Source: Methanomicrobium sp. W14
GTDB taxonomy: Archaea > Halobacteriota > Methanomicrobia > Methanomicrobiales > Methanomicrobiaceae
Assembly (NCBI RefSeq): GCF_017875315.1
Contig: NZ_JAGGMM010000001.1
Coordinates: 868,001-932,000, forward strand
DNA length: 64,000 nucleotides
Direction of reading: 5' to 3'
The translations under genes and the position numbers were made by a program. Below, piece by piece: positions 1-64,000 of this stretch (positions within the stretch are counted from its first letter, which is position 1; each line of letters begins with the position of its first letter). Under the pieces are notes generated by a model. It ran no database searches, was not told where the DNA came from, and saw nothing but the letters and a program-made list of their open reading frames with translations.

Positions 1-910
1 ACAGATTTTTGCTGCCTGAAAGAAGAGACAGCTTTATACCGTAATAGAAGGGCTCAAGACTGTCAGGCGACTGCTGAATCATCTGCTTGACTACTCCTGC
101 CGCACCGGCGCCGTCACGCTTTTCAAGTTTCAGGTAAAAATCCTCTCTTAAAAAGTCCTGATCATCATAAAATTTGTCAATTGCATATTTTAAAAGCCAG
201 AACCTGCGCTCATTATTTCCGTCTGACTTCGCTTTTTGAAGACCAATTTTGACAAACCATTTTTCATCGGGAAACCAGTCAAACGTTTTCTTTATAATTA
301 CCCAGAACGCCCGCTCCATAACCTCGTTATCTTTGATATCCAACTGTTTTAAGCGTGAAACAGGAGGTTTTGTTTTAAGAAGTTCCAAAAGGGTCTCTCT
401 TGACAAAAGTTCAAAATCTGAAGGCGTCTTAGTCCCTCCGGGACTATTCCTCTTGGACTCAATCTCAGAAAGACAGAAATAGCAGTACGAAATATATATC
501 CCTATTCTGGCGTCGTATTTCCAGTATTCACCAAAATATTCTATTGCTTCGTTATATTTGCCAATATCCATCATTTTGACGCCGGACAAAATTTTAAGGG
601 TGAAACGACCTGATTTTTTCTTCTTGCACCTGAGGGCGTTTTTTATCAGTCTTTCTATAAAATCAGTCTTATTCCCCTCTTTGCTTGACATCATAATGCG
701 ATATGCCATGGAGTCTATAAATTCATCATATGTACTGTTGTCAATGTCAGGAAACGCATTATCTAGTGCCGACATCACATGACCGAAAAAAACAGGGAGA
801 TTTGATGATACTTTCTCAGGATTGCTGTCAATATAATAAAACAAATCGTTTTTTAATGACTCTACTTTATCATACCTGATGGCATCTGTAAGTTTCTCCC
901 CACGCGGCAT
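1..910 (-). CDS. hypothetical TPR-like protein, 3' end outside the window
   Basis: An open frame runs on the minus strand from ATG at 910 to the left edge with no stop, giving 303 visible codons. It starts MPRGEKLTDAIRYDKVES. The protein is soluble, rich in charged and aromatic residues, and predicted largely helical. Stretches such as DIGKYNEAIEYFGEYW and YYGIKLSLLSG resemble tetratricopeptide-type helical repeats, but I recognise no named family. A TATA-like element near 943-954 lies about 25 bases before a likely transcript start, which supports the ATG. It is downstream of ABCE1 on the same strand but apparently has its own promoter. Function unknown; the coding call rests on the long uninterrupted frame. 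Confidence 0.75.
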   Translation of the reverse strand, partial: MPRGEKLTDAIRYDKVESLKNDLFYYIDSNPEKVSSNLPVFFGHVMSALDNAFPDIDNSTYDEFIDSMAYRIMMSSKEGNKTDFIERLIKNALRCKKKKSGRFTLKILSGVKMMDIGKYNEAIEYFGEYWKYDARIGIYISYCYFCLSEIESKRNSPGGTKTPSDFELLSRETLLELLKTKPPVSRLKQLDIKDNEVMERAFWVIIKKTFDWFPDEKWFVKIGLQKAKSDGNNERRFWLLKYAIDKFYDDQDFLREDFYLKLEKRDGAGAAGVVKQMIQQSPDSLEPFYYGIKLSLLSGSKNL

Positions 911-961
911 TTTCGCACCCGAATTAATTTCTCTAATTTCTCTATTTATAAAAGTTAAAGA

Positions 962-2740
962 TTATGATTTACTAATTTCAGCATAATAATACTGGCCTAA
1001 AGAGCGCTGTTCCCTGTCCAGATAGCTGCCCGGTTTATTTATCCTTGGCCTTCCGCTTTTATCCCTTCTGAAAGTCACCCCGAGCTCCTTTAAGAAATAG
1101 TTCATGCCTTCCTCCATTTCAAACGGACCCGAGGCCTTACCGTATACTCCGGGACTTCCTTCAAACACAAGAAGCCTTTCGCTTATCATGTCTATTACGT
1201 ATATATCATGGTCTATGACAAGGACTCCGGAACCGCTGCTTTCAGCATGCCTCCTTAAGACACGGGCAAGTTTTACGCGCTGCTCAACGTCCAGATGAGC
1301 ACTGGGCTCATCAAGGATATACAGGTCTGCATCCTGTGCAAGACACAGGGCAATTGATACACGCTGAAGCTCTCCGCCTGAAAGCCTGTCGACACCTGAC
1401 TGAAGGATCTGCTCCAGTGACAATGGTTCGATTATTTCATGGAGGAAATACGACGAATCGAATTTGTTCGTTGCCCTTCTCAGAAGAAATTCAACAGTAT
1501 CGGTTGAATCAGTCTTTATGTACTGCGGCTTGAATGAAACCTTTACAGTATCGGAAAGACTTCCCGAATCAGGAGTTTCGACACCTGCAAGAAGTTTGGC
1601 AAATGTACTCTTTCCTATACCGTTTGCGCCGACTACTCCCAACACCTCTCCTGCCTTAATCTCCCCTCCGTTTACGTCAAGCGAAAATGAACTTTCGTAG
1701 CTCTTCCTGAAAGATGGAAAGGTAAAAAGAGTCTCTCTTTTACTTTCGGTGTTATGGGCCCTTGTCTCAAAGGTAACGGAATAATCCCTGAACCTTACAT
1801 TCTCTTCTGTAAGAAATCCTTCAAGATACTGGTTTATTCCCACCCTGACGCCTTTGGGCCTTGTTATTATTCCGAAAACCGACGGTTTGCCGTATGCGAC
1901 GTGGACATTGTCAGCAAGCATATCGAGAATGGCAAGGTCATGCTCCACAATCATTACAGGACTTATCTCCGCAACCTCGCGAATCAGATTTGCAGATGCC
2001 ATCCTCTGGTAGATGTCAAGATAAGGGGTAATTTCATCAAGGAAATAAAAATCAGCCTTTCTGCATAGACATGCAACAACCGCAACACGCTGAAGTTCTC
2101 CGCCTGAAATAGTATTAATATCCCTTTTAAGAATAGACTGAAGCTTCAGCTCATCTACATACTTTTCAAGGCATCCCCTCTCGTCAGTTGATTTAAGGAG
2201 GTCTATGACCTTTCCTTTGAAGACTTTGGGAATAAAATCGATATACTGCGGTTTTACTGCAACTTTTACATTTCCGGCAGAGACTCTTGAAAGGTAATCA
2301 TAGATTTCAGTACCTGAATACTTGCTTAAAATATCGTCCCATGAAGGGTCAGGATCATCCGTATCCCCTAAATTAGGCACCATCTGCCCTGAAAGTATAT
2401 TCACTGTCGTACTCTTCCCTATACCGTTTGCACCGAGTATACCCGTAACCTTTCCTTCCAGGGGTACAGCCATCCCATAAAGTGCGAATCCGTTGACACC
2501 ATAACGGTGTGTAGGGTGTTCAAGCTCTTCCGGGAGAGTGATGATATCAATCGCATCAAACGGACATTTTTTTACACATATACCGCACCCGACACACAGC
2601 TCCTCTGATATTACAGCTTTGCCGTTCTCTCCGATAACTACCGTTTCATCCCCTGTCCTGACCCGGGGACAGTAAATTATGCATTCACTGCCGCATTTTT
2701 TTGAGTGGCATCTGTCCTTATGAACCACAGCTATTCGCAT
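962..2740 (-). CDS. ABCE1/RLI ribosome-recycling ATPase
   Basis: 592 aa, the usual length for archaeal ABCE1. This cytosolic twin-ATPase splits the 70S ribosome into subunits after termination or after Pelota-mediated rescue. The N-terminal ~65 residues hold eight cysteines in two ferredoxin-like 4Fe-4S motifs (CxxxxCxxxC and CVGCGICVKKC). Two ABC domains follow, each with a P-loop (GANGIGKST twice) and a signature LSGGELQRV, and Walker B motifs ending LDE. The hinge and C-terminal region are complete. It starts at ATG 2740. An EMC6-like gene lies 154 bases upstream on the same strand, and the rescue genes Rqc2 and Pelota lie beyond it on the other strand, so the neighbourhood fits ribosome recycling. 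Confidence 0.97.
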   Translation of the reverse strand: MRIAVVHKDRCHSKKCGSECIIYCPRVRTGDETVVIGENGKAVISEELCVGCGICVKKCPFDAIDIITLPEELEHPTHRYGVNGFALYGMAVPLEGKVTGILGANGIGKSTTVNILSGQMVPNLGDTDDPDPSWDDILSKYSGTEIYDYLSRVSAGNVKVAVKPQYIDFIPKVFKGKVIDLLKSTDERGCLEKYVDELKLQSILKRDINTISGGELQRVAVVACLCRKADFYFLDEITPYLDIYQRMASANLIREVAEISPVMIVEHDLAILDMLADNVHVAYGKPSVFGIITRPKGVRVGINQYLEGFLTEENVRFRDYSVTFETRAHNTESKRETLFTFPSFRKSYESSFSLDVNGGEIKAGEVLGVVGANGIGKSTFAKLLAGVETPDSGSLSDTVKVSFKPQYIKTDSTDTVEFLLRRATNKFDSSYFLHEIIEPLSLEQILQSGVDRLSGGELQRVSIALCLAQDADLYILDEPSAHLDVEQRVKLARVLRRHAESSGSGVLVIDHDIYVIDMISERLLVFEGSPGVYGKASGPFEMEEGMNYFLKELGVTFRRDKSGRPRINKPGSYLDREQRSLGQYYYAEISKS

Positions 2741-2894
2741 AGAATCATCCTGAAAATCAAATTAAAAACTACATTTACTTTTTATTCATTTATCTAAAAC
2801 ATCATTTCAGCAAATGTACACTAATGTTTTATTCTAAAGAAAATAAAGAGATTTATTCTCATTGTCTTTTACCAGATTCAGTATAGTCCTGATA

Positions 2895-3251
2895 TTAAAG
2901 CGTCAGAAGAATAGTCCATGAGATAAACCAGAACGCAAATGCCATAAAGCCCTGGTAAAACCAGTCTTTTCCTCCAAGTTTGGAGTAGTCAATTCTCATC
3001 ACTATGAGAACATGCTTCTGAAAAACAATTCCTGCCAGAAGCAAAAGCAGACCCAGAATAGAACGCGGTTCTCCTGTAGGGGAAGTCGGGTCACCTATTA
3101 CAATATAAGATATGATACCGGTTGCCAGACCCATGAAACACGCAACACCTGTGCGGGTCATACGTTCACGGTGGCCCTGCATCTTATCTATAGGGGTTTT
3201 TTTGACCTCTGGTTCTGTTGTTTTCTCCTCTGTATTGCTTCCCTCACTCAT
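2895..3251 (-). CDS. EMC6-like small membrane protein
   Basis: 118 aa. A charged N-terminus of ~30 residues (MSEGSNTEEKTTEPEVKK) is followed by three hydrophobic segments at about residues 34-52, 62-82 and 95-117. The end, GKDWFYQGFMAFAFWFISWT, matches the pattern I know from archaeal proteins assigned to the EMC6 family. EMC6 is a core subunit of the eukaryotic ER membrane-insertion complex; the archaeal role is not established. The gene is divergent from the Rqc2 gene with about 53 bases between starts, and reads toward ABCE1. Family assignment is from remembered sequence pattern, so moderate; that it is a small integral membrane protein is clear. Confidence 0.7.
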   Translation of the reverse strand: MSEGSNTEEKTTEPEVKKTPIDKMQGHRERMTRTGVACFMGLATGIISYIVIGDPTSPTGEPRSILGLLLLLAGIVFQKHVLIVMRIDYSKLGGKDWFYQGFMAFAFWFISWTILLTL

Positions 3252-3304
3252 TGAGCACCAATGATTATTTTTTGGTTTTCAGACAATATGTAGTTTGGTA
3301 TATA

Positions 3305-5209
3305 ATGGCAACACAAAAAGGAATGAGCGGCATTGACCTTTACGCGATGCTCTCAGAACTAAAATCCTGCCTTCCTCTGTGGATAGGCAAAATTTACCAG
3401 TACAATAACGAGACATTCGGTTTCAGGCTTAACGGGGATGATCACCAGAAATATAATTTCCTGGTTGAATGCAGCAGGCGCGCCCATATTTCAGAAAAAC
3501 TTCCGCCTGCGCCGAAAAACCCTTCCGGGTACTCGATGTTTCTCAGGAAATACATTTCAGGAGGAAGAATTCTTGATATTACCCAGTATGGCATTCAGAG
3601 AATTGTCGATTTTAAAATAGGGAAAACCGAACAGGTATTACACCTTATTTTTGAATTATTTGACGAAGGAAATGCAATACTCTGTGATAATAACTATATT
3701 ATCCAAAACCCGCTGAAAAATCACAGATTCCGCGACAGGGAAGTACTGCCGGGTGTCAGATATGAGCTTCCAGAAGAAATCATATATCCTGAAAACATTG
3801 AAAAAACTTCCCTGCTCCTTAAAAAAAGCGACAAGAATCTTGTAAAAACTATCGCTTCATACTTTATGACAGGAGGAAACTACGCAGAAGAAATTTGCAG
3901 GATATCCGATTATGACAAAAACATGGACGTACAGTTGGCAGACCCCGAGACTATATTCAAAGCGTTCAGTGAGGTTCTCAGCCGTTGCACAGACAACAAA
4001 AACCCTGTCATCACAGGTTCGGGGTGCTGGCCTTTCCTTTTTGAGGGCGAAAAGCCGGTACAGGAATTTGAGTCCTACAACAATGCACTGAATAGCTTTT
4101 ACCCCCTTCCTGAAGAAGAGGAAAAAGACGCAAAACCCGTCCTGTCAAAAGAAGAGGTTATCAGGAACAGACAAAAAAAGGCAATTGAAGGTTTTGAGAA
4201 GAATATAATACTTATCCAGAAAAAAGTTGACCTCATATACTCAAATTACCAGCTTGTATCCGAAATTATCAATACACTGAATGAAGCAGGCAAAAACCAC
4301 TCCTGGCAGGAGATAGAAAATATTCTTAAAGAAAGCAGCATATCCGCTGCAAAAGCAATCCTGAAGGTGTACCCGAAAAATGCATCTGTAGACGTCAAAA
4401 TTGAAGACGTCGCAGTCAGAATTTACATTCATGAAAGCATCGAGGTCAACGCAAACCGCTACTACAGTGAGATAAAAAAATACAAAAAGAAGAAAAACGG
4501 CGCAATAAAGGCAATGGAAAAATTTGCCCCCGTTAAAAAGCCTGAAAAGAAAAAGGAGATTACTCTTTTAAAACCCAAATGGTACCACAGGTTCAGGTGG
4601 TTTTATACAAGCGACGGAGTCCTTGTAATAGGCGGAAGGGACGCCGGCACAAACGAGGAGATAGTCAAAAAATACATGGAAGGAAACGATACCTTCGTTC
4701 ACGCAGACGTCCACGGAGGAAGCGTCGTGATAGTCAAGGGCGAGACCAGATTCTGGGACGAAGTATCCGTTTTTGCCGCATCGTACTCCAATATCTGGAA
4801 ATCAGGGCACTTTTATGGTGATGTATACGCGGCAAAGCGTGAGCAGGTAAGCAAAACAGCTGAATCTGGTGAATTCGTTGCAAGGGGTGCATTCGTTATA
4901 AGAGGAGAAAGAAAATATTTCAGGGACGTCTCCCTTGGAGTTGCAATAGGTCTCCAGTATGAGCCCGCAGTCGCCGTTATCGGAGGGCCTGTATCGGCGG
5001 TAAAAAAACGTGCCAAATATTATGTAGTCCTAAAGCCCGGAACATTTGAGCCAAATGACGCCGCCAGAAAAGTTCTGAGAAACCTAAAGGACATTATCCC
5101 TGAGGGAGATTTCAAAAGCCTTAAATCGGTCCTCAATACTGAGGCAATTGCGGCATTCGTCCCGCCGGGAGGGTCCGATATAGAAACCGGGGTCTTAAAT
5201 GAAGGCTGA
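3305..5209 (+). CDS. rqcH: Rqc2/NEMF (RqcH) NFACT-domain ribosome quality-control protein
   Basis: 634 aa from ATG 3305; an upstream in-frame extension to 3218 is open but would overlap the divergent promoter. The N-terminus (GMSGIDLYAMLSELKSCL) is the NFACT-N domain. The middle, residues ~290-400, is a charged helical coiled-coil arm. The C-terminal part has the NFACT-R/DUF814 signature (WYHRFRWFYTSDG, GGRDAGTNEEIVKKYM, FVHADVHGGSVVIVKG). Family members bind 60S/50S subunits with a stalled peptidyl-tRNA and, in eukaryotes and bacteria, add C-terminal tails to the stalled chain. The frame overlaps the Pelota start by 11 bases, so the two are probably translated from one mRNA. Confidence 0.93.
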   Translation: MATQKGMSGIDLYAMLSELKSCLPLWIGKIYQYNNETFGFRLNGDDHQKYNFLVECSRRAHISEKLPPAPKNPSGYSMFLRKYISGGRILDITQYGIQRIVDFKIGKTEQVLHLIFELFDEGNAILCDNNYIIQNPLKNHRFRDREVLPGVRYELPEEIIYPENIEKTSLLLKKSDKNLVKTIASYFMTGGNYAEEICRISDYDKNMDVQLADPETIFKAFSEVLSRCTDNKNPVITGSGCWPFLFEGEKPVQEFESYNNALNSFYPLPEEEEKDAKPVLSKEEVIRNRQKKAIEGFEKNIILIQKKVDLIYSNYQLVSEIINTLNEAGKNHSWQEIENILKESSISAAKAILKVYPKNASVDVKIEDVAVRIYIHESIEVNANRYYSEIKKYKKKKNGAIKAMEKFAPVKKPEKKKEITLLKPKWYHRFRWFYTSDGVLVIGGRDAGTNEEIVKKYMEGNDTFVHADVHGGSVVIVKGETRFWDEVSVFAASYSNIWKSGHFYGDVYAAKREQVSKTAESGEFVARGAFVIRGERKYFRDVSLGVAIGLQYEPAVAVIGGPVSAVKKRAKYYVVLKPGTFEPNDAARKVLRNLKDIIPEGDFKSLKSVLNTEAIAAFVPPGGSDIETGVLNEG

Positions 5210-6221
5210 CTGTACCGACCTGAAAGACTCATCAGGTGAAATCAGGCTGTTTCCTGAGAATACTGATGACCTGTGGCACCTTGAACACCTGATTACTCCG
5301 GGCTGCCTTGTCTACGCGACGACTTTCAGAAGCCCGGAAAATGCAACTGATAAGGCAAGACCTGAAAAACAGGAGAAAAAAGCAGTCAGGCTTGGAATAA
5401 GAACTGAAAAAATAGAATTTCACCGCAACTCAAACAGATTGCGTGTGATGGGAATAATAGAATTCGGGATGGACTGCGGGTTTTACCATACCATCAGCGT
5501 CGAGCCAGGATATGAAATATCGGTAATAAAAAAATGGAGCTCTCTTGACCTCGAAAGAATAAAAAGGGCTGTCAAATCCTCGGTGACAGGCGTGATACAT
5601 ATAATCACAATCGAGGAAGGGAGCTGCGAGGTCTACAGGATACGGCAGTTTGGGCCTGAATTTGGAAAATCAGTTCTTGGCGGTTCAGGCAAGAGAGAGG
5701 GGCTTGACAAAAGACAGGAGTTTTTTGAAGAGATTCTGGACATAATGCTTGCAACAACCGGACCTCTTGTAATTGCAGGACCCGGTTTTGTCAAAGACGA
5801 TTTTATGGATTTCGTAAAGTCAAAAGACAAGGGCCTTGCCTCGAGATGCGTAACCGCAGAGACCAGAAGAATCGGAAGAGGAGCTGTACAGGAAGTCATA
5901 GGCCTTGGAATACTCGACAAGATTTCAGAAGACCTGCAGTTGAAGCGTGAAGTGCTTGCAATGGACGAACTTATCAGGAGAATATCCTCAGACGGCAACG
6001 CCGCCTATGGTGTAAAAGAGGTTTCTGCCTCAGTCGATTTTGGCGCTGCTGAAAACGTTCTGGTATGCGACGGGATTATAAGAGATGACAGAATCGCAAA
6101 AATTCTTGAAAAGGCAGAAAACATGCGTACGGAAATAACTGTCCTTTCAACCGAATTTGAACCCGGAAAACAGTTGTCGGCACTTGGCGGAATCGCCGCA
6201 CTGCTAAGATACAAAATATGA
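5199..6221 (+). CDS. pelA: aPelota mRNA surveillance / ribosome rescue factor
   Basis: 340 aa, normal length for archaeal Pelota. It has the eRF1-like fold without a GGQ motif: an Sm-like N domain (residues 1-~130, with LWHLEHLITPGCLVYATTFR), a central domain and a C-terminal L7Ae-like domain (GNAAYGVKEVSASVDFGAAENVLVCD). With aEF1A-GTP it enters stalled ribosomes with empty or blocked A sites, then ABCE1 splits them. It starts at ATG 5199, 11 bases inside the end of the Rqc2 gene, implying coupled translation. ABCE1 is encoded 3 kb away on the other strand. Confidence 0.95.
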   Translation: MKADCTDLKDSSGEIRLFPENTDDLWHLEHLITPGCLVYATTFRSPENATDKARPEKQEKKAVRLGIRTEKIEFHRNSNRLRVMGIIEFGMDCGFYHTISVEPGYEISVIKKWSSLDLERIKRAVKSSVTGVIHIITIEEGSCEVYRIRQFGPEFGKSVLGGSGKREGLDKRQEFFEEILDIMLATTGPLVIAGPGFVKDDFMDFVKSKDKGLASRCVTAETRRIGRGAVQEVIGLGILDKISEDLQLKREVLAMDELIRRISSDGNAAYGVKEVSASVDFGAAENVLVCDGIIRDDRIAKILEKAENMRTEITVLSTEFEPGKQLSALGGIAALLRYKI

Positions 6222-6311
6222 ACTAAAATCTGAATTTTTTTCTCCTTTACTTTACATTCCACCATATCCAGACAGCCATATCTTAAATAAGATAATAGAA
6301 TATTGATTAGT

Positions 6312-6581
6312 ATGGCTGATAAATTTGAAAACAACCCTCTCAGGGTCGCAGCAGCGCTTATTCTGGGAGTTGTAACAGGAGTTATCGGATTTTTTATTGT
6401 GGCGCTTGTTCTTGGAATGATTGAGGACATGTCAGGGTTTTCTTTTGGAATTTCTCTTGATATAGCTGACAATATCCTTAGTGCAATAGTACTCGTGATC
6501 TTTATAATAGCCGGTCTTCTGTTCTTCTACTGGAAAGTATCAACAGTTCCACCGTCAAAAGAGAATACAGACTCAGACTAA
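6312..6581 (+). CDS. small two-helix membrane protein, function unknown
   Basis: 89 aa from ATG 6312 (MADKFENNPLRVAAAL); a TTG at 6303 could add three residues. Two strong transmembrane segments are visible at about residues 12-35 and 56-73, separated by a short loop with acidic residues, and the polar tail ends KENTDSD. I recognise no family. It follows Pelota by 90 bases and converges on the FKBP gene. The weak TATA-like sequence near 6285-6295 (TTAAATAAG) would place a start near the ATG, suggesting its own promoter. Confidence 0.7.
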   Translation: MADKFENNPLRVAAALILGVVTGVIGFFIVALVLGMIEDMSGFSFGISLDIADNILSAIVLVIFIIAGLLFFYWKVSTVPPSKENTDSD

Positions 6582-6632
6582 ATACCCTTTTTGTAATAAA
6601 AAATTTTGATTGGTTTAAAAATAAGAACAGTT
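6582..6632. terminator. bidirectional T-tract terminator
   Basis: This short gap separates two converging genes. It contains a T-run just after the plus-strand stop and A-runs that read as T-runs on the minus strand. Archaeal termination needs mainly U-tracts, so a two-way terminator is plausible. There is no strong hairpin. Confidence 0.4.
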
Positions 6633-7334
6633 TTAATTTTCTTCAGCGTTTTCAACAGGTTCAGGCTCTTTTTTCTCGGGTTTCTTGAAGGTTTCCTTGA
6701 GGACAATCTCCTCTATACCGTCTACGTACTCAAAAGCCTGGTAAACCGCCATTCCTTTTCCCATCATCCAGCGCTGATCATAGGTGATTCCGGCAGGAAG
6801 CGAGACAGTCAGGACTCCGTCATTTAACTCCATCTCAAAGTCACGGTTTGCGAAGAGTTTAAACAGCGCTTTTGCCTTCTCCACTGCATCCTCGACAACA
6901 CCTTCAACGGTGTACTTGTAATCAAGAGTCTTTCCGGCAAGCATATGGTTGAAATCAACTACTGCCCGCTTTCCTATAACGTTTACAACGACGCCCTGGT
7001 GGCCTTCCGATGATACACGCATACCAACGGTAGGCTTCTCCTTGAACTCCTTAGTGGGAAGTGATTTCACAAGGGTGTTGTCACGCTGGCCATATGCCTT
7101 CTCGGGAGGTATAGTAACCTCGTATTCTTTCCCGGCCTCTTTGCCTGCAAGGTCCTCATCCAGTCCGGGTATTACGTGATTTCCGCCAATCCTGATTACG
7201 ATTGGCTCATAATCCTTCCCTTCTGAAAAAGCATCGTTTTCCTTTGCTAACTCTTCAGAGGTGGTGTCAAATATGTTTCCATCTACTGAACCGGTATAGT
7301 TCAGTCTGACAAAATCTCCTTCTTTTATTTCCAT
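6633..7334 (-). CDS. FKBP-type peptidyl-prolyl cis-trans isomerase, long SlyD-like form
   Basis: 233 aa. The FKBP core is at residues ~1-80 (GDFVRLNYTGSVDGNIFDTT, VIPGLDEDLAGKEAGKEYEV, IPPEKAYG), with the insert-in-flap chaperone domain between, then the rest of the core (VVDFNHMLAGKTLDYKYTV). A C-terminal ~75-residue extension (from about 158) is typical of long archaeal FKBPs and ends in an acidic, Pro/Glu-rich tail. It acts in the cytosol as a prolyl isomerase and folding helper. Single gene with a start at ATG 7334; the TATA-like AT stretch at about 7360-7378 is shared with the divergent CYTH gene. Confidence 0.93.
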   Translation of the reverse strand: MEIKEGDFVRLNYTGSVDGNIFDTTSEELAKENDAFSEGKDYEPIVIRIGGNHVIPGLDEDLAGKEAGKEYEVTIPPEKAYGQRDNTLVKSLPTKEFKEKPTVGMRVSSEGHQGVVVNVIGKRAVVDFNHMLAGKTLDYKYTVEGVVEDAVEKAKALFKLFANRDFEMELNDGVLTVSLPAGITYDQRWMMGKGMAVYQAFEYVDGIEEIVLKETFKKPEKKEPEPVENAEEN

Positions 7335-7391
7335 TAAGAATACACCTGTCTATATTACTTGGTTTAATCAACCTATATATGTGATGCAGTA

Positions 7392-7922
7392 ATGTTAGAG
7401 GTCGAAGCAAAAATAAAGGTAAGCTCAATTGACAAAATCAGGGACGAGCTGACAAATAAAAAAGCCGGATTCCTCGGAAAAAACACCCAGAAGGATTTAT
7501 ATTATAATGCCCCGGACCGGGATTTCGCAAAGACCGACGAGGCTCTCAGGGTAAGAATAAGCGGGGACAGTTACGAGCTTACATACAAAGGCGCAAAAAT
7601 AAAGGGTACAGGGGCAAAGGCGCGTGAGGAGTTCAACGTCACAATAAGTTCTGCAGAGGATATGGAAAACATCCTTGAAAGACTTGGGTTCATCAAAAGC
7701 AGTTCAGTTTTCAAAACAAGGGAGGAATATTCATTCCGGGGCACTACGGTCGCACTTGACATCGTTGAAGAACTCGGGTGTTTTACAGAAATAGAAGTTA
7801 TTACAGACGACAGGAACTCTGCTTTAAGCCTGATTGACTCGGTCAAATCGGAACTGAGCATAACCGGGGACATTATAAGAAAGTCCTATCTCGAACTGGT
7901 CCTTGAAAAAAAAGGACAATAA
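7392..7922 (+). CDS. cyaB: CYTH-domain protein, CyaB-like (class IV adenylate cyclase / triphosphatase family)
   Basis: 176 aa. The N-terminus MLEVEAKIKV contains the ExExK signature of CYTH enzymes, which bind triphosphates with divalent metal inside a beta-tunnel. Further conserved basic and acidic residues appear in TDEALRVRISGDSYELTYKG and VALDIVEELGCFTEIE. Archaeal members are usually called class IV adenylate cyclase CyaB, but many CYTH proteins are inorganic triphosphatases or thiamine-triphosphatases, so the reaction is uncertain. The gene stands alone, divergent from FKBP. Confidence 0.85.
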   Translation: MLEVEAKIKVSSIDKIRDELTNKKAGFLGKNTQKDLYYNAPDRDFAKTDEALRVRISGDSYELTYKGAKIKGTGAKAREEFNVTISSAEDMENILERLGFIKSSSVFKTREEYSFRGTTVALDIVEELGCFTEIEVITDDRNSALSLIDSVKSELSITGDIIRKSYLELVLEKKGQ

Positions 7923-8083
7923 ACTCATTGTACCAGGTATTTTAGCCATGTCAGCTGAAATTAACACAAACTAATTTTTTTCGTTGTAAAAAATAAAGAA
8001 AATAATACATATTCTCAGGCAGAATCAAACATTAATTCCTGAAAATATGAATATAATTTGTTGTCCTCAAAAGGCATAGTAAT

Positions 8084-8725
8084 TCAGACCTTTTTTAAAT
8101 CTACCTTTATATCCTTGGGCTCATCCCCGAGTGTAATCATTGCGCATCTGCCCTCGGAAGCGGGACCGGGGTTTACGACAATTGTTCCATCAACCTCTTT
8201 TATTCCGGACTGGTCGTGAATATGACCACAGCAGACAAGATCATATTTATTCATATGATCTTTTATCGACCTGCTCCCTACACTGTTTCCGCCTACATCA
8301 TCAAGAACCCCGTAAGGAGGAGCATGGCACAAGAGTATGTTGTGAACATTCTGTTTTGCCCTTGATTCAGCGTTTGTAAGAAGATTATCTATCTCTTTTT
8401 CATCTATCTCGAAAGGAGTGCAGAAAGGTGTCGGGTTAGCACCTCCTACCCCGACAAGGGTGACTTCCCCGATGTCAATTGAAGACCCGTGCAGGCATAC
8501 GGCTTCCGATTTTTCAATAGTGTCCAGGATTTCCTTTGGATCACAGTTGCCCGGAATCGCAAAACACGGCACGTTTATTTCGTCAAGCAGCGGAATGACA
8601 GTTTCACAGGGTCCCATTTCAGTTAAATCACCTGATATCAGGACCATATCCGGCCCCAAATCAAGAAATGAACCCATCTTGCCATACTGACCATGCAGGT
8701 CAGTGAGCAAAAGAACATTTATCAT
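8084..8725 (-). CDS. calcineurin-like metallophosphoesterase
   Basis: 213 aa. Metal-binding motifs of the family are visible in order: TDLHGQ (D-x-H), SGDLTEMG (GD), PGNCDP (GNCD), LLCHAPPYG (H) and CGHIHDQSG (GHxH). It resembles small archaeal phosphoesterases of the Icc/YfcE type; the substrate cannot be told from sequence. It begins 3 bases after the end of the upstream B12-binding radical SAM gene on the same strand, so the two are probably co-transcribed. Confidence 0.9.
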   Translation of the reverse strand: MINVLLLTDLHGQYGKMGSFLDLGPDMVLISGDLTEMGPCETVIPLLDEINVPCFAIPGNCDPKEILDTIEKSEAVCLHGSSIDIGEVTLVGVGGANPTPFCTPFEIDEKEIDNLLTNAESRAKQNVHNILLCHAPPYGVLDDVGGNSVGSRSIKDHMNKYDLVCCGHIHDQSGIKEVDGTIVVNPGPASEGRCAMITLGDEPKDIKVDLKKV

Positions 8726-8728
8726 TCA

Positions 8729-9847
8729 TTATTGATTTTTGCTCTTTCTAAAAAACCTTAACTCTGTAGTCATCCATGAACCGGTAACCCTACCTGACAA
8801 CGCAAGTTTACCTAGTACTTGATCCAGTTCAGGAATCAAAGCAGAAGGCTTTTTTTTGTAAAATGGCGTCCCGGGAAGGGGCATAAAATAATGTGCGTGA
8901 ATTTTTCCGTATTTTGCAACCCATTTCACCTGATCGACCGTCTCTTTCTGCTCCTCATCAGTCTCGCCGGGAAGTCCGACTATGTAGTCGACAACAGGAA
9001 CAAACCCGTTGTCCCTGCAGAGTTCAACTGCTCTTAAAACGTCGCCTGATGTATGCCCGCGGTTTATTCTTTTCAAAACCGAATCGCTTCCGGACTGTGC
9101 GCCAAAATGAATCTTGTCATTTCTGCAGAAATCATGAATAATCTCCAGTGACTCACGGGTTACAAACTCGGGCCTGACCTCGCTTGGAAACGTTCCCAAG
9201 TAGAGATTTTTATCTCTGTCAAAAGAGGAGAGAAGTTTTTTTAGTTTGCTGTAAACGGGTTTTTTCCCATCTGAACCGTATGAAAGTGCATTGGGGGTCA
9301 GAAATCTTATATCTTTATAATGCTTTGAAGACCTGACAATACCGTCTATCGAACGATGGCGCATGAAGCATCCGAAAAGTCTTGGAGTCTGGCAGTATGC
9401 ACAGCTAAAAGGGCACCCGCGCGAAATTTCAATATAACCCTTCACCTTTGAAAAAGGAGGGTATGCATCCAGAAGAACAGTCGTGTCATTCTTCTCATAC
9501 CTGCCCTTTGCCGCAACACCTTTAGGAAAAACGAATGATTTTTTTTCGATATACCTTATAAGTGCAGGAAGCGTGTATTCCCCTTCTCCTACAATAACAT
9601 AGTCTGCACAATTCAGCACTTCATCAGGCACTGCCGACGGGTGCGGTCCCCCTGCAACAGTTATGCAGTCCGCATTTTTCATCTCATCAGCGTATTGTTC
9701 TGCATTTATCGAATTAAGACTGTAAAGCGTTATATCCTTCTCCGGGCAGTCAACCGGATTTAAAATTATATTGTTTTTTTCACATGCGGAATAAAGGGCA
9801 GCGTATGAATTTCTTGCTGCCTTTATATAACGCCAGTTTACTTTCAT
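8729..9847 (-). CDS. B12-binding domain / radical SAM protein, MJ1487-type
   Basis: 372 aa. The N-terminal ~130 residues form a degenerate cobalamin-binding-like Rossmann domain (CITVAGGPHPSAVPDEVL, YVIVGEGEYTLP). The radical SAM core follows with the CxxxCxxC cluster motif in ISRGCPFSCAYCQTPR, and GETDEEQKETVDQV and HYFMPLPGTPFYKKKP near the end. The layout matches the methanogen-enriched family named for MJ1487 (TIGR04013 by recollection). The reaction is unknown. It is the first gene of a likely two-gene unit with the phosphoesterase; a second radical SAM gene lies just upstream. Confidence 0.85.
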   Translation of the reverse strand: MKVNWRYIKAARNSYAALYSACEKNNIILNPVDCPEKDITLYSLNSINAEQYADEMKNADCITVAGGPHPSAVPDEVLNCADYVIVGEGEYTLPALIRYIEKKSFVFPKGVAAKGRYEKNDTTVLLDAYPPFSKVKGYIEISRGCPFSCAYCQTPRLFGCFMRHRSIDGIVRSSKHYKDIRFLTPNALSYGSDGKKPVYSKLKKLLSSFDRDKNLYLGTFPSEVRPEFVTRESLEIIHDFCRNDKIHFGAQSGSDSVLKRINRGHTSGDVLRAVELCRDNGFVPVVDYIVGLPGETDEEQKETVDQVKWVAKYGKIHAHYFMPLPGTPFYKKKPSALIPELDQVLGKLALSGRVTGSWMTTELRFFRKSKNQ

Positions 9848-9872
9848 TGCAAAAGGAATTTAAACTGAAATA

Positions 9873-10997
9873 TTATGGTATTATCTCACATCCGTTGTAT
9901 TTTTCATGTTCAAACTGCCGAATCGATATGACACCTTTTTTAATCAGGCCCAAAACTTCCGGGACCTTTTTTTCTATAGAGTACCTGAGATTTCTCACGG
10001 TATCGCATACCATCTTTCTGCCGGTTTTTGGCCACGGGTTTATGATATTCGAATACAGGCACCTTCCACCGCAGAAGTTTCTTATATCACATTTCCGGCA
10101 GTCGCCCGAGATATCTATTTTTCTAAGTCTGCCGGGGTCGCCTGTTTTTATATTCCCACAGTAATAGTCCTTCATACCGGCCATACACGGGCACGGAGCT
10201 ATGTTTCCGTCCTGAAGAATACTATAGTTTGCAAAACCACTTCCGCACCTGAGAGGGGCATTTTTCATTCCAAAAAGCAGGTCCTGCATAGTATCAACAA
10301 ACGGATACCACATCATAACCCTTCCCTCTTCTCTCATAATTTTTATCCACAGGTCTGCAAGACGCCTTATTCCAGGGTTATACCCTGAATACAACCACTC
10401 ACTTATGCCATCTCTTAACTCAAAATCACTCCAGAAATTACAGTCCATTTGCCAGTGTACAGAATCAAAGGAAAAATCCGGGTTAGACGAGAGGTATTTT
10501 ACGGAATTGAATATATCGTTTTTTTCAGATACCGTCATTCTTGCGATAATTTCGTTTTCAAATCTGTTGTTTTTTATGTGCTTTAAATTCCTGATGACCC
10601 TGTCATATGTCCCTTTACCTCTTGATAAGTCGGTTGTCTGCCTGTCACCGTCTATCGACACGAATATGGAACAAAAACTGTTCACATACTCCGCAGGAAG
10701 TGAATCCAGAAGTGTCCCGTTTGTCTGGATGATATACTTCTTTACAGGTGCGTTGTCCATAATCTCGCAGATAAGATCCTTTTTCAAAAGGGGCTCCCCA
10801 CCGTAAAAAGTAAGCACTGCATCTTTGTCCTTTGACAGAAATTCATAGAGATGGTCTAACGAAAAACTCAGTTCGCAGGGAAGGTTACAGTCAAGGTCTA
10901 CAGTGTCAGGGGTTTCATCAGGAACAAAAAACATTTTTCCGCGGCAGTATTTGCAGCACAAATTACACTCGTCAGTCAGAAGAAGAAAATAATGCAT
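9873..10997 (-). CDS. radical SAM/SPASM protein, AF0577-type putative peptide-modifying enzyme
   Basis: 374 aa from ATG 10997; an in-frame extension to 11051 exists but the family-like start is MHYFLLLTDECNLCCKYCRG, which holds the CxxxCxxC cluster. The C-terminal SPASM-like region carries many cysteines binding auxiliary Fe-S clusters (GSGFANYSILQDGNIAPCPC, CRKCDIRNFCGGRCLYS). It matches my memory of the archaeal AF0577 family, annotated as putative peptide-modifying radical SAM enzymes. No obvious small substrate-peptide gene is visible next to it. Neighbours are another radical SAM gene downstream and the DUF126 gene upstream, same strand. Confidence 0.85.
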   Translation of the reverse strand: MHYFLLLTDECNLCCKYCRGKMFFVPDETPDTVDLDCNLPCELSFSLDHLYEFLSKDKDAVLTFYGGEPLLKKDLICEIMDNAPVKKYIIQTNGTLLDSLPAEYVNSFCSIFVSIDGDRQTTDLSRGKGTYDRVIRNLKHIKNNRFENEIIARMTVSEKNDIFNSVKYLSSNPDFSFDSVHWQMDCNFWSDFELRDGISEWLYSGYNPGIRRLADLWIKIMREEGRVMMWYPFVDTMQDLLFGMKNAPLRCGSGFANYSILQDGNIAPCPCMAGMKDYYCGNIKTGDPGRLRKIDISGDCRKCDIRNFCGGRCLYSNIINPWPKTGRKMVCDTVRNLRYSIEKKVPEVLGLIKKGVISIRQFEHEKYNGCEIIP

Positions 10998-11047
10998 TAA
11001 TGTTTGTCTCCAAAACCATTGTCTGAAAATTTGGAAATCCTTTAAAA

Positions 11048-11449
11048 TCACTCAATTTCAATACAGCCTGAGTCTCCGTCAACGCAGACTACTGCGCCGT
11101 CATCTACACTGTATATATCGTCTCTGGGCCTGTCAACCATCGGAATGTCGGCAATTATCGCACCAACCGCAATAATCGTCTCGGCTTCCATATTTATTAT
11201 TGCGCAGGGCGCTTTATTGTTCCTTTTAAGGGCATATATAATATATGAGCCAACAGTTGAACCCTTGCCGTGGGGAAACAAAAGAACCTTTCCCGATATC
11301 GACTGCCCGCACAGGGGACTGCTTTTTTCCAAAACAATACCGGTATGCGGATCAACACCGGATAAAAAGGATATTGGCTCGGTGCTTTTTAAAAGCAGGC
11401 CTTTTGCTCTTCCCTTTGAGATGCCTCTGCCCTGAATTGTAAAAGACAT
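11048..11449 (-). CDS. phosphomevalonate dehydratase small subunit (aconitase X swivel domain, DUF126)
   Basis: 133 aa from ATG 11449 (MSFTIQGRGISKGRAKG); upstream in-frame codons to 11500 overlap the PAN start and are hydrophobic read-through. The core shows the DUF126 swivel fold motifs: GVDPHTGIV, SGKVLLFPHGKGSTVGSYI and AIIADIPMVDRP. With a larger aconitase-X subunit this domain dehydrates (R)-5-phosphomevalonate to trans-anhydromevalonate-5-phosphate in the archaeal mevalonate pathway for isoprenoid lipids. The large subunit is not encoded in this window. It is divergent from the first PAN gene. Confidence 0.85.
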   Translation of the reverse strand: MSFTIQGRGISKGRAKGLLLKSTEPISFLSGVDPHTGIVLEKSSPLCGQSISGKVLLFPHGKGSTVGSYIIYALKRNNKAPCAIINMEAETIIAVGAIIADIPMVDRPRDDIYSVDDGAVVCVDGDSGCIEIE

Positions 11450-11486
11450 ACCTAATAAATGTTGTAAGAATAAGATATAAAGTAAC

Positions 11487-12662
11487 ATGGATGAGACCAT
11501 CTACAACAACCCTGAAGACAGTGACCTGTCAAAATTACGGGTTCAGGAACTATGCACTCAGGTTGAAGATCTGAATATGAAGGTCGAATTCCTCAACAGG
11601 GAGAACGGGCGCCTTGAAAAGGAGGTGGCCCAGCTCAAAAAAGAGAATAATCAGTTAAAGCGTCCACCCCTCTTTGTTGCGGCTGTGATCGACGTACTGG
11701 AAGGCGGAGAAGTATACCTGCGACAGCAGGGGAATAATCAGGAATATATAACACATTCCGCCGAAAATTTGGAAGGAGAGTTAAAGCCCGGAATGAAAGT
11801 TGCCGTAAACAACGCACTATCAATAGTAAGAACTGTTGACAACACTTTCGACTCAAGAGTCAGGGTAATGGAGCTTGAAGAATCACCTTCCGTCACCTTT
11901 GCAAACATCGGAGGGCTCAAGGAAGAGATAGAAGAGGTAAGAGAAGCCGTTGAATACCCGCTTACACGTCCCGAGGTATTCAAAAAAATCGGTGTAGAGC
12001 CTCCAAAGGGAATCCTTTTATACGGCCCTCCGGGAACAGGAAAAACACTTATTGCAAAGGCTGTTGCAAACCAGGCAAAGGCGACCTTCATCAGGATGTC
12101 AGGCAGTGAGCTTGTCCACAAGTTCATAGGCGAAGGTGCGCAGATGGTAAGAGAGCTGTTTGCCCTTGCACGCGAGAAGAGTCCCTCTATAGTTTTCATT
12201 GATGAAATCGATGCAATAGGAAGCATGCGCACCCAGGACGGGACATCAGGAAGTGCGGAGGTTCAGAGGACACTCATGCAGCTCCTTGCGGAAATGGACG
12301 GATTTGACAAACGCGGAAACATCAGGCTTATGGCCGCAACAAACCGTGTCGATATGTTAGACCCTGCACTTCTAAGACCAGGAAGGTTCGACAGAATACT
12401 TGAAGTGTCCCTCCCTGATGAAAAGGCAAGACTTGAGATAATAAAGATTCATTCGGCGAAACTGAATATGAAAGGAGTCGTTCCTGAAGACTTACTTAAA
12501 TATACCGAAAATACAACCGGCGCAGAAATTCAGGCAATATGCAGGGAAGCCGGAATGATAGCCGTAAGGAACAATGCCGAATACGTAAAAATGCAGAACT
12601 TCATCGATGCAGCAGTAAAAGTTAGAAGAAAGACTAAATCCGAAGATATCATGTATATCTGA
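11487..12662 (+). CDS. pan: proteasome-activating nucleotidase PAN, copy 1
   Basis: 391 aa. PAN is the hexameric AAA+ unfoldase that feeds proteins into the archaeal 20S proteasome. Visible are an N-terminal coiled coil (residues ~15-58), an OB domain (~62-125), the AAA+ module with Walker [10 protein letters not shown], Walker [12 protein letters not shown], the second region of homology ([20 protein letters not shown]), and the C-terminal HbYX motif Met-Tyr-Ile that docks into proteasome alpha pockets. A 158-residue unknown gene follows after 4 bases. A second PAN is convergent with it. Confidence 0.96.
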   Translation: MDETIYNNPEDSDLSKLRVQELCTQVEDLNMKVEFLNRENGRLEKEVAQLKKENNQLKRPPLFVAAVIDVLEGGEVYLRQQGNNQEYITHSAENLEGELKPGMKVAVNNALSIVRTVDNTFDSRVRVMELEESPSVTFANIGGLKEEIEEVREAVEYPLTRPEVFKKIGVEPPKGILLYGPPGTGKTLIAKAVANQAKATFIRMSGSELVHKFIGEGAQMVRELFALAREKSPSIVFIDEIDAIGSMRTQDGTSGSAEVQRTLMQLLAEMDGFDKRGNIRLMAATNRVDMLDPALLRPGRFDRILEVSLPDEKARLEIIKIHSAKLNMKGVVPEDLLKYTENTTGAEIQAICREAGMIAVRNNAEYVKMQNFIDAAVKVRRKTKSEDIMYI

Positions 12663-12666
12663 TAAA

Positions 12667-13143
12667 ATGAATCTTCTTTTTATACAAAAAGAAGGAGTTG
12701 ACCTATACTCAACCCTTTTGTCGTCCGAGACAAGCAGGGGAATACTCAGATTTTACCGCCCAGTAAGGACACAATTCGGAGTAATAATCGAAAATGCGAC
12801 TCTGGGAAATGCACTCTCCCTTGCATCCGAGATAAGCTGGTATATCAGGCGCTACACTTCTGATGTTCTCCTCGAACTATCTCCCGACCTTTTTTGCACT
12901 CTTGATTTCGCTCTTGACATCTATAAAAGAGAGATAAAGATGAAGGAGACTTGGGACTTTACGAAACTCATCGGAATAAGAGATGGCTTTGTATCGGCTG
13001 TATTGTACATACAGCCGCATTCATCAAAAGAGGACTATCCCGGATTTGAAGAGTCTTTTGATACAGTATTCGAAGTTTGGTGCTGCAAAGATGAATGGAC
13101 TGAAAACTTCAGTGAAAATACCACTGGCACTGAATCAGGATAA
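12667..13143 (+). CDS. PAN-linked conserved protein, possibly DUF5804
   Basis: 158 aa, starting 4 bases after the PAN stop, so very likely co-transcribed. It opens MNLLFIQKEGVDLYSTLLSS and continues with ETSRGILRFYRPV and ATLGNALSLASEISWYIRRY. That pattern resembles haloarchaeal proteins I remember as DUF5804, but I cannot confirm this. It has no signal peptide, membrane segment or catalytic motif, and the tail is acidic (ENTTGTESG). It is cytosolic; tight linkage to PAN suggests a role in protein turnover, which is inference only. Confidence 0.7.
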   Translation: MNLLFIQKEGVDLYSTLLSSETSRGILRFYRPVRTQFGVIIENATLGNALSLASEISWYIRRYTSDVLLELSPDLFCTLDFALDIYKREIKMKETWDFTKLIGIRDGFVSAVLYIQPHSSKEDYPGFEESFDTVFEVWCCKDEWTENFSENTTGTESG

Positions 13144-13287
13144 TGAAATTAATGCTAAAAGGATAAACTAAAAAATAATTTATTTTCCATTAGTTTTTCA
13201 TTTAAATATATATGATTAGGAATAATTGTTCTTAAATTATTGCTCTTTTTTGTTCATTCAAAGAATTTTTCCCCCAATAGAGAACCT

Positions 13288-14526
13288 TTACGCAAACATC
13301 GCACCGTCAAGTGCTTCTCCGGGTGTGCTTTTATGGTCTATTCCTACCTTTTCTATTGCCTTGATGAAGTCGTTTCTTGTTATGGTCTCCCTTTCCGAGC
13401 GTATCGCAAACATTCCGGCTTCAGTACATATTGCCTTTATATCAGAGCCTTTCATCCCCTCGGTAATTCCGGCCACATACCTGAGATCGACATTTTTGTC
13501 TATATTCATGGACTTCGTATGAATCTTAAGTATAGAAAGGCGGCCCCTGGAATCCGGCTGGGGTATCTCTATAATCCTGTCAAACCTTCCTGGTCTTAGA
13601 AGTGCAGGGTCAAGGATGTCTATCCTGTTCGTCGCACCTATTATCTTCACATCCCCACGGTCTTTAAAGCCGTCAAGGTCTGCAAGAAGCTGCATAAGAG
13701 TCCTTTGAACTTCCCTGTCACCCGAAGTGATGCTTTCTGAGCGCCGGGCACCAATTGCATCGATTTCATCGATAAATATTATTGAAGGAGCCTCCCTTTT
13801 TGCAAGATCAAAAAGCTCCCTTACAAGCCTGGCACCTTCTCCGATATATTTCTGCACAAGCTCGGAGCCGACGACTCTCATAAACTTGGCATTTGTCTCG
13901 TGGGCAACAGCCCGTGCAAGAAGCGTTTTCCCGGTTCCCGGGGGCCCGTAAAGCAGAACACCACGCGGCGGAGATATCCCGACCTTTTCAAAAAGCTCAG
14001 GCCGTGTAAGTGGCAGTTCAACCGCCTCTTTAATCTCTATAATCTGCACTTCCAGACCTCCTATATCACCGTAAGTCTCCCCGGGAATATCGTCAATCTC
14101 CATTCCGTAAATCTGTGAGTCAAACGACGGAGGCAGAATATCAACAATAGTCAGTGACTGCTGATTAAGTGTGCACCTGGCACCGGGCTTTAACTCATCA
14201 GCCTCTATGAACCCCGATGCACGAACCATAAACTTGGGACCTGCGCTGGACTGCACCACAAACCTGTTATCGCCGGAGACATCCGTAATAGTACCAACAA
14301 TAAGAGGCGGACTCCTGAGTTTTTCCACCTCGCTTTTCAGTTTTCGAATCTCCCTCTCATACCTGATTTTCTGGCTTTCGATAAATCGTTTTTCAGATTC
14401 AACCTGACGTATTTCCTCTCTAAGCTCCAGATTTCTGGTTTCAAGACCCGAAATTCTGTCAAGAAGATACTTTGTTATATCCTCCTCAGGCCGGGAGTCC
14501 TGGTTATGTGTCTGGATGTCTGCCAT
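13288..14526 (-). CDS. proteasome-activating nucleotidase PAN, copy 2, with altered C-terminus
   Basis: 412 aa from ATG 14526 ([16 protein letters not shown]); a TTG at 14538 would add four residues but lies right against a TATA-like element. It has an N-terminal coiled coil (~25-75), an OB domain, Walker [10 protein letters not shown], Walker [12 protein letters not shown], arginine-finger region [19 protein letters not shown]. It ends Met-Phe-Ala, so the tyrosine of the HbYX proteasome-docking motif is replaced by phenylalanine. It may form its own hexamer, mix with copy 1, or serve another partner. It is divergent from MBF1 and convergent with copy 1. Confidence 0.95.
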
Positions 14527-14538
14527 AGGCTCTCTCAA

Positions 14539-14583
14539 ATAGTTATATAGGGGTAGTTCAATATATAGATATTTGCGATTAAT
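14539..14583. promoter_or_regulatory. bidirectional promoter between PAN copy 2 and MBF1
   Basis: Two TATA-like elements sit in 45 bases: TTATATAG at 14543-14550 and AATATATAG at 14560-14568. The second is about 22 bases before the MBF1 ATG, giving an almost leaderless transcript; either could serve the minus-strand PAN gene. The two promoters would compete for TBP and could be jointly controlled. Confidence 0.55.
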
Positions 14584-15093
14584 ATGTCAGAATGCGAGGT
14601 TTGCGGGGAAGTCATCCGTGGAAAACCGATTCTTGTCTCTATTGGCGGAGCTAAGATGTCAGTATGTTCCAAGTGTGCAAAACTTGGGACCCCTTTGGAA
14701 CAGCCCGGAAGCGAGATCAGAAATCAAAGCTCCGGCAAAATAAGAACTGTACCTTCATCCGGGCGTATCTCAACTGCATCCAGAAAAAGGGCAAAAGATG
14801 TATTCGACTTCATGAATGAAGAGATTGTAGAGGATTTCAGTGAAAGAATCAGAAAGGCCCGTATCGAAAAAGGCCTGTCACAAAAAGATCTGGCACTGGA
14901 GCTTAAAGAAAAGGAAGGGCTTATAAAAAAGATTGAAAAAGGGTTAACACCCGAGGATAGTGTCAGAAAAAAGCTTGAAGACACTCTGGAAATCAAACTT
15001 CTGGATACTATGGATTCTTCGGAAGCAACAGGCAAAAAAGGCAATATCACTCCAACCCTCGGCGACGTGATGAAGATTAAAAAAGTAAAATAG
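14584..15093 (+). CDS. multiprotein bridging factor MBF1 (zinc-ribbon HTH)
   Basis: 169 aa. An N-terminal zinc ribbon ([12 protein letters not shown] ... CSKCAKLG), a flexible linker (residues ~40-75), then an XRE-type helix-turn-helix ([20 protein letters not shown]) as in archaeal MBF1. The protein bridges TBP and regulators in eukaryotes; archaeal MBF1 is associated with the ribosome or general transcription. The likely transcript is nearly leaderless from the TATA element at 14560-14568. Triosephosphate isomerase begins 11 bases after its stop, so the two probably share an mRNA. Confidence 0.93.
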
Positions 15094-15104
15094 AGAGTTA
15101 GTCA

Positions 15105-15779
15105 ATGCAGGAAAAATATCCGCAGGTTATCATAAATCTCAAGGCATACAGTGAAGGATTCGGGAGCTCTGCACATTATATCGCAAGGGCCACCGAAACA
15201 GTTTCAGAAGAGACAGGAGTCGTTATAGGTATTGCACCAGGGTATATGGACATTCACCCCATATCCATGCACTTCAAAATTCCGGTGTATGCACAGCACA
15301 TAGACCCTGTACCCCCTGGCGCGTATACAGGCCATATCGTCGCTGAAGCGGTAAAATCCGCGGGCGCATGCGGGACGCTGATTAACCACTCTGAAAAAAG
15401 GCTTACGCTTGCAGACATTTCTGGTGCAGTTGATGCAGCGAAAAAAACGGCCCTGCAGACGGTAGTCTGTACAAACAATATTTCTACAAGTGCTGCAGCA
15501 GCGGTTTTCTCGCCGGACTTTATAGCAATAGAACCTCCCGAACTCATCGGAACCGGAATTTCCGTTGCAACGGCAGACCCGGAAATAATTGAAGATTCAG
15601 TCAATGCCGTAAAAGAGATAAATTCCAAAATCAAGGTTCTTGCAGGTGCCGGTATAAGCACAGGGGAATGCGTAAAGCGTGCCCTTGAGCTTGGCGCTGA
15701 CGGTGTTTTACTTGCATCAGGGGTTGTCAAGGCCAAAAATCCGCAGGACGTCCTTTTTGATCTTGTATCAAAAATTTAA
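15105..15779 (+). CDS. tpiA: triosephosphate isomerase
   Basis: 224 aa, the short form typical of tetrameric archaeal enzymes. It interconverts glyceraldehyde-3-phosphate and dihydroxyacetone phosphate in the cytosol. Catalytic elements are visible: the lysine in [11 protein letters not shown], histidine in INHSEKRLT, and glutamate in [11 protein letters not shown], followed by the phosphate loop AGAGISTGE and [15 protein letters not shown]. In methanogens it serves gluconeogenesis. It is co-directional with and 11 bases from MBF1. Confidence 0.96.
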
Positions 15780-15796
15780 ACCTTAAAAATACTATT

Positions 15797-16354
15797 TTAC
15801 TTTGTCATCATTCCGATAAGATCATACTTCGTTATAACTCCTGTAACTTTTCCCTTGTCTGCAACGAGTACGGCGTGATGGTTGTGCAGGAGATGAATTA
15901 TCGTATCCATGCATGACGACAGAGGAATTGTCGGAAAACCGTCCTCCATGAAATCCGAAACGACATGTGACTGTATTTTCTGGATTCTCCCCTCGTCCAT
16001 GGCATTTATTATTGCCGACTCAGAGATGCACCCTACGGCAACATCCTTTTCAAGCACAGGGATCTGGGATATACCATGCGCCTCCATGATAGCAACAGTC
16101 TGCGCAAGAGTTTCATTTACCTGAACACCTATAACAGGACTGTGCATTATATCTCCCGCAGTCACGGCAGAAACTTCCTCCTTGTTCAGAACATCCACGA
16201 TTTTTTTCAGGGTGCTCAGGCGCGGGTCAACTGTCCCGGACTCAATTCTTGCAATCATTGACTGACTCAGACCTGATTTTTCCGCTACGTCTGACTGCGT
16301 AAGTCCGAGCTCTATGCGCTTGTCCCTGATATCTGAAGAATCCGGAATTTGCAT
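15797..16354 (-). CDS. HTH-CBS transcriptional regulator
   Basis: 185 aa. An XRE-type helix-turn-helix occupies residues ~10-55 (IRDKRIELGLTQSDVAEKSG), followed by a pair of CBS domains from ~60 (AGDIMHSPVIGVQVNETLAQ; VSDFMEDGFPTIPLSSCMDT; GVITKYDLIGMM). CBS pairs usually bind adenine nucleotides, so the protein probably senses a nucleotide and controls promoters. A 15-base palindrome sits immediately upstream of its ATG, suggesting autoregulation. Target genes are unknown. It converges on tpiA. Confidence 0.9.
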   Translation of the reverse strand: MQIPDSSDIRDKRIELGLTQSDVAEKSGLSQSMIARIESGTVDPRLSTLKKIVDVLNKEEVSAVTAGDIMHSPVIGVQVNETLAQTVAIMEAHGISQIPVLEKDVAVGCISESAIINAMDEGRIQKIQSHVVSDFMEDGFPTIPLSSCMDTIIHLLHNHHAVLVADKGKVTGVITKYDLIGMMTK

Positions 16355-16356
16355 AT

Positions 16357-16371
16357 ATTACTAATAGTAAT
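16357..16371. promoter_or_regulatory. candidate autoregulatory palindrome before the HTH-CBS gene
   Basis: The 15 bases ATTACTAATAGTAAT form a perfect inverted repeat with 7-base arms and a single central base. It ends 2 bases before the ATG at 16354. An A/T-rich TATA-like stretch (AAAAATATTTTTT, about 16378-16391) lies 25 bases upstream on the coding strand, so the palindrome covers the likely transcription start. Binding there would block initiation. The link to the HTH protein is inference. Confidence 0.5.
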
Positions 16372-16507
16372 TCCAAGTAAAAAATATTTTTTGAACTACG
16401 TTTACAGAATTTGAAATATATACAGCCGGAATTATCAGAAACATATATACAAAGTGATTACGCTGATTTATCTCAACCTCAAAAAAGAATAACAGGACAC
16501 TTAATAT

Positions 16508-16828
16508 GAGTGGGAGTAGTAAGCCCCATTCTGTTCATTGCGGCATTCAGCTTCGCGCCATACCCGAGAACGGCCCGGAAATACCGTATAACTCTCTGTT
16601 CTGACTTGCTCCCGCAGGGATTCACCGTTCCACCGAATCCTCATACCTTAAACGCTTCAGCAGTTTTAAACCTGCATCATAGGCAACGGAAGATGAGGCC
16701 GTTATCGTTTCTGTGCCAGAGCCGTGACTCTCGCCACCCGCACTTGAATGCGGCTTTGCGTATCCGGACGGAGTGGGGACTTTCCTCAGCGGCAAATAGA
16801 TGCCACCGTCAGCCGCACTCTCCCTCTC
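16508..16828 (-). ncRNA. rnpB: RNase P RNA
   Basis: About 321 nt. The catalytic RNA of RNase P trims 5' leaders from pre-tRNAs. On the minus strand the 5' part has the universal GAGGAAAGTCC element near 16780-16795 and the 3' part has ACAGAATGGGGCTTACT. The ends pair as helix P1 (5' GAGAGGGAG with 3' CTCCCACTC, one mismatch). A TATA-like CATATATT at about 16850-16857 sits 25 bases before the 5' end. Ends are placed by P1 pairing and may shift by a few bases. Open frames across the region have no protein character. Confidence 0.95.
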
Positions 16829-16864
16829 AATCTTATTATTGTCAGCCCGCAATATATGTAAGTA
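16829..16864. promoter_or_regulatory. bidirectional promoter of RNase P RNA and AMMECR1
   Basis: Only 36 bases separate the RNase P RNA 5' end from the AMMECR1 start. The AT-rich AATATATGTA at 16851-16860 fits as the RNase P TATA box. It is too close to serve the plus-strand gene in the usual way, so the AMMECR1 promoter may lie inside the RNase P gene. Confidence 0.5.
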
Positions 16865-17434
16865 ATGATGCTCCTGGACGATGATGAAGGAAAGGCCGCC
16901 CTATGCCTTGCGAGAAAAACCATTGAACGCATGATAGCAGGAAAAGAGGCTGACTGCCCTCCACTATCTCCTATATTCAGCGAAAAACGCGGCGTATTCG
17001 TAACGCTTAATGAATTCGGTGATTTGAGAGGATGTATAGGATTTCCATATCCCGTGATGCCGCTTTCCGAGGCAATAAGCGACTCGGCGATATCGGCCGC
17101 GACCAAAGACCCGAGATTTATGCCGGTCAGGGCTGAAGAGCTAAAAAACATAACAATTGAAGTTACGGTTTTAACACCCCCTGCACCCCTTCTGTGCCCT
17201 GCAGAAAGAAGGGCTGGTAATATAGAAATCGGGCGTCACGGCCTTATTATTCAAGGGAGAGGCAATTCAGGTCTTCTTCTTCCCCAGGTCGCAACAGATT
17301 ACAACTGGAGCCCGGAAGAATTTCTTGATAATACATGCCTTAAGGCAGGTCTTTACAGGGACTGCTGGAAAGACGATAACTATGAACTGCTCACATTCGA
17401 AGGGCAGATTTTTTCAGAAAAGAGGACTACATGA
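16865..17434 (+). CDS. AMMECR1-domain protein (AmmeMemoRadiSam system protein A)
   Basis: 189 aa. The family signature [10 protein letters not shown] is present at about residues 58-67, preceded by [13 protein letters not shown] and followed by [16 protein letters not shown] and EVTVLTPP, spanning the AMMECR1 fold. The domain is conserved in archaea and eukaryotes, often found with MEMO and a radical SAM protein; neither partner is adjacent here. Biochemical role unknown. Two ATGs at 16865 and 16868 are both possible. It overlaps the archaeosine gene tgtA by 4 bases (ATGA), so it is the first gene of that operon. Confidence 0.92.
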
Positions 17435-18882
17435 GCATTAGTTTTGAAGTAACCAGAAAGGACATAATGGGAAGGCTTGGTAAACTCAGAGTCGGTGAAA
17501 AGACAGTTAAGACACCGCTTCTCCTTCCGGTAATAAACCCTAATATACAACTGATTAAACCTGAGGAAATGGAAAAACTTGGCGTTGAGGCACTTATTAC
17601 AAACGCCTACATCTTCAGCAAAAGCGATGAATTCAGGGAGAAAGCCCTGAAAGAGGGGCTCCACAAAGTACTTGGCTTTAATGGTGTTATCATGACAGAC
17701 TCCGGAGCATTTCAGCATTCCGTCTACGGTGACATCGATTTTTCAAATACTGACACGGTAAAGTTCCAGCGCGCAATAGGAAGCGACATTATTGTCCCGA
17801 TGGACATTGCAACATCCCCCGACAAGACACACGAAGAGGCAGAGGAAGAGCTTTCCATTACAATGGAACGAATTAAAGAAGCACGCGGAATCATAGACGA
17901 CGGCCACCTCTGCGCACCTGTACAGGGAGGAATCTATACAGACTTAAGGAAAAGTGCAGGAAGAGAAGTAAGAGAGCTTGATTTTTCGTTCTGTCCAATA
18001 GGTGCCGTTGTCCCGCTTATGGAGAACTACCGCTACAAGGAGCTTGTCCAGGTTGTAATGGCGGCAAAATCAGAGCTTTCACCGTCATCATGCATACACC
18101 TTTTCGGGGCTGGTCATCCTTCAATGTTTGCGCTTGCCACAGCTATGGGATGCGATGTCTTCGATTCCGCTGCATATGCCCTTTATGCAAGAGAAGACCG
18201 GTACATGACGCCGCATGGGAGCTACAAATTAAATGAATTAAATGAACTGCCCTGCGCATGCCACGTGTGCAGGACGCACAGCGCCGGGGAGCTTAAGAAA
18301 TCGCCTGAAAAAGAGAGGCTTCTTGCATATCACAACCTGTACGTGACTCTTGCAGAGATATCAAGGATAAGACAATCAATCCTTGACGGGACACTCTGGG
18401 AGCTTGTTGACGAAAGGTGCAGAAACCACCCACGCCTTCTTGAAGGCTACCGTGAACTTCTGAAATACAAAGACCAGCTCGAAAAATCTGACAGGATAAC
18501 AAAAAGGCGCTTCTTCTACAGAGGAAGCGAAAGCTGCATGAGAACCGAGGTCAGCAGGTATCATGAAATGGTAAAACGGCTTCCTGCCGGAAAAAAAGTG
18601 CTTATATCCTTTGAAGGCAAAAACCGCGGTGGTTATGACACTGTTTTCCTGTTCAAACCGCCTTTCGGCCCTTACCTTCCGGAACTTAAAGAGACTTTCC
18701 CGATAGGCCAGAGTGAGACTCCAGAACCCGACCGGGATATGATTAAATCAGGATGCATAGGAATTGCAAACCTTATTGCAGAAAACCCGGATTCGTCCTT
18801 TTTTATTGCATGCAGCGACGAAGAGAGAGAAATAGTCTCTGAAGAACTTAAAGAAATAAAATCAGGTTATTCCTATGTTTGA
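17431..18882 (+). CDS. tgtA: tRNA-guanine(15) transglycosylase, archaeosine pathway
   Basis: 483 aa. TgtA swaps guanine-15 in the tRNA D-loop for preQ0. The catalytic (beta/alpha)8 domain shows the nucleophile region [19 protein letters not shown], and [18 protein letters not shown] with [14 protein letters not shown]; zinc cysteines are in [14 protein letters not shown]. The C-terminus stops after a C1-like domain and lacks the PUA domain of long TgtA proteins (~580 aa in Pyrococcus). The downstream ArcS has a PUA-like end. Start overlaps AMMECR1 by 4 bases; its end overlaps ArcS by 8. Confidence 0.95.
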
Positions 18883-20503
18883 AGCACTTAAAAGAGACGG
18901 CCGCGCCCGTACAGGAATTTTCACGCCGGAGTCAGGGGACATTATAGAAACACCTTCTGCTGTTGACACTAAAAAAATATTCACTGACCTTTCCGGGCAC
19001 GATTACTCAAATGTTCCGTTGCTTGCTCCACAGAAGTTTGCCGGCAGGTACATTCCCGAATATCAGGGGATTACATACATAGCCCCCGAATCGGGGAAAA
19101 ATGGAAGCTCCGGGGACTGTCTTATAGCCGCAAACTGGCATACGATTCTTGACAACCCGAAGTATTACGTGGAAATCCTGAAAAAGCTGAAAGAAAGAAA
19201 TCCTTCCGATACAGCATGGTATGCACCCGCATCGGCCCTTCCGTCAAACGTTGCATCACTCATATACTCTGGTTTTGATATCTTCGACTACAGGGCCGTC
19301 GACCTGAAAACCGCACAGAACCTTTTCTGCACGCAGGACGGGGAATTTCCGGCTGAAGAATGGTTTGACAAAGGTCTTTGCAGGTGTCCTGGGTGCCTGA
19401 AGAAAAGCCTTTTTGAGCACAACAGAAACGCACTGGACTGCGAAATTCAGACAGTCAGAAGTTTTCTGAAAGACTACCACATAAGAGAACTTTTCGAGCG
19501 CAGGTGCAGGAATTCTGCGTCCCAGGTTGCAATACTGCGTCTTCTCGACCAGTCATACGAATTTTCGGAAAGTTTCACACCAGTAGTAAGGGAAAACAGG
19601 CTGTACGCAAACTCCGGTGAATCCATAAAAAGGCCTGAGGTTAGGAGATTTATAGACAGGGTGACTGAAAGGTTTATTCCTTCAAGGACCGATGTCGCGG
19701 TCCTGATTCCCTGCTCTGCGAGAAAACCGTATTCGGCATCGCAAAGCCACATGAAGTTCAAGTCCGCCATTCAGAACAGGGCACATGAGATTATAATTAC
19801 GTCCCCGCTGGGAATCGTCCCAAGAGAACTTGAACGCATTTACCCTGCCGGACATTACGATGTCCCGGTAACCGGTTACTGGGACGGAGAGGAGAAAAAA
19901 ATAATCACCGATTCCATTGCACGGTATTTCAAAAAGAACAATTACGAAAAGGTATTCGTTCACCTTGACGGGGACGCTCTGGAAATAGCTCTTGCGGCGC
20001 TTGACATTGCAGGTATGGATTACGAGTGCTGTGCATCGGAAAAACTCACGTCAGCTGATTCTCTTAAAAAACTTGAAAATGCCCTCCAAAATTACAGGAA
20101 ATCGGCTCCTGACATGGTCAGGGGAACACTCTCCTGGCAGTTTGGGACTGACGTTGACACCTCAAAACTTCATGTCAAAGGCAAATTCATGAAAGAAAAA
20201 GTCTTTTTGGGAAAACAGCAGGCATTCTCGGCCGACGGCAGGACAGGACTTTTAAGGCCAACATTTGACGGCTGGAATATCATAGGAGACAAGTACAGGG
20301 TAAATATAGAAAGTTTCGTTCCCCAGGGTGATATCCTTGCACCTGGCGTTGTCGACTGCGACCCAGACATACGTTCCGGTGACGAAGTCTTTGTATCCGG
20401 AGAGAAAGCCGTTGCAACCGGAAGAGCCGTTATGGGTGCAAAGGAGATGTGCTCATCATCAAGGGGAGTAGCAGTCCGTGTGCGTAAAGTAAAGAAGTTG
20501 TAA
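18875..20503 (+). CDS. arcS: archaeosine synthase ArcS (TgtA2)
   Basis: 542 aa. ArcS acts on preQ0-15 in tRNA to make the archaeosine precursor. The N-terminal half is a TGT-like domain that has lost catalytic residues. The conserved ArcS motif [14 protein letters not shown] is at about residues 286-299. The C-terminal ~80 residues form a PUA-like RNA-binding domain ([30 protein letters not shown]). It begins with ATG inside the tgtA end (8-base overlap), implying coupled translation. It completes the two-enzyme archaeosine unit; a RaSEA partner is not visible here. Confidence 0.94.
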
Positions 20504-20548
20504 GGATAAATTATAAACACAATATTTTGTTATTCTGGAGTGACCCTA

Positions 20549-21388
20549 TTGGCATATGAAGTGAAAAAGGCATCGAAGATTGCCGAAAATATATTTGAAT
20601 TCTGGATAAACGCCCCGCATGTTTCAAAAAACGCCAAAGCAGGACAGTTTACCGTAATAAGAATAGATGACAAGGGAGAAAGAATTCCTCTCACAATATC
20701 CGGCGTAAAAGGCGACCATATCAGGGTCGTCTTTATGGCAGTCGGGAAAACGACAACACATCTTTCGACACTAAAAGAGGGAGACTTCGTAGAGGATGTT
20801 GCAGGACCACTGGGTCACCCGAGCGAAATTAAAAAGTGGGGAAGATGTGTCCTCATAGGCGGAGGTGTCGGCATCGCATGTCTTCCTATACTTGCAAAAG
20901 CCCTTAAAAGCACAGGTAATTACGTAACCGGAATAATCGGTGCAAGAAATGAAAAGCTGCTGCTTTTGGAAAAAGAGCTTGAAGGAGAATGTGATGAACT
21001 TGTAATCTGCACGGATGACGGAAGCCGCGGCCATCACGGTTTTCCTGCAGACATTCTCAAAAAGAAACTTGAAGATGAAAAAATCGACTGCGTCTGGATT
21101 ATTGGTCCTGCTATAATGATGAAAATTACATCAATGGCGACAATTCCGACCAAAACAAAGACATTTGTAAGTTTAAACCCGATTATGGTGGACGGCACGG
21201 GGATGTGCGGCTCGTGCAGGGTCACAGTCGGAGGAGAAACAAAATTCGCATGCGTCGACGGACCGGAATTCGACGCACACCTTGTCGACTGGAACGAGCT
21301 TATGAACAGGCAGAGAATCTACCCTGAGCAGGAAAAGAAAGCTCTTGAGAACTTCAGCGAACATGTCTGCAGATGCGGGGAGAACTAA
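20549..21388 (+). CDS. FAD/NAD-binding flavoprotein, SudB/NfnA-like subunit
   Basis: 279 aa from TTG 20549; a GTG at 20540 would overlap the Shine-Dalgarno-like GGAGTGA, so TTG is preferred. It has an N-terminal FAD-binding barrel (RIPLTISGVKGDHIRVVF), an NAD-binding domain (VLIGGGVGIACLPILAKAL), and a C-terminal 2Fe-2S cysteine cluster (GMCGSCRVTVGGETKFACVDG). The family includes the small subunit of sulfide dehydrogenase and of ferredoxin:NADP oxidoreductase Nfn. It is followed by the large subunit after 1 base. Confidence 0.9.
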   Translation: MAYEVKKASKIAENIFEFWINAPHVSKNAKAGQFTVIRIDDKGERIPLTISGVKGDHIRVVFMAVGKTTTHLSTLKEGDFVEDVAGPLGHPSEIKKWGRCVLIGGGVGIACLPILAKALKSTGNYVTGIIGARNEKLLLLEKELEGECDELVICTDDGSRGHHGFPADILKKKLEDEKIDCVWIIGPAIMMKITSMATIPTKTKTFVSLNPIMVDGTGMCGSCRVTVGGETKFACVDGPEFDAHLVDWNELMNRQRIYPEQEKKALENFSEHVCRCGEN

Positions 21389-21389
21389 A

Positions 21390-22739
21390 ATGAGCAAAAG
21401 AGAGGCTGAAGAAAGAGTCAACGACTTCAGCGAAGTCGACGAGGGTCTTTCCGAAGTTAATGCGGTTCTGGAAGCCTCAAGGTGCATGGAATGTGTACGC
21501 CCTTCATGTGTTAAGGGCTGCCCGGTAAACATTGATATCCCGGAATTTGTCGCCGCAATTGCAGCACATGATTTCAGAAAGGCTTCAGAGATAATAAAAT
21601 CAGAGAATATGCTTCCGGCAATATGCGGACGTGTATGCCCGCAGGAAAACCAGTGCGAGGGGAAATGTGTCCTTGGCAACAAAGAGAAACCTGTCAGGAT
21701 AGGCGCCCTTGAAAGGTTTGCCGCAGACTGGGAACGCAAAAACGGAATTGTAACACCTGATAAGAAAAAACCGACAGGAAAAAAGGTTGCAGTGGTAGGA
21801 TCGGGCCCTGCAGGAATTACAGCGGCAGCGGAGCTTGCACGCCAGGGCCACAGTGTCACGATATTTGAATCGCTTCATGCTCCCGGCGGAGTTCTTACAT
21901 ACGGAATTCCGTCATTCCGCCTTCCGAAAGATATTGTAAAGACCGAAATCGATCAGGTGCTCTCACTCGGCGCTGAACTTAAGCTGAACTACATAGTCGG
22001 AAGAAGTGTAACAACAGATGAACTTCTCTCATTCGATGCAGTGTTTCTCGGGACAGGTGCAGGACTGCCTTCTTTCATGGGAATAGAGGGAGAGAACCTG
22101 AACGGAGTCTATTCAGCAAATGAATTCCTCACCCGTGTAAACCTCATGCACGCCGACAGGTTCCCGGAATACGACACGCCGTTAATCAAAGGGAAAAAGG
22201 TTGCAGTGGTCGGCGGCGGCAACGTCGCAATGGACTCGGCACGCGTTGCAAAAAGAATGGGTGCCGAGGTTTACCTTATATACAGGCGCCGCGAGGAGGA
22301 CATGCCTGCAAGAAAGGATGAAGTTGCAAATGCTGTTGAAGAAGGGATTAAGTTCTACTGCTGTGCAAACCCTGTGAAAATTCTTGGAGAAAAATTTGTT
22401 ACAGGTGTTGAATGTGTAAAGATAAATCTTATAGATTCAGATGAAAGCGGCAGACCGCGTCCTGTTCCCGCTGAAGGAAATGATGCCACATTTACTCTTG
22501 AGGCAGACGTGGTTATTGAGGCAATCGGCCAGAGCCCAAACCCTCTCCTTGTATCACTTATGAAAGACCTTAAGAGGGGAAAGAAAGGAAACGTCATTGC
22601 CGATGAATGCGGAAGAACTTCCATCCCCGGTGTTTTCGCTGGCGGAGATATAGCAACCGGTGCTGCAACCGTAATAGAAGCGATGGGCAGTGCCAAAAGA
22701 GCAGCAGCAGCAATAAACAAATATCTGGAACAGCAATAA
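21390..22739 (+). CDS. gltA: GltD-like flavoprotein, SudA/NfnB-like large subunit
   Basis: 449 aa from ATG 21390, one base after the preceding stop; longer in-frame starts run back into the upstream gene. N-terminal Fe-S cysteines (CMECVRPSCVKGCPVNIDI; CGRVCPQENQCEGKC), then a first FAD Rossmann motif (VAVVGSGPAGITAAAELARQG) and a second dinucleotide motif (VAVVGGGNVAMDSARVAK). C-terminal GGDIATGAATVIEAMGSAKR closes the FAD site. It is either the NADPH-dependent glutamate synthase small chain or, with the adjacent flavoprotein, a Sud/Nfn-type ferredoxin:NADP oxidoreductase; the pairing favours the latter. Confidence 0.9.
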   Translation: MSKREAEERVNDFSEVDEGLSEVNAVLEASRCMECVRPSCVKGCPVNIDIPEFVAAIAAHDFRKASEIIKSENMLPAICGRVCPQENQCEGKCVLGNKEKPVRIGALERFAADWERKNGIVTPDKKKPTGKKVAVVGSGPAGITAAAELARQGHSVTIFESLHAPGGVLTYGIPSFRLPKDIVKTEIDQVLSLGAELKLNYIVGRSVTTDELLSFDAVFLGTGAGLPSFMGIEGENLNGVYSANEFLTRVNLMHADRFPEYDTPLIKGKKVAVVGGGNVAMDSARVAKRMGAEVYLIYRRREEDMPARKDEVANAVEEGIKFYCCANPVKILGEKFVTGVECVKINLIDSDESGRPRPVPAEGNDATFTLEADVVIEAIGQSPNPLLVSLMKDLKRGKKGNVIADECGRTSIPGVFAGGDIATGAATVIEAMGSAKRAAAAINKYLEQQ

Positions 22740-23035
22740 AATAAAAAATAAAATAATTTTTTAAAGAATTTCAGATTTTTAATTCATATCAAAACTTTTT
22801 ATAGTGAATCTAATCCTTCCGGATAACTGATGGCTTAAACCCTTTACTTTATTCATCCCCCAGTTCATGTTAAAATATTATCACCGGGACTGGTAATAGT
22901 AACATAATTCAGTGAAATATTTACTGTCAATAAAGAGAATCTCCAACGTCTTCTTATCTACAGATTGTATTAATCTGAACTAAAAACAGGCAGTGAAAAA
23001 ATATTAAAAAATAGTTTTAGTTTTTGTAATTGTTG
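22740..23035. other. AT-rich gap between convergent genes
   Basis: 296 bases, strongly AT-rich, with no frame that looks coding. T-tracts at about 22760-22800 could end transcription of the flavoprotein operon. A-runs near 22998-23012 read as T-tracts for the minus-strand surface-protein gene. Otherwise I see nothing in it. Confidence 0.5.
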
Positions 23036-24148
23036 TTATCCCAGTTCATCCCATGAAGTGTAGCGTCTGTAAATAACAATTCCTACTATCGCCACAACAA
23101 TGATTATACCAATTATAAGAAATATTCCGGCACCGCCGATATCAGGAATTATACCTTTACTTACCTCTTCATATATAGACTGGGCGGTTTCAAGAGCCTC
23201 TTCTGCCTTTGAATTTGAGGTGTCTGCAAGAGTGTATGCCTGAGCATAGTTCCCATTATTAATCATAGATTGTGCAGAATTCAGAGAAGACTGCGCGGAC
23301 TCAAGCTTCGTCTCTATATTTATTACCCTTGCATCATTCGTCATACTCCGGTTTACCTTAAAGTCAGTGACATAGAATGATACACTGTTAATAGTGGACT
23401 GGGCATCATCAATTTCCTTCTGTGCCCATGCCTTGTTAAGGAGTGTTTCACCGTCTTTTATCAGCGTCTGGGCTTTAGACAGGAGTTCGTTGGCATCGGA
23501 ATATGAAGCCGTTGCAGCCTGGGTGTATAGTTCCTTTGCAGAATCGTATTTAGACTGCGCGGCTGTTGTGTCTACACCGGCAACTAATTTATCCTCAAGC
23601 TGTGATTCAAAATCACCCAGGTCACCTTTAACTATATTGCTTAGTTTGTCTATATCATCGGGATTTACGACCAGTCTCTCTTCTGTATACTTACCGGAAG
23701 ACACTATATTTCCGTTTCCGTCATACTGTGTAATCTGGACAAATGTGATATTGCCTGTACTTGTTACTTGAGGAACTTTCCCTTCCAAAGTGTAACTTAT
23801 AGTAACCTCATTATCATCAGAAGGATAATCAAGAAGATAACCTGAAATATCCAAGGTTTTTCTGGTGACCTCGTTTTCTTCTCCGTGATCATTTACTTTT
23901 ACAGTATACACCCATTTCGGGTCTTCCAGTTCTGTTATGGCCTCAAGTGTATGAGCATCCGGAAATGTGTCATCACCGCTGCTTGCAAGCTTAACTTCAG
24001 CTTTTACGATGACATTGTCACCGGGTGCATATGAAGTCTTATCGGGTATGACTTTAACCACCGGCTTATCAAAATTTGCCGCAGATGCTGCACTAACCAA
24101 TAATAATACAAAAGTTATCAATACCAAAAAGAATATCTGTTTCTTCAT
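23036..24148 (-). CDS. exported membrane-anchored protein with helical stalk
   Basis: 370 aa. Signal peptide at residues 1-23 (MKKQIFFLVLITFVLLLVSA), an extracellular beta-rich domain of roughly residues 25-165 (KPVVKVIPDKTSYAPGDNVI, typical Ig-like opening), a Ala/Ser-rich helical region of ~160-320 residues with repeating TA-TL-type pattern consistent with a coiled stalk, then a C-terminal membrane helix (GAGIFLIIGIIIVVAIVGIV) and a short basic tail. It sits 12 bases downstream of the CetZ gene, so probably one operon. I recognise no specific family for the whole protein. Confidence 0.88.
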   Translation of the reverse strand: MKKQIFFLVLITFVLLLVSAASAANFDKPVVKVIPDKTSYAPGDNVIVKAEVKLASSGDDTFPDAHTLEAITELEDPKWVYTVKVNDHGEENEVTRKTLDISGYLLDYPSDDNEVTISYTLEGKVPQVTSTGNITFVQITQYDGNGNIVSSGKYTEERLVVNPDDIDKLSNIVKGDLGDFESQLEDKLVAGVDTTAAQSKYDSAKELYTQAATASYSDANELLSKAQTLIKDGETLLNKAWAQKEIDDAQSTINSVSFYVTDFKVNRSMTNDARVINIETKLESAQSSLNSAQSMINNGNYAQAYTLADTSNSKAEEALETAQSIYEEVSKGIIPDIGGAGIFLIIGIIIVVAIVGIVIYRRYTSWDELG

Positions 24149-24160
24149 ATCTTACCTCTC

Positions 24161-25333
24161 TCACTCAAACAGCGGATCTATTTCTTCGTCGTCAAACATT
24201 GTTACGCGACGTTCTTTGGATTTTATGACATCATCTTTAGTTTCTTTTGCAATCTCCAGAAGCTCCCTTATACGTGGTGCATCCCCGATCGTTGCAAGAA
24301 CTACAACCGCTGCTATTTTGGAACTTTCTGTCGGGTAATCTCCACCTCTTACCTCAACACCGGCAATGTTTTCTTCAACCCATGATTTGGATTTTTCAAC
24401 ACCCTTTCTGTCCATCTCATCAGGAGGTCCTGCTATTAATACCAGTGCACGCTCAGCAGTTGTATAATCACACGGCAGAGTCAGACGCCCAAGCATTGCA
24501 CGCCTGACAAGACCTATAACCTTTGCAGATTTATCCTCTCCAGTCAGAACTTCTTCTGCAGAATCCTTCTTTTTTACAGAAAGACCCCCCAGGAATCCTC
24601 TCTTCTGCTTAACGCTCTTAGTGACTTTTTCGCTGATTGCATATCCTACCGAGCTCACACCGCCGCCGCGCAGGGTATTGATAATCTCACTGGAATCCAC
24701 AACCATTTCTCCGACACCTGTTCTTCCGACTTCACCTGCGCGGAAAAGAACACCGAAACGCCGGACTATTTCATCATTAAGGCGTTCATATGCGGACCTT
24801 ACGCTTTCTCCCTCATTTTTCCAAGCACTGTTATCAAAAATAAATGTATTATCCGCCTCATTTACAAGGGTTGAAAGACTTCTTGCAGCATTATATGAAT
24901 AAAGTCTGCCCTCTTCAGGAGCAGGCAGTATACCCAATGCGTACACAGGTTCACGGTAGATACGCTTAAGATGACGGCACAGAACCGGTGATCCTCCGGA
25001 ACCTGTTCCACCTCCAAGACCGGCGCAAACTACAAAAGCATCAATATCATGAGTTCCTCTTGTATCAATCGTATTGATGATGCTGTCAATCTCATCTGCC
25101 GTGATTTTGGCTCCGGTTACATTGTCTGTACCTACACCATGACCTTTAACAACAGTCTGGCCAATAAGAATGCGATCACGCAATTCTATATTTCTAAGAC
25201 CCATAAGATCGGTTCTTGCAGTATTCACTGCAATTCCTCTAAAGCTTCGGACCGGGGCTCTCTTATCCTGTTCCATGAACATATCTACTATTTTGCCCCC
25301 GGCCTGGCCAAATCCAATGAAAAAGACTCTCAT
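24161..25333 (-). CDS. CetZ-family tubulin/FtsZ-like GTPase
   Basis: 390 aa. It opens RVFFIGFGQAGGKIVDMFM, carries the tubulin GTP-binding loop GLGGGTGSGGSPV, and shows VVDSSEIINTLRGGG, the CetZ-like T7 region, rather than the NxDFADV of FtsZ. CetZ proteins polymerise with GTP and in haloarchaea control cell shape and motility rather than division. A true FtsZ is encoded at 46.8-47.9 kb. TATA-like TTTTTATATCC near 25387-25395 fits its promoter. The exported protein follows after 12 bases, an association with cell-surface structure. Confidence 0.9.
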   Translation of the reverse strand: MRVFFIGFGQAGGKIVDMFMEQDKRAPVRSFRGIAVNTARTDLMGLRNIELRDRILIGQTVVKGHGVGTDNVTGAKITADEIDSIINTIDTRGTHDIDAFVVCAGLGGGTGSGGSPVLCRHLKRIYREPVYALGILPAPEEGRLYSYNAARSLSTLVNEADNTFIFDNSAWKNEGESVRSAYERLNDEIVRRFGVLFRAGEVGRTGVGEMVVDSSEIINTLRGGGVSSVGYAISEKVTKSVKQKRGFLGGLSVKKKDSAEEVLTGEDKSAKVIGLVRRAMLGRLTLPCDYTTAERALVLIAGPPDEMDRKGVEKSKSWVEENIAGVEVRGGDYPTESSKIAAVVVLATIGDAPRIRELLEIAKETKDDVIKSKERRVTMFDDEEIDPLFE

Positions 25334-25822
25334 TTAACAAAACACCATCCAGTGGAGTGAAGATTATTTTTCCCGTTACTTCAGGATATAAAAATGTATT
25401 ATTTCATTACTTCAAAAACTTTCTTATGTTTACGTAGGAAATCCAGAGTCAGAAGAGATGAACCTCTTAATTTCTCATACGACGAAAATTTCAGAGAAAT
25501 TATGATTTTAATATGCAAAAGTGATTGACAATGCAGATATAGGAAAATATTGTTCATTAATTAAACAAGTCTTAAAGTAAATCTTAAAGTGAAATTTTGC
25601 GTTTGAAACAAAGACTACCTTAAAATCTAATCAACATGAATTTCTGGTGCAACTTAATGCCACCATTCTATTTTACACAATTCCCCAGTTAAGGTGTACA
25701 ATTTTTTTCACCGCAGGATCCATTTGCCAACCAAGACAGTTTCTAAGTCCATGTAATATTCATGCTTCTCCTGTTCTTTACAATCACAAATATGAAATGG
25801 TCTGTGATAAAACATAATATAA
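25334..25822. other. long AT-rich intergenic region
   Basis: 489 bases between divergent cetZ and the glycan operon. It holds the cetZ promoter (TATA near 25387-25395) and, near 25788-25797, a TATA-like sequence ~25 bases before the ATG of the oxidoreductase gene, which would be leaderless. A short minus-strand frame near 25682-25765 reading VKKIVHLNWGIV then stop has the look of a decayed transposase end, but this is too short to prove. I see no intact gene. Confidence 0.5.
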
Positions 25823-27052
25823 ATGGATATCTGCATAATAGGTGGTGGACTAAGCGGCCTGTCTGCGGCATACGCTCTCAGGGATAAATCAAACATAACT
25901 GTTCTTGAAAAAAAGAACAAAACAGGAGGCTGTCTTTCTTCGTCTAAAGCCGGTAAAGGATACATAGAGGATTTTTATCACCATTGCTTTTCCGGTGACA
26001 CCAATCTCTTTGAACTTGCAGAATCGCTGGGAATCATTGGTGAACTCGAGTGGCTTTCTGGAAGCACAGGTTACTATGTGAACAATAAAATATATCCTCT
26101 TACAACTCCGTTGGAAATCCTCAAATACCCATACCTTTCTGTAAAAGACAAAATAAAACTTGGAATTCTCACTTTGCACTCAAAAAAATATGATGTAAAC
26201 GGTCTTGATGACATCTCGGCAAAGGATTTCATAGTTGAAAAATGCGGCATAAGTGTATATGAATCCTTCTTTGAGCCACTGTTAAACAGCAAATTCGGCG
26301 ATATCAGGGGATCTGTCTCAGCTGCATGGCTTATATCAAGAATTGCCATTAGGTCTGACAGAAAAATAAGCGGGGAAAAACTTGGATACTTCAGAAACGG
26401 TTATAATTCTCTTACCGAGAAACTGACTCAGAAACTTAAGGATTCCGGATGTATAATTGAAACAGGAAATGCGGCTGAAAAAATAATACATACTGATTCT
26501 GGATGGGAAGTAAACGGGACACACTATGATGCAGTGCTGTCCACAATAAATCCTTCATATCTTGAAGATATAGGCGGGCCAAAAATAGGTGACATCCCCT
26601 ACCAGGGCGCTGCATGCATGACAATAGGTCTCAAAAGAGAAGTCACAGAAGGAATATACTGGCTTAATATGAAAGACAAAGCACCATATGGTGCAGTAAT
26701 CGGCCATACAAACTTCGTCCCGCAGGAAAGATACAATGAGCATATAGTATATCTTGCCTCATACTTTACCGGAATACCACCAGAAGGTCTTGAAAAAGCG
26801 ATGATCGACGATTTCAGCAGTCGCTTTAAAGTCAGAAGAGATGAAATAAACTGGTACAGACTCAACATTGACGAATCAGCAGGGCCGGTTTACGTAAAAG
26901 GCTATAAAAAACTGATTCCTGAATATGAAAAGGACGATCTTTTCCTTGCAGGAATGTTTTCTCTTCCTAACTACCCTGAAAGAAGCATGGAAGGATCAAT
27001 TGTCGCTGGAAAACATGCCGCATCAGAAATTATAAGGAAATATAATCTATGA
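25823..27052 (+). CDS. NAD(P)/FAD-dependent oxidoreductase, amine-oxidase/UGM-like
   Basis: 409 aa. The FAD Rossmann motif is at the extreme N-terminus (DICIIGGGLSGLSAAYALRD), with VLEKKNKTGGCLSS as the second FAD-contact segment; the C-terminal FAD motif is DLFLAGMFSLPNYPERSMEG. The fold family includes UDP-galactopyranose mutase, phytoene desaturases and protoporphyrinogen oxidase; substrate unknown. First gene of a four-gene coupled run; its stop overlaps the GT2 start by 4 bases. Context suggests surface glycan or polyprenyl chemistry. Confidence 0.88.
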   Translation: MDICIIGGGLSGLSAAYALRDKSNITVLEKKNKTGGCLSSSKAGKGYIEDFYHHCFSGDTNLFELAESLGIIGELEWLSGSTGYYVNNKIYPLTTPLEILKYPYLSVKDKIKLGILTLHSKKYDVNGLDDISAKDFIVEKCGISVYESFFEPLLNSKFGDIRGSVSAAWLISRIAIRSDRKISGEKLGYFRNGYNSLTEKLTQKLKDSGCIIETGNAAEKIIHTDSGWEVNGTHYDAVLSTINPSYLEDIGGPKIGDIPYQGAACMTIGLKREVTEGIYWLNMKDKAPYGAVIGHTNFVPQERYNEHIVYLASYFTGIPPEGLEKAMIDDFSSRFKVRRDEINWYRLNIDESAGPVYVKGYKKLIPEYEKDDLFLAGMFSLPNYPERSMEGSIVAGKHAASEIIRKYNL

Positions 27053-27753
27053 AAAAAAACGAGATCAGCGCAGTTATACCAGTATATAACGATAAAAAAT
27101 CACTGGAGTCTGCGATCCCGGTATCTCTTGCCACCCTTGAAAAAATAACCGATTCTTTTGAGATTATAATTGCCGAGGACAACAGTAGTGACGGCAGCAG
27201 GGAACTTGTCGAAGAATGGGGAAAAAAAGACCCACGTGTAAAACTTCTTCACAGTGATGAAAGGCAGGGCAGAGGAAATGCCCTGAACAAGGCTTTTACG
27301 TATGCCGGGGGAGATATAGTCTGCTATTATGACGTGGACCTCGCCACAGATATGAATCACCTGAAAAAGCTTATAGAGTCCATAAAGGAAGGTGCCGACA
27401 TTTCCACAGGGTCACGTCTTCTTCCCGACAGCGATATAGTAAGGACAAAAAACAGGGAGATTGCAAGCAGGGGATACAATAAACTGGTAAGAATAATCCT
27501 GAAAAGCAAAATTCATGACCACCAGTGTGGGTTTAAGGCATTCAGAAAAGAAAGTCTCATGAATCTTATACCTTCTGTTTCTGCCGGGCACTGGTTCTGG
27601 GATACTGAAATTCTTATAAGAGGTCAGCGTGCCGGCTATAAAATATACGAATTTCCGGTACACTGGAAAACCGGAGAGGGGACAACAGTCAGGTTCAGTG
27701 ATATATTTTCCATGGGATCAGATATCCTGAAATTGTGGTGGCAGCTCAGATGA
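27049..27753 (+). CDS. family 2 glycosyltransferase, dolichyl-phosphate sugar transferase-like
   Basis: 234 aa. GT-A fold with ISAVIPVYNDKKSLESAI, the acidic metal-site segments IIAEDNSSDGSRE and YYDVDLATDMNHLKK, and DHQCGFKAFRKESL near the C-terminus. It lacks membrane segments, as in DPM-type enzymes of the soluble kind. It probably moves a sugar from a nucleotide sugar to dolichyl phosphate or another lipid. Starts and stops overlap its neighbours by 4 bases (ATGA at each junction), showing translational coupling. Confidence 0.88.
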   Translation: MKKNEISAVIPVYNDKKSLESAIPVSLATLEKITDSFEIIIAEDNSSDGSRELVEEWGKKDPRVKLLHSDERQGRGNALNKAFTYAGGDIVCYYDVDLATDMNHLKKLIESIKEGADISTGSRLLPDSDIVRTKNREIASRGYNKLVRIILKSKIHDHQCGFKAFRKESLMNLIPSVSAGHWFWDTEILIRGQRAGYKIYEFPVHWKTGEGTTVRFSDIFSMGSDILKLWWQLR

Positions 27754-28718
27754 ATTTCAAAAAAGCCGGAGCAATTATTATCCCGACATTAATTGCCGCC
27801 GGAATTCTTGCCTATATGCTGTGGCGCGTTTGGGACGATCTTATTGTTGCACTGCAGACGGCTGTACTCTCATATCTTATTGCCGCTGTTTTTATCTGCG
27901 TGGCGGCATGGTTTTTGAGAGGTCTGAGATACCAGTATATCCTTAAAAAACTTGAGGTCTCAATAAATCTATGGAAGTCCACGGCATGTATATACATTTC
28001 GCAGACTGCAAACCTTGTAATTCCCGCAAGGCTGGGAGATCTCGTCCGCCTTGTTATTTTAAAGCACGAAGCAGATGCCACTTACTCTAAAGGGCTGTCC
28101 TCGCTTGTTGTTGAAAGATTTTTTGATATTATTGTCGTAGCATTACTCGGTGCAGCTGCAATGCCTTTTGTACTCAACGTCCCCGGGTGGTTTTCAACTG
28201 TTATAGCAGTATCATTGATATTCTGCCTCTTGTTTATGATTCTCATAGGGCTTTTTGGGAATATCAAATCAGAGAACAAATACCTTAAGGTTCTTTTTAA
28301 CCTTATTTCCGAGATCAAGCAGGCCTCACTGAACATTTCAGCCATATTTATTCTTGGGATTTCATCAGTTGTCATATGGCTTTTTGACTGCGTCATCTGC
28401 ATGGTAATTGCAATGATGTTTAACGTGGATATCCCGTTCATCGTGATTGTCCTTGCAATCGTTATAGGAAATCTTGTAAAGGCAGTTCCTGTTACGCCAG
28501 GAGGTGTCGGCACATACGAACTTGCAGTTGCCCTGACACTTGAGATATCAGGAACAACAGCCGCAGTTGCAACTCTTATTGCAGTTATAGACCACCTCCT
28601 GAAAAATCTTGTAACCCTTGCAGGCGGTGTAATATCCATGTACCTGTTTGGAGACTGGGCTGTAGACCTTATGAAACGTGCTTTCTCAAAAGGAATTGAC
28701 AAAGGAGAAATGATTTGA
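27750..28718 (+). CDS. flippase-like membrane protein (UPF0104/AglD C-domain family)
   Basis: 322 aa from ATG 27750, whose ATGA overlaps the GT2 stop. Eight or so hydrophobic segments are visible. Family motifs include RGLRYQYILKKLEV, ARLGDLVRLVILKHEA and the C-terminal PVTPGGVGTYELAV. These integral membrane proteins are related to MprF-type and AglD-linked putative lipid-linked-sugar flippases. Next to a dolichyl-phosphate-type GT2, a role in moving lipid-linked sugars across the membrane is plausible but inferred. Confidence 0.85.
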   Translation: MNFKKAGAIIIPTLIAAGILAYMLWRVWDDLIVALQTAVLSYLIAAVFICVAAWFLRGLRYQYILKKLEVSINLWKSTACIYISQTANLVIPARLGDLVRLVILKHEADATYSKGLSSLVVERFFDIIVVALLGAAAMPFVLNVPGWFSTVIAVSLIFCLLFMILIGLFGNIKSENKYLKVLFNLISEIKQASLNISAIFILGISSVVIWLFDCVICMVIAMMFNVDIPFIVIVLAIVIGNLVKAVPVTPGGVGTYELAVALTLEISGTTAAVATLIAVIDHLLKNLVTLAGGVISMYLFGDWAVDLMKRAFSKGIDKGEMI

Positions 28719-30742
28719 CGGCAGTTCTGCAGCAGATATTCTCAGTGATTCTCTGGATCTTTATCCTGAAATTTCTCCAGATTTCCCTGTGGCCGGCTTT
28801 AAAAAAAGCTGCCGGAGACTTTTCATACGGCATATCTTATCCTGCATCAATTCTTTTATTCACGCTGATATCATGGTACTGCGGTCTCTTTCACCTCCCG
28901 GTATACCTGTCGCTTGTAATTTTCGTGGCTCTTTTTATTCATTACCTGCACAAAAAAGAGTACACAAAGCAGGAATTTTTAAAAAACATCAGGTGGGATG
29001 TTGTCTTCTTCCTGCTGTTTATTTTTATGCTTGAAGTTAGGTTCCTCAACCCGTCGATATCATATGCCGAGAAGTTCATGGACCATGCATTTCTTGCATC
29101 GATTATGAACAACCCTGTTATTCCTCCTGCAGACCCGTGGTACTCCGGGGGAAATCTTGATGTATACTATTATCTCGGACACTGGATATTCGGGGCTCTC
29201 GGAGACATTACTGGTATCAAATCAACAATTGTCTTCAATTTCATGCTTCCTACAGTCTTTGCGAATGCAGGAGTTGCACTATATGCATCCGGCAGGCTTC
29301 TCCTGAAAAAATATGACTGGCTGCCTCTTCTGACTCTTTTCATAGTAAACCCGGCATTTATTTATCACATCTTTCTTGGAGAAGGCATCCAGACTATAAT
29401 GTGGGAAAGCACAAGGACTATTGACGGTGCAATAACCGAATACCCTATATTTTCAATGCTGTGGGGTGATCCGCACGCACATGTAATATCACTTTTTAAC
29501 CAGGCGTTTTTCCTATTTCTGCTGACATATGTCTATATAAAATGGAACAAGCTTGATAATAACGAAAAGTGGGTTATGACTGCGCTTCTTTCGTTAAGCC
29601 TCGGATCAATGCCTCTCATAAACACATGGGATATTCTGGTGTACGCTCCGGTTATCCTTCTGTTCGGGTTACTGATATTCCTGAAAGAAAGAAAAGAAAA
29701 CCCTGATAAGGAATGGATTAAAGCAGTTCCTCTCAGAATTCTTGTTGCGGCCCCGGCAATGGCAGTCCTGATATACCTCCCGTATTACCTAATGATGAAT
29801 GCATCTGGAATAGAAGGAGTAGGGATTGTCGGTTCTCCTACAGAACCTGTGGCTTTTCTGCTCGTATACGGATTTTTCCTCGCGGTACTCTACCTGGAAT
29901 GCCTAAAAGACCTTCGTGAAAAGCCCCATATTCTGGCGTTGTTTATTCCGTTTCTTCTTTTGGGATACATCGGCGCCGGGCTCTGCGCAGTTTTGGCTGC
30001 GGCACTGATTTCAAGAAAAAACAAGTCTGCGCAGGATATAATTGCGGCAATCGGTATGCTGATAATAATTTTTACCGAGACTGTCTACCTGAAAGATAAT
30101 ATGGGTGAGGAATACTTCCGGATGAACACTGTATTCAAGCTCTCCATTATAGCATGGATGATGCTCGGAATATCATCATTCGTGTATATAGGCAAATTCC
30201 TCGGGAATAAATACCCTGGCGAAATCCATCCTTTAAGCGGCAGAAAAAAATGCGCTGCCGCCGTAATGATTGTCGCGCTTTTTATGGTGCCTGTAATACT
30301 TCCGGATTTAAACTACGGCTACGGCGGAAAGACTCTGGACGGTTCAGACTGGCTGAAAAACTCTTATCCGTATGATTATGACGCCATACAGTTTTTGGAA
30401 GGACTTGGAGGAAATATATCAATAGTTGAGGCAGAAAACGGTGATTATACCTATTATTCAAGAATCTCGTCAATGACTGGTTACAACACGATTATAGGTA
30501 TGCCGTTTCACGAGCAGATGTGGCGCGGGGATTCGGGCCTTGTCGGGGACAGGATGAGCGATGTCAGGCAAATTTATGAAAACACGGACAAATGCCTGAA
30601 ACTTATGGAAAAATACGGCATGGACTATATATACGTAGGTACACCGGAAAAGGAAAGATATGGCATAAACCTTCCCTGCGAAGACCTCGAAGAAGTCTAC
30701 AAAAACGACAATGTCACAATATATTCAATAAAAAAGTCATAA
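28715..30742 (+). CDS. DUF2298-like polytopic membrane protein
   Basis: 675 aa from TTG 28715, with GGAG spaced 7 bases upstream and a 4-base overlap with the preceding gene. At least twelve transmembrane segments. Recognisable stretches include KFMDHAFLASIMNNP, PPADPWYSGGNLDVYYYLGH and MLWGDPHAHVISLFNQAFF; these match my memory of the DUF2298 (YYY) family, found in archaea and Chloroflexi. A soluble C-terminal part from ~540 contains MDYIYVGTPEKERYG. Likely a GT-C-type enzyme or lipid-sugar transporter; function not established. Confidence 0.85.
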   Translation: MTAVLQQIFSVILWIFILKFLQISLWPALKKAAGDFSYGISYPASILLFTLISWYCGLFHLPVYLSLVIFVALFIHYLHKKEYTKQEFLKNIRWDVVFFLLFIFMLEVRFLNPSISYAEKFMDHAFLASIMNNPVIPPADPWYSGGNLDVYYYLGHWIFGALGDITGIKSTIVFNFMLPTVFANAGVALYASGRLLLKKYDWLPLLTLFIVNPAFIYHIFLGEGIQTIMWESTRTIDGAITEYPIFSMLWGDPHAHVISLFNQAFFLFLLTYVYIKWNKLDNNEKWVMTALLSLSLGSMPLINTWDILVYAPVILLFGLLIFLKERKENPDKEWIKAVPLRILVAAPAMAVLIYLPYYLMMNASGIEGVGIVGSPTEPVAFLLVYGFFLAVLYLECLKDLREKPHILALFIPFLLLGYIGAGLCAVLAAALISRKNKSAQDIIAAIGMLIIIFTETVYLKDNMGEEYFRMNTVFKLSIIAWMMLGISSFVYIGKFLGNKYPGEIHPLSGRKKCAAAVMIVALFMVPVILPDLNYGYGGKTLDGSDWLKNSYPYDYDAIQFLEGLGGNISIVEAENGDYTYYSRISSMTGYNTIIGMPFHEQMWRGDSGLVGDRMSDVRQIYENTDKCLKLMEKYGMDYIYVGTPEKERYGINLPCEDLEEVYKNDNVTIYSIKKS

Positions 30743-30849
30743 TTATCCCGTCTGTATATTTAAAATTCAGGAGCAGATCTCAACAGATTTTATTTTATGA
30801 TAAGACCTGAAAAGAAAGAAATTCAAAAACATTTATCAATTTTTATGAT

Positions 30850-30968
30850 GAATTAATATAGCTACATCAATCGCTGACTGATGAGTGATGAAGGAGTAAC
30901 TCTGATTCAAGAATATAAAAGAGCACGAAAATGCTTTTTTTACTCTTTGCTCCTGAATGAGGTGAGTT
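30850..30968 (+). promoter_or_regulatory. structured leader of the L7Ae operon, candidate kink-turn
   Basis: A TATA-like TTAATATA at 30853-30860 would start transcripts near 30880. The leader begins with TGATGA at 30886-30891 and CTGA at 30902-30905, the two strands of a k-turn, closed by TGAG/TTCA outside and GAG/CTC inside. A hairpin follows (arms AAAAGAGCA and TGCTTTTTT, 30917-30940) ending in a T-run. L7Ae binds k-turns, and binding to its own mRNA leader has been reported in archaea. The structure is my manual folding. Confidence 0.45.
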
Positions 30969-31337
30969 ATGTCAAAAGTATATGCAAAATTTGAGGTTCC
31001 GGACGAAATCCAGAACAAAGCTCTTGAAGTCCTGGAACTTGCAAGAGACACAGGAAAGATTAAGAAAGGATCAAACGAAGCAACAAAGGCTGTTGAGAGA
31101 GGAACCGCACAGCTTGTTTTAATCGGCGGAGACGTTGAGCCAGAGGAGATTGTAATGCACCTCCCGGCACTTTGCGACGAGAAGCAGTGCCCGTATGTTA
31201 TAATCAACCAGCAGAACGATGTTGGTGCAGCAAGCGGCCTGGAAGTAGGGTCAGCAGCAGCTGCAGTCGTAAAGTCAGGTAAAGCAAAGGAACTCCTTGA
31301 CGAAGTAATCGGTCAGATCGCCGAACTCAGAAAGTGA
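30969..31337 (+). CDS. rpl7ae: ribosomal protein L7Ae
   Basis: 122 aa. The protein binds kink-turns in 23S rRNA and in box C/D and H/ACA guide RNAs, and is also a subunit of archaeal RNase P. The RNA-binding motif is clear: [20 protein letters not shown], followed by [20 protein letters not shown] strong Shine-Dalgarno GAGGTGAG precedes ATG 30969. It heads an operon with S28e, L24e and Ndk. The leader carries a candidate k-turn that the protein itself could bind. Confidence 0.97.
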
Positions 31338-31348
31338 GGTGACTGTTA

Positions 31349-31555
31349 ATGGCAGATGCAACGCCGGCTGAAGTTATCGAGATTATTGGCCCGACAGGAA
31401 TGCATGGAGAGGCTTTCCAGGTCAAATGCCGTATTCTGGATGGTTCAAACAAAGGAAGGATCATAACCCGCAATACCGTGGGTCCAATCCGCGAGGGCGA
31501 TGTCCTTATGCTTATCGAGACAGAACGTGAAGCTAAGAAATTGTCGAGGCGCTGA
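31349..31555 (+). CDS. rps28e: 30S ribosomal protein S28e
   Basis: 68 aa, full length. Family signatures are visible: [20 protein letters not shown], the conserved [18 protein letters not shown] and the C-terminal [14 protein letters not shown]. It binds near the mRNA exit region of the small subunit. GAGGTGAC precedes the ATG. It is the second gene of the L7Ae operon, 11 bases after it and 3 bases before L24e. Confidence 0.97.
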
Positions 31556-31558
31556 AAA

Positions 31559-31750
31559 ATGGTGGATACATACGTATGTTCGTTCTGCGGAGAACAGATA
31601 AAACCCGGGACAGGCAAGATGTACGTTAAGAAAGACGGGTCTATCTTTTATTTCTGCAGCTCAAAATGCGAAAGCAATTACCGGCTCGGCAGAGTCCCGA
31701 GGCGCGTACCCTGGACAAGTGCCGGACGCAAGGCTCTTAACAAGGAGTGA
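31559..31750 (+). CDS. rpl24e: 50S ribosomal protein L24e
   Basis: 63 aa, normal for archaeal L24e. A zinc-binding ribbon is seen in [17 protein letters not shown] and [16 protein letters not shown]; the basic C-terminus ([16 protein letters not shown]) contacts rRNA. Third gene of the L7Ae operon. Its stop at 31748-31750 overlaps a possible GTG start of the following kinase gene. Confidence 0.96.
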
Positions 31751-31761
31751 AACCGGAATCT

Positions 31762-32211
31762 ATGGATCAGACATTTCTGATGATTAAACCCGACGGTGTT
31801 CAGCGCGGACTTATAGGGGAAATTGTTTCACGCTTTGAAAAAAAGGGCCTGAAGCTTGTCGCTGCAAAATTTGAGGTTTTACCTGAAGAAAGAGTCATGC
31901 AGCACTATGCTGAGCACAAAAACAAACCTTTCTTCCCGGGGCTCAAGTCATACATTATGAGTGGCCCGTGCTTTTTGATGGTCTGGGAAGGAAAGAACGT
32001 TGTAGCAATCACGAGAAGCATGATTGGTGCAACAAACCCTGCCGAAGCTCTTCCCGGCACAATACGCGGAGACCTCGGTGTTGAAATAGGGATGAACGTG
32101 ATACACGGTTCCGACTCAAACGAAACTGCAAAACGTGAAATATCCATCCATTTCAAAGACGATGAAATCACCTCCTATGAAAGAGTAGACGAGAAGTATA
32201 TCTACGAGTAA
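31762..32211 (+). CDS. ndk: nucleoside diphosphate kinase
   Basis: 149 aa from ATG 31762, the length and start ([20 protein letters not shown]) usual for the family; a GTG at 31747 would add five residues. Ndk balances nucleoside triphosphates by phospho-histidine transfer. The active-site histidine lies in [17 protein letters not shown]. Last gene of the L7Ae-S28e-L24e-Ndk unit, an order conserved in many archaea. A hairpin-plus-T-tract terminator follows at 32235-32290. Confidence 0.96.
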
Positions 32212-32234
32212 ATCTTTCATCATGAACCAAAAGA

Positions 32235-32290
32235 CCTTCCCGGATTAGGACTACCGGAAAGGAACATATTTTTGCTCTTTTTTAATTTTA
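32235..32290 (+). terminator. terminator of the L7Ae-ndk operon
   Basis: An inverted repeat (CCTT-C-CCGG at 32235-32243 paired with CCGG-A-AAGG at 32254-32262, one internal mismatch) is followed by T-tracts to about 32290. It lies 24 bases after the ndk stop. Confidence 0.6.
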
Positions 32291-32421
32291 ATGAAATTTT
32301 CAGATCATATAACCCGTTGCTGATCTGTAGTTGTTTTTCTTAAACATCTGAAATTTAACCTACAGAATACCCCCTCATTTCCCGTTGTATATTGTAATCT
32401 CAAAACGAAGTAAACAGACCT

Positions 32422-32452
32422 TAAAAGTACTTATATAAAACTAAAAGTACTT
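32422..32452. repeat. twin 11-base palindromic-core repeats around a TATA-like element
   Basis: TAAAAGTACTT occurs at 32422-32432 and 32442-32452, exactly 20 bases apart (two helical turns); the second extends to the perfect palindrome AAAAGTACTTTT. TTATATAAAA lies between. A single AAAAGTAC recurs upstream of trkH at 34071-34078. Confidence 0.55.
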
Positions 32453-32511
32453 TTCTTACAGATCCTTACTTTTCTGCCAGAAATATTTTTTTCAAGGATT
32501 ATGCAATCCGG

Positions 32512-33978
32512 TTATTTCGACTGATTAAAACCTTTCACAAGACCCATAAAAAATACAATCACCGGCATAATTTCAAGACGTCCTATCCACATTGCAAATA
32601 TAAACACAACCTTACTGTAAGGGCTCATCTCCGGAGAGACAAAACCTGTACTTATACCGTTGTTGCACGTTGCCGATACTATTTCAAAAACGATGTTGCT
32701 TGTGTCAACAGAAGGTGAGTCAAAGTGCATGACAAGAATAGAGGAGATAAATATTACAAGAAGATACAGAATTATGATAAGCATATTTTTGGAAACTTCC
32801 ATTTCCGCTTCAAACTTTGGTATTACTTTCCCTCCATACCTGAACGGGACAATCACTTTTCCGCTTACAAAAGACCGTTTAAACCACCAGACAATTCCCC
32901 TGTACGCAAGAGCTGCACGTGAAAGCTTAATTCCTCCGGCAGTACTTCCGGATGAACCCCCAATCAGCATTAGAAGAATCAAAAAAAGAACAGTCACAGG
33001 TGCCCAGATGTTAGGCGATGATATCTGGAACCCTGTACTAGTAACACCTGCAACCGCCATGAATATCCCCTGTCTCATCGCAACGGCAAAGTCAAGATTG
33101 TTATAAAATAACAGATCAAGAGTTATTACAATAAAACCCGCCAGTATCAGCAAAAACAGAAGATGCGCCTGTTCATCGTGGAAAAAACTGACTTTTTTCT
33201 TGTGGTACATCAGGTAATAAATCTTAAAAGGAAGCGCTCCCGCTATCATTACCGGAATAATAAGCATTTCCAGAAGAGGATTGTTGTAATACAGTATTCC
33301 TGCTGAATGAACTGAAAAACCACCTGTTGCAATCGCAACCATAGCAATATTTACCGCGTCCCATATCGAAACTCCCGATATAAGAATCAGGAGAACTGAA
33401 AGAGCAGTAAGCATCATGTAAATCTTCCACATCTGAAGACCCTGCTGCACGACACTAGGCATAAAGGCCTCACTTCTTCCCTCTGAGCGGTAGAACCTGG
33501 AAGGATTAAGACCGGTCTTTGAAAGCATTAAAACAGTGAATGCAACAATCCCAAGACCTCCCAGCCACTGCATAAGGGATCTCCAGAAAAGAAGTGTATG
33601 GGGAAATGAATCGACATTGGGAATCATCGTAAGACCGGTATCAGTCCACCCCGACATAGCTTCAAACAAAGCGTCAAGGTAAGGCATTCCCATACCTATC
33701 CAAAAAGGCACAGCCCCAACAAATGCACATATAAGCCAGATTAGTGCAACTGAGAACAATGCCTGACTAAGTTTGGCTTCTTTTTTGTTCTCCGGAAGCA
33801 TCAGGAAAAAAATTCCCAACAGGTAGAGTATAAGGGGAACAAGCGCCATAGGAAGGATCATGTCCCATTCCCTATAAATCAGAGCCACTATAAGGGGGAC
33901 GCATGTACCCAGACTTATAAAGCGAAGGACATTACCCAAGTCATCGGCTATAACCAAAAACTGATCTATCCTGTTCAT
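32512..33978 (-). CDS. trkH: TrkH-family potassium transporter
   Basis: 488 aa with about ten membrane segments. The four pore loops that form the K+ selectivity filter are visible: SGWTDTGLTM, AIATGGFSVHSAG, VTSTGFQISSPN and ATCNNGISTGF. The protein is the membrane channel subunit for K+ uptake. No separate TrkA gating gene is next to it, so the regulatory subunit must be elsewhere. The start is ATG 33978; a 174-base upstream gap holds a TATA-like region and separates it from the superoxide reductase gene on the same strand. Confidence 0.94.
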   Translation of the reverse strand: MNRIDQFLVIADDLGNVLRFISLGTCVPLIVALIYREWDMILPMALVPLILYLLGIFFLMLPENKKEAKLSQALFSVALIWLICAFVGAVPFWIGMGMPYLDALFEAMSGWTDTGLTMIPNVDSFPHTLLFWRSLMQWLGGLGIVAFTVLMLSKTGLNPSRFYRSEGRSEAFMPSVVQQGLQMWKIYMMLTALSVLLILISGVSIWDAVNIAMVAIATGGFSVHSAGILYYNNPLLEMLIIPVMIAGALPFKIYYLMYHKKKVSFFHDEQAHLLFLLILAGFIVITLDLLFYNNLDFAVAMRQGIFMAVAGVTSTGFQISSPNIWAPVTVLFLILLMLIGGSSGSTAGGIKLSRAALAYRGIVWWFKRSFVSGKVIVPFRYGGKVIPKFEAEMEVSKNMLIIILYLLVIFISSILVMHFDSPSVDTSNIVFEIVSATCNNGISTGFVSPEMSPYSKVVFIFAMWIGRLEIMPVIVFFMGLVKGFNQSK

Positions 33979-34133
33979 CCGCGATACCTTTCAACTGAAA
34001 ACTCTTCTCTGCAACTAATATGTTTCTGCTTAATTATTCAAAAGCATCATGCTAATTACATTTCTTTTTTAAAAGTACCGGACCAAAGATACGGGCAATA
34101 ACAGGCACAGAACTTTACAGATAATATATGGAA

Positions 34134-34150
34134 TCAGAATAAAAAAAGGT
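34134..34150 (-). terminator. T-tract after the superoxide reductase gene
   Basis: On the minus strand the sequence just past the Dfx stop reads CACCTTTTTTTATT. It is a plausible U-tract terminator of the rubredoxin-FprA-Dfx operon. Confidence 0.45.
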
Positions 34151-34152
34151 GT

Positions 34153-34533
34153 TTATTTTCTGTTTGTCCACAGCTTATGAATATTACAGTATTCTATTGC
34201 TTTTACGTCAACACTCCTGCACGGGAAATAGGCAACGGGCTCGTCACCGGGCTTAAGCCAGTGAACCATAACATCATCGCCTTCAATGACTGCTATCATA
34301 ACTATATGGTGTTCCGGCGTCATCGGGTGAAGAGTCGATCCCACAGTAACTTTTATTCCGGAATCCGTTTTTTCGATTATAGGAACGTGCTTTTCGTTCT
34401 TGAAGTCTGCGGTCTGCTCTTCCAGAAGAACCATCGGAACATCACAGCATACAAGCTGTCCCTTACCCCTGTCAATCATCATTACCGTGTTGCCGCACTT
34501 TTCACAATGATATACTTCTACTTCTTTTGACAT
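34153..34533 (-). CDS. dfx: superoxide reductase (desulfoferrodoxin)
   Basis: 126 aa, two-iron form. The N-terminal desulforedoxin domain has CEKCGNTV and VCCDVP; the catalytic domain has the histidines of KHVPII and HPMTPEHHIVMI and the C-terminal CNIHKLW cysteine/histidine pair. It reduces superoxide to peroxide without producing oxygen, taking electrons from rubredoxin. It is the last gene of an operon with two rubredoxins and FprA, 24 bases after FprA. Confidence 0.96.
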   Translation of the reverse strand: MSKEVEVYHCEKCGNTVMMIDRGKGQLVCCDVPMVLLEEQTADFKNEKHVPIIEKTDSGIKVTVGSTLHPMTPEHHIVMIAVIEGDDVMVHWLKPGDEPVAYFPCRSVDVKAIEYCNIHKLWTNRK

Positions 34534-34557
34534 TTTTTATATCCTCCTCTAATTTTT

Positions 34558-35742
34558 TCAAATGATTTTGTATTCCCTATGCTTATTTAAGATTTCGTCA
34601 GACAGTCTGTCAAGAGCCTCAAAATCTTTTTCAGCAGGTGCTCCTTTTATGTAAACAGGCTCCAGAATCTCAACATTAAGTTTGTGAACCATATCCTCAA
34701 GGTCTTTTACGGTTTTGCCTCCCCACCCGTATGATCCTATTATTCCAAGGAGTTTTGCTTTCGGCTTGAGAATGCTTGAAAGAAATGCAAGATTCGCAAC
34801 TTTAGGGTGAGGACCGAAAAGGACAGTCGGCGTTGCAATAATTATCGTTGCAGCATCAATGAGGTCCATCGCAAGAAGTCCTGTATCGACTTTTCCGAGA
34901 TCATAAGGTCTTACAGATACACCTTTTGAGATAAGTGATTCCGTCAGGTACATAACCATCTTTCTGGTGCTTCCGTGCATCGAGATATAAGGAATTATCA
35001 CGCGGTTTTTTACGTTGTCAGAACTCCAGTCACGATAAGCGTCCAGTATATATTCCTTGTCGTTATACACAGGGCCGTGACTGGGGGCGATTATTCCAAA
35101 CTCATACCCTGAAAGCCTGTCAAGGTATTCTGCCACTTTATGCCTGAATGGCATCAGTATTTCGGCGAAATATCTTTTTGCAAGAATATAGTGAGAAATT
35201 CTGTCGTCCACAAAAAGACTTCCCGTTGCATAGTGTGCACCAAAAAGGTCACATGTAAACATAATACCGTCCTCTTTCAGGTACGTAATCATAGTATCCG
35301 GCCAGTGAACCCATGGTGTTATCAAAAACTCAAGAGTTTTATCCCCAAGACTAAGGGTTTCACCGTCGCCTACGACAATCATCCTTGAATCCGGAATATT
35401 ATGAAAACTTGCCAGGAGGTCTTTGCATTTCTCGGATGTTATAATTTTAGAGCCCGGGAAAAGTTCAAGAAAGACCGGAAGTGACCCGGAATGGTCCTGT
35501 TCTGCATGGTTGACTATAACGTAGTCAATTTTTGACACATTCGAACGGGCAAGATTTGTAATAAATTCCTCCTCAAATTCAGGGTCCACACTGTCTATAA
35601 GGACAGTTTTTTCACTTCCAACGACAAGATACGCGTTATAGGTGGTTCCCTCCGGGAGAGGGAGAAGTTCGTCAAATATCTGCCTGTCCCAGTCAATAAC
35701 ACCTACAGAATACACATTTTTACAGATCTCTCTTACTGCCAT
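34558..35742 (-). CDS. fprA: F420H2 oxidase / flavodiiron protein FprA
   Basis: 394 aa from ATG 35742, 2 bases after the rubredoxin stop; a GTG at 35751 would overlap that gene. The metallo-beta-lactamase-like diiron domain shows NHAEQDHSGSLPVF and the later WVHWPDTMITYL; the C-terminal flavodoxin domain shows YISMHGSTRKMVMYL and GSYGWGGKTVKDL. In methanogens FprA reduces O2 to water with F420H2. Operon with two rubredoxins and superoxide reductase: oxygen defence in an anaerobe. Confidence 0.95.
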   Translation of the reverse strand: MAVREICKNVYSVGVIDWDRQIFDELLPLPEGTTYNAYLVVGSEKTVLIDSVDPEFEEEFITNLARSNVSKIDYVIVNHAEQDHSGSLPVFLELFPGSKIITSEKCKDLLASFHNIPDSRMIVVGDGETLSLGDKTLEFLITPWVHWPDTMITYLKEDGIMFTCDLFGAHYATGSLFVDDRISHYILAKRYFAEILMPFRHKVAEYLDRLSGYEFGIIAPSHGPVYNDKEYILDAYRDWSSDNVKNRVIIPYISMHGSTRKMVMYLTESLISKGVSVRPYDLGKVDTGLLAMDLIDAATIIIATPTVLFGPHPKVANLAFLSSILKPKAKLLGIIGSYGWGGKTVKDLEDMVHKLNVEILEPVYIKGAPAEKDFEALDRLSDEILNKHREYKII

Positions 35743-35744
35743 AT

Positions 35745-35903
35745 TCAACACTCAACAAAACTGGATTTGCCTGCCCCGCAGACCGGGCAGTGCCAGTCGT
35801 CAGGAAGGTCTTCAAAAGCAGTTCCGGGCTCAACACCCTTTTCACCCTTTGCGGGATCATAAACATGTCCGCATATCATGCATTTCATTTTTTTATTGCT
35901 CAT
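35745..35903 (-). CDS. rubredoxin, downstream copy
   Basis: 52 aa, too short for many gene finders. Two iron-binding CxxC motifs: [12 protein letters not shown] and [12 protein letters not shown]. It starts at ATG 35903 ([11 protein letters not shown]; an internal ATG at residue 6 could be the real start) and stops 2 bases before FprA. It shares a perfect 33-base stretch with the upstream rubredoxin at 35793-35825. It likely passes electrons to FprA or superoxide reductase. Confidence 0.93.
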
Positions 35904-35919
35904 TTCAAAAAAACTCCGT

Positions 35920-36090
35920 TTAATCTTCTATTTCGATAGGCTCGAATTTGTTCTTTCTGGCACCGCACCTCGGGCATACCCAGTCGTCAGGAAGGTCTTC
36001 AAAAGCAGTTCCCTTAGCAATTCCCGATGCCGAATCACCCAGGCGTTCATCATAAATATATCCGCATTTTTTGCATTTCCATACTTTCAT
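35920..36090 (-). CDS. rubredoxin, upstream copy
   Basis: 56 aa, first gene of the oxygen-defence operon. CxxC motifs: [15 protein letters not shown] and [13 protein letters not shown]. The segment [11 protein letters not shown] is shared residue for residue with the second rubredoxin, and 33 bases there are identical (35980-36012), consistent with tandem duplication or gene conversion. The tail is acidic (EPIEIED). Its start is ATG 36090. Confidence 0.94.
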
Positions 36091-36357
36091 AATTATGCCT
36101 CAAAAAACCGGAATCTGATGATCCGATCTTTAATGCTTAATTATACGATATGACTTAATAATTTTCTGCCAAAAAAAGCGAAAATATGCCGGAATTATAC
36201 TGCATAAAAGGAGAAACGCAATAAAAATAAAACAAAGGGTTCTGTTTTCCTTTAAAATCATATTTTGACAAAGGTGAAGTCCCGGACATGCAGCATAAAT
36301 TAAATCACTGAATCAAAGTTTAAGGACACCAAAATCAAACAGGAATCAGGAAAAAGA

Positions 36358-38370
36358 CTATTTCTTTTCACAACCTTTCTCGCACTCTAGTTCTGCCACA
36401 ATCTCAACAGGACTTCTGACTTTCTTTACAAGGTAACGAAGCCTCTCAAGTCTTTCGATTCCTATAAAATGCTCTGCCATAACCTTTGCAAATGGCGATA
36501 AAACGACCTTCCCGTCCTTTAAAGAGATATACCCTTTCCTTTTAAGCTGAGGATACACATCAGACATCTCACCTACCATTGTAGAGCACATGGACATAAG
36601 CCCTCTTTCATCGCCCCTGCATACAACCGCATTTGAGATGTACTCTTCGGATGACTCCTCGTCATCATAGACTGGCGCTACTTCTTCCATCTCGCCTTTC
36701 AAAAGACCTATTGCAACTTCCTCTTCGGTAAGTTTTGTATCGTGCGAATAACTTCCTCCGGGTTCTGCCAGTATTACAACCTTTCCAAGGTCGTGATAGT
36801 CGGGCCTTCCGGCACGCCCCATCATCTGGCTGAAGTCCTGAACCGTAAGCCATTTGATTCCCATCGCAAGGGCGTCGAATATGACCTGCGACGCAGGAAA
36901 ATCAACTCCGGCGGCAAGTGCAGCAGTTGTAATAACAGCTGAAATTTCACCTTTTTCAAATTTTTCCTCGATAGCCCTTTTTTCTTTTGCACTCAGACCG
37001 GCATGGTAGGCTTCTGCCTGTCTTCCGATTGCATCAGCGATTTCGTGGCATCTGGCCCTTGAATATGTAAAAACAATCGACTGCCCTTTGTAGCCTTTTG
37101 AAGACTTGTTCCTGTACTCCTGTGTGACAAGTCTTTTTATTGCCTCAATCTTCTGCTTCCTCTCAAGAAATATCAGGTGCCTTTCGAGGGGGACTGGTCT
37201 TTCGTTATATGTGACAAGATTTGCATTGATTTTTTCTGCAAGAAGATGCGGCAGGCCGATTGTTGCGCTAAGGTAGAGAAACTGCGCGTGAGGCGCAATG
37301 TATTTCAGTCTTGATATCAGACCGTCAAGCCTGTGACCACGTTCCGGGTCTTCAAGCGTCTGGACTTCGTCTATAACAACAGTACCTATATTTGGAATAG
37401 TCCGCCCACGTCTCAGGATATTGTCTATTCCTTCGTATGTCCCGACAATAATATTTGATTTCAGTGTTCTCTTTGCGTTAACCTTGTTTTCGGGAATGTT
37501 TATTCTTGAAACACCAGTCTGAAGAGAGACACACAGGAATGGGTACCTCTTTGCAAAACGGCTGTATTTCTGGTTTGCTAGAGCGACAAGCGGAACGAGA
37601 AACAGCATGTTGCCACGTCCCTCGGACTGGTTTTTCACTCCGGCCATCTCACCGATAAACGTCTTTCCGCTTGCTGTTGCCGCAACTACAAGCTGATCCT
37701 TTCCCTCAAGAAGACCTGCTTCAACGCATAACTGCTGAACAGGCATCAGGTCTTTTACTCCTGAAGCTTCCTTGAACCTCCTGGGAAGAGGAAGCTCTTC
37801 AATGTCAGTTGTTTTTGTGACCTTATGCGACTCCAAAACGTCAAATATAGTATTTTTAAGATCTATTCTTTCAGGCTGAACCATTGACAAAACTTTGTCA
37901 AGGTCCATGTACATCTCAAGAAGCCTCTCAAGATGAGAAGTTGATATCCCGCCCATTTTGCCCAGAAAGCCAATCTCACGTCTGAGCTCATTTTCGGCGC
38001 ACTGAAGGCAGATATACTCTTTTCCGTATTTTACAGCATTTTTCTTTTTCAGAGGAGTTATCCTGTTTTCGAGGATACACATACGGCAGGCACGGACATA
38101 ACCAAAGTTAATCTGCAGATCGTTTAAAAAGGACTCAAAATTTTTGCTCTCGCACGTTAACCGTACATCGGAATTTCTCAAAGCTGAGATAAGCTCCTTT
38201 GTAGGCGCATGCGAAAGCTGTCTTTTGCCGGTAATTCTAAGGCGGTAGTTTTTCGGCCGAAAGCCTTTGGATGTCTTTGCAAGTTCCACCGCACCTTCTG
38301 CTTCAACAATATGCTTATCATAAAAAAAGAGTTTATAATCGCCGCGCTGCGGGCTGACAATTACTTTCAT
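36358..38370 (-). CDS. archaeal DEAD/DEAH-box helicase with N-terminal zinc-binding domain
   Basis: 670 aa. The first ~210 residues form a family-specific domain with two cysteine pairs (ACRMCILEN and CLQCAENEL), likely a zinc finger; I recall it as DUF5814. Superfamily 2 helicase motifs follow: VVAATASGKTFIGE (I), LVPLVALANQ (Ia), VVIDEVQTL (DEVQ, II), LSATIG (III), ITTAALAAGVDFPAS (V) and QMMGRAGRPD (VI). Substrate unknown. It overlaps the upstream COG1497-type regulator gene by 4 bases, so they are co-translated. Confidence 0.9.
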   Translation of the reverse strand: MKVIVSPQRGDYKLFFYDKHIVEAEGAVELAKTSKGFRPKNYRLRITGKRQLSHAPTKELISALRNSDVRLTCESKNFESFLNDLQINFGYVRACRMCILENRITPLKKKNAVKYGKEYICLQCAENELRREIGFLGKMGGISTSHLERLLEMYMDLDKVLSMVQPERIDLKNTIFDVLESHKVTKTTDIEELPLPRRFKEASGVKDLMPVQQLCVEAGLLEGKDQLVVAATASGKTFIGEMAGVKNQSEGRGNMLFLVPLVALANQKYSRFAKRYPFLCVSLQTGVSRINIPENKVNAKRTLKSNIIVGTYEGIDNILRRGRTIPNIGTVVIDEVQTLEDPERGHRLDGLISRLKYIAPHAQFLYLSATIGLPHLLAEKINANLVTYNERPVPLERHLIFLERKQKIEAIKRLVTQEYRNKSSKGYKGQSIVFTYSRARCHEIADAIGRQAEAYHAGLSAKEKRAIEEKFEKGEISAVITTAALAAGVDFPASQVIFDALAMGIKWLTVQDFSQMMGRAGRPDYHDLGKVVILAEPGGSYSHDTKLTEEEVAIGLLKGEMEEVAPVYDDEESSEEYISNAVVCRGDERGLMSMCSTMVGEMSDVYPQLKRKGYISLKDGKVVLSPFAKVMAEHFIGIERLERLRYLVKKVRSPVEIVAELECEKGCEKK

Positions 38371-39179
38371 GAGGTTATCAGATCATGAATGACATAGCGC
38401 ATACCTGACGATTCAAGCCGTTTTAGAAAATCGGTGAACTCCTCATCAACTATGACTATTGCACTCTCAAGCCCGTGAATCGCGGCTTCTACAACCCCTT
38501 CAGCGGCACCGAAGAATATATCAGGCTTTTTACCTGCATTTTTTATTGCAATATCGGCCTCAATACCTACTGCTCCGGTAAATTCCACTTTTTCCAGAAT
38601 GTCATGAAGAATTTCAGGCGATACCTTTTCAGAACCGCCTCTTTGTATACGCGGAACCTTGCAGACATGAATAAGGCCGTATGAATGATCAATTATTCCT
38701 TCAAGATTGGATATTCCGATGTCCATCCCGCTCTTTGCACCGGAAACCGCAGTTCCCTCGGCACTCTGTTCTTTGTATGAAGCATGCAGAAAGCCCTTAT
38801 TCATGTAAACTCCGACTTTGTCTCCGGCATTTATATTGCAGTCGGCAATTGCAGTCCACACGGAAACCTGCTGCACTATGTCCCTTGTAATATGTTTTGC
38901 ATAAGATTCAAGAGCTTCCGCGTTATTGATTACCCATTCCACACCCTTCGGGGTGATAACATAACTTCCACGTCCCTGCGACTTGACCATCTCGTCGTCA
39001 ACAAGTTCACGTATGTACTCGGAAACAGCCTGAGGGGTTACGCCCATTTTAACCGCAATCTCCTGCTGTCTTACTGACGGCTGATGCTCTGCAATTTCTA
39101 CAAGAATCTGAAACTTAGTGGCCTCTCTTTTACTCCTGAGAATTATATAGAGAGGATCATTCTCCTTTATTTTCAACAA
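38367..39179 (-). CDS. HTH transcriptional regulator, COG1497-like
   Basis: 270 aa. A winged helix-turn-helix occupies residues ~18-75 (KREATKFQILVEIAEHQPSV; KMGVTPQAVSEYIRELVDD; VITPKGVEWV). The remaining ~190 residues are an archaeal-specific domain, probably ligand-sensing (GAVGIEADIAIKNAGKKPDI). It starts at ATG 39179 and overlaps the helicase gene by 4 bases; the upstream regulator gene overlaps it by 23 bases. Target genes are unknown, but translational coupling suggests work with the helicase. Confidence 0.85.
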   Translation of the reverse strand: MLKIKENDPLYIILRSKREATKFQILVEIAEHQPSVRQQEIAVKMGVTPQAVSEYIRELVDDEMVKSQGRGSYVITPKGVEWVINNAEALESYAKHITRDIVQQVSVWTAIADCNINAGDKVGVYMNKGFLHASYKEQSAEGTAVSGAKSGMDIGISNLEGIIDHSYGLIHVCKVPRIQRGGSEKVSPEILHDILEKVEFTGAVGIEADIAIKNAGKKPDIFFGAAEGVVEAAIHGLESAIVIVDEEFTDFLKRLESSGMRYVIHDLITS

Positions 39180-39672
39180 AAACCAACCCCTGTCCTTTTA
39201 CATCCAGAATCGGCAGGCGTTTGGCAAGACCTTTTATTAGAACAGGACTTACCTCATATTTCCTTGCAAGATCATTCACAGATGTGTTTCCCGCACGTAC
39301 ATCCTTTTCAACCTCGTCAACAAGATTTCTCAATGATTCGTCTGCAGATATTGATATGTTTATTATATCTCCAAGGTCTTCCATCGTACACTGAAAATTA
39401 GCACGGAACTTGCTGTATGTAGTTTTATATTCCTTTGAAGGTTTCTCACCTGGTTTTGGCATTCTCCACTGTTCTTCTACCAGATTACCCTTTTTAAGGA
39501 TGGCAAGACAGTCTTTTACTTTACTCTCATCGTATCCTTCTGAAAGCTCCTTTTCTGTCATCCAGTTTTTACTGAGCAAAACGTACATTTGCTTGAAGTC
39601 CGAATCATTAAAAGTAATCAGAAGTGGAACAAGATCCAAAGGATCATTTACTATTCTAATATGCCCCGTCAA
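39157..39672 (-). CDS. ArsR-like winged-helix regulator
   Basis: 171 aa from a proposed TTG at 39672 (MTGHIRIVNDPLDLVPLLIT). The open frame continues to an ATG at 39756, but the added residues are hydrophobic read-through of AT-rich DNA containing TATA-like sequence. An HTH region is seen in KQMYVLLSKNWMTEKELSEG and DCLAILKKGNLVEEQ; a C-terminal helical HTH-like part is VNDLARKYEVSPVLIKGLAK. It overlaps the next regulator by 23 bases. Start choice uncertain. Confidence 0.75.
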   Translation of the reverse strand: MTGHIRIVNDPLDLVPLLITFNDSDFKQMYVLLSKNWMTEKELSEGYDESKVKDCLAILKKGNLVEEQWRMPKPGEKPSKEYKTTYSKFRANFQCTMEDLGDIINISISADESLRNLVDEVEKDVRAGNTSVNDLARKYEVSPVLIKGLAKRLPILDVKGQGLVFVENKGE

Positions 39673-39843
39673 AGTAAAAACCCAATAAATATATGTCCTG
39701 TAAAGAAATAAAACTATTTCAGGATTGATATAATAAAAAGGGTTATCTCCGGTCATGAACGAAGGACATTATACAGCAAAACCCGGGGAATATTTTTCAG
39801 CCCGATCTAAAACGTCATTTCAAAGTGACAGAGCAGGGTACTT

Positions 39844-42060
39844 ATGCGAAAAAACGGTCAGATAATCATTAAAGGCATCGTTCAGGGGGTGGGGTTCAGA
39901 CCTTTTGTATATTCTCAGGCTGCAAAATACCAGATATCCGGCAGCGTCAAAAACCTGGGTAGTGAAGTCAGGATAAACGCATTCGGGGACAAATTTGAGG
40001 ACTTTCTGTCATCATTATATGCAGGGACACCCCTTTCAAAAATAGACAGCATAACAGTTACTGAGGCAAAAGAGGAGGCCCCAAAAGGCTTTCGCATAGA
40101 AAAAAGCTCTGAAGGGAGCCTTTCAGGTTTCATTCCCCAGGATGTTGCCATATGCAAAGAATGCATATCCGATATATTTAAAAAAGGAGGCAGATATGAA
40201 AACTACTGGGCTACGTCCTGCGTCAACTGCGGGCCAAGGTATAGCATAATAAAGGAGGTCCCTTATGACAGGGAAAGGACAACAATGGATAATTTCCCTA
40301 TGTGCCCGGAGTGCTCTGAAGAATACTCGGACCCTCATTCAAGAAGGCACCATGCCCAGACAATAGCCTGCGAAAAATGCGGTCCTGCACTCTCCCTGCT
40401 TGATAAAAACGGAAATAATATCCAGACCGCAGACCCGATAGAAAAAACAGCATGCCTTCTTGATTCCGGAAAAATAGTTGCAATAAAAGGGATTGGGGGA
40501 TTTCATATAGCATGCTGCGGCGAATCCGCCCCCAGATTAAAGCAATGCCTTGGGAGGTCAGAACAGGCTCTTGCAATAATGGCAAAAGAAGATTTTATCC
40601 AAAAGATTGCAGAAGTCAGTGATTCGGAAAAAGAAATTCTTAACAGCCCAGAACACCCGATAGTAGTGCTCTACAAAAAAAAGCATGACTCTTATATGGA
40701 TATAAGCAACCTTGACACGATAGGGTGCATGCTTCCTTACAGCGGACTTCACCACCTTATTTTTTCAAAACTTAAAAGCCCGTATCTTATAATGACAAGC
40801 GCAAACGCACCTGGTAACCCCATGGTAACAGAGACGGAAGAGGCAATCCTAAAGCTTGACAGGTGCGTTGACTTCTTCCTGACGCACAACAGGCATATAC
40901 AAAACCGCTGTGACGACTCAGTAGTAAGAGAGGGTTACCTTATAAGGCTTTCACGCGGGTATGCCCCTAAAAGAACGGCAGTCGACCTTGGGAAAAAATG
41001 TATTCTCGGTGCAGGCCCCGAACTATATTCCAACATTTCTGTATACAAGCAAGGGTTTTGCTGCACATCACCTCACATTGGAAACATTACAAACCCTTCA
41101 ACACTTGAATACCTTGAAAAAACTGTTGAAAATCTTAAAAATCTGACCGGCTCAAAATTTGATCTGATAGCACATGACCTGCATCCGCAGTTCCTTTCAA
41201 CCAGATTTGCAAAAACACTTGCAGAAAAAACAGGTGCCAAGACATTTGCAGTACAGCACCATAAGGCCCATATCGCAGCGGCAATGCAGAAAAACGAGGC
41301 ATGTATAGGAATTGCGCTTGACGGAGTCGGCCTAGGCGATGACGGAACAATCTGGGGAGGCGAAATTTTTGCAGGTGATCTATGTTCTTTAAAACGGGCT
41401 GCTCACCTTGAGACTGTAAAAATGCCCGGCGGAGACCTTGCAACAGAATTCCCTGAAAGGATGCTTTACGGAATAATGCCCACAGACGACGTTAAAGACC
41501 TCCTTTTCTCGCGTGGATGGAAAGAAAACGAAATTCACATTCTTGACAGACAGATAAAGACAGGATTCAATGTTCATATGACAAGCAGTGCCGGAAGAAT
41601 ACTTGACGCTGCATCTGCTCTTCTTGGAATATGCCGCAGAAGAACATATGAGGGAGAGCCTGCGATGAAACTTGAAGCGGCCGCATCGGGTGGTAAAGCG
41701 GAAAACTGGGACTTAGAGGTATCAGAAAAAGACGGATGCTTCGTCTTATCTACAACCGACCTTCTGAAAAAGGCTTACGAAAGCACCGGCAGGCTTTCCC
41801 TGCCTGATATTGCTGCTTCAATCCAGTATAACCTTGCAAAAAATTTTGCAAAAATTGCAACAGATCTGGCTGAAAATTATGAAACCAAAAACGTCGCACT
41901 TTCAGGAGGAGTCTGCATAAATCACATAATAAGAGAGACAATAAAAAATGAAATCAGCAAAGCCGGCCTGAAACTTATTATCAACAGAGAATACCCGTTC
42001 GGAGACGGGTGCATATCCTATGGCCAGTGTATATACGCAGGATACAATTATGATAAATAA
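39844..42060 (+). CDS. hypF: carbamoyltransferase HypF, [NiFe] hydrogenase maturation
   Basis: 738 aa, full length. HypF converts carbamoyl phosphate and ATP to the carbamoyl-adenylate that becomes hydrogenase cyanide ligands. Domains in order: acylphosphatase (IIKGIVQGVGFRPFVYSQA, 1-~90), two zinc-finger pairs (CKECI, CVNCGPRYS, CPECSEEYSD, CEKCGPAL), a YrdC-like domain (GKIVAIKGIGGFHIACC) and a Kae1-like domain (HHKAHIAAAMQ, ALSGGVCINH). Its partner HypE is not in the window. Confidence 0.96.
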   Translation: MRKNGQIIIKGIVQGVGFRPFVYSQAAKYQISGSVKNLGSEVRINAFGDKFEDFLSSLYAGTPLSKIDSITVTEAKEEAPKGFRIEKSSEGSLSGFIPQDVAICKECISDIFKKGGRYENYWATSCVNCGPRYSIIKEVPYDRERTTMDNFPMCPECSEEYSDPHSRRHHAQTIACEKCGPALSLLDKNGNNIQTADPIEKTACLLDSGKIVAIKGIGGFHIACCGESAPRLKQCLGRSEQALAIMAKEDFIQKIAEVSDSEKEILNSPEHPIVVLYKKKHDSYMDISNLDTIGCMLPYSGLHHLIFSKLKSPYLIMTSANAPGNPMVTETEEAILKLDRCVDFFLTHNRHIQNRCDDSVVREGYLIRLSRGYAPKRTAVDLGKKCILGAGPELYSNISVYKQGFCCTSPHIGNITNPSTLEYLEKTVENLKNLTGSKFDLIAHDLHPQFLSTRFAKTLAEKTGAKTFAVQHHKAHIAAAMQKNEACIGIALDGVGLGDDGTIWGGEIFAGDLCSLKRAAHLETVKMPGGDLATEFPERMLYGIMPTDDVKDLLFSRGWKENEIHILDRQIKTGFNVHMTSSAGRILDAASALLGICRRRTYEGEPAMKLEAAASGGKAENWDLEVSEKDGCFVLSTTDLLKKAYESTGRLSLPDIAASIQYNLAKNFAKIATDLAENYETKNVALSGGVCINHIIRETIKNEISKAGLKLIINREYPFGDGCISYGQCIYAGYNYDK

Positions 42061-42079
42061 AACAGGTTTATAAATCGCT

Positions 42080-42460
42080 TTAACTTAGTGCTTCCCTGAC
42101 AATATTCAGCAGATTTTCAGAACGGAACGGTTTTTTAAGAGCACCGCAAAATCCGTATTCTTTTGGTTTGTCCATCGCACCCTGAGCTGAATCTCCGCTT
42201 GTGATAATTACTTTAATATCAGAGTCTATTTCTCTCATAGGACCCACTATTTCCTTTGCGCCGACATCACCAGGCACTGATACATCCAGTATCGCCATGT
42301 CAAATTTATCTCCCGAATCGTAGTTTTTACTAAATATATCAAGCGCCTGCGAACCTGTACTTGAACATACGACATTATAACCGCCTCTTGTCAGAAACAA
42401 CTTCATTATATCAAGAATCGGTGATTCGTCATCCATCAAAAGAATTTTTGAGCTTGCCAT
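42080..42460 (-). CDS. stand-alone response-regulator receiver protein
   Basis: 126 aa made up of a CheY-like receiver domain alone. The acidic pocket is in ILLMDDESPILD, the phosphorylated aspartate in MAILDVSVPGD, the conserved threonine/serine region in VIITSGDSA and the lysine in ALKKPF. With no output domain it probably relays a signal to another protein. No histidine kinase gene is adjacent. It converges on hypF with a 19-base gap. Confidence 0.9.
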   Translation of the reverse strand: MASSKILLMDDESPILDIMKLFLTRGGYNVVCSSTGSQALDIFSKNYDSGDKFDMAILDVSVPGDVGAKEIVGPMREIDSDIKVIITSGDSAQGAMDKPKEYGFCGALKKPFRSENLLNIVREALS

Positions 42461-42573
42461 AATGATACCCCCAAAGCGCCATCACATTTTGCATTTCAAA
42501 TGCGGCTCTCTATAAAGATATTATCACGATTTATATTGAAACTTGCTGTCAAAGAACTAAAAATAGTATAAGA

Positions 42574-43254
42574 TTAGTTTTTCCTTGAAAACACTGCAAA
42601 TCCCAGCACTGCAATAAACAGTCCGGAAATTACCGTCAGAACAGAAATAGGTGTTGATGTCGGGGTTGTTTCAGGCGTAAGCGTTGCGTGAAGCTTAACG
42701 GTGTCACCTTCTGAAGGATAGTCTGTTATCTGGGAAGTAAACGACGTATAACCATCTTTTTTGACAGTATAGGTTGTATAAGGCGTTGCTGTCGTATATA
42801 CCTGCACTGTAAGTTCACCGTTTGAAGTCACACCTTTGTAGTCGTCATTGAAGTAGACTGATGCGCCGTCAACATTGCAGTATACAGTATAATAACCCAC
42901 GTCACCGCCGATAAGAGTAGGCAACGGAGTGGGGACAGGGTTTAAAGTTGCATAAATGTCCTGTGTCTCTCCAGCTGCAGGGTACCCTGAAATATCCTGG
43001 CTCCAAGTCCCGTATCCGTTCTTTTCAACGGTTATGGTCTTGTATGGCGTTGCTGTCGTGTAAACGGGCACGGTGAGGATATTTGAATACGTCTCTCCCT
43101 TGTAATCACTGTCAAAATAAACTGATGCACCGTCAACATTGCAGTGAATGTTAAACCATGCTTCGTCTCCCCCGACCGTTGCTGCAACAGCAGCAACAGG
43201 TGCCAAAGAAACAAGCAGCCCGAAGAACATTATCATTGCTATTACTTTTTTCAT
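42574..43254 (-). CDS. exported PEGA-repeat surface protein with C-terminal anchor
   Basis: 226 aa from ATG 43254, preceded by GGGTGAT as ribosome-binding site; a start at 43266 is in frame but would have the site inside it. Signal peptide at 1-~25 (MKKVIAMIMFFGLLVS). Two PEGA-like beta repeats of ~75 residues follow, sharing CNVDGASVYF, DYKG and VYTTATPY, then a Thr/Pro linker (TPETTPTSTP) and a membrane helix with RKN tail. It is probably at the cell surface, as in many methanogens. Confidence 0.88.
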   Translation of the reverse strand: MKKVIAMIMFFGLLVSLAPVAAVAATVGGDEAWFNIHCNVDGASVYFDSDYKGETYSNILTVPVYTTATPYKTITVEKNGYGTWSQDISGYPAAGETQDIYATLNPVPTPLPTLIGGDVGYYTVYCNVDGASVYFNDDYKGVTSNGELTVQVYTTATPYTTYTVKKDGYTSFTSQITDYPSEGDTVKLHATLTPETTPTSTPISVLTVISGLFIAVLGFAVFSRKN

Positions 43255-43575
43255 AAAATCACCCATAATTTGTTAGTGATAGACTCTATTGAAATCTCAA
43301 CAGATATAAGTTTATCTAAAATATTATATCCATACTTTGCTAGATTCGTGTTTAATTTTACGGAAGAGTTAATAATCAGTCGAAATTAACAGGACTTAAA
43401 CATGCAAATATGTAAGTAAAAAATGTACTCGCACTGCAATAAAAAGAAATGACAAAACCAAGAAATCCAAAATGGAGTATAACTTTGCGTAAAATTACAG
43501 AAACTTACAATAGTTGCGTTAAAACAGACAATAATAGTCTCTATTATCAGTGATTTTTAATTTAAAAAAAAGGAT
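43255..43575. other. AT-rich gap between PEGA gene and ribosomal operon
   Basis: 321 bases. It holds the terminator of the ribosomal-protein operon at its right side (T-tract, 43561-43571 on the minus strand), a small perfect hairpin ATAATAG-TCT-CTATTAT near 43530-43547, and the presumed promoter and ribosome-binding site of the PEGA gene at its left. No coding frame looks real. Confidence 0.5.
43561..43571 (-). terminator. T-tract terminator of the ribosomal stalk operon
   Basis: Immediately after the P1 stop the minus strand reads CCTTTTTTTTAAATT. This is the expected transcription end of the Spt5-L11-L1-L10-P1 unit. Confidence 0.6.
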
Positions 43576-43902
43576 TTATCCAAAGAGTGCTCCGAGACCG
43601 GCCATGCCGCTCTCTTCCTCTTCTTCTTTCTCCTTTTCCTTGTCCTCTTCCTCGGCTGCTGCCTCTGCAGGAGCTGCCGCTGAAGCCGCTGCTGCCGCAA
43701 CAGGTGCGGCTGCAACTGCTGATTTCTCTATTGCCTCAGCTATGTCAACTCCGTCAAGAGCTGCAATAAGTGCCTTGACACGGCTGTCGTCAACTGCGAT
43801 ACCTGCTGCAGTCATAACTTTTGTGACTGCTTCTTCTGTTATTTCCTTTCCTGCGCTGTGCAGAATAAGTGCTGCGTAGATGTACTCCATTTTATTCACC
43901 AA
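43576..43902 (-). CDS. rpl12: ribosomal stalk protein P1 (archaeal L12)
   Basis: 108 aa. N-terminal dimerisation helices ([20 protein letters not shown]; start at ATG 43890 or the ATG at 43902), an alanine-rich hinge, a Glu/Lys-rich segment and the conserved C-terminal tail [10 protein letters not shown] that binds translation factors. Several copies bind L10 to form the ribosomal stalk. It is the last gene of the operon, 14 bases after L10. Confidence 0.96.
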
Positions 43903-43916
43903 TTTTTATTATTTTT

Positions 43917-44765
43917 TTACTCGACAAGCGATTTCACTGCGAGTGATTCTCTCTGTGCACGTCCTATAATCAATTCAACAACATCCTTCTCATAGATTGC
44001 CGCTTCAACTGCCAGGTTCTTGGCTTCACGAACTGCCTTGCCGATAATCGCACCGGCAGTTGTAGCAGTCGGATATGCTGCATTGACAGACAGGTTAAAT
44101 GCCTGCTGTGCTGCGAGAATAATATTGTTGAAGTACTCCGTCTCATCAATTGCCAGCGTGCCCGGCTCGAAGAACGTTCCGTCGTAAAATGCAATCTGAA
44201 GACTGAGACCTACGTCTATAGGTCTGATGTCAAGCTTGGACAGAACATCAGCCATCTTTTCATTGATCTCTTCACCTGCTTTTACTACGGTTTTCGTTTC
44301 GCGAATTACTACCTTGCCGCTTTCAATGGCAGCCGGAATTCCTGCCTGCTGCAGTGTACCGACAATAGGTCCCGGCGGAAACGCTGTAGGACCTTTGGAG
44401 ATAACGACATCCTCCGGCGCTGTATCACCGGGTTTTGCCACCATCTTTGTCATGGTATCCTGAAGCTTTCTGTAGAGTTTAAACGGATTTTCGTTTGTAT
44501 AGATCATCGCACTCTGACCGTCAATATATCCGGCGGTTTTTCCGATCTCTCCTCCGAGCTCGGAGAATGCATGCTCAATAAGAGTGTTCCTTGTCATCTT
44601 GAGCACTGCCAAACCGCGAAGATTGCGGCGCATCTGCTGAAGCTGACTTGCCGGAATACCGTGCAGGTCAACAAGACCCGTAAGCTTGTACTCCTTTGAG
44701 AACCTGATGATCTCCTCTACTTCATCCCTTTTCCACTGCGGGAGGTGATGTGTATACAATACCAT
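43917..44765 (-). CDS. rpl10: ribosomal protein L10 (P0), short C-terminus
   Basis: 282 aa. The rRNA-binding N-terminal domain (YKLTGLVDLHGIPASQLQQM, RGLAVLKMTRNTLIEHAF) is followed by the archaeal insertion domain (AFPPGPIVGTLQQAGIPAAI) and helices that bind P1 dimers. It ends SLAVKSLVE; the acidic stalk-tail [10 protein letters not shown]-type ending found on many P0 proteins is absent, so it is shorter than P0 of some archaea (~335 aa). Start at ATG 44765, 1 base after the L1 stop. Confidence 0.93.
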   Translation of the reverse strand: MVLYTHHLPQWKRDEVEEIIRFSKEYKLTGLVDLHGIPASQLQQMRRNLRGLAVLKMTRNTLIEHAFSELGGEIGKTAGYIDGQSAMIYTNENPFKLYRKLQDTMTKMVAKPGDTAPEDVVISKGPTAFPPGPIVGTLQQAGIPAAIESGKVVIRETKTVVKAGEEINEKMADVLSKLDIRPIDVGLSLQIAFYDGTFFEPGTLAIDETEYFNNIILAAQQAFNLSVNAAYPTATTAGAIIGKAVREAKNLAVEAAIYEKDVVELIIGRAQRESLAVKSLVE

Positions 44766-44766
44766 A

Positions 44767-45411
44767 TTACATCATCCTCACTGCAGGGCCCATGGATGTT
44801 TTAACATATACAGAGCGAATGTTCATTGTCCCACTTTCAAGGTTGGATTCAACTTTTTTCATGACAGCATCAATGTTTTCCGCAACGTCTTCAGCAGACA
44901 TACTTACGGAGCCGACCCTGACATGAAAAGTCTTTTTGTCTTTGGAACGGAATTTCACCGAATTCCGGAGACGCTCGACAATAGGTGTTATATCCATTCC
45001 CTGAGGGATAGGCTGAGGCATTTTGCCACGCGGACCGAGCCTTGTACCTAAATAACGCCCTACAAGCGGCATCACAGGTGTTTCGGCAAGGAAAAACATA
45101 TATTCTTCAGCCATTTTCCTGGCTTCGCGTGGTTCTCCTCCCAGACGCTCTATCTCTTCCGGCCCTATGATGAGTTCTACATTTGCAGCTTTTGCCTGCG
45201 TGGTGATATCTCCCTTTCCAAGAACGGCGATCTTCTGGACACGTCCCGTTCCCTTCGGCAGAAGCATAGTCTCATCTATACGGTTCTTTGGCTGCGTCAT
45301 ATCGATGTTCTTAAGGTTGAATGTCAATTCAACACTTTCAGTGAACTTTCGTTTAGGCGCCTTTTCAATAGCCTCGTTCAAGGCCTTTAGAATCTGGACC
45401 CTTTCAACCAT
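44767..45411 (-). CDS. rpl1: ribosomal protein L1
   Basis: 214 aa. Family motifs KRKFTESVELTFNLKNIDM, LLPKGTGRVQKIAVLGKGD, RYLGTRLGPRGKMPQPIPQG and GSVSMSAEDVAENIDAVM are all present. L1 forms the mobile stalk near the E site. In methanogens L1 can repress translation of its own operon by binding the mRNA. A 94-base gap with a strong hairpin separates it from L11. GGAGGT precedes the start at 45411. Confidence 0.96.
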   Translation of the reverse strand: MVERVQILKALNEAIEKAPKRKFTESVELTFNLKNIDMTQPKNRIDETMLLPKGTGRVQKIAVLGKGDITTQAKAANVELIIGPEEIERLGGEPREARKMAEEYMFFLAETPVMPLVGRYLGTRLGPRGKMPQPIPQGMDITPIVERLRNSVKFRSKDKKTFHVRVGSVSMSAEDVAENIDAVMKKVESNLESGTMNIRSVYVKTSMGPAVRMM

Positions 45412-45438
45412 CTTTTACCTCCATAGTTCAGCGACCCG

Positions 45439-45471
45439 CAAAAAAGATTTACTTTTATTAAAATCTTTTTG
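45439..45471 (-). promoter_or_regulatory. hairpin between L11 and L1
   Basis: A perfect inverted repeat with arms of about 11 bases (CAAAAAGATTT and AAATCTTTTTTG on the minus strand) and a 10-base loop ends in a T-run. It lies in the only long gap within the operon. It may be an attenuator, a processing site or part of L1 control. Confidence 0.5.
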
Positions 45472-45505
45472 CCGTGCGAATCTTCTATGGGTTTTCATAG
45501 CCTAT

Positions 45506-45979
45506 TCATGCGAGCTGGCTGTCGTATTCACCCGCATTTATGAGAGCAAAAACATCTTTCGGGTTTTTGCCGTCAACAGTTACTCCGACACTTACACACG
45601 AACCAATAACTTCCTTTACGGCAGTTTTAATTTCGTATGAGAGCATATCGTCAAACTTCATGCGTGCAATACGGACAGCAGCTTCAAACGGCAAATCTCC
45701 CACTTTATTGTTATTCGGTTCTCCTGAACCTTTCTCAATACCGCACTCCTTCATAATAAGTGCGGTCGCGGGGGGAACACCAACGGTTATTGTGAAGTTC
45801 TTCTTGTCGTCAACCTCTACTTTAACAGGCACCTGCATGCCGTTAAACTCAGAGGTCTTCTTGTTGATCTCGTCAACAACTGCCTTCACATTAATACCGA
45901 GAGGTCCCAGTGCAGGTCCCAGTGGGGGACCAGCAGTAGCTTTGCCGCCGGGTACCAATACCTCGACTACTTCTCCCAT
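45506..45979 (-). CDS. rpl11: ribosomal protein L11
   Basis: 157 aa. Start [20 protein letters not shown] has the Pro-rich N-terminal motif [14 protein letters not shown] that contacts elongation factors at the GTPase centre. The C-terminal rRNA-binding domain shows [20 protein letters not shown] and [14 protein letters not shown]. Separated from Spt5 by 116 AT-rich bases with possible promoter elements and from L1 by a hairpin region. Confidence 0.96.
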
Positions 45980-46095
45980 TTTATATCACCTTTGCTTGTC
46001 AGTGAAGGAAATTTTTTCCATACACCAAGCTTGGGTCTTAAAATGTTAAACTTAAAATAATTTAAATGTATCAATAAAGAATTGTCAAAAAAATA

Positions 46096-46578
46096 TTAGT
46101 CCTGATTTTTGTCGATTACGCGCACATTGTCTCCGCGTACAGTAATCGGTATAGGAACCATGCTTTCATAGAGTTCAACCGTAATCTCTTCCTTGGAGGT
46201 GTCTACTCTCTTGACTACAGCCTTCTCTCCCTTGAAAGGCCCTGCTATAAGCTCAACAATTGTCCCCTCGTCAATTCCTGAGACAACAGGCTTTGGAACA
46301 AGGAAATGTTCAATCTCATGAAAAGAAGTCTCTCCCTTCACCACTGCACGCGCATTCGGAACCATTTCGCGAAGCTGCTCCATACGGGCTATCGGGTCAG
46401 GGCTTTCAACAAGAACATATCCTTTAAGCTCGTCCGGTGCCATAATGGCGGCTACGTGAATCTCATCGTGATCCTCAAGAACCTTTACAATATTATCAAC
46501 GACCGTCCTTTCCTGTTTTGCGGTCGTCTTTATTGCATAAATTCTGTTATTAGTCTCATTCTCGTCGCTCATTTCCAA
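46096..46578 (-). CDS. spt5: transcription elongation factor Spt5 (NusG family)
   Basis: 160 aa. NGN domain (IYAIKTTAKQERTVVDNIVK ... HVAAIMAPDELKGYVLVES) joined to a KOW domain (DEGTIVELIAGPFKGEKAVV). Spt5 clamps RNA polymerase in the elongation phase and, in archaea, links it to the ribosome. Start at ATG 46578 or at the ATG at 46572. Operon order SecE-Spt5-L11 is conserved in archaea. It follows SecE by 23 bases. Confidence 0.96.
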   Translation of the reverse strand: MEMSDENETNNRIYAIKTTAKQERTVVDNIVKVLEDHDEIHVAAIMAPDELKGYVLVESPDPIARMEQLREMVPNARAVVKGETSFHEIEHFLVPKPVVSGIDEGTIVELIAGPFKGEKAVVKRVDTSKEEITVELYESMVPIPITVRGDNVRVIDKNQD

Positions 46579-46601
46579 AATCCTTTAAAAATGTAAGTAT
46601 T

Positions 46602-46775
46602 TCATGGAAGAAGAAGAATTACTTCATATATTATAAAGCCCATAAGCCCGATAAGTGCAATTCCTGCGGCCGCTACAAGGCCGATTTTCTGAAATTCATC
46701 CCTTGACGGAGTCCTTGCAAGTTTAAGGACACGCCAGTATTTTTTGAAGAGTTCTTCATCAACTTTAAATGCCAT
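46602..46775 (-). CDS. secE: preprotein translocase SecE / Sec61 gamma subunit
   Basis: 57 aa, too short for many gene finders. An amphipathic N-terminal helix (MAFKVDEELFKKYWRVLKLA) with the conserved RTPSRDEF, then one membrane segment (IGLVAAAGIALIGLMGFIIY). It clamps SecY in the membrane channel. Located between FtsZ (10 bases upstream) and Spt5, which is the usual archaeal order. Confidence 0.94.
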   Translation of the reverse strand: MAFKVDEELFKKYWRVLKLARTPSRDEFQKIGLVAAAGIALIGLMGFIIYEVILLLP

Positions 46776-46785
46776 ATGTATCTAC

Positions 46786-47910
46786 TCACCTGAGAAAGTC
46801 TATATCATATTCGCGCTCGGGGGATTTATTACTATTATTGAGATCCTCACTTCTGCCGTATATCTGCGGGGAGCTGACACCGGTCACAACAAGCATTGTG
46901 CGCATGCGGTGCTGCATATCCGGGTCGACCTGCGCACCCCAGATTATGCGTGCATCCGGGTCTATACGTTCATAAACTTCCTGCACAACGCCTTCGGCTT
47001 CCTCCATTGTCATATCAGGACCGCCGACGACGTTTACAAGAGCGGCTGTGGCATTTGAGATATCAACATCAAGAAGAGGCGACCTGAGAGCCTTTTTAAC
47101 CGAATCCGCGGCTTTGTCTTCGCTGTCACTCTCACCCATTCCAATCATTGCAACACCTCCGCGCTCCATTACCGTACGAACATCAGCAAAATCAAGGTTT
47201 ACAAGTCCGGGCTGGGTGATAAGTTCGGTTATCCCTTTTACTGCCCTCATTAAGACTTCATCAGAAACCTTGAAAGCTGCATGAAGCGGAAGCCTCGGGA
47301 CGACCTCCAGAAGCCTGTCGTTAGGAACCACAATTACTGTGTCCGCGACGTCACGCAGGCGTTCAAGACCGGCTTCTGCGTTTTCAAGTCTTATTGCGCC
47401 TTCCGCCCTGAACGGGAGAGTGACAATTGCAATCGTAAGAGCTCCCTGGTCACGTGCAGCTTTGGCAATCACAGGTGCAGACCCCGTACCTGTTCCTCCT
47501 CCGAGTCCTGCCGTGATAAAGACCATATCACTGTTCGCAAGCTTTGAACGAATTTCCTCCTCATTTTCAAGTGCAGCCTCTTCGCCGACCTGCGGGACAG
47601 AACCTGCGCCAAAACCTTTCGTTCGCTGGCGGCCGATAAGAATCCTGTAATCAGCCTTCGTTCTTATAAGGTGCTGGGCATCGGTGTTAACCACAAAAAG
47701 TTTTGCACCTTCGATACCCTCCTCGGCCATGCGGGTAACAGTATTCGATCCGCCGCCGCCGCATCCCACAACGGATATTTCTGTACGAAGCGACTTAAGA
47801 ATCTCCTCTAATTCCTCGTCATTTTCATGCGAGCTGTCGACTATCATTTCTGTGTCGGCCGCTTCGGCGTTTGCCCTGCTTAGCGCCTCTTCAACAATTG
47901 ACTTCATCAT
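46786..47910 (-). CDS. ftsZ: cell-division GTPase FtsZ
   Basis: 374 aa. Archaeal FtsZ with an acidic N-terminal extension, GTP-binding loop [13 protein letters not shown], nucleotide-binding [12 protein letters not shown], and the T7 catalytic loop [11 protein letters not shown]. It assembles the division ring. ATGs at 47910 and 47907 are both possible. Its start overlaps the end of dtdA by 4 bases. The C-terminus (ERYDIDFL-type tail) is the usual partner-binding tail site for SepF, which is not in this window. Confidence 0.96.
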
Positions 47911-49241
47911 AGGTATTTCTCCAACCCCGGTATATGAATAACCTTTTCACTGCATTTTGAGACCATGGCAGGAGTTATCAGTCTGTCTTCCGCCATTACA
48001 TCAAAACCCGCGGCAAGCTTTCCAAAGAACGGGCCCTTTGGCACCCCCAGTTCAGCCGCCTTTGCAGGATCAAATCTGATCTTTCTAATTACCATATGAT
48101 CATCAATGACTGCCGTGTTCTTATCTTTGTGTAAGGTTTTAACACACAAAGATATTAAATCATTTATTGTCTGTAATCTATTTTCCTCATAGGTGATAAA
48201 AATTGGGAGCATTCTGCCTGTTTTTGATGTAAGATATGCAGAATTCATGTTTTCAACCCCCTCAATAACGTATTTTTCATCGAAAGACAGGGCAGCTTCA
48301 AGAAGGTCTCCGTTAATTTCCACGAAAACCAGATTTTTTCCCTCCAAAAGCCCTTTAAGGTGAATTCTGCACCCCGGACTTATACTCTGTGAAAAGTCTT
48401 TTAATTTTAGATACTCTTTCCATGAAATACTCCCCATATCCTTTATCTCATTTTCAGAAAGGTAAGGTATACCTTCTCCTTCAAGGATTTTTTCGATTCT
48501 TCTGACATCGTTTTTGTTAAGCGCCTTTTTATCGATATAACAGGCATCAGCAGACGACATCTCAACCATCAGTTTTACAAGACGGCTGTCAAGGTTTTTC
48601 ACTTCCCTTGTATGCGCAATATGTCCAAAAGCACCGCTGGAGCACAATGCAATTTCTGTTTCCCTTGCGGCATAGTGATTTCCACCGAAACCCGCAAGTT
48701 TTATTGCACAGGACGGGCAGCTTCTAAGCGACTCAAGAACAGAACGTGCCACAGCACGACCTGCATCATCGTTAGTCCACTCTTCTTCAGTACTTCCGAT
48801 TTCAACAAAACATGAAGGCGTTTTAAGATCAGTCGGACCGTGATGCGTCACTTCATAAGATACCTTAAATCCTTCAGGTGCCCTTTTATTCATTTCAATT
48901 AACACTGAGTGCATAAATAACGGCGCCGCACGGGAAAGCTCCCCTTTTTCCCCTCCCAGAAGCGCTTCGCTGTAGTTTCCGGTTACATGAACAGTGAGTG
49001 CGGGAACAGGATTTTTGCTGGTATGACGGGATATGAATATTATAAGATCTGAACCGACTCTTTCATCAAGTGATTCTTCATATATGAGGCGGCCTTTCGT
49101 TTCAACAAAAAAAAGGTCGTGGCGGTTGTATTCTATATAAAAGTCTCCTGAAACATCAGGACTGTCCAGTTCCAAAAGCAGATGCTTTCTGATATTTTTG
49201 CCTGCTTTGTCTTCTTTTGAATTTATTATGGCTATCTTCAT
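47907..49241 (-). CDS. dtdA: D-aminoacyl-tRNA deacylase DtdA (GEK1 family)
   Basis: 444 aa. DtdA removes D-amino acids from mis-charged tRNAs. Motifs: [40 protein letters not shown] and [20 protein letters not shown] with the His-containing zinc-site segments. Many archaeal members are ~270 aa; this one has a ~170-residue C-terminal extension ([16 protein letters not shown] onward), as in some methanogens. First gene of the long minus-strand operon, overlapping FtsZ by 4 bases. Confidence 0.9.
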
Positions 49242-49557
49242 GCTTGCAGACCTTTTAGAATTATTATTCAGCAGTATCAGGTCAGATACAGTGACTATTA
49301 CGCCCGGTACAATCGTTCACTTTAGGTTAATAGATTACAGGGCACATTTAATTTAACTTTACTGAAGAACAGGAGGAGAAAACCGACGAAGACTTTTTGA
49401 GCCGGAACAAACCTATAATTTCTCCCGTAAGCCCCGGAGTTTGCCAGTCCTGTGCAGGGTTCCATGAAGTTTATCTCTCTTTACACAGACCCCATTTTCT
49501 CAAAAATTCTATCTTAAAAGAATCACATACATTAATGGACTATTTGAGGGATCGTAT
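49242..49557. other. gap between divergent dtdA and ileS, with GC-rich core
   Basis: 316 bases. Most is AT-rich promoter DNA, but 49395-49480 is clearly GC-richer and can fold into short hairpins (for example CCTG-TG-CAGG at 49449-49458 and CCGG repeated). T-rich sequence follows at about 49494-49510. This could be a leader of ileS or a separate small RNA. No convincing coding frame; I do not recognise an RNA family. Confidence 0.5.
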
Positions 49558-52500
49558 TTGAAAGAGGTTGCAAGCAGTTACAATGCCACAGAGGTGGAAA
49601 AGGAGGTCCAGGACTACTGGAACTCTGAAGACACCTACAAAAAGGTAAAAGAACTTAGAAAAGACGGAAAAGATTACTTTTTCGTGGACGGCCCCCCGTA
49701 CACGACAGGAAATATCCACCTCGGAACTGCATGGAATAAAATTTTAAAGGATACAATACTGCGCTACAAGCGTATGCAGGGAAGAAACGTCACAGACCGT
49801 GCAGGTTACGATATGCACGGTCTTCCTATTGAGGTGCGCGTTGAAAACGAGCTGGGTTTTAAGTCAAAAAAGGACATTGAAACATTCGGAATCTCAAAAT
49901 TCATTGAGAAATGCAAGAGTTTTGCAATAACCCACAAGGACCTCATGTCGGAGCAGTTCAAAAGCCTCGGCATATGGATGGATTTTGACAACCCTTACCA
50001 GACGGTAAAGCCTGACTATATCGAGGCCGCATGGTGGGCCCTTAAAAAAGCGGATGAAAAGAAACTTCTTGAGACAGGATACCGTGTCGTCAACTGGTGC
50101 CCGCGCTGCGAGACCGCCATTGCCGACTCAGAGGTCGAATACTGGGACGAGGAAGACCCTTCAATATATGTAAAGTTCCCGGTTAAAGGAAAGGACAACG
50201 AGTACCTCGTCATATGGACAACAACTCCGTGGACACTGCCTGCAAACGTGGCAGTTGCAGCCGGAAAGGACTTTGTCTATGCAAAAGTTGAGGCTGTAAA
50301 GGAAGGCAAAAAGGAGAGACTATGGATTGCTGACGAACTTGCAGAAGATGTCCTTAAAAAAGGAAGGTACTCGGACTTCTCAGTTCTTGAAAAGAAGACA
50401 GGTGCGGAACTTGCCGGAATGGAATATGAGTCGCCTCTCGCAGACTTCGTCCCGGTCCAGAAAACAGTCAGCCACAAGGTTGTTACCGCATCCCACGTTG
50501 TCCTTGACAACACCGGTCTCGTCCACACGGCACCGGGACACGGGTGGGACGATTACCTCGTCGGACTAAAGGAAAATCTGGATATTCTGTGCCCTGTCGA
50601 CGGAACGGGAAAATTCACCGCGGATGCAGGTGAATTTGCAGGACTCTATGTAAGGGACGCAAACGAAAAGGTGATAGAGGCGCTAGGGGATTACCTTCTC
50701 CGCAGGATGAAGATTGTCCACCGCTACGGGCACTGCTGGAGGTGCAAGACTCCTATTATAAACCGTGCAACGCAGCAGTGGTTCATTGCAATACCAAAAA
50801 TCAAGCAGCAGATGCTCGACGAGATTGCAAAGGTCAAATGGTACCCGGAGTGGGCAGGAAGCGCGAGGTTCCATGACTTTGTGGCAGACGCACGCGACTG
50901 GTGCATATCCCGCCAGCGCTACTGGGGTATACCGATTCCGGTATGGAAATGCGACAAGTGTTCAAATTATCACGTATTCGGCACGATGAAAGAGCTGAAT
51001 GAAAAAGCGGGCTCAAGCATTACCGATCCCCACAGGCCGTACGTCGATGAAGTGACATACAAATGCGAGTGCGGCGGCACGATGAGACGCGTGGAGGATA
51101 TCTTTGACGTATGGTTTGATTCCGCAATGGCCTCATGGGCTACTATAGGATTCCCCGGCAAAACAGACGATTTCGAAAGACTCTGGCCTGCTGACTTCAT
51201 AACCGAAGGCCAGGACCAGACACGCGGATGGTTTTATTCCCAGCTCGGCGCATCTACAATAGCGTTTGACCGCGCCCCCTACAAAAGCGTAATGATGCAC
51301 GGGTTCTCGCTTGACGCGGACGGTCGAAAGATGTCGAAATCACTCGGTAACTCCGTTTCACCTGATGAGGTAGTAGAAAAGGTAGGTATCGATGTCCTCA
51401 GGCTTTACGTCCTTTCGTCAAACGCACCATGGGATGACCTTAAATTCAACTGGGACAGCGTAAAGACGGTTAACCGTGCCGCAAACATTCTCTGGAATGT
51501 CTACCGTTTCCCCCTGCCCTACATGATACTTGACTCCTTTTGTCCTGAAACGGGAGACGAAGGGGTATGGAGAGGGGACTATATCCGCAAAAACCTTTCT
51601 TCAATGCCAGATGAGGACAGGTGGATTGTGTCCCGCATCAATACGCTGTGCCGCGATGTAACCGGGTTCACAGACACCTGCGAGCTTCACAGGGCTTCGC
51701 GTGCAATAATCAACTGCATACTTGAGGACATATCACGCTGGTATGTCCAGCTTGTGCGTGCAAGAATGTGGCTTGAAGAGGACGCTGTAGAGAAGGTACA
51801 GGCATACGAGACGATGTATTACGTCATGAGAATACTTTCGGGTCTTCTTGCACCATTTGCACCACATATTGCAGAAAAGATATACCGTAACCTCAGGACG
51901 GAAAACGACCCCGCAAGCATTCATATGAACGACTGGTATGATGGTGACGAGTCACTTTGCGACCCTGACCTTGAAAAGGAGATGGACATCATCAGGTCAT
52001 ACGACGAATCAGTTGCAACGGCAAGACAGGAAGGCAAAAGAAAGCTCCGCTGGCCTGTATCCGAGGTAATCGTTCTTACCGGTTCAGACATTGTTGAAAA
52101 GGCCGTGACGCGCTTAAATGAGATGTGCAGGCAGCGCGCCAATGCAAGAAAAGTGTCTGTAGTCAAAGGGCACTGGGACAAAATGGGAGTGTCTGCGCAG
52201 CCCAACATGCGTGCGATAGGGCCTGAATTCGGCAAAGAAGGTCCAAAGATAAAGGCTGCAATAGAAGGATGCAATGCTGCGGAACTTAAAAAAGAGATTG
52301 AAAATACAGGCAGCGCATCAATCGAAGGCCATATAATAACAGATAAACACGTCAGTTTCCTGGAGACTATGCCGGAAGGCATATTCAGCGCTCCTATGAC
52401 TGATGCAACGGTATGTGTTGACGTAAATCTTACCGATGACCTGAAAGCCGAAGGATATGCACGCGAGATAATCAGAAGGCTTCAGGAGATGAGAAAACAG

Positions 52501-52713
52501 CTGGGCCTGAATGTAGAAGATTCCATATCCGCATATGTCAGCATCGGCGACGACAAACTTACGGAAGAACTTCAGTCATGGAAGGAAACCATTGCAGGAG
52601 AGGCCCGTGCGGAAAAATTCTCCCTGAAAGACGCAATCCCGGACAGCGAAAGTCTTGTAAAGGAGTGGACTGTCGAAGGCATCCCTATGAAAATGTCAGT
52701 CTCAAAGATCTGA
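49558..52713 (+). CDS. ileS: isoleucyl-tRNA synthetase
   Basis: 1051 aa, eukaryotic/archaeal-type length. It begins at TTG 49558 with GAGGGAT 8 bases upstream; no in-frame ATG lies nearby. The HIGH-like motif is PPYTTGNIHLGTAWNK, the KMSKS motif is GRKMSKSLGNS, the editing CP1 domain holds WTTTPWTLPANVAVA, and tRNA-binding domain PWDDLKFNWDSVKTVNR follows. It charges tRNA-Ile and hydrolyses Val-tRNA. Gap to Thg1 gene downstream is convergent. Confidence 0.97.
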   Translation: MKEVASSYNATEVEKEVQDYWNSEDTYKKVKELRKDGKDYFFVDGPPYTTGNIHLGTAWNKILKDTILRYKRMQGRNVTDRAGYDMHGLPIEVRVENELGFKSKKDIETFGISKFIEKCKSFAITHKDLMSEQFKSLGIWMDFDNPYQTVKPDYIEAAWWALKKADEKKLLETGYRVVNWCPRCETAIADSEVEYWDEEDPSIYVKFPVKGKDNEYLVIWTTTPWTLPANVAVAAGKDFVYAKVEAVKEGKKERLWIADELAEDVLKKGRYSDFSVLEKKTGAELAGMEYESPLADFVPVQKTVSHKVVTASHVVLDNTGLVHTAPGHGWDDYLVGLKENLDILCPVDGTGKFTADAGEFAGLYVRDANEKVIEALGDYLLRRMKIVHRYGHCWRCKTPIINRATQQWFIAIPKIKQQMLDEIAKVKWYPEWAGSARFHDFVADARDWCISRQRYWGIPIPVWKCDKCSNYHVFGTMKELNEKAGSSITDPHRPYVDEVTYKCECGGTMRRVEDIFDVWFDSAMASWATIGFPGKTDDFERLWPADFITEGQDQTRGWFYSQLGASTIAFDRAPYKSVMMHGFSLDADGRKMSKSLGNSVSPDEVVEKVGIDVLRLYVLSSNAPWDDLKFNWDSVKTVNRAANILWNVYRFPLPYMILDSFCPETGDEGVWRGDYIRKNLSSMPDEDRWIVSRINTLCRDVTGFTDTCELHRASRAIINCILEDISRWYVQLVRARMWLEEDAVEKVQAYETMYYVMRILSGLLAPFAPHIAEKIYRNLRTENDPASIHMNDWYDGDESLCDPDLEKEMDIIRSYDESVATARQEGKRKLRWPVSEVIVLTGSDIVEKAVTRLNEMCRQRANARKVSVVKGHWDKMGVSAQPNMRAIGPEFGKEGPKIKAAIEGCNAAELKKEIENTGSASIEGHIITDKHVSFLETMPEGIFSAPMTDATVCVDVNLTDDLKAEGYAREIIRRLQEMRKQLGLNVEDSISAYVSIGDDKLTEELQSWKETIAGEARAEKFSLKDAIPDSESLVKEWTVEGIPMKMSVSKI

Positions 52714-52804
52714 ATATTACAAAAAATAAATGTAACTTAAATAACTTTTTTATCAGGCTTTTTTATCAAGACGACAGGCCCAAAAAATATGATTTAATTG
52801 TTCT

Positions 52805-53539
52805 TCAGGAGAGATTTGAGATTAAACGGTAAAGGTAGTCTTCACCGTCAGGTTCGCTGAAAAGGGGCACAGAGAGGTCACGGACAACCCTTTTTCTCTG
52901 TGCCTTAACCTCGGTTTTTTCCACCGGGTTATACCCTGTTTTCATGTATGTCTCTTTATGTACAACAACCCCGCGCCTCTGCCACGAAGGAGTCTTTGAA
53001 AGGTTGATTTCCCTCTCATGCATCATCTCATGCATCGCTGCGGACTTCATGCCTTTGAGCCTGCGTGCAGCCTGTACCGGAGTCATGCCTTCGGCAATCA
53101 GTGCATGCTGGCAGTAGGCATTCATGTGGTTTCTCCAGGCTTCCTTCTGGCGCCATGAAAAATATTCGCAGATATTTTCACGGCCAAGGACCACCACTCT
53201 CGAATCAAAGGAGACTGGTTCATCAAGCCCCATAAGAAGAGTGAAAGCGCTTGACGCATAGGCCGCACATACGGAGTCAATTTTTTCGATCCTTCCGTTG
53301 AAAGGGAGAACAGAAAAAAAGAGACTTATCTCATCAGAAAAAGTGTACGCAAAATCCGGATCAAGACCGCTTTTTGAGAGGATATATTCGCAGACAGTGC
53401 ACATTGCATCATTAAAACCGCTGTCATAAGGTTTCTCAAGTTTAATCCCTGCGGTAAGACCGTGAAAAGACCTGCCATCAAGTCTTACGACGACAGGCGG
53501 AACTATAGAAAGACAACTGAATATTTCCCGGTTCTGCAT
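52805..53539 (-). CDS. tRNA(His) guanylyltransferase-like protein (Thg1/TLP)
   Basis: 244 aa. Reverse-direction (3'-5') nucleotidyltransferase fold. Metal-binding DGRSFHGLT and the second acidic site FSDEISLFFS are visible, with AYASSAFTLLM. Archaeal homologues repair or extend tRNA 5' ends by template-dependent addition; eukaryotic Thg1 adds G-1 to tRNA-His. Single gene, converging on ileS. C-terminal half KTPSWQRRGVVVHKETYMK matches family sequences I remember. Confidence 0.92.
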   Translation of the reverse strand: MQNREIFSCLSIVPPVVVRLDGRSFHGLTAGIKLEKPYDSGFNDAMCTVCEYILSKSGLDPDFAYTFSDEISLFFSVLPFNGRIEKIDSVCAAYASSAFTLLMGLDEPVSFDSRVVVLGRENICEYFSWRQKEAWRNHMNAYCQHALIAEGMTPVQAARRLKGMKSAAMHEMMHEREINLSKTPSWQRRGVVVHKETYMKTGYNPVEKTEVKAQRKRVVRDLSVPLFSEPDGEDYLYRLISNLS

Positions 53540-53694
53540 ACAACCAACAGATTTCTGCTTATAAGAGAATCAAAACGCGGATTCCCCGCAAAGTCAGGTT
53601 TATGGTTTCCAATTTTTTTCTTCTGCGGCTTTACCTTCACCTGAAAAGACGCAAAAGGACACAATTAATCTTTTCGGACATTTATACGTTTATG

Positions 53695-53955
53695 TCATTC
53701 CGCATCCTTTGAGGGGAACATATTTGAAAAATGCCTGATTATGATTACATCACCTATCGACCTTACTATCCTGTAAGGGACCTTTATACCTTTAAAACCT
53801 TTCAACTGCAGGAGTTCAGGGTTTAGATCGCTCACGGCAAGGGAATCTATTTTTTTCGTATCCACATTAAGCACTGCGTCATCAACGATTCCTACACGGA
53901 CCGCCTTCTCCGTGTATACTTCCATCCCAAAAAGCTCTGTAATCTGTGTCTTCAT
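53695..53955 (-). CDS. PRC-barrel domain protein
   Basis: 86 aa from ATG 53955 (MKTQITELFGMEVYTEKAVR); a start at 53964 is possible. Single small beta-barrel with VGIVDDAVLNVDTKKIDSLA and PYRIVRSIGDVIII. Small PRC-barrel proteins are abundant in Euryarchaeota; two haloarchaeal ones (CdpB1/CdpB2) are required for FtsZ-based division. Whether this one is in that group cannot be told from the sequence. It shares an intergenic region with the site-2 protease gene. Confidence 0.85.
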   Translation of the reverse strand: MKTQITELFGMEVYTEKAVRVGIVDDAVLNVDTKKIDSLAVSDLNPELLQLKGFKGIKVPYRIVRSIGDVIIIRHFSNMFPSKDAE

Positions 53956-54008
53956 TATAATCAACTCAAGGTATAATACTTAAAAGTTAAAAATATAATC
54001 TTTCCCTA

Positions 54009-55154
54009 ATGGCAGACTCATTACAAATCGGTACCATAGCCGGAATTCCCATAAAGCTGCACTTCACATTTCTGCTTGTAATACCGCTTTTTGCTTTTAT
54101 TATAGGATATCAGATCGAATACACCATAATCTTTCTGGAAGAGGTATTCGGAATACAAAACATCAACACTTCCCTGATTACGGGAGGTTTTATGCCTTAT
54201 ACTCTTGGAGTTGTCGTCACACTAAGCCTCTTTGCAGGCGTTCTCCTTCATGAACTGTCCCACTCGGTCGTCGCAAAGAAAAATGGGCTTAATGTAAGCA
54301 GTATTACTCTTATGATTCTCGGTGGAGTCGCATCGATTGACCAGGGAAAAAGCCCCGACCCAAAAGTAGAGCTTCCTATGGCAATCGCAGGTCCGGTTGC
54401 AAGTTTTGTCATAGGTGCAGCAGCATCACTTGCCGCGTACCTGTCATATGAGTTTATACCGTACCCGGCCGTTGCGGGGCTTATGTTCTACGTTTTCGGC
54501 TACCTGGGCGTCTTAAACATCCTGCTTTTTCTCTTCAACCTCATTCCGGCATTTCCAATGGACGGGGGAAGAGTCCTGCGTGCCCTTCTTGCAAGAAGAC
54601 TTCCGATATATCAGGCAACAAAGATTTCAGCAGACATAGGCCGTGCTTTTGCAGTTATATTCGGCATATTCGGTATCTTCGTCCTCAACCCGATTCTCGT
54701 GATAATTGCCATTTTCATATACCTGGGAGCAGGCCAGGAGGCGGAGATGACAAAATTCAACGAACTTTTAAGGGATGTAAAGATAAAGGAAGCGATGACG
54801 TCCCCTGTTATCACGGTTGAGCCTGACATGCGGGCCGAAGAGATAATAAACCTGATGTACTCTACAAAGCACCTGGGTTACCCGGTAACCGACAGGGGAA
54901 GCATTGTCGGAATGATAACACTTTCAGACATATCAAAGGTGTCAGGAATCGACCGTGAAGCAATGATTGCAAGGGACATAATGACAAGGGATGTAATCGC
55001 TCTTACCCCCGAAGCTATGCTGTCAGATGCAATGAGAATAATGTCACTGAAAAACATAGGAAGAATCCCTGTTGCCGGAGAAGACGGGACCGTCCTCGGG
55101 ATAGTCACAAGGACTGACATTTTAAGGTTCATTGAGCTAAGGGAGATTTCATAG
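54009..55154 (+). CDS. site-2-protease family zinc metalloprotease with two CBS domains
   Basis: 381 aa. The M50 catalytic motif HELSH (LLHELSHSVVAKKNG, ~ residue 81) and the third metal ligand NLIPAFPMDGGRVL are intact, with about six membrane segments in the first ~245 residues. A cytoplasmic CBS pair follows (IKEAMTSPVITVEPDMRAEE; ARDIMTRDVIALTPEAML). The layout matches bacterial SpoIVFB/archaeal CBS-linked site-2 proteases, which cleave membrane-bound substrates with nucleotide control. Substrate unknown. Confidence 0.93.
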   Translation: MADSLQIGTIAGIPIKLHFTFLLVIPLFAFIIGYQIEYTIIFLEEVFGIQNINTSLITGGFMPYTLGVVVTLSLFAGVLLHELSHSVVAKKNGLNVSSITLMILGGVASIDQGKSPDPKVELPMAIAGPVASFVIGAAASLAAYLSYEFIPYPAVAGLMFYVFGYLGVLNILLFLFNLIPAFPMDGGRVLRALLARRLPIYQATKISADIGRAFAVIFGIFGIFVLNPILVIIAIFIYLGAGQEAEMTKFNELLRDVKIKEAMTSPVITVEPDMRAEEIINLMYSTKHLGYPVTDRGSIVGMITLSDISKVSGIDREAMIARDIMTRDVIALTPEAMLSDAMRIMSLKNIGRIPVAGEDGTVLGIVTRTDILRFIELREIS

Positions 55155-55203
55155 GCCTTAAACAGTAAACATCCCTGAAAAATTTAGAAACTGGATGCTT
55201 TTT

Positions 55204-55620
55204 TTAGCGGCAAACCTTCCCGGAACCCGATTTATCAGCCACATTCCCGGCTATGTACCCTGCTGCAATGCTCATCGCCGGTATAGACAGATATCTGACC
55301 CCGACTGTCCCAAACCAGGTCAGCGGATCTTCACCGAATAGTGCACATAAAACAACCAAATCCAGTACCCAGTCTGCAAAAAGAACGACTGTACCAAAGA
55401 TGACTCCTGACATGAAAAAATCAGAGTCAATACATTTGTAATACCACACAAGAAGCAGTGCACCGGCAATGCTCCCAGATACGATCATTATCGATTTGAA
55501 CACGAATATGTCAATGTTAAGGCCGTTTTCAGAATAAAACGGAAGGGAAAGAAGAAAGCATATCAGCCAGATAAGGACGCCGGATATCACTGCATTTTTA
55601 AACCTGTTATTTAACCTCAT
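55204..55620 (-). CDS. four-helix membrane protein, function unknown
   Basis: 138 aa from ATG 55620 (MRLNNRFKNAVISGVLIWLI). The open frame extends to 55659, but a TATA-like TTATATTTAA (about 55641-55650) lies in that extension, centred 26 bases before ATG 55620. A leaderless transcript from 55620 is therefore likely. Four hydrophobic segments at about 8-27, 38-58, 66-88 and 98-120 are visible. I recognise no family. Confidence 0.72.
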   Translation of the reverse strand: MRLNNRFKNAVISGVLIWLICFLLSLPFYSENGLNIDIFVFKSIMIVSGSIAGALLLVWYYKCIDSDFFMSGVIFGTVVLFADWVLDLVVLCALFGEDPLTWFGTVGVRYLSIPAMSIAAGYIAGNVADKSGSGKVCR

Positions 55621-55732
55621 GCAGGATAAATGCTGTTTTTTTAAATATAACACCGTCACATCTCACACGGAGGAGTCTTTGAAAGAAAAGCAAAAAAGAA
55701 TCATAAATCAGATTTCTGAATTATGATTTTAC

Positions 55733-57391
55733 TTAATCAAAAGTGATAAAATCTGAATAAAAATGCCTGCCTGAGACCTTTTCAAACTCATTTAATGAGT
55801 TAAACGGGCGTTTAAGGATTATATCTGCCGCGGTTTTTTTGCCGATTCCCGGAAGTTTTTTCAGGGTGTTAAAAGATGCTTTATTGACATTAAACGGTTT
55901 TTCAAAACCTGTAACAGACCTGTACCCCCAGTCCGCAACAAAGAAATCACCGACGCTTCCTTTTATAAGTCTGTAAGGAACCCCGATAAGTATCGGGTAC
56001 GAGCCAAGCTGGCGGGCAAACGACATGTCACCCGAAACTTCGACAACTGCATCCAAAAGAACTGTCCCCTGTGGGAATACTTTTTTCAGCATCGGAAGAT
56101 CAAAATCTCTTCTGACAGTCTCCTTGAATGCCTTAAAACTTTCATCAAATTTTCCCAAGGTATTTTCAGTATAGGCCTTCGTCCCTTCAAAAGGCATAAC
56201 CTGTCTTATATTGACACGCCTTACAAGAAGACCGGACTTTAAAAGAGATGACAAAAAGGACTCATTCAGAAAATAAGTATTCTTCGTCTCGCCACACAGG
56301 CCCATAACAAAGTTAAGGCCCGGAAGAAGGTGAGGCACCCCGTTTTTATCACGCTTTGCTCCTATGTCATTTACAATCCGTACTGCACGCAACACGTCTT
56401 CAGGCATTGCCTTGAGATTGTTGCACCGGATTACTTCAGGGTCGGCCGATTCCATCCCGAAAGCCGCGGTGTCTCCTGCCGTATGCCACTTAACTATACT
56501 TTCCAGGGCCTCTTTTGACTCCACAGGATGCCTTGTTATGGTCCCGGGATTTATATTGTCGATATGAAGAGTCTTAAGGCCAAAAGCGGCATCTCTTATT
56601 CCCCTTAAAAGAGAGTCTATCTTTTCAGGAACAGGAACGGGAAACTCCTCCCCAGAGGACGCCTGGTAAGTCAGAAGGTCAGGCTGTCTTCCGAGCCTGA
56701 AGTGAAGCGCTCCTGCGTTATACAGGGCTGACACTTCTCCAAATACCCCTTTCTCAGACCTGTAACATGGCGTCCCGTAGAGATATTCAGTGCAGAAAGA
56801 GCACCCGCCACAGGCGGCACGAGAACAGCCTCTTGCCGTCTCAAGCTCACAGATAACATGTGGATATGCAGGGTGCTGTTTTATTACGCAGCTTCCGGCA
56901 GCACTTCTCCTGTCTATATCGGGATAAGAAAAAACGCCATGAGGCTTTCCTCCTTTCAATACCGAGTCAAGTGCTCCTGAAATCTCTCCTTCCAGTATAT
57001 AATCATATACAGAAGAATAGCTCTCTTTTTCGGCAGGAGTTCCTCCCCCCGAAGAACTTCCGAACAGAACAGGGCCGCCAAGGCATTTTACAGGATTTTT
57101 CAGGCTTGTCCCAATCCTAAATATATCCTTTGAATTTGCAGGAGTCCCCCCCAGATATTTTCCGGGTACAGTTATTCCCGCTATGAACACGAAAAGGTCT
57201 GCCTTTTCCATATCCAGAAGAAGGGAAGGATTTTTCCTCAGTTCATCTATTGTGGTATAGGATACTGAAAAACCGTTTTCGATGCAGGCACCGGCACAGT
57301 ACCTCACATAAGGTGAGATATAAGGAGAAACACCGAGACACGCAGGTTCGTCCACATATCCGTCAAGGATAAACGCCTTTTCAGATGTCAT
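55733..57391 (-). CDS. radical SAM protein with C-terminal helix-hairpin-helix (COG1031-like)
   Basis: 552 aa. N-terminal domain of unknown type (~1-180, FVFIAGITVPGKYLGG), then a radical SAM core with the cysteine motif spread in ARGCSRAACGGCSFCTEYLY, then a C-terminal helix-hairpin-helix DNA/RNA-binding domain (ASFNTLKKLPGIGKKTAADI). This arrangement matches the archaeal family I remember as COG1031. Reaction unknown. It starts 11 bases before the end of the MptE-like gene, completing an overlapping trio. Confidence 0.88.
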   Translation of the reverse strand: MTSEKAFILDGYVDEPACLGVSPYISPYVRYCAGACIENGFSVSYTTIDELRKNPSLLLDMEKADLFVFIAGITVPGKYLGGTPANSKDIFRIGTSLKNPVKCLGGPVLFGSSSGGGTPAEKESYSSVYDYILEGEISGALDSVLKGGKPHGVFSYPDIDRRSAAGSCVIKQHPAYPHVICELETARGCSRAACGGCSFCTEYLYGTPCYRSEKGVFGEVSALYNAGALHFRLGRQPDLLTYQASSGEEFPVPVPEKIDSLLRGIRDAAFGLKTLHIDNINPGTITRHPVESKEALESIVKWHTAGDTAAFGMESADPEVIRCNNLKAMPEDVLRAVRIVNDIGAKRDKNGVPHLLPGLNFVMGLCGETKNTYFLNESFLSSLLKSGLLVRRVNIRQVMPFEGTKAYTENTLGKFDESFKAFKETVRRDFDLPMLKKVFPQGTVLLDAVVEVSGDMSFARQLGSYPILIGVPYRLIKGSVGDFFVADWGYRSVTGFEKPFNVNKASFNTLKKLPGIGKKTAADIILKRPFNSLNEFEKVSGRHFYSDFITFD

Positions 57392-58001
57392 ATCCGATAT
57401 TAGAAAGAAGTTTTCGGGCTATCAAAAGCTTTCCGCGCTTTACAGGGTCTACCGACCTGTCATCAAGGTCAAAACCTGCAAGATTCACTTCACCGGCACC
57501 CATCTCAAGAGCGGTAAAAACAGCCCTGTCACCGTCAGTGAAGCCTCCGAAGTTGTATACGCAGTCAAATGGCCTGCTCTGCGTCGTAAGTACAACAGGG
57601 CCATTAAACCTTGGAATCCAGTTTTTTAAAAGAGGGATGTTGTCGCCGTGGGCGTGGACAACCATAATCGTCCCCTTAAGACTCATCTCAACGAAAGTTT
57701 CCTCGCACCCGTCAAGGTCTGTTGAGACGATATCAGGTCTGATACCGGCGCGGTACAGAAAATCCGCTGCAGCATCTGCGGCAAAGACAACACCGTCTAT
57801 TTTTTTGATATCCTTCTTTAACGAGGGCGCGTTTCCGCAGACTGTCACCTTTTTTCCAAGGCAGGCAGACCTCAGAAATTCAATATCATCCTTATCAGTC
57901 AGGGAGCGTGCAGTTTCCGCCGCACGCTCGTCAGACTCCCTGTCAAAACCGAAATAGTCAAGGATCCGCAGATAGTGCGGTTCCCACTCATCAAACTTCA
58001 T
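57381..58001 (-). CDS. mptE: MptE-like 6-hydroxymethyl-dihydropterin pyrophosphokinase (DUF115)
   Basis: 206 aa from ATG 58001 (MKFDEWEPHYLRILDYFGFD); an in-frame start at 58037 would run further into the DHH gene. The DUF115 core has KKVTVCGNAPSLKKDIKKID and RPDIVSTDLDGCEETFVEMS. MptE attaches pyrophosphate to hydroxymethyl-dihydropterin, the pterin branch of tetrahydromethanopterin synthesis, a methanogen one-carbon carrier. Overlaps both neighbours by 11 bases. Confidence 0.85.
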   Translation of the reverse strand: MKFDEWEPHYLRILDYFGFDRESDERAAETARSLTDKDDIEFLRSACLGKKVTVCGNAPSLKKDIKKIDGVVFAADAAADFLYRAGIRPDIVSTDLDGCEETFVEMSLKGTIMVVHAHGDNIPLLKNWIPRFNGPVVLTTQSRPFDCVYNFGGFTDGDRAVFTALEMGAGEVNLAGFDLDDRSVDPVKRGKLLIARKLLSNIGYDI

Positions 58002-59469
58002 TCTGCTCTTCTTTTCCGAGACCAACAATGTCTGCAAAACGCTTCAAAAGGGGATCAATTATAAGAGAAAGAAGTTCTTCCTTGTTTTTTACAAGGGAAA
58101 AAGAGTTCAGGGGTATTCGCGCCGCCGCCATAGTCGCATGACCGCCGGCCTCGCCGACACCCTCAAATGCCTCTTTCATGACATTTCCGACATGCATCCT
58201 GATATCTTTGTTCCGTGCGGATATGGTTATATAATCATCGCCTATGCCGTATGCAACCGATGTGTTTATTCCCTCGAGCTGGATTAAAAGGTCCGCCGCC
58301 TGCGGGACGACATCACGGTTTTTGATATAGCCGACGTTCGTGAAAAGATACCCGTTCTGGACCTTTCTGTTCTTTATCGCGTCGCCAAGTGCATCCACGG
58401 TCTCAATCGACATTGAAGGCGAGGTGATTTTGTCAAGAAGTTCGCTGTCGGTTAAAGGCAAAAGAAATGCGGCGTAATTCAGATCCTGCGGGGTGATATT
58501 TCTTGAAAAGTCCCTGGTATCGGCACGGATACCATATAAAAGAGCTGTTGCAACCTTCTGGTCAACGGAAATATCAAGCTCCTGGAGATACTGCGTCATA
58601 ATGCTTGCAGTTGCACCTACACCGGGGCGTATATCAACAAAGTGAACTGACCTCACCTCGTCATCCGGCATTTTGTGGTGATCGATTATTATGTCAACGT
58701 TCCTGTCAGGAGAAAGAAAATTGTTTGAACCCGGTGAAGAAGAGTCAACAAGCGCCAGATAATTGCATTCCCCAAGCATTTCCTCGCATGTCTCCAGAGT
58801 TATTTTCTGAAGCTGAATATCAAGAAGAGTTACGAAAGCACGGTTTTCCTGATGACCTATTTTGCCGTCATACAGAATTTTGCATTCCAGTTTCCCGCCG
58901 CTTGCCTCTTTCCCCAGTGCACACAAAGCCATTGCGCTTGATATCGCGTCAGGGTCTGGATTGGTGTGCAGGACAATACCCAGAACTCCCTCGCACTCGG
59001 AAAGGAAATGATACAGTTTTCTCGCAAGTCTTGAGGAATGAAGCCTCCTTATATGGTGAACTGCAGTTTTGGCAAAAACTTCCTGCGGATAAAGAGCGAT
59101 GTCGGCCCCGGCCTGTTCGAGAAGCGAAAGACTCAGCCTGTCGATAGCACGTGCAATAACATACGCAGAAGGATATATATCCTTAACTTTCCTTACAGCC
59201 TCCAGATTCGCGTTTTTGTCGCTTGACAGGACAAAAACCACTTCAGGGACGGGAAGTCCCTCAAAAAGGGCGGGATCAGTTATATCCTTGGTTATTGCCT
59301 CATAATTCTGGTCTCTTAAATCCTCGACCCTTTTCTCATCATGATCAACAACAACCACGTGCTCGGTGTCACGCACAAGCTCTTCCACTACATTGTAACC
59401 GATGCTCCCGCACCCTAGCACCATGTATTTTACCCTATCAGAATTCCCGTTCGGCAGGCTTTCAGGCAT
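57991..59469 (-). CDS. RCK_N-DHH phosphoesterase fusion
   Basis: 492 aa. The N-terminal ~140 residues are a TrkA-N/RCK_N nucleotide-binding domain (VLGCGSIGYNVVEELVRDTE with GxGxxG and the acidic VVDHDEKRV). A DHH/DHHA1 phosphoesterase follows: HTNPDPDAISSAMAL, LVDSSSPG, IIDHHKMP and a C-terminal GEAGGHATMAAARI. DHH enzymes of this kind often cleave cyclic di-AMP or nanoRNA. The fused RCK_N suggests control by NAD, ATP or a cyclic dinucleotide. It heads an overlapping trio with the MptE-like and radical SAM genes. Confidence 0.9.
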   Translation of the reverse strand: MPESLPNGNSDRVKYMVLGCGSIGYNVVEELVRDTEHVVVVDHDEKRVEDLRDQNYEAITKDITDPALFEGLPVPEVVFVLSSDKNANLEAVRKVKDIYPSAYVIARAIDRLSLSLLEQAGADIALYPQEVFAKTAVHHIRRLHSSRLARKLYHFLSECEGVLGIVLHTNPDPDAISSAMALCALGKEASGGKLECKILYDGKIGHQENRAFVTLLDIQLQKITLETCEEMLGECNYLALVDSSSPGSNNFLSPDRNVDIIIDHHKMPDDEVRSVHFVDIRPGVGATASIMTQYLQELDISVDQKVATALLYGIRADTRDFSRNITPQDLNYAAFLLPLTDSELLDKITSPSMSIETVDALGDAIKNRKVQNGYLFTNVGYIKNRDVVPQAADLLIQLEGINTSVAYGIGDDYITISARNKDIRMHVGNVMKEAFEGVGEAGGHATMAAARIPLNSFSLVKNKEELLSLIIDPLLKRFADIVGLGKEEQNEV

Positions 59470-59558
59470 GTATTATTAAATTGTCTCTCAATGGTATTTA
59501 GACAATTTCCGAAATGTTTATTAAAACACAGGTCTCACTTATGTAAGCACAAAAACGG

Positions 59559-59632
59559 GGGCCTGTAGCTTAGTCAGGCAGAGCGACGGACTCTTAATCC
59601 GTAGGCCAGGGGTTCAAATCCCTTCAGGCCCG
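59559..59632 (+). tRNA. tRNA-Lys (anticodon CUU)
   Basis: 74 nt. The acceptor stem GGGCCTG pairs with CAGGCCC, the anticodon stem ACGGA pairs with TCCGT around the loop CTCTTAA (anticodon CTT), and the T arm AGGGG-TTCAAAT-CCCTT is standard. No CCA is encoded, no intron is seen. A TATA-like TTTATTAA at about 59517-59525 is upstream. Confidence 0.95.
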
Positions 59633-59891
59633 CTGTGCTTTTTTGGGTTTTTTTAAATATTGCTATAATTCAGTCCGGATTTTGAGATCAAAAAGATATT
59701 TTCAGTTGAAAATAAGTAATTTCATCCTGCGGCAAATCATTTTATCAGATTTTTACATCATACAGACTGCTATTTAAAAACGCCACAAAAAAGTAATTGA
59801 GACTCTTTTTATTAACGGGATCTGCACAAACTCCAAAAAAGAGGGACAAATTGTTTAAAGAGAGATAAACGGTCTGAATAACCGGTATATT
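59633..59891. other. gap between tRNA-Lys and ABC ATPase gene
   Basis: 259 AT-rich bases. T-tracts at about 59638-59654 right after the tRNA look like its terminator. The remainder has no convincing frame or structured element that I can see, and is the 3' side of the minus-strand ATPase gene. Confidence 0.5.
59637..59654 (+). terminator. T-tract terminator after tRNA-Lys
   Basis: TTTTTT-GGG-TTTTTTT starts five bases after the tRNA discriminator base. Archaeal RNA polymerase stops at such U-runs. Confidence 0.6.
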
Positions 59892-60782
59892 TTAGCCTAT
59901 CTTAAAAAGTATATCCTCAAGACTTGGAAAATGTGATTCTACCCTTTTTATCAGGCCTCCCCCTGAAGAAACAACTTTTGTAAGCGAATTCAGGGAATCT
60001 GTATCAGAAACCTTTGCGGTGATTACTCCGGCTGACTTCTGATAACTTTCTATTATCCCCCGGAGAAGAGATTCGTCATCCAGGGTAAACTCCACCTCAT
60101 AGTAAATCGATCCGAACCTTCCCCTCAGTTCGTCCATTGTCCCGAATACAACCTCCTTTCCCCTCTGGAGGATCATAACCTTGTCACAGAGCTCCTCTAT
60201 CTGGTAAAGGTTATGCGCACTCAGAATTATGGTCTTTTTGCCTTTTGATTTCATTGAAACAAGAAATTCACTGATGTACTTTGATGTCATCGGGTCAAGC
60301 CCTGATGCAGGCTCATCATATACAAGATACGCCGGGTCATGTATAAGCGACCGTGCTATTGCGACCTTTCTTTTCATCCCCTTTGACAGTTCCCCTATTT
60401 TCTTATTTCCTGCGTCAAGGTCAAGGTCTTTTAACAGCTTTCTGCTCTTTGCCCTCACAGAGGATACACTCAGACCATAGATTTCCCCGAAAAAGGAGAG
60501 ATAACCGTCAACGGTCATATTTTCATAAAGATGCGATTCTTCCGGGAGGTACCCGAGAGACATCTTCAGAAGATCCGGATTTTTTACTGCATCGACGCCA
60601 CCCACAATAAGCTCTCCGGACGTCGGGGCGATAAGACCTGCCATTATCTTTAAAAGAGTAGTCTTTCCTGCTCCGTTGTGACCCACTATTCCAAAAATCC
60701 CTGAATCTTCAAGATTAAAGCTTATGCCGTCAAGGGCGCGAAAATCACCGTAGTCTTTGACTATTGAATCTGCGTGAATCAT
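59892..60782 (-). CDS. ABC transporter ATP-binding subunit
   Basis: 296 aa. Walker A GHNGAGKTTLLKIM, signature LSKGMKRKVAIARSL, Walker B YLVYDEPASGLDP and switch histidine ILSAHNL are intact. The C-terminal ~80 residues (DELRGRFGSIYYEVEFTLDD) are the extension of DrrA/NatA-type exporters. It is divergent from two permease genes and shares an operator-like inverted repeat with them. Exported substrate unknown (drug, Na+ or lipid). Confidence 0.93.
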   Translation of the reverse strand: MIHADSIVKDYGDFRALDGISFNLEDSGIFGIVGHNGAGKTTLLKIMAGLIAPTSGELIVGGVDAVKNPDLLKMSLGYLPEESHLYENMTVDGYLSFFGEIYGLSVSSVRAKSRKLLKDLDLDAGNKKIGELSKGMKRKVAIARSLIHDPAYLVYDEPASGLDPMTSKYISEFLVSMKSKGKKTIILSAHNLYQIEELCDKVMILQRGKEVVFGTMDELRGRFGSIYYEVEFTLDDESLLRGIIESYQKSAGVITAKVSDTDSLNSLTKVVSSGGGLIKRVESHFPSLEDILFKIG

Positions 60783-60872
60783 AACTCTTCGCTAATACCT
60801 CTTTTTTAGTGTATTAGATAAATCTTATTATAATTATAGTTCAAACTGAAAAGAAAGGAAAAACCAACTCAG
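60783..60872. promoter_or_regulatory. divergent ABC promoter with inverted repeat
   Basis: CTAATAC at 60792-60798 and GTATTAG at 60811-60817 form a perfect 7-base inverted repeat, 19 bases centre to centre, close to the ATPase start. AT-rich TATA-like sequence (TTATAATTATAG, about 60827-60839) serves one or both directions. A repressor-binding site is plausible. Confidence 0.5.
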
Positions 60873-62681
60873 ATGCAGAATACGCTAAGTCAGATAAAGA
60901 CTATTTCAAAGTGGGAAATCAGGCGCTTTACAGGGACAATGAGCAGGGATCTTCTTCCTATAGCATTTGCCCTTTTCATTCTGCTTATACTTGCATCAGG
61001 ATTTGCCCAGCAGAACGGAATTCATCTCCAGGACAACATATACACCGTTGGCATTGATGACGAATCCGCATTCCCGGTAATCTCGACAGACAACAGGTTT
61101 ACGGTTTACAAAGTGAATCCCGGCGTAACACCTGAAAGCACCGGACTGGATCTCGTAATCCTAAACGGATTTTTATTCGCTTCAGACTCTGACAAAGGCC
61201 AGGCCGCCCTTAATTCATTCGAAAAGGACTACTCGGGTTATATAGAATCCATATACAACAGGGAAGAAGACCTTTATGCCGCATACCCCCTGTGGATTGA
61301 TGAAGAATATGTAAAAAGCGAGATTGACTTCACAGCAACACAAAGCGGCCAGAGGGCAGTTGCACCTCCAGACCCTTACACCAAACCTGTTCCCGACAGT
61401 GAACCTGCCCTGGTTGAAACACCATCGGCGCAGATTGACAAGCCTGTGGAAGAACTAAGATCCGAATTAATCTCAGACGAGGGAACAAATGCAAATATCG
61501 AAAGGTATGCAAATGTGCTTTCGTCTTCCAAAACGGGATCTGATTTCAAAACACCGTCACAAATTTCCCCACCCCTTCCTTTTGACTCGATAATTCTTGT
61601 ATTCATTTTTATATTCCCCCTGTACTTTACGTCCCAGTTTTACATGATGAGCATTATGAACGAGAGGATTGAAAGAAGCGGAGAGCCCCTTTTGTCCACA
61701 CCGGTAAAACCGTACGCCATAATTCTCGGGAAAGGTCTTCCTTATTTTGTGATGATGCTTGCAGTTGCAGCTGTCCTGACTGTCTTCATCGGTGCACCTC
61801 TTATGGTTCTTCTCCCCATACTGCCGGTAATACTCTTCTTTTTATCGAGTGCACTTCTGATAGGGATGACTGCAAGAAGTTTCAGGGAGCTCTCATTTAT
61901 CTCGATATTCTTTTCTACCGTCGCCTCTTCATATCTCTTCTTTCCCAGCATATTCGCAAATATACACATTGTAAGCCTGATATCCCCCCTTACTCTTGTA
62001 ATATACCAGATACAGGGCGACGGGTTTACTGCATATGACTACTTGTACTCGACTTCCCTCTTTTTCCTTACAAGTGCTGTTATGTTCTTCCTTGCTGCGA
62101 GAAATTTTAACGAAGAAAGGCTTTTTAATTACCACAGGTTTATCCCGAGGCTCACGGAGTTCATCGGGTCGGTTATCTCTGAAAAAAGGACGAACCTTTC
62201 GTTATTCGCCATAAGTATCTGCTGCGTTCCTTTCGTCTTTATGGTCCAGATGATGCTGCTTGTCCTTTTGTTCAACTTTCCCATGCCTTATTCGGTTGTT
62301 ATGCTCCTGGTTTCTGCGGCATTTGTAGAGGAATTAGCGAAATCCGTCGGCATATATACTCTTTTTTCAAAAAGACCGGGTTACATGACCTGGAAGAACA
62401 TACTTGCAGGGTCTTTTTTTGTGGCTGCAGGATTTTTAACCGGGGAAAAACTGCTTTTATTTGCAACTCTCTCGGAAATTTCAGACTCCGTATTCGGAAC
62501 GGTCATGTTTGCAAGCCTTCAGGTTTTATGGCTTCCGTTTCTTCTTCACCTGGCAGGTGTTCTGACCACATCATCGGTACTGAAATTTGGGGGCAGAAGG
62601 ATGTACATACCTGCCCTGATTCTTGCAACGATTGTGCACAGCCTGTATAACCTTTATTTTATTCTCGGATGGTCAGGGTGA
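60873..62681 (+). CDS. ABC-2 permease fused to an intramembrane protease-like domain (PrsW/CPBP type)
   Basis: 602 aa. Residues ~1-420 are an ABC-2-type permease: a membrane helix (~25-45), a large extracellular domain with VGIDDESAFPVIST, then five more helices ending at about 410. From ~450 a second polytopic domain carries FVEELAKSVGIYTLF (EExxK), FLLHLAGVLTTS and HSLYNLYFILGW (HxxxN), the layout of PrsW/CPBP intramembrane metalloproteases. Such fusions exist in some archaea and bacteria; here it is tied to a divergent ATPase and a second permease. Confidence 0.88.
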   Translation: MQNTLSQIKTISKWEIRRFTGTMSRDLLPIAFALFILLILASGFAQQNGIHLQDNIYTVGIDDESAFPVISTDNRFTVYKVNPGVTPESTGLDLVILNGFLFASDSDKGQAALNSFEKDYSGYIESIYNREEDLYAAYPLWIDEEYVKSEIDFTATQSGQRAVAPPDPYTKPVPDSEPALVETPSAQIDKPVEELRSELISDEGTNANIERYANVLSSSKTGSDFKTPSQISPPLPFDSIILVFIFIFPLYFTSQFYMMSIMNERIERSGEPLLSTPVKPYAIILGKGLPYFVMMLAVAAVLTVFIGAPLMVLLPILPVILFFLSSALLIGMTARSFRELSFISIFFSTVASSYLFFPSIFANIHIVSLISPLTLVIYQIQGDGFTAYDYLYSTSLFFLTSAVMFFLAARNFNEERLFNYHRFIPRLTEFIGSVISEKRTNLSLFAISICCVPFVFMVQMMLLVLLFNFPMPYSVVMLLVSAAFVEELAKSVGIYTLFSKRPGYMTWKNILAGSFFVAAGFLTGEKLLLFATLSEISDSVFGTVMFASLQVLWLPFLLHLAGVLTTSSVLKFGGRRMYIPALILATIVHSLYNLYFILGWSG

Positions 62682-62685
62682 GGAA

Positions 62686-63759
62686 ATGAATCTTAAAAAC
62701 GTTGAAATAATAGCTAAAAAAGAACTTAAGAGCCTTGCCGACGAGAAGACCATAATCCTTGCAATTGTCCTTCAGCTTTTTATCGCAATGTTCTCATCGT
62801 TTCTTCTCATAGGACTTGCGTCAATGTACAACCCTGACTCCATAAGCAGTTACTCGAACGTAAAATACCCGGTTGCATACACAGGCGAGCCGTCGGAAGT
62901 CCTTACATACCTTCGGGACAGCAGTGATTTCGTCGTATACGAAATGGACCTTTCGACAGCGGTTGAAGCACTGAAGGAAAGAAAACTTTCCGCAGTACTG
63001 TGGATGCCCGATACAGCTCCGGATTATGAATACCCTGTAAAAATTACTCTTTACACAATTGGAAACGATATTCAGTCAAGTCTTGTAAACGTCAAATTAA
63101 AGCAGATTTTACTGAAATATGAGGATAAACTCCGTGAAATAAGAAGTGACAGGCTGAACGGAGAAATTGTGGACATAAAAATTCCCGCATCAGACCCGTC
63201 GGGAGACTTCTACGAGTTTGTATACGGCCTTCTGATACCACTTCTCCTGTTTATGCCGGCGATTATATCCGGGGCACTGATAATCGATATGATAACTGAA
63301 GAATACCAGGAGAGTACCCTTGAAACCCTTCTTTCAACGCCCATAGGATTTTCCGAAGTTGTCTGGGGAAAAACAGCCGCATGCTTTATTCTGGTTCCGG
63401 TCCAAGCGGCTGCGTGGCTTACGCTTTTAATGGTAAACGGAATTGCAGTTGCGGGCTTTATACCAATACTTCTGCATATATCAGTAGCTTCCCTTGTAAT
63501 TATCCTTGCAGGTGCAATTATCGCACTCAAGTATCACGAAAGGACAAACGCACAGTTTGTATTTTCAGCCGCAATAGTAGCCGTCATACTCATATTTCTT
63601 GCCTTTCCGATGAACACCGCAAATATCATTGTCAGGCTCTCTGTCGGTTCAATCGGAAGTGAGCACTGGTTAATACTTGGAATAATATTGGCCATTGCAG
63701 CAGCACTGGCATATATAGTTACAGGGTACTCGGAAAAGATGCGGGCAAAATTTATATAA
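62686..63759 (+). CDS. ABC-2 type permease subunit
   Basis: 357 aa from ATG 62686, preceded by GTGAGGA as ribosome-binding site; an in-frame start at 62623 runs back into the upstream gene. One membrane helix near the N-terminus, an extracellular domain to ~175, then five helices (FVYGLLIPLLLFMPAIISGA; VWGKTAACFILVPVQAAAWL). It probably pairs with the fused permease and the divergent ATPase to form one exporter. Substrate unknown. Confidence 0.9.
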   Translation: MNLKNVEIIAKKELKSLADEKTIILAIVLQLFIAMFSSFLLIGLASMYNPDSISSYSNVKYPVAYTGEPSEVLTYLRDSSDFVVYEMDLSTAVEALKERKLSAVLWMPDTAPDYEYPVKITLYTIGNDIQSSLVNVKLKQILLKYEDKLREIRSDRLNGEIVDIKIPASDPSGDFYEFVYGLLIPLLLFMPAIISGALIIDMITEEYQESTLETLLSTPIGFSEVVWGKTAACFILVPVQAAAWLTLLMVNGIAVAGFIPILLHISVASLVIILAGAIIALKYHERTNAQFVFSAAIVAVILIFLAFPMNTANIIVRLSVGSIGSEHWLILGIILAIAAALAYIVTGYSEKMRAKFI

Positions 63760-64000
63760 TATATATGAACCAAAAAAGTCGTTACTTCAGATATTTCTCA
63801 ACCGGCTCAAAATGCATTAAAGTATATTGGAATTAATAAACTCAATATATATTTTTGGAAAACTGTTTTAAATTAGATTCACTATTTTTTTATAAAATGC
63901 ATCCCATGATCGCAAATCAAAGACAAAACATTAATAGTGAGGAAGTTATATTCTGGTCTGATAAAAATGTCACATAAGATTCTTTTCAGATTTGGTCTTC
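63760..64000. other. AT-rich right edge
   Basis: 241 bases with no convincing gene. T-runs at about 63881-63894 could end the permease transcript. An ATG at 63967 opens a frame that leaves the window after 11 codons (MSHKILFRFGL), too short to call. Confidence 0.5.

Follow-up and report, generated by a model that had tools for sequence, protein, structure and literature searches.

Why should genes for a predicted cyclic nucleotide phosphodiesterase, a pterin-synthesis enzyme and a radical-SAM protein overlap end to end? The question arises from a trio on the minus strand of the window, by which we mean the whole stretch of 64,000 nucleotides analysed. The overlapping arrangement given in a preliminary description is confirmed, with open reading frames at 59469-57991, 58001-57381 and 57391-55733, and trkH, also reported there, does lie in the window (32512-33978, about 22 kb from the trio). 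The features are as follows.

57991..59469, minus strand: RCK_N-DHH-DHHA1 gene, 492 aa; product predicted to be an archaeal phosphodiesterase of c-di-AMP (or pApA)
57381..58001, minus strand: mptE, 206 aa; 6-hydroxymethyl-7,8-dihydropterin pyrophosphokinase, from its PF01973 and 8sd5 matches
55733..57391, minus strand: radical-SAM gene with C-terminal HhH, 552 aa; predicted methylthiotransferase-like fold
57991..58001, minus strand: overlap of the DHH stop region and the mptE start, 11 bases
57381..57391, minus strand: overlap of the mptE stop region and the radical-SAM start, 11 bases
59470..59558, minus strand: intergenic stretch, presumed to hold the one promoter of the trio; TATA-like TCTAAATACC at about 59493-59502
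59559..59633, plus strand: tRNA-Lys (CTT), divergent neighbour; a flank, outside the operon

We hold with moderate confidence that this is a three-gene operon encoding a GdpP-type c-di-AMP phosphodiesterase, an ordinary MptE and a single-cluster radical-SAM enzyme, which share expression and no single pathway.

The overlaps had been described as exactly 11 bases. This stands for the present locus provided that the ATG at 58001 is the start of MptE, and falls as a fixed value among relatives. The mechanical mptE reading frame begins at a TTG (58037) upstream of this codon; we prefer the ATG, since 22 of 25 matches from Methanomicrobiales start at residue 1 of the ATG reading. Of 71 named loci, 37 have a DHH/mptE spacing of -11 and 16 one of -4; for mptE/radical-SAM, 52 loci have -11 and 12 have -4. 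Both junctions overlap in 54 of the 71 (32 with -11 at both), and gaps in the rest do not exceed 290 bases, so that the 11-base overlap is recurrent, not fixed. In many relatives a CTTAATA-like box stands some 30 bases ahead of the DHH gene's ATG, as judged by eye from an upstream alignment and without statistics. An inverted repeat in the same region, AAATTGTCT/AGACAATTT, is absent from the same-genus relatives L174 and L175, and was therefore treated as chance or strain-specific.

The preliminary description proposed a survey of gene order, and regarded a lack of conserved order as refuting its proposal. Strand and order of the trio are the same in 25/25 sampled Methanomicrobiales genomes and in all 71 evaluable named loci, so that this refutation fails within the Methanomicrobiales; outside this order, the arrangement is not kept in the sampled genomes of the window's phylum. 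The sample comprises 148 genomes plus a fresh set, and our conclusions apply to that phylum. The divergent tRNA-Lys(CTT) lies upstream of the trio in 48 of 48 named loci scanned, taken from a set of 80. As this flank is as constant as the trio, constancy by itself proves little.

A serious contender, to which we give somewhat less than an even chance, is accordingly that the three genes are frozen neighbours: a rearrangement fixed in the ancestor of the Methanomicrobiales and kept by overlap and synteny, with no functional link. The constant tRNA-Lys fits this account, as do the M50, PRC, Thg1 and ileS-like genes that follow downstream in many loci (ileS on the same side in 36/47), the differing phyletic profiles of the three genes, and the fact that mptE adjoins a class I tRNA synthetase in 8 of 23 mptE loci sampled outside the Methanomicrobiales. 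It is harder to reconcile with the unbroken state of the trio in 71/71 loci. The M50 protease gene, the next one downstream, lies within 1 kb in just 39 of 55 loci, and the flank is broken in 16 by the script's rule, although one of these (L112) appears adjacent on inspection; the trio is therefore more stable than the M50 flank. In two other families, too, mptE is linked to c-di-AMP genes, which speaks against mere neighbourhood. In family f10, mptE and the DHH gene stand head-to-head in 14 of the 17 genomes that have both (in the other three they are on different contigs), and in f18 mptE directly precedes the family's only gene for diadenylate cyclase (DAC). A radical-SAM-mptE operon was sought in f14 and rejected: in G029 and G039 the two genes are separated by 1.2-1.7 kb that hold two opposite-strand reading frames, in G009 the distance is 10 kb, and in G019 they lie apart.

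What the first gene of the preferred operon encodes is indicated by its domains. Pfam places TrkA_N at residues 15-128 (E 1.7e-22), DHH (PF01368, E 7e-15) at 165-314 and DHHA1 (PF02272, E 1.5e-10) at 374-470, the DHH and DHHA1 hits both above the curated cut-off. The metal-binding and DHHA1 residues (HxxxDxD, D, DHH, D, GGH) are all present and invariant in a 65-row alignment (H168, D172, D174, D242, D263-H264-H265, D317 and G442-G443-H444), as are the GxGxxG glycines of RCK_N (G19, G21, G24) and D42. Among solved structures the best sequence match is a 'Cyclic-di-AMP phosphodiesterase' (9n0l, E 6.6e-12), followed by GdpP (5xsi); profile matches to 4ls9 and to NrnA (9wbu) have E values of 5e-6 to 9e-6. 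GdpP 5xsi is also the top fold match of the predicted model (Z 25.1, rmsd 6.5, 314 residues aligned, over residues 143-485), and the first nanoRNase row follows at Z 22.2. The same genome carries three further reading frames with DHH domains.

The RCK_N part had been called a K+-channel-type sensor. This is not supported: what is present is just the Rossmann half with its nucleotide-binding glycines, and Pfam finds no RCK_C (TrkA_C) half at E<=0.001. The RCK_C half is the c-di-AMP-binding part of KtrA. Given an RCK_N half without RCK_C, an adenine nucleotide or NAD(H) is the more likely ligand, rather than K+.

The distribution of the DHH gene was compared with that of DAC. Over 148 genomes, 129 have both genes, four the DHH gene only, five DAC only and ten neither (Fisher p 2.6e-9; 8e-5 by genus; 4.8e-4 when family f22 is omitted). 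In the first sample the DHH gene is absent from 10 of 14 DAC-less genomes; in the fresh genomes it is absent from 10 of 11 lacking DAC, and present in all 32 hand-picked genomes that bear it. DAC is found in 41/41 Methanomicrobiales genomes, and in genus g25 all six genomes agree, two with both genes and four with neither. These co-losses represent few independent events, in two or three clades: f22, part of g25, and G133 (89% complete). Exceptions occur in both directions. The five genomes with DAC and no DHH match include G006 (single contig, 97% complete) and G031, which holds an edge fragment and so probably has the gene; the four with the DHH gene and no DAC include G024 (single contig, 99% complete). 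In the families that resemble haloarchaea, the DHH gene occurs in several copies.

RCK_N-DHH proteins have already been proposed as archaeal c-di-AMP phosphodiesterases. The candidacy put forward for this one in the preliminary description is well supported by GdpP as best sequence and fold match and by co-loss with DAC, and the co-loss marks the RCK_N-DHH-DHHA1 family, throughout the phylum, as a concrete candidate for archaeal c-di-AMP breakdown. According to the part of PMC8305020 drawn on here, the c-di-AMP-degrading enzyme of Haloferax had not been identified as of 2021, though candidates had been proposed.

The DHH enzyme could instead act further downstream, as a pApA hydrolase, nanoRNase or pAp phosphatase of the NrnA/Pde2 type, with another enzyme opening c-di-AMP. 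We think this unlikely, though it carries real weight. NrnA, Pde2 and DhhP rows reach Z 20-22 in the fold search, and a Pyrococcus DHH-DHHA1 enzyme hydrolyses pAp and leaves c-di-AMP untouched, as stated in the portion of PMC8268124 cited here. Against the main reading, the NrnA-type rows lie just about 3 Z units below GdpP, a pApA hydrolase would be lost along with DAC too, and the genome has the three further DHH-domain reading frames mentioned above. On the other side, c-di-AMP phosphodiesterases rank first in the sequence searches, and joint loss with DAC would not be predicted from a general nanoRNase or pAp duty.

The second gene is an ordinary MptE orthologue, and its attribution to pterin synthesis was sound. 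It matches PF01973 (E 2.1e-26) and, over residues 2-179, the solved 6-hydroxymethyl-7,8-dihydropterin pyrophosphokinase 8sd5 (E 7.4e-28), with which it has the stretches DLDG, HAHGDN and NFGGFTDGDR in common. It is the single match in its own genome, and MptE is present in 147 of 148 genomes. A literature search for MptE with methanopterin found nothing.

From the linkages of mptE in Methanomicrobiales, f10 and f18, it could be argued that Halobacteriota couple c-di-AMP turnover functionally to pterin (C1-carrier) synthesis. We regard this as doubtful. Under such coupling, c-di-AMP or its products might tune MptE expression or activity, or the AMP output of MptE might feed back on the RCK_N-gated phosphodiesterase. 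If functional, the link in three families would tie a second messenger to C1-carrier supply.

It is very unlikely that the DHH enzyme itself serves pterin synthesis, for example as a dihydroneopterin phosphate phosphatase or phosphodiesterase acting before MptE in what would then be a pterin operon. The gene does adjoin mptE in Methanomicrobiales and face it in f10, and phosphomonoesters are cleavable by DHH enzymes. However, all 10 first-sample genomes that have lost both DAC and the DHH gene keep MptE, including 6/6 of f22. This makes a part of the enzyme in pterin synthesis less credible, and the DHH gene tracks DAC instead.

The third gene encodes a predicted radical-SAM enzyme with a methylthiotransferase-like fold. 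Pfam recognises HHH_3 at residues 498-541, and neither Radical_SAM (PF04055) nor a B12-binding domain at E<=0.001. We assign the protein to the radical-SAM enzymes on the strength of three invariant cysteines, its predicted fold and a profile match to solved members of the superfamily. C189, C197 and C200, the set for one [4Fe-4S] cluster, are present in 50/50 sequences. Their spacing is CX7CX2C here and ranges from CX3CX2C to CX7CX2C among the orthologues, so that a single orthologue set provides a natural series of spacings in the cluster motif. The sole N-domain cysteine conserved at 90% is C18 (45/50); with just these four positions there is no set for a second cluster. The model (pLDDT 92.4) matches RimO (4jc0, Z 26.1), MiaB (7mjz, Z 25.0) and MgmA (9ccb, Z 24.5) over residues 1-501. 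A methylthiotransferase of the MiaB/RimO type was considered and rejected: the fold fits, but the N-domain lacks the set of three conserved cysteines that would hold a second cluster. We take the family label to be COG1031; literature searches under COG1031 and MJ1487 found nothing, and MJ1487 is the wrong name for the family, as NCBIfam assigns it to a different radical-SAM family (TIGR04013). The gene's neighbours elsewhere (IlvD, a nucleotidyltransferase, an LPG-synthase-like protein, Cdc6) gave no lead to function.

Adjacency to mptE in Methanomicrobiales and a distant profile match (E 1.7e-6) to MgmA, which is a radical-SAM methylase of methanogens, might suggest that this protein acts in methanopterin synthesis, in a pathway common with MptE. 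That is hardly likely at all. Of the 148 genomes, 45 lack the radical-SAM gene, and 44 of these 45 have MptE; the gene is present in the large-genome families f13, f17, f21 and f23, which we take to be haloarchaea; the haloarchaeal C1 carrier is assumed to be tetrahydrofolate (in the part of PMC8305020 cited).

An unknown pathway shared by all three genes, at which the preliminary description had hinted, is not supported. MptE is nearly universal, the DHH gene follows the distribution of DAC, and many genomes lack the radical-SAM gene. Its weak association with the DHH gene (p 3.8e-4 over 148 genomes) and with DAC (p 0.011) vanishes when f22 is left out (0.115 and 0.68), unlike that between the DHH gene and DAC, and with the distributions differing the shared pathway was therefore rejected.

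The preferred reading thus remains an operon of shared expression rather than one metabolic pathway. The trio would be transcribed from a single promoter upstream of the DHH gene, with translation probably coupled via the short overlaps. In the first product, the DHH-DHHA1 unit is predicted to open c-di-AMP to pApA and/or AMP, working with the DAC, whose gene lies at another place in the genome (G000:C1:1079093), and the N-terminal RCK_N domain, binding an adenine nucleotide or NAD(H), may control this activity. The second product would be an ordinary MptE of pterin and methanopterin synthesis, and the third a single-cluster radical-SAM enzyme that probably acts on a nucleic acid or ribonucleoprotein.

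Among known systems, GdpP of Firmicutes shares with the first protein the DHH-DHHA1 catalytic unit, the catalytic residues and co-occurrence with DAC. GdpP carries membrane helices, PAS and degenerate GGDEF parts. In the present protein the N-terminal part is RCK_N, and the N-terminal parts of GdpP are not among its Pfam hits. The Rossmann RCK_N domain, with its GxGxxG glycines and D42, is shared with KtrA/TrkA and with 3llv, an 'exopolyphosphatase-related protein' from Archaeoglobus fulgidus that, by its name and match, is probably the same domain of an orthologue. In KtrA/TrkA the RCK serves a transporter, whereas here RCK_N is fused to an enzyme and lacks the RCK_C half. MptE differs from 8sd5 solely in its gene neighbourhood, which here holds a c-di-AMP enzyme and not a tRNA synthetase. 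The radical-SAM protein shares with RimO/MiaB and MgmA an N-terminal Rossmann-like domain, the radical-SAM barrel and a small C-terminal beta domain, up to about residue 499; it differs in having no cysteine set for a second cluster, an added HhH tail and a variable motif spacing.

The open reading frame and domain searches place three genes on the minus strand of the window, with the positions and domains assigned in the preliminary description; they are listed here with other features of the window.

59469-57991, minus strand: DHH gene (RCK_N-DHH-DHHA1)
58001-57381, minus strand: mptE
57391-55733, minus strand: radical-SAM-HhH gene
8084-11051, minus strand: adjacent genes for a phosphoesterase, a B12/radical-SAM protein (TIGR04013) and a radical-SAM/SPASM protein (TIGR04084)
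16865-20503: AMMECR1, tRNA-guanine transglycosylase and archaeosine synthase ArcS, overlapping in series
24161-25333 and 46786-47910: CetZ-type and FtsZ-type tubulin homologues

Provided that mptE begins at the ATG at 58001, both junctions have precisely the 11-base overlap previously reported, a spacing that is frequent among relatives without being fixed. Among 71 named loci with the trio, a spacing of -11 is seen at the DHH/mptE junction in 37, at the mptE/radical-SAM junction in 52 and at both in 32, and there is overlap at both in 54; each spacing takes the closest plausible start codon as its reference, so individual values may be off. An inverted repeat at 59478-59508, before the DHH start, has 9-base arms that pair perfectly around a 13-base loop; comparison of upstream regions showed that it is not kept in two loci of the same genus, L174 and L175.

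The predicted conservation of gene order holds within Methanomicrobiales. The three genes are adjacent, in the same order and on one strand in all 25 genomes of this order in a 148-genome sample of Halobacteriota, counting the window's own and judging adjacency by match coordinates. The 71 loci are drawn from a set of 80 and carry Methanomicrobiales names, save L098, titled just 'Euryarchaeota archaeon'; L088, L096 and L121, truncated upstream, fall outside the 71. Among the remaining six, whose titles name Methanosarcinaceae, Methanosarcinales or Methanomethylicota, none shows the trio, and in three (L128, L129, L133) the upstream DNA is too short to judge. Of the 80 loci, 48 were scanned for tRNA genes, and every one has a divergent tRNA-Lys(CTT) gene upstream; Methanocorpusculum petauri has five in tandem (L110:5290-5780) where relatives have one, and L107 has two. 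Downstream, many loci carry genes for an M50 protease, PRC, Thg1 and an ileS-like protein, with M50 at most 1 kb from the trio in 39/55 and the ileS-like gene on the same side in 36/47, although in L112, scored as a miss for M50 by the script rule, the gene appears adjacent on inspection. The trio is thus kept more often than its downstream flank, but the tRNA-Lys is as constant as the trio, so that order-wide constancy is weak evidence of common function; a stronger case for coupling comes from the overlap of the reading frames. That the trio are frozen neighbours is a serious alternative, to which we give somewhat less than an even chance; since it is compatible with a c-di-AMP phosphodiesterase, the rival readings overlap and their probabilities do not sum to one.

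The DHH protein had been proposed to be a c-di-AMP phosphodiesterase, and this prediction is supported both by its resemblance to GdpP, the Firmicutes enzyme, and by co-loss with diadenylate cyclase (DAC), the maker of c-di-AMP. Its top solved sequence matches are c-di-AMP phosphodiesterases, followed by inorganic pyrophosphatases. The best match of the structural model (pLDDT 85.4, pTM 0.61) is GdpP at Z 25.1, and nanoRNases score about 22; the rmsd of 5 to 8 in these matches probably reflects domain placement. All metal-binding residues are invariant across 65 aligned rows, and RCK_N retains GxGxxG and D42; the Pfam search matched no RCK_C half. G284 and other large-genome families have as many as six DHH-protein matches in a genome, not all of which include RCK_N, and most other families have one.

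DAC, identified as PF02457, is present in 41/41 genomes of the order and 134/148 of the phylum sample, and the DHH gene in 133/148 (E<=1e-40). Both occur in 129 genomes and neither in 10; four have DHH only (G024, G037, G093, G147) and five DAC only (G006, G031, G047, G051, G054). A laxer search found no full-length DHH in the 15 DHH-less genomes; judging from a contig-edge fragment, G031 probably has the gene. Fisher p values, which ignore kinship, are 2.6e-9 overall, 4.8e-4 when family f22 is excluded and 8e-5 when counted by genus. A fresh DAC search of 293 genomes (completeness at least 95%) gave 22 without DAC; 11 of the 20 listed were new, and 10 of these are without DHH at E<=1e-20; the eleventh, G230, has 570 contigs and 9% contamination. 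DHH is present in 32/32 new DAC-bearing genomes, hand-picked from many families. In genus g25, two of six genomes have both genes and four lack both. The double losses come down to two or three independent events, in f22, in part of g25 and in G133 (89% complete). All 10 double losses in the first sample retain mptE. G110, which lacks both RCK_N-DHH and DAC, has a pyrophosphatase-type DHH-DHHA2 reading frame about 1 kb from mptE (L192:4607-5551).

The suggestion of a pathway shared by all three genes is not supported: the radical-SAM gene is present in 103/148 genomes, and its association with DHH and DAC vanishes without f22. Its model (pLDDT 92.4) matches RimO, MiaB and MgmA, with which Foldseek concurs, in ranges that leave out the HhH tail. 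C189, C197 and C200 are found in 50/50 sequences, a set counting some genes twice; the extra cysteine C194 is not conserved in this alignment. With duplicates removed, the first two cluster cysteines are separated by seven residues in the order (25/25) and in families f15 and f24, five in f8 (6/6), four in f9, f10 and f14 (10/10) and three in f13, f17, f21 and f23 (4/4); in the named set, by seven in 73/78 and five in 5/78. One orthologous family thus has CX3, CX4, CX5 or CX7 ahead of CX2C. HhH is absent at least from the gene in L037; match ranges indicate the same for the two other genomes of genus g24.

MptE matches the solved enzyme 8sd5 (E 7.4e-28), sharing the stretches DLDG, HAHGDN and NFGGFTDGDR; it is the sole match in its own genome and present in 147/148, and is therefore an ordinary pterin enzyme. 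It adjoins a large class I tRNA synthetase gene, which we read as IleRS from size and domains, in 8/23 fetched loci from other orders. In f22 (L193-L196, L144), the neighbour of mptE, overlapping it or directly abutting, is a class II synthetase gene, named aspartate--tRNA(Asn) ligase by NCBIfam in L144; in L195 one 667-aa frame spans both domains, a putative fusion. In family f10, 17/19 genomes have DHH, head-to-head with mptE in 14 and on a different contig in three, and direct adjacency was confirmed in four fetched loci (L137-L140). In both sampled f18 genomes, the single DAC match directly follows mptE on the same strand (L135:7334-8612 and L136); this short DAC (210-211 aa) retains DGA but has RHAAA in place of the expected RHR. 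These f10 and f18 linkages are the basis for a reading in which c-di-AMP turnover and pterin synthesis are functionally wired together in Halobacteriota, which we consider unlikely.

On balance we favour an operon whose first gene probably encodes the archaeal phosphodiesterase for c-di-AMP and is expressed together with mptE and a radical-SAM enzyme that serves a different function; we infer the phosphodiesterase activity, the RCK_N ligand, co-transcription and the radical-SAM substrate. Candidates for archaeal c-di-AMP degradation have been proposed earlier (PMC8305020). Compared with GdpP, the catalysis predicted here is of a known type, and the variation lies in the RCK_N domain.
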